From NCBI GenBank assembly GCA_025201705.1, contig MU617490.1, positions 1-12,064 on the forward strand: a stretch of DNA of 12,064 nucleotides, in the 5' to 3' direction. The stretch's first letter is position 1. Each line of letters opens with the position of its first letter. The notes under the pieces were generated by a model. That model was given only the letters and a program-made list of their open reading frames with translations, did not search any database and had not been told where the DNA came from. The translations under genes were made by a program, and so were the position numbers. This document shows, in pieces, positions 1 to 12,064 of the stretch. The stretch comes from Dissophora ornata. Lineage: Eukaryota; Mortierellomycota; Mortierellomycetes; Mortierellales; Mortierellaceae.

Positions 1-195
1 TTTTTTTCCCTCCCCTGATCAGAGTTGTTTGTATCCACGCTACTCCTGGTGGAGATCCAGGAGGTGTGTCCGTATTTTTCCTTTTGCAAATCTTTCCATC
101 AAGGGGGAAAGAAAAGCATATGCTCTCCAAAACAAAAGAAAAAAAGAAAAGAAACTATAAAACTATAATCTATACGGTACATGGCAATTGGGGGA

Positions 196-201
196 ACCTA
201 C
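196..201 (-). other. Intron donor of the hydrolase-like gene
   Basis: GTAGGT on the minus strand interrupts the frame after two bases of a codon. Reading through it gives an immediate stop at 200-198, while splicing keeps a Trp codon (TG + G). I see no convincing acceptor with continued coding between 195 and 1, so the next exon probably lies outside the window. Confidence 0.6.
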
Positions 202-1019
202 CAGTGCATCATATTGGACCTTCCAATTTCCTCAAACTTCGCGGGCTGGGCCGTCCGTCCTGTATCAAACCACGTCTCGACCCACTTCTTTGCTCCTTCG
301 CCTCTGTCAATCGTCTCGAGGCATCTTTGAAAGAGCTCCCGTCGCTCCTGTTTGGTCTTTGGACCCTTCGGGACCCGGTCCACCACCTGCGCATGAGCAA
401 GTCTTGTCCAGAAGTGAATATAGAACAACAACTCACTCGCCATCCAGATGTGGAAGAGGGAGACAATCCAAGCCAAGGTCTGGTGTGACGAGATGAAAGC
501 CAGGATCGGGTTCAGCACCGGGTCCAGTCGAGCGCGCAGAGGCTCGAGTGCAATGAAGTACCGATATCCTGGGATGTTGACAGGGTCACGATAGCCATGA
601 CTTTCCAGGAACGTAGCCAACGCGAGCAGAGCGCTCGTCGCTGGCGACAGGTTGAAGGAATCGGTTTCAGGAAATGGTGGGACGATGTCGTCAAGAGAGC
701 TGGAGGCTGCTGCCGATGCCGCTGTTACTGCTGCTACCGCAAAAGATGATACAGCGGCCATTGAGTTGAGTGGGGGCATGGCTACTGCTGTGGCGGTGGG
801 GCTGGGCACGCTGGATAGATATTGTACATGATGAGCAGTTGTGGAATTGGATTGGAGTAGGTGGAGGACGACGGGGACGAGATTCAAAAGGGTGTCGAGG
901 GGCGTCTCCTTATAGGCGATCATGTACGAAAAGTAGCCGGTGGCAAGGGGGACAATGGCAGCGAGAAGCAGCCCCAGAGAGCGCACGGCGCTCCTGGTAA
1001 CAAGGTGATCTACGATCAT
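202..1019 (-). CDS. Alpha/beta-hydrolase-like membrane protein, first exon (partial gene)
   Basis: This open frame encodes 272 complete codons plus two bases and then meets a good donor (GTAGGT, starting at 201), so the gene continues off the left edge. Residues about 14-36 are a hydrophobic N-terminal anchor. Residues 81-109 are an Ala/Ser-rich linker. Residues about 182-204 are a second hydrophobic, aromatic-rich helix. The last part carries an LFQRCLE stretch (229-235), a WVETWF stretch (246-251) and KFEEIGRSNMMHW (261-273). That order resembles the region ahead of the catalytic domain in fungal membrane-anchored alpha/beta hydrolases, where the GR-N-W block is followed by the hydrolase fold. 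The nucleophile elbow and catalytic triad would lie outside the window, so activity cannot be judged. The ATG at 1019 is the first after the leader and precedes the membrane helix. The family call is from memory of similar proteins, and the function is inference. Confidence 0.6.
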
Positions 1020-1414
1020 TCGGCACTCACAAGAGGGGCGAAACTATCGTTTGTCGTGGTTGAGGCGATGGTTGCACAGATGGACAAAAGACAGAGGGAG
1101 GGAGGGGAAAAAAGAAATACGTCCAGGGGAGTGTGAGTGAGAAAAATAATTTTTTTGTGTTCGCTTTCTCTTGCAAGGAACAAAACGAGCGAGGGCTGGC
1201 TGCAATGAGCAATGAGCGCGGGATGCGATTGCGAGATGGAGATGGAAAGAGGAGTGGGGTGGAATGCATTGCAAGATGGGGCAACCCCATCGCGGCCTTT
1301 ATACATATATGATATTGAACCAAGATCCACGTGAATGTTCGGCGAAAGACTCTGAAGACAAGTGGACAATTGCCTACCAATTCCAGCTGCGCGGAAAAAA
1401 AAAAAAAAAAAAAA
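1020..1414 (-). promoter_or_regulatory. Promoter and leader of the hydrolase-like gene
   Basis: On the minus strand a TATAAAG box (1303-1297) lies about 280 bases before the ATG. It is followed by a long C/T-rich leader, typical of basidiomycete promoters. Further upstream is a run of 20 A on the plus strand (1395-1414), so T20 on the coding strand, a poly(dA:dT) tract of the kind that keeps promoters nucleosome-poor. Open frames on the minus strand here are by-products of the pyrimidine bias. Confidence 0.45.
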
Positions 1415-1423
1415 GCACCGCAA

Positions 1424-2148
1424 CTACGGGCTGAACTCTTAACCCGCGGAGTAAATAAACAAAAAAAAAGAGATGGGGTTTTGTGCCGCCACCGTCTTGT
1501 TTCGGCGAGATTTGATCTACCGCCCTAGGACGTTATTGAGGCAAGGAATGTACGATGATGTAGGATGTGTGTAAGCATTGGGCATATAGACTACAAGCCA
1601 TGGTTGCTTACCCATCAAAGACTTCAACTCGCAGACAAAGCACACAAAAGTCTGCGACCAACAGAAAAAAGGAAAGAAACCCCCTGAATGCCTTTTGGTG
1701 CTGTTTGTTCACTGCAGACAGCGTTCCAAGGGCAGCATTCGAGTTCACTTTCATGTCCTCGATTTGTATCCGCCCTGCTTTGCACGTACCAATCTCATAT
1801 CCTCAATTACCCATATGGGTCGCACTCACAGATCCAACAAATAATCCCGTCTAGTGCAAAGCAAGATGTGTGTATACACAGTAGCATAGTAGTAGCATGT
1901 AATAAAAGACAAAAATAACCCATCGCTCACACGACCGCGCATCTACTCGTCAAAAAAGACCTACCCAAATGCACTCCCCCAAAAGAAAAACAACAACAAA
2001 TCCGTGCATTGTAAACCGTGGCCAGTGTCAGGAAGCAGTATCAACACGGAACCACGCTTCCGCCTGGCCCCCTCAGCTAGATATTTCCAAAAAAAACACA
2101 AAGTCGTTGTTTAGGAAACAGGGCAAAAACACACCCTTGAAAGAGAAG
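1424..2148. other. Intergenic stretch without a recognised gene
   Basis: I find no open frame with protein-like composition, no RNA gene and no repeat of note between the hydrolase promoter and the tRNA gene. A-rich runs occur at several points. The run of 8 A at 2089-2096 and the run of 5 A at 2125-2129 belong to the 3' side of the tRNA. Confidence 0.5.
2125..2129 (-). terminator. RNA polymerase III terminator of tRNA-Lys
   Basis: This is the first run of five T on the minus strand after the tRNA 3' end, about 20 nt downstream. A second run of eight T at 2096-2089 would act as backup. Confidence 0.65.
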
Positions 2149-2221
2149 CGCCCAACGTGGGGGTCGAACCCACAGCCTTCAGATTAAGAGTCTGACGCTC
2201 TACCGATTGAGCTAGCCGGGC
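2149..2221 (-). tRNA. tRNA-Lys (anticodon CTT)
   Basis: The minus strand folds into a complete 73-nt cloverleaf with no intron. The acceptor stem is GCCCGGC paired with GTTGGGC (two G-U pairs), with discriminator G at 2149. The D arm has stem GCTC/GAGC. The anticodon stem is TCAGA/TCTGA with loop CTCTTAA, giving anticodon CTT at 2188-2186, which reads AAG (lysine). The T arm is GTGGG-TTCGACC-CCCAC. The internal pol III A box (TAGCTCAATCGG) and B box (GGTTCGACCCC) are both recognisable. CCA is not encoded, as expected for a eukaryotic nuclear gene. Confidence 0.97.
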
Positions 2222-2261
2222 TTCTTGTTGAAAACATTGGATTTTAAAACATTAATCTTTC

Positions 2262-2312
2262 ATATTCACTACGTCGCATCACGTGAATATGCAATTAGAG
2301 ATTATGCAATTA
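2262..2312. repeat. Short hairpin and direct repeat upstream of the tRNA
   Basis: ATATTCAC (2262-2269) and GTGAATAT (2283-2290) form a perfect 8-bp inverted repeat with a 13-nt loop. A 10-bp direct repeat TATGCAATTA overlaps its right arm (2288-2297 and 2303-2312). The function is unknown; it could be chance in AT-rich DNA. Confidence 0.35.
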
Positions 2313-2579
2313 TGTAAAAAAAATGAATCTCCGCAAACAGAAAAATGGATATCGCGTCTCGTCGCGGTATTGCCGCAGAGCCCAGTTCGTAGTCTTGGTA
2401 AATGAATCCTGTGGTTTGTGGGCATCTTTCTTCTGAAACCTCACAGATGACGATGAATCTACTCAATACTGTTTGCAAGTACGTCCGCATGTGGAATGCG
2501 CACCTTCTCTGTTCTCATTCGCTTCAAATTTGTCATCATATAGCAACCACGACGTAAGATTCGAGGTTATGCGTAGGGG

Positions 2580-2723
2580 TCATGCGAGGACTTTGAGCGG
2601 GGACATTAGCGCAGTGTCTAGTTGTGCATTGATCCTTTCTAGTTGCGCATTGTTCATTTCTAGTTGCGCATTGTTCCCCGAATTTCTCCGTGACCCTGGA
2701 AAAACGCTTTTGAGGGTCGCCAT
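2580..2723 (-). CDS. Possible 47-residue coiled-coil microprotein (or fragment)
   Basis: I do not recognise this as a known gene. The frame runs from an ATG with a good context (GCAGTA-ATG-GCG) to a TGA. After a basic, Arg/Ser-containing N-terminus it carries three near-identical heptads built on N-A-Q-L-E/D (residues about 17-36), with Leu every seven residues as in a coiled coil. The heptads are encoded by a 21-bp tandem repeat. A TATATA element lies about 75 nt upstream on the same strand. The plus strand is also open across the repeat, so coding direction is not proven. It could be a remnant of a larger coiled-coil protein. Confidence 0.25.
   Translation of the reverse strand: MATLKSVFPGSRRNSGNNAQLEMNNAQLERINAQLDTALMSPLKVLA
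2617..2679. repeat. Tandem repeat, 3 x 21 bp
   Basis: There are three head-to-tail units of 21 bp (2617-2637, 2638-2658, 2659-2679) starting TCTAGTTG and sharing the core GCATTG. The last two units are identical over their first 17 bases. The unit length is a multiple of three, so every open frame keeps a 7-residue period. Confidence 0.9.
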
Positions 2724-2810
2724 TACTGCTACTTTTAAGGCGCAGACAAAGAGGATGAAGAAAAACCTCGACTGTCGACTCAACAGTTAGACATATATAG
2801 AAAGATCACC

Positions 2811-2874
2811 AATGTATGGACAACGGTCCGCAAAGTAAAACGCTTGTGAGGCGAATATCTGTCCTCCATACATT
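2811..2874. repeat. 10-bp inverted repeat
   Basis: AATGTATGGA (2811-2820) and TCCATACATT (2865-2874) are perfect reverse complements 44 nt apart. No target-site duplication or transposon ends are evident, so this is only a candidate tiny inverted-repeat element or chance. Confidence 0.35.
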
Positions 2875-3113
2875 CATATCGATTTTGGAATGTTGTTATT
2901 ATTAAAATCCTTCCGTTATTTTAGTGTTTCCAAATGTTCTCATGTGCACACATTGGAGTGCAACAATTGACTCTGACAAGTGGTTAGAATATGACCTCGA
3001 AGTCGAGAATGGTGGCACGACGAGGCGGGATGAATCTCACCGTCGTTGCACCAACAACATTTATTTTTACTTCCTATTTTGCTCGACCCAATATGTTTGT
3101 TGACGCATTTCCC

Positions 3114-3122
3114 CATAAAAGG
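3114..3122 (+). promoter_or_regulatory. TATA-like box of family gene A
   Basis: CATAAAAGG sits about 165 nt before the first downstream ATG (3281) and is followed by a C/T-rich stretch. The arrangement closely matches that of gene E (TATAAAAGG, about 154 nt before its ATG), which supports promoter function and the choice of 3281 as the ancestral start. Confidence 0.5.
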
Positions 3123-3280
3123 ATCTTCTCTTTCCGTAGTGAGCCTTATTCCTCTACGCTTTCTATTCTCATCCGTGATTGCATTCTGTTACATCCCCTG
3201 TCCAAAACCGTGCCTTGCTTGTGAGATACGTCCAAGACGTCCATCAAAAAATTTACACTACCCAATTTGCAATTGCTGAA

Positions 3281-4153
3281 ATGAGTGACTGGCGCTTGGA
3301 CACTTGCCGCAGTCGACCCTATTACGCCTCAATCTCTCGCTCTAGCCCTTAATCTCCACCGCGACTACTGGTATGGCGAATACCCACCCTCAGCTCCGGT
3401 CGAGGTCTTCGTAGGTGCAGAAGGCTTTGCTCTTTGCCTAGTACTCCCATGTACCTGTCACTGCTCATCCAATACCATGACTGTGATGGACGCATCGGTC
3501 GGACGCCTTGGCCCTTCTACTATGCTGCCTCGGCGGTGACTGCGGCTGGGACTGTGAGCACCTTTCATACCCAGGCTCCGTCTGGGGTCGATCTATTGAA
3601 AGCGACTAAAGCAGTGGCCACTAAACTTCTGTACTCTAAAACACGAACTAACTCAATGATGAACGTCACCCAAGTGCAAGAGCGAACTCAGAATTCTGGC
3701 CACAGCAACAAAATTGGTGGTATGAGGAGCAAAGGTGGCAGCATCGGCAAGTCCTCTGGCGGAAAATTGGTATTTAAAACGCCTCTCACAGCTCAGACGT
3801 ATACGGGCGCATGTTCCTACTCCTTTAAATCAACAGGTCGAGTGAGCGATGAGGCGGAGGAGTTTGAGGTTGAAGACGAGGTCAAGAGCTCTGTATTTTT
3901 ATCTCCATCGATAGGATTATGTCCGCCTCTGCCCACTCCCAGTCAATTTCCTTTGCCATCCTGACCACTACGCTGTTTGACAGGTTCTCCTCCTACATGG
4001 GGTCCCTCTACTGTCAAAACAACCAATAAAAAATCACTGCCTCAAGAATTCTACATGTCAGAGCTGCAAAAGTATTCAGAAGACAAGGTGGACAGGCGCT
4101 CCCACAATCGTACCAAGGAGCTGAAGAAGGCTCGAACCGAGGCCCTAATATAA
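3281..4153 (+). CDS. Tandem family gene A; 5' part disrupted or unresolved, possibly a pseudogene
   Basis: This is an unrecognised family member. The 3' part is clear. The frame open from 3353 to 3920 matches gene E: PW-x-FY at about 3502-3516, an HSN-KxxG stretch near 3704, a KL-x-F-x(2)-PLTA block and a FLSP block. Removing a 63-nt intron (3921-3983) then joins it to the shared C-terminal module with K-x-D-x-R-x(2)-N-x(4)-L-K starting at 4085, and TAA at 4151. The 5' part is not simple. The ATG at 3281 opens MSDW, similar to the internal MGDW of gene D, but meets TAA at 3350. A second frame, with a YG-x(2)-P stretch resembling gene E, is open from 3285 to 3539. Either extra short introns or frameshifts are needed. 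The gene is shorter than E. I favour a decaying copy, with a multi-exon gene as the alternative. Confidence 0.5.
3921..3983 (+). other. Predicted intron in gene A (63 nt)
   Basis: The donor is GTCCGC and the acceptor is TTTGACAG. A CTGAC branch-like site lies at 3961-3965, about 20 nt before the acceptor. Splicing joins the upstream frame (one base into a codon) to the frame with the conserved C-terminal motif. The product then aligns end to end with intronless gene E (FLSP...GPST...K-x-D-x-R). No other GT in the preceding 50 bases has the right phase. Confidence 0.55.
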
Positions 4154-4238
4154 CAATTGGCAACAACCGACGATTCTGGAAATGCACTTGGCTTCAAATG
4201 AAAAAACAGGTTGCCAAATTAGGAAAATGAATTATCAG

Positions 4239-4393
4239 AAGTCGAACGTCAACCTCATCAACCTTTCCTTCTTCAAGTCGAACCTCATCAACCTTTCCTT
4301 CCTCAAGCCGAACCTCACCAACCTTTTCTTCTTCATTTCAGCCTCATTAACCTTTTCTTCCTCAAGTCGAACCTCATCAACCTTTTTTTCTCC
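4239..4393 (+). repeat. Five-copy 30-bp pyrimidine-rich tandem repeat upstream of gene B
   Basis: The units begin AAGTCGAAC and contain CTCATCAACCTTT. They lie at 4239-4274 (36 nt, with a 6-nt insertion), 4275-4304, 4305-4334, 4335-4363 (29 nt, most diverged) and 4364-4393. The array sits 200-350 nt before the ATG of gene B, in its promoter or leader. The frame is open through it, but the encoded Leu/Phe/Asn repeat is probably not translated. Gene C, the close duplicate of B, lacks it. Confidence 0.85.
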
Positions 4394-4491
4394 TCACCAC
4401 TTTCAACCGCCATCACTTCCATCTACACAGCAGCTCGTATATCAACATCCCTTCAGAGCGCCCTTTCAGAGAAGACACCCCGCCCACGTAC

Positions 4492-4586
4492 TTCCTCTTC
4501 AAACGAGCGAAATTTCCAAGCGCCAATCGGTCGTATCCATCGTGCATCCTGACACACGAAAGCATCGTTTTCAACTGGGTGAAGCC
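4492..4586 (+). promoter_or_regulatory. Conserved leader of gene B, shared with gene C
   Basis: The stretch from TTCCTCTT through the ATG is nearly identical to 6307-6380 ahead of gene C, apart from a 21-nt deletion in C and a few substitutions, one of which creates an in-frame TAA in C (6315). The stop in C shows this is untranslated leader at least in C. Confidence 0.55.
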
Positions 4587-5547
4587 ATGGCAATCCACGA
4601 CCAACCCGATTATGAGCTGAGCGATATTAGCGAAGACCAATGCATCGCGTTCGACGAGTTAATCGACGAGTTCATCGACTTTTCGGCCGGCTCGAACTCT
4701 GAATTGACTCCTGAGCAACCGCGCCAGCAAATTACGTCGAATCACCCAGATGCTTCTGGTATGAATACCCGAGAGCTACCATCTGAGGCCACGCCCGCAA
4801 CTTCAATAGAAAGTTTGCTTTCTTCTGTGGTGGGTAACGATGCCAATGGCTTCATGCCCACACTTTCAGGCTCTACTCAGCATACCCTTAAAGACGTTGT
4901 CGCTGATTGCGGTTCCGTGGCGCCCACATTTCCACACCCGATTGTCGGATCGAGCTCGTCATATGCGCCATACACGTATGAAGAGAGCCGCTGCAAGGAC
5001 TACAATTATGGCATCCATGGCGGCGTTACGGATGACGCTCATTACCTTCCCTCCATGATTCCGACCGTTGGCGAGCCTGAGCGGGGCGGGCCAGTGACCC
5101 CACCGCGCGAGAACGGCTACAATCTTCAGCCCGTCGAGATCCCGCCTTCCATAAATGGCTCGCCAATGAAGTCTCCGGAAGATCGAACCAGGGACTTGGT
5201 ATGCGAAAACCCCTTCAAGAAAAATTCCAACATACAACCCACGCATGATGAGTAGTGTAACCGCTTAACGCTCTATGTCCAACATCCTGTTTACCAACAT
5301 GATATAGCCAAAGAATTCTCACCCAACGATCGCGAACAGAGATACAACACACAGCAGCCCCTCAGTGTACTTGTGGGCCCCGATTAATGATCATCTCGAA
5401 ACCAAGGGTGATGGACGAAAAAATAACGCGCTACATAAGCTAAAGCAAGCTCAAAAGGAAGCAGGACTTTCTGTTGGGACGAAAAATAGGGCATCGAAAT
5501 CGAAACAGGCCTCGAGGCCCTCCCACCATCCATACCAAAGTGAATAG
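4587..5547 (+). CDS. Tandem family gene B (two exons, 283 residues)
   Basis: I do not recognise the protein. Exons are 4587-5198 and 5308-5547, joined in phase 0. The start at 4587 is the first ATG after the C/T leader, has a strong context (GAAGCC-ATG-GCA), and aligns with the starts of C and E. Residues 22-32 form an acidic-hydrophobic patch (FDELIDEFIDF). The body is Ser/Thr/Pro-rich. A YNYG stretch lies near 150, followed by VTPPRENGY and VEIPPSINGSP. Exon 2 carries the family module, with K237, D239, R241, N244, L249 and K250, then a basic tail rich in Lys, Ser and Arg. Reading through the intron would instead end at 5255 and lose the module. It sits 434 nt after A and is the duplicate partner of C. 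A nuclear or regulatory role is possible, but nothing shown fixes it. Confidence 0.72.
5199..5307 (+). other. Intron in gene B (109 nt)
   Basis: The donor is GTATGC, a branch-like CTTAAC lies at 5264-5269, and the acceptor is ATATAG. It has the same length as the intron of gene C and is about 90% identical to it (11 differences by eye). The first 11 codons after the donor stay open in both genes with only one conservative change. Confidence 0.8.
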
Positions 5548-5672
5548 TGACAACACTGCAACGCGCAAAATTAATTCTATCCATTTAATCTCAAGTTGCG
5601 ACCGGTGACAATGACGCATAAACTAGACAGCCAACAAATTGTGGGAACGATGGTGCGCGTAAAATATAGACA

Positions 5673-5678
5673 AATAAA
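5673..5678 (+). terminator. Candidate polyadenylation signal of gene B
   Basis: AATAAA lies about 125 nt after the stop codon of gene B, in AT-rich sequence. It is a consensus hexamer, but fungal signals are loose. Confidence 0.4.
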
Positions 5679-6308
5679 GATATATGCTTATCTTAGATAT
5701 CTTTTCATCGACAGATCCGACCGTGCAAACGTGGCATTATATCCATCCACGTGTTCATTCATGTCGCCCAGCGAAATACCAGAAGTAACAACAGCCAAAC
5801 TCTTTCAATCATACCTTGCCTGGAGAGGGGGACATTCTTGCCTCCACCTCCACCTCCACCTCTACTTCCGCCACTCCACTTCGACTTTCACCTCTCCACC
5901 TCCTGCGTCTTCTACCGTCACCAACGCTCCAGCCTTTGTTCCTTCTTCAATTTTCCCTTCTATCGTGGTTGCTTCTCATGGTTTCTGCCACACCCCCCAC
6001 GAAGAGACCCAGGAGTTGATTACCGGGCGTGATATGTCCAAAAACAGAGTTCCACGCGAAGCGTACAATTCCCAATAAGAATAAATTAAATTAAATCCAT
6101 ACTAAGGCCATTGGGGCCGTTGAGGCAGATTTAAATGAACACGAGCTGCATACCTCGCTTTCTCTTCCTTCATTTACCAAGTTCGACCACCAACATCCCT
6201 CGGCGTCCACACAGACGATATAACACATATTCCACAACCTCTGAAACCATATTTCAACAGCCCATCCAATTGCCTTTTCAAAGTAGAAACCCTGTCCTAT
6301 ACACAGTT
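5679..6308. other. Intergenic stretch between B and C, with CCTCCA microsatellite
   Basis: No gene is supported. A C/T-rich block contains a (CCTCCA) repeat of three perfect units and one imperfect unit at 5841-5864, which makes three overlapping Pro/Leu/Ser-rich frames open by composition. A TTTAAAT sequence at 6130-6136 and a GATATAAC sequence at 6219-6226 are weak candidates for the gene C core promoter. Confidence 0.5.
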
Positions 6309-6380
6309 CCTCTTTAAACGAGCGAAATTTCCATCGCACATCCTGACACACGAAAGCATCGTTTTCAACTGAGTGAAGCC

Positions 6381-7332
6381 ATGGCGAACCACGGTATACC
6401 CGTTTATGAATCAAGCGTTACTGCCGAGGACCAACGCGCCGCGCTCGGGAAACAGCTCTTTGGCTTTTCGGCTGGCTCGAACTCTGAATTGGCTCCTGAG
6501 CAATCGCGTCAGCAAATTTCGTCAGAGTGCCACCTAAATCCTCTTGGTATGAATACCCAAGCGCTCACACCTTTATCAACATCATTTGAAGTTACGCTTG
6601 CGACATTACTAGAAAGTTCGCATTCTGCGATGGATAACGACACTAACGACTTCATGGCCATATCGACAAAATCTACTCTGCATGCCCTTTCAAACGCCAC
6701 AGCTACCAACCTGAACCTTACAGACGTTGCCGCTGCTTGCAGTTTCACGGTGCTCACATATCCACACTTGGAAGCGCCGATTGTCAAATCGAACTCGCCA
6801 TATGTAGTACGTACGTATGAAGAGAGCTGCTACATGGGCTACAATTATGGCATCCCAAGTGGCGTTACGCATGACGCTCAGTACCTTCACTCCATGATTC
6901 CGACCGTTGGTGAACCTGAGCGGGGCGGGCCAGTGACCCCACCGCGCGAGAACGGCTACAATTTTCAGCCCGTCGAGATCCCGCCTTCCATAAATGGCTC
7001 GCCAACAAAGTCCCCGGAAGATCAAATCAGGAACTTGGTATGCGAAAACCCCTATAAGAAAAATTCCAACATGTAACCCACGCATGATGTGTAGTATAAC
7101 CGCTTAACATTCTATGTCCAACATTCTGTTTGCTAACATGATATAGCCAAAGAATCCTCCCCCAACGGCCGCGAACAGAGATACAACACGCAGCAGCCCC
7201 TCAGAATATCCTGGTGGTGTCTTTTTTGACCAGCCTTATGATCATTTCAAAGCCAAGAGTGATGGACGAAAGCACAATGAGCAGCACAAGCTAAAGCGAG
7301 CGAAAGCGGATGCAGGATCCAGTATGAAATAA
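6381..7332 (+). CDS. Tandem family gene C (two exons, 280 residues)
   Basis: This is an unrecognised protein and the closest relative of B. Exons are 6381-7037 and 7147-7332, joined in phase 0. The ATG has the same strong context as B (GAAGCC-ATG-GCG), and an in-frame TAA at 6315 closes the frame upstream. The body is rich in Ser, Thr and Asn. It shares with B an FSAGSNSEL block (residues 29-37), the TYEES and YNYG stretches, VTPPRENGY and VEIPPSINGSP. Residues 4-28 differ strongly from B and lack the acidic patch. Exon 2 gives the family module, with K256, D258, R260, N263, L268 and K269, then a short Ala/Lys tail. Intron retention would stop at 7076 and lose the module. Function is unknown. 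Confidence 0.72.
7038..7146 (+). other. Intron in gene C (109 nt)
   Basis: The donor is GTATGC and the acceptor is ATATAG, with a consensus-like GCTAAC branch site about 10 nt before the acceptor and a CTTAAC further upstream. It is the homologue of the gene B intron, with equal length and position. Confidence 0.8.
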
Positions 7333-8020
7333 CTGCAAAAGTCGAATCCTGACAACACATCCACATGCATAATTCATGTGGAGAACAGCAACAACGACAT
7401 GCGAACTAGATGAACAATAGCAGAATATTAGACAGCACACAAAACTTTATACAAATGAAGACATAGATATTTTTAGATTTGAAAGAGGTGATTGACTACA
7501 ACCATATAGGCCTTTTTTTTTTATATTGTAAATGGGATCCTATTTCACAAAATATCTTCTACAAGAATCAATGCATCCTCACCCAACTACTGCGTTTGAG
7601 GCGTCCTGCTCCTTATCCCACATCACAAAAGTAGCTATCTGTCTCATACGTGTTCCACTACACAGACACTGTATCTACTAATCCAGATGCAACGTCAATA
7701 GTCAGTTCGTCAGTTCGTTTTGTTCAGCTGAAAATATCCTCTGTGATGATGGATACACGTGGGCCTTTGCGGTTTGCTTGGTCTCCATTGCAATTAGTGC
7801 ATGATGGATATTGTACCGCCGGCGTTGAAAAGATAGAGAAATGAAAATTGAGCTGAAAGCACCTACGGTATCGCCAAAAATGTTGTTATGTCTCTCATTT
7901 CTAAATTCAGGAAGCAATGCATGCTGGGGTTTGTCGTCTCCTCTGCTCACTTGCTCACTCTTATTCTCACTTCACATTCGCCTCCTCTTCTTCATCCCCA
8001 CTCGCACGCCTGTTCTGCGC
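7333..8020. other. Intergenic stretch between C and D
   Basis: I see no gene here. The part nearest C is AT-rich with a run of T near 7513-7522. The part nearest D becomes C/T-rich from about 7930. An open frame extends upstream of D through this region only because pyrimidine-rich DNA has few stops. Confidence 0.5.
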
Positions 8021-8052
8021 TATACTCTCTCTCTCTCCCTCTCTCCCTCTTA
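8021..8052 (+). promoter_or_regulatory. TATA-like sequence and CT tract of gene D
   Basis: A TATA (8021-8024) runs directly into an almost pure (CT)n/CCCT tract of about 28 nt. CT tracts just before the transcription start are common in basidiomycete promoters. The first ATG after it is 8113. Confidence 0.4.
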
Positions 8053-8112
8053 ACAAACCCCGCAGCCAACATATCTGAACGTTACAGCTATACCCAACGC
8101 GCAAAACGTAGT

Positions 8113-9342
8113 ATGTGTGTTTTTGAGGATGCGGAAACCCGAGTCCACGGTATATCGGACGAAGCGATGGGCGACTGGGTTTGCGAATTCTCGGACATGA
8201 ATGGCGGGAATGTCAGTTGCAACTCTTCCAGCTATGTCATTGACGCAGAGCAAGTTTATGACGGCCAACAGCAAGAGGGGTACATCGTGAGAAGTCCCGA
8301 ACAGTCAACTTTGTTCAATCCAAACTGTAGCATCTCTGTTGGTGACTTTAATTGTCAGTTTCAAACCGACCAAGTTCAGGTGAACTATGCTCAGGTCCAC
8401 CAACGATCAAGTATTCCAACTATAGTCGATGATGATGAATTTGCCCAGCGTTCTATCGATGATCTTCTGTATTCAGAGCCTGACTGGCTCCTGATCCCGA
8501 GCGACAAGATCCCCCCCGATTTGAGCGTAACTGTAGTCCCCGTGGCTCCACCTCCCTTCACACCGCTCGCTGGCATGCAAGATATGACTGATGCAACCGT
8601 GAATAGCCCGCAAACATCGCTCTTCCCACAGGGCACTATTCAACTGTCGCAAGGATCTACTTGTCCTTTCTTGATGTTTGAGCAGACACCGATGTTGTGT
8701 ACACTGCCGCTCTATTCGCTTCGCGACGGCACTCAAAGCGCTCCTGCTTCCTTCCGCCAACATCCCACTGACGCCATATCCACGACATTTCCAGACCCTG
8801 CGAATTTGGGTCAGTCATGTGTAAGTGATGTTACCGACATGTCGTTTCTGGGTAACGACTCGTCTGTAACTACCGCACAAACAATTGACCAGTTGTGGCC
8901 TTTTGCTGTGGAGGCTCCAGGATTGCTGTCAATGCGCTTCTCGTCGGGAATGCCAGCGCAAGCGGCTTCAGGTTCCACAGTAGACGTAACATCCATCGGA
9001 TCATATTACAACAGCGACTTCCAGCTACCATTGCCATCACCATTGCCATCGCCATTGCCGTCGCCATCGCCTACAAACCTCTTTGCTCCCTCTCGACGCG
9101 AACCGGCGCCGCTATCTCATTTGCCACCAACCTCAGGTTCAACAATCCCTTGTCAAGTTCCAACTCCAGGAAAGCCATCGACTACCCCACCAACAACGCC
9201 TCGTGTAGCATCGCCGCGCAAGTACCACATATTGCCCTCCTACCAGCACACGTTCCCGAAGGTGGACGGACGCACGTGCAACGCTCTAAGAATACTAAAA
9301 CAGGAGGAGGCGAGAATGGAAGAGAAGCGAATAGGGGTTTAG
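8113..9342 (+). CDS. Tandem family gene D (single exon, about 409 residues)
   Basis: I do not recognise the protein. I chose the first ATG after the CT tract (8113). The ATG at 8167 (MGDW) has a better context (GAAGCG-ATG-GGC), like those of B and C, and is a real alternative giving 391 residues. Counting from 8113, residues 105-127 form an acidic-hydrophobic patch (VDDDEF then IDDLLYSEPDWLL). The body is Ser/Thr/Pro/Gln-rich. Residues 306-320 are a Pro-Leu-Pro-Ser repeat, followed by a Pro/Thr-rich linker. The C-terminus aligns with E: an SPRKY start, then K383, D385, R387, N390, L395 and K396, and an Arg/Glu tail that departs from the Ala-rich pattern of the others. No intron is needed. Function is unknown. 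Confidence 0.7.
   Translation: MCVFEDAETRVHGISDEAMGDWVCEFSDMNGGNVSCNSSSYVIDAEQVYDGQQQEGYIVRSPEQSTLFNPNCSISVGDFNCQFQTDQVQVNYAQVHQRSSIPTIVDDDEFAQRSIDDLLYSEPDWLLIPSDKIPPDLSVTVVPVAPPPFTPLAGMQDMTDATVNSPQTSLFPQGTIQLSQGSTCPFLMFEQTPMLCTLPLYSLRDGTQSAPASFRQHPTDAISTTFPDPANLGQSCVSDVTDMSFLGNDSSVTTAQTIDQLWPFAVEAPGLLSMRFSSGMPAQAASGSTVDVTSIGSYYNSDFQLPLPSPLPSPLPSPSPTNLFAPSRREPAPLSHLPPTSGSTIPCQVPTPGKPSTTPPTTPRVASPRKYHILPSYQHTFPKVDGRTCNALRILKQEEARMEEKRIGV
9028..9071 (+). repeat. 12-bp minisatellite encoding Pro-Leu-Pro-Ser in gene D
   Basis: Three full units of CCATTGCCATCG-type sequence (9028-9039, 9040-9051, 9052-9063) are followed by a partial fourth. Units differ only at single bases and stay in frame, so the array can change length without disrupting the protein. 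Confidence 0.85.
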
Positions 9343-9421
9343 CTCCGGAGCTTCAGAGCCGATGAAAAACAAAGCCGCTGTATTGTCTAAACAGTGATCA
9401 TCTGCAGGGTTTCCACGGAAG

Positions 9422-9427
9422 AATAAA
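9422..9427 (+). terminator. Candidate polyadenylation signal of gene D
   Basis: AATAAA lies about 80 nt after the stop codon of gene D. Confidence 0.45.
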
Positions 9428-9429
9428 AT

Positions 9430-10600
9430 GTGTGCACCATGAATTATTTGAAACAAACGGCTCAAATTGGACTATGCCACCTTCCTTTCATGGTCAGGTC
9501 GCTGTGAATGGGCTGGGTTGAGCCTAGATGATATGACGAGGCACATAATCTACGGGCAACGTGGAAGAAAAAATTGGAAGAGATGTTGGTAACTTTACGG
9601 AAACGACAGAAAAGACGGGCAACTTTGGTTGTTGAAAAAATGCCCGTATCAAATGCCTGCAAAGCATAAAGCGCGAGAACATAGAGTACTACGTGATTTC
9701 CAGGGGCGTTCTCGCTTGTTGGTCGGAGACTGATAGATTTCACATCTGTTCTTGTCGATGTCAAATAATTTGCCCTTTTGGGGATGCCATTTTGGGAAAT
9801 GCATGCGAGTCAATCTTTCGATTTTGATGTTGCTCACCCCTGAACATTGAGAACGAATCAAGCTGCTTCTTTGATGCCCTGTTCCCGAGTGCAGGGGACG
9901 AATCGAGGCTGGTAGCTTTGATGTATACTGAGATAGTGAACCACACACCGCACCCATTCACCCCGTCCTTGACATAGTGGCTCAGTAGATTGTCAATTGT
10001 GCCGTTTTGACGCTCAATGGACCCATGATTCGCCGTATCTGTTTAAGCATGCGATCAATTAATCGAGAAATCTTTTAAGGAGGAGGACAATGGTGAGGCT
10101 AAAAGAGATATTGAATAAGGCAAGAATTGGATCTAGCGATGCGGCTGAAGGTGTTGAGAGGGAAGAGCAAGGGCTCACATTTAAGGGACGAGCCAGATAT
10201 TGCATGGAACCAATCACAGAGTGAACTTTCCAAGTTCCGGGTGCGAGTAGTTGAAGCGCCCACCGAAGCGTTCCACAGGTTGAAACATTTTGAGGGTCAC
10301 CAAACATCCATTTTTGATATTACTGCGGAACAGAGCTTCGCCACGACTTGACAGCACGGATTACGTCGCATCCGCGACTCCTCGGAGTGACCGTCTTTAG
10401 GTAGTTAGCAGCGCGAGACATGATGTGATCCTTCCACCCTGGTACCCCGAAGAAGCTCAAGTAGTCACTAGTTTGTTGCCAAGACGGTATCTAGTCGCGC
10501 TCCCACACTTCACAGGAACAGAGGAGGATCTGTAGTGATTTAGTTAGTGTCGATAAGATCCAGATTAGATCAAATGGCAAATACGGAGGAATGGGAGAAG
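9430..10600. other. Gene-poor stretch between D and E with possible coding remnants
   Basis: No complete gene is supported. On the minus strand, a frame open from 10490 to 10320 has protein-like composition (a GVPGWKDHIMSRAANYL stretch, then a Trp/Arg-rich end). A second minus frame (10307-10059) follows it in another register. On the plus strand, short frames at 10090-10212 and 10127-10348 are open. None matches a family I know. This may be a decayed gene or nothing. Confidence 0.3.
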
Positions 10601-10605
10601 GATAT

Positions 10606-10621
10606 ATTATTATATAATAAT
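10606..10621. repeat. 16-bp AT palindrome in the promoter of gene E
   Basis: ATTATTATATAATAAT is a perfect palindrome about 35 nt upstream of the TATA box of gene E. It could bind a dimeric factor or be simple AT-rich sequence. Confidence 0.35.
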
Positions 10622-10656
10622 GCTGCTCACAAACGCAGGGCGGTTTTGGGATACGG

Positions 10657-10664
10657 TATAAAAG
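10657..10664 (+). promoter_or_regulatory. TATA box of gene E
   Basis: TATAAAAG, followed by a C/T-rich leader with no ATG until 10811, 154 nt downstream. It is the best core promoter element in the window. Confidence 0.65.
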
Positions 10665-10810
10665 GTAAATTGTAGCTTAAATTCCTTTATCTCTTTTTGC
10701 TCCTATCCTATCCACTGTTCCAGGGGTGTAGTTGCAACACCCTTGTAACCATCCAACCTCCCCCCGATAGAAACAAATCACACCATCCCTGCTCTTGCAA
10801 ATAGGAAATA

Positions 10811-11947
10811 ATGTCTATCATACCAAGCAACTCCTATTATTTCGCTTTGCCTGAAGATGAGAGATCGATTGGTTTTGGTACCTCCAAGCCCACAGGTGCC
10901 ATTCTCGACATCAGCGGTAGCTACAGCTACACCGACCCACAGGAGGCGACTGAAGAACGGTATGAAGTTCTAATCCTGATTGAGCTAGACGCAGATGGTC
11001 TGGCAACATATAGCGAGGTTCCCTCTTCCGCTAATTTGACACTCGACACCGAACCACAGCTCCCACTTCATAATGAGCAAGATGGTCGTTTCATTTATGG
11101 AGCTGGTCCAGCATCCTCAACCTTCTCACACCATGAAGACATGAGCCAGGTCTTATCTGGAGGGTGCTTGCCCTATCCCTCGATCCAAACTGCTTCCATG
11201 ACAGCGACGCCCGCGATGAATCTTCCGGTTGCTCCGCTAATGGATATAACTCAAGCGAAGTTTTTTTCCTCTCACTCTACTCCAGCCTTTCGTTTCCCAT
11301 GGTCGTTCTACAATTCGCCCGATGCATTCACGACTCCGGCTGCCTTTCCGCATAATTCCGATTTATATCTCAATTCCATCAGCTATGCTACCACGACGAC
11401 CGCTGACTCTGACATTACAATCGCGAATCAGACCCAACTTCCATCTCCAGGCAATCGACTGATTGCTGGAACCTTTATCGATTCGACGGTGAGCGCAGCT
11501 CATGCACATGTCCAGCCTGAGAACCTTCAGCACAGCAACCAAGCTGGCAAAAATATGAGCGACAAAGGTAGCAACGGCATGTCCACTGTCATGAAGCTGG
11601 AGTTTGCGATGCCGCTCACTGCCGCGTCATTTGAAAAAGAACCTGCTTTCTCATCTAAAAAAGCCAAAGGTTCATCCCAGGAGCCGAATCGCAGACCTGG
11701 CCGCACTCGACTTCCATCGGTGAAGGTCGCGATGGAGGATCCGTTATTTTTAACGCCGTTGATTCATACGATTCCTTCTCAGGGCCCTTTGACTGCCAGA
11801 AAAGTCTCCCGAAACCCACGAAGATACAAGTATTACATTCAAGCTCCCTATATACATTCCAACGTCAAGAAGGATAAACGCGCTTTCAATTCCACCCAAG
11901 AACTAAAGAAGGCTCGAGCCGAAGCGGCTGAACTCAAGGATGACTAG
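10811..11947 (+). CDS. Tandem family gene E (single exon, 378 residues)
   Basis: This is an unrecognised protein and the most intact intronless member. The ATG is the first after the TATA box, with context AATA-ATG-TCT. Its N-terminus fits B and C weakly (Tyr, then Glu-Asp, then a hydrophobic pair). Residues 51-62 are hydrophobic-acidic. The body is Ser/Thr/Pro-rich. Residues 163-167 (PWSFY), 241-243 (HSN), 262-271 (a KL-x-F-x(2)-PLTA block) and 312-315 (FLTP) match gene A. Residues 283-301 are basic (KKAK, then NRRPGRTR) and could be a nuclear localisation signal. The C-terminal module has PRRYKYY at 336-342, then K353, D355, R357, N360, L365 and K366, and an Ala/Glu-rich predicted helix to the end. 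The frame crosses the intron site of A without a break. Function is unknown. Confidence 0.78.
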   Translation: MSIIPSNSYYFALPEDERSIGFGTSKPTGAILDISGSYSYTDPQEATEERYEVLILIELDADGLATYSEVPSSANLTLDTEPQLPLHNEQDGRFIYGAGPASSTFSHHEDMSQVLSGGCLPYPSIQTASMTATPAMNLPVAPLMDITQAKFFSSHSTPAFRFPWSFYNSPDAFTTPAAFPHNSDLYLNSISYATTTTADSDITIANQTQLPSPGNRLIAGTFIDSTVSAAHAHVQPENLQHSNQAGKNMSDKGSNGMSTVMKLEFAMPLTAASFEKEPAFSSKKAKGSSQEPNRRPGRTRLPSVKVAMEDPLFLTPLIHTIPSQGPLTARKVSRNPRRYKYYIQAPYIHSNVKKDKRAFNSTQELKKARAEAAELKDD

Positions 11948-12009
11948 CATCTATACCTTTAGAGTGCAATCCAACAATCCAATACATGTCAATACAATTT
12001 ATATTTTTG

Positions 12010-12015
12010 AATAAA
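12010..12015 (+). terminator. Candidate polyadenylation signal of gene E
   Basis: AATAAA lies about 65 nt after the stop codon, in AT-rich sequence. The run of A that ends the window (12056-12064) is genomic or an edge effect and was not used as evidence. Confidence 0.5.
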
Positions 12016-12064
12016 CTACTCATTTCTTTTCTATAAGCATGCTCTCCTGGCGCGCAAAAAAAAA

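What the first reader, a model, noticed from the sequence alone, without database searches (positions are those of the whole stretch)
3281..11947. Tandem array of five genes of an unrecognised family sharing a C-terminal K-x-D-x-R-x(2)-N-x(4)-L-K module
Seen directly: five plus-strand genes in a row all end with the same six residues at fixed spacing. The first motif base is at 4085 in A, 5404 in B (K237), 7255 in C (K256), 9259 in D and 11867 in E. A Tyr-containing stretch precedes the motif, and in all but D an Ala/Lys/Glu-rich tail follows. The bodies are low-complexity and barely alignable between distant copies, yet the end module is kept. I know no named domain with this pattern. Inference: a lineage-specific family expanding by tandem duplication, whose conserved end is the functional part, perhaps a DNA-, RNA- or protein-binding helix.
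Basis: partly seen in the sequence, partly recalled or inferred. Interest (0 to 1): 0.75.

Follow-up and report, generated by a model that had tools for sequence, protein, structure and literature searches.

The report
Fungal orphan proteins sharing C-terminal tail
Five neighbouring genes of a soil fungus encode fast-changing proteins without known domains that all end in the same short conserved tail, a tail found on ten more genes of that genome, two of them resembling transposase-derived DNA-binding genes; what the tail does is not yet known.

Summary
In detail: K-x-D-x-R-x2-N-x4-L-K occurs five times in the window, exactly where stated, and in none of 1000 simulated windows. The genome matches Dissophora ornata, Mortierellomycota. 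The module is longer than described, about YPxGxxFxxPYx5KxD[GKR]Rx2NxxxxLKxA. I found 15 copies on five contigs: five here, three on C194, five on C196, one each on C525 and C586. The last two end Tigger/pogo-like genes (Tc5 HTH, DDE_1); of the other 13, the 11 scanned have no Pfam domain above cut-off. Pooled over seven pairs, synonymous change in the module exceeds nonsynonymous (pS 0.64, pN 0.33), so it looks translated and constrained, while bodies of two close pairs evolve near neutrality. Pfam, NCBIfam and PDB gave no significant match; protein searches returned only D. ornata entries and the window itself. AlphaFold2 gives one confident helix, no fold. Best reading: a docking or dimerisation tail shared by orphan proteins and pogo-derived DNA-binding proteins; the partner is unknown. 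'Tandem expansion' is clear only for B and C, and gene A's model is unsafe.

The parts
3984..4153 (+). Gene A, module-bearing 3' exon (5' part uncertain; upstream open frame from about 3353 to 3920)
   Evidence: intron 3921-3983 is inferred only
4034..4150 (+). Module of A (KVDRRSHNRTKELK at 4085)
4587..5547 (+). Gene B, exons 4587-5198 and 5308-5547 (283 aa)
   Evidence: paralogue of C
5341..5472 (+). Module of B (KGDGRKNNALHKLK at 5404)
6381..7332 (+). Gene C, exons 6381-7037 and 7147-7332 (280 aa)
   Evidence: annotated D. ornata protein P0005 is identical at 278 of 280
7180..7329 (+). Module of C (KSDGRKHNEQHKLK at 7255), on the last exon
8113..9342 (+). Gene D, single exon (409 aa)
9211..9339 (+). 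Module of D (KVDGRTCNALRILK at 9259)
10811..11947 (+). Gene E, single exon (378 aa)
11792..11944 (+). Module of E (KKDKRAFNSTQELK at 11867)

Best explanation
The window carries five members of a lineage-restricted fungal family whose only long-range conserved part is a C-terminal tail of about 35 residues: a Tyr/Pro/Phe-rich linear half, an invariant D-x-R, and a basic helix. Shown: the tail is no chance pattern, its reading frame bears the mark of purifying selection, and the same tail stands at the end of two Tigger/pogo-like frames. Inferred: it is a docking or dimerisation element that ties variable, probably disordered bodies, and pogo-derived DNA-binding proteins, to one common intracellular (probably nuclear) partner or to each other, in the way CENP-B carries an added C-terminal dimerisation domain; the bodies can diverge because only the tail has to be recognised.
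For: Motif in 5 of 5 genes, 0 in 1000 simulated windows. A profile of 11 copies found two further copies not used to build it (E about 6e-11 and 6e-10). Both Tigger-linked copies were found by a single-sequence search (E 2.5e-5 and 7.7e-5), with HTH_Tnp_Tc5 and DDE_1 above cut-off in frames of the same genes. Module pS 0.64 against pN 0.33 over 7 disjoint pairs; pS minus pN was above 0 in all 2000 bootstraps. Body net charge negative in 10 of 11 proteins, module positive in 11 of 11. AlphaFold2: one helix, residues 38-55, mean pLDDT 94 over residues 41-50 and 84 over 51-56; whole model 73.7, pTM 0.35. CENPB gained a C-terminal dimerisation domain on a pogo-derived protein (PMC7386202, passages read).
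Against: No partner, localisation or expression datum. For F and G the module shows no lower dN/dS than the body (1.10 against 0.67) and pS and pN are alike (0.14, 0.13). The annotated proteins for the two Tigger-like genes truncate or skip the module (P0002, P0004), so it may not be translated there. Seven other Tigger-like copies show no module in the downstream stretch read. An activation-domain-like stretch, by a score of my own, beats shuffles at 0.02 or better in only 3 of 12 bodies, so the nuclear reading rests mainly on the Tigger link.
Confidence: 0.4

Rival explanations
1. The tail is a nucleic-acid-binding or nuclear-import element: the basic helix after D-x-R contacts DNA, RNA or importin, and the variable bodies are regulators.
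For: Module net positive in 11 of 11 proteins and a confident basic helix; also at the end of genes with DNA-binding domains; acidic-hydrophobic stretches above shuffle in A, B and D.
Against: No known DNA-binding family matches the modules; the most conserved residues are an Asp, an Arg and a Leu with an aromatic/Pro half, not a row of basic residues; 9 of 12 bodies show no significant activation-like stretch.
Confidence: 0.25
2. Transposon origin: the tail began as the C-terminus of a pogo-like transposase, and the orphan proteins are remnants or accessory genes of such elements.
For: Two Tigger-like genes carry the tail; one weakly transposase-like frame (Tc5 HTH below cut-off) lies on the contig of F and G (L016); one C194 copy has an in-frame stop inside the module.
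Against: Of nine Tigger-like copies looked at (13 places found), seven show no tail; the 11 orphan proteins scanned show no transposase domain; the tail is under purifying selection; the two Tigger-linked copies do not group and lie among orphan copies (weak, one on a long branch).
Confidence: 0.17
3. Secreted, host- or bacterium-directed effector family with a conserved terminal signal.
For: Clusters of fast-evolving proteins with one conserved end resemble effector families in outline (analogy only, no call).
Against: No signal-peptide-like stretch in 11 of 11 proteins examined: best 12-residue mean hydropathy in the first 40 residues is -0.56 to 1.17; the tail also stands on transposase-like genes.
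Confidence: 0.07
4. Chance resemblance or untranslated frames.
For: Bodies are low in complexity, and only six positions were first noted.
Against: 0 of 1000 simulated windows, recovery of copies not used in the profile, pS above pN, annotated proteins for C, F and K.
Confidence: 0.02

Closest known systems
Pogo/Tigger-derived host genes with an added domain (CENPB with a C-terminal dimerisation domain; POGK; POGZ), as described in PMC7386202
   Same: Two copies (C525, C586) have a Tc5 HTH and DDE_1 followed by an extra C-terminal module; the annotated P0003 and P0004 also reach the CENP-B_N cut-off.
   Different: No module matches any Pfam family, CENP-B dimerisation included, and the window's five proteins have no transposase part.
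Lineage-specific orphan gene families with rapidly evolving bodies (general kind, recalled)
   Same: Relatives found only in D. ornata, clustered paralogues, body dN/dS near 1 in two close pairs.
   Different: One defined C-terminal module is kept and shared with a second, unrelated gene kind.
PDB 1wol, deposited as '122aa long conserved hypothetical protein' (that it is a HEPN-type protein is recalled)
   Same: A 24-residue stretch with YP...PY, E = 2.9.
   Different: Not significant, a fragment only; judged chance.

Membership tests
Pogo/Tigger-derived proteins | CENP-B_N and/or HTH_Tnp_Tc5 plus DDE_1 | tested here: not met
   Window proteins A-E: no Pfam family up to E 5. Met by the C525 and C586 genes only: DDE_1 and HTH_Tnp_Tc5 above cut-off, CENP-B_N below cut-off in the pieces held.
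CENP-B dimerisation domain | Match to the Pfam C-terminal dimerisation family | tested here: not met
   0 of 14 modules match any Pfam family at E <= 1.
Known DNA-binding families (bZIP, bHLH and others) | Match to a curated profile | tested here: not met
   Pfam: 0 of 14 modules; NCBIfam: one unrelated hit at E 0.2; whole proteins.
Classically secreted effectors | N-terminal signal peptide | tested here: not met
   Hydropathy of the first 40 residues in 11 proteins; a trained predictor was not available, and the start codons of A and G are assumed.
HEPN domain | Significant profile match (catalytic RX4-6H site recalled, not tested) | tested here: not met
   Best PDB match of the module profile E 2.9 over 24 residues.
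One new module family | Statistically supported common C-terminal module in the copies claimed | tested here: met

The most novel reading that the evidence does not exclude
A fungal lineage has spread one C-terminal docking exon onto at least two unrelated gene kinds, variable orphan proteins and pogo-derived DNA-binding proteins, creating a set of adaptors that converge on one partner, possibly a chromatin or transposon-control complex.
Probability: 0.15. Interest if true: 0.7.

Novelty: new variant of a known kind. Interest (0 to 1): 0.42.

Why it matters
Orphan families are usually beyond functional inference. Here a constrained, short, testable module and its presence on transposase-like genes give a handle: the tail can be used as bait to find the partner, and the family is a case for studying how a terminal exon comes to be shared among young genes.

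Tried and rejected
A protein search with E found only the window's own protein. C242 (E 0.04) and C437 (E 0.45) were rejected: the C242 frame scores 4.0 bits, E about 9, against the profile; C437 I judged chance by eye from its frames. 1wol judged chance. Activation-domain reading: 3 of 12 bodies only. Viral contigs with P0005: no relative. Module tree: no strongly supported branch. Literature: the listings (0 papers) showed, by title and start of abstract, nothing on this family; the lists were cut (8 of 9, 10 of 13, 15 of 17, 4 of 5 and 8 of 19 shown) and the library is open-access only. I saw passages of PMC7325037, PMC7386202 and PMC9503022, no whole text. Erosion of the transposase active site in the Tigger-like genes is my impression against a motif recalled from memory; no call tested it and I do not rest on it. 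Copies M (in-frame stop) was left out of the alignment and all counts on it; K, M, N and O were left out of the counts.

Full report
A six-frame scan finds K-x-D-x-R-x2-N-x4-L-K at + strand 4085, 5404, 7255, 9259 and 11867 and nowhere else in the window; 1000 first-order Markov windows gave none. An alignment of the five ends gives exactly those six invariant columns.

Gene models. B and C are two-exon genes, with introns 5199-5307 and 7038-7146; D and E are single frames. C agrees at 278 of 280 residues with annotated protein P0005 of D. ornata, with the same intron removed. A is unsafe: it needs an intron near 3921-3983 to avoid an in-frame TGA, and a start at 3281 is not supported.

Organism. 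A Tigger-like gene of this genome matches Dissophora ornata proteins, the closest at 99% over 84% of the query. Contigs C194 and C196, 45434 and 45322 bases long, have the same lengths as the contigs behind D. ornata proteins P0006 and P0007. The species belongs to Mortierellomycota. That the genome is D. ornata itself is inference.

The family. Protein searches of the same genome with whole proteins and modules and a profile scan of 12 fetched stretches plus the window give 15 copies: A-E (C885), F, G and M (C194), H-L (C196), N (C525) and O (C586). The profile was built from 11 copies and found L and the second part of M unaided, at E about 6e-11 and 6e-10. M has an in-frame stop inside the module and was left out of the 14-row alignment. 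The last two genome searches showed no new copy, but the tool scores only its best candidates, so 15 is a lower bound. Of the 13 orphan copies, 11 were scanned against Pfam (J by its first exon; L and M not scanned), with no family above its cut-off.

Extended module. Over 14 copies the pattern is about YPxGxxFxxPYx5KxD[GKR]Rx2NxxxxLKxA: D and R in 14; L in 13; N and the first P in 12; P and Y of PY in 11 each; F, second K and A in 10; first K in 9; G after D in 8; Y and G of YPxG in 7 each. In B, C, J, K and L the module lies on an exon that starts shortly before it (the splices of J and L are mine, that of K is the annotator's); in D, E, F, G, H and I the frame is continuous.

Link to pogo-like genes. 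N and O lie at the end of frames with DDE_1 hits (5.6e-10, 6.1e-10), next to frames with HTH_Tnp_Tc5 hits (9e-12, 3.2e-9); CENP-B_N stays below its cut-off in these pieces but reaches it in the annotated P0003 and P0004. The N query matched 13 places outside the module at E <= 5e-8, N and O included (four further matches are module only). Of the other 11, I read the downstream stretch of seven (one of 1501 bases, six of 651): none has a module-like match above 7.2 bits. Four were not examined. The annotated proteins P0002 and P0004 truncate or skip the module, so its translation in N and O is not settled.

Selection. In seven disjoint pairs the module has pS 0.64 and pN 0.33; resampling columns 2000 times never reversed this; F/G alone shows no difference, 0.14 and 0.13. 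Body against module dN/dS by pair: B/C 1.03 and 0.65; F/G 0.67 and 1.10; J/L 0.99 and 0.32; A/E 0.41 and 0.32; F/D body saturated, module 0.23. F/G therefore goes against the rule. Between B and C the best-conserved stretch (5028-5357, 88-98% in 60-base windows) spans the exon end and the intron, while the module DNA is 72-75% identical; I read this as a possible gene-conversion tract.

Physical character. Body net charge is negative in 10 of 11 proteins (not A), module positive in 11 of 11; no signal-peptide-like start in 11 of 11 (K, M, N and O not in this count; starts of A and G assumed). AlphaFold2 on the 14-row alignment gives a single confident helix and no fold (mean pLDDT 73.7, pTM 0.35). 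A planned fold of a whole protein could not be run, so disorder of the bodies rests on composition and absence of families.

Known families. Modules: 0 of 14 match Pfam at E <= 1, one unrelated NCBIfam hit at E 0.2, best PDB match E 2.9. Searches of 5.8 billion proteins returned the window's own protein and D. ornata entries only, with the limit that candidates must share exact five-residue words.

Tree. A module tree has no strongly supported branch; D falls with F and G (83/86), O with K (91/86, O on a long branch), and the two Tigger-linked copies form one group in 0% of 200 bootstrap trees. This argues weakly against one recent origin of the Tigger-linked tails and against a purely local expansion of the window's five genes.

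Mechanism. I think most likely a docking or dimerisation tail shared by orphan proteins and pogo-derived DNA-binding proteins. The CENPB precedent, a C-terminal dimerisation domain added to a pogo-derived protein, is described in PMC7386202 (passages). Partner, localisation and expression are unknown; nucleic-acid binding and transposon origin remain live rivals.

Noticed in passing
window 2148-2221, - strand: tRNA-Lys (CTT) gene.
   Followed up: no
window 198-1013, - strand: Open frame of about 271 aa with hydrophobic stretches; no Pfam family above cut-off and no NCBIfam match.
   Followed up: partly
window 4249-4390: Five head-to-tail copies of a roughly 30-base unit upstream of gene B.
   Followed up: no
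window 5028-5357 and the matching stretch of gene C: B and C are 88-98% identical across exon end and intron, more than on either side: possible gene conversion.
   Followed up: partly
G000 contigs C525, C844, C68, C586, C834, C514, C835, C519: Thirteen places matching the DDE part of a Tigger/pogo-like gene, four of them on C525 and two each on C834 and C514; some are annotated in D. ornata as Tigger-derived proteins.
   Followed up: partly
L017 5406-6728: Third C194 copy of the family, with an in-frame stop inside the module: probable pseudogene.
   Followed up: partly
L017 7861-8622: Frame that looks like a voltage-gated proton channel (from reading only, no search).
   Followed up: no
window D (8113-) and L018 H: D and H also resemble each other at the very N-terminus (MxVF...), unlike the other members.
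   Followed up: no
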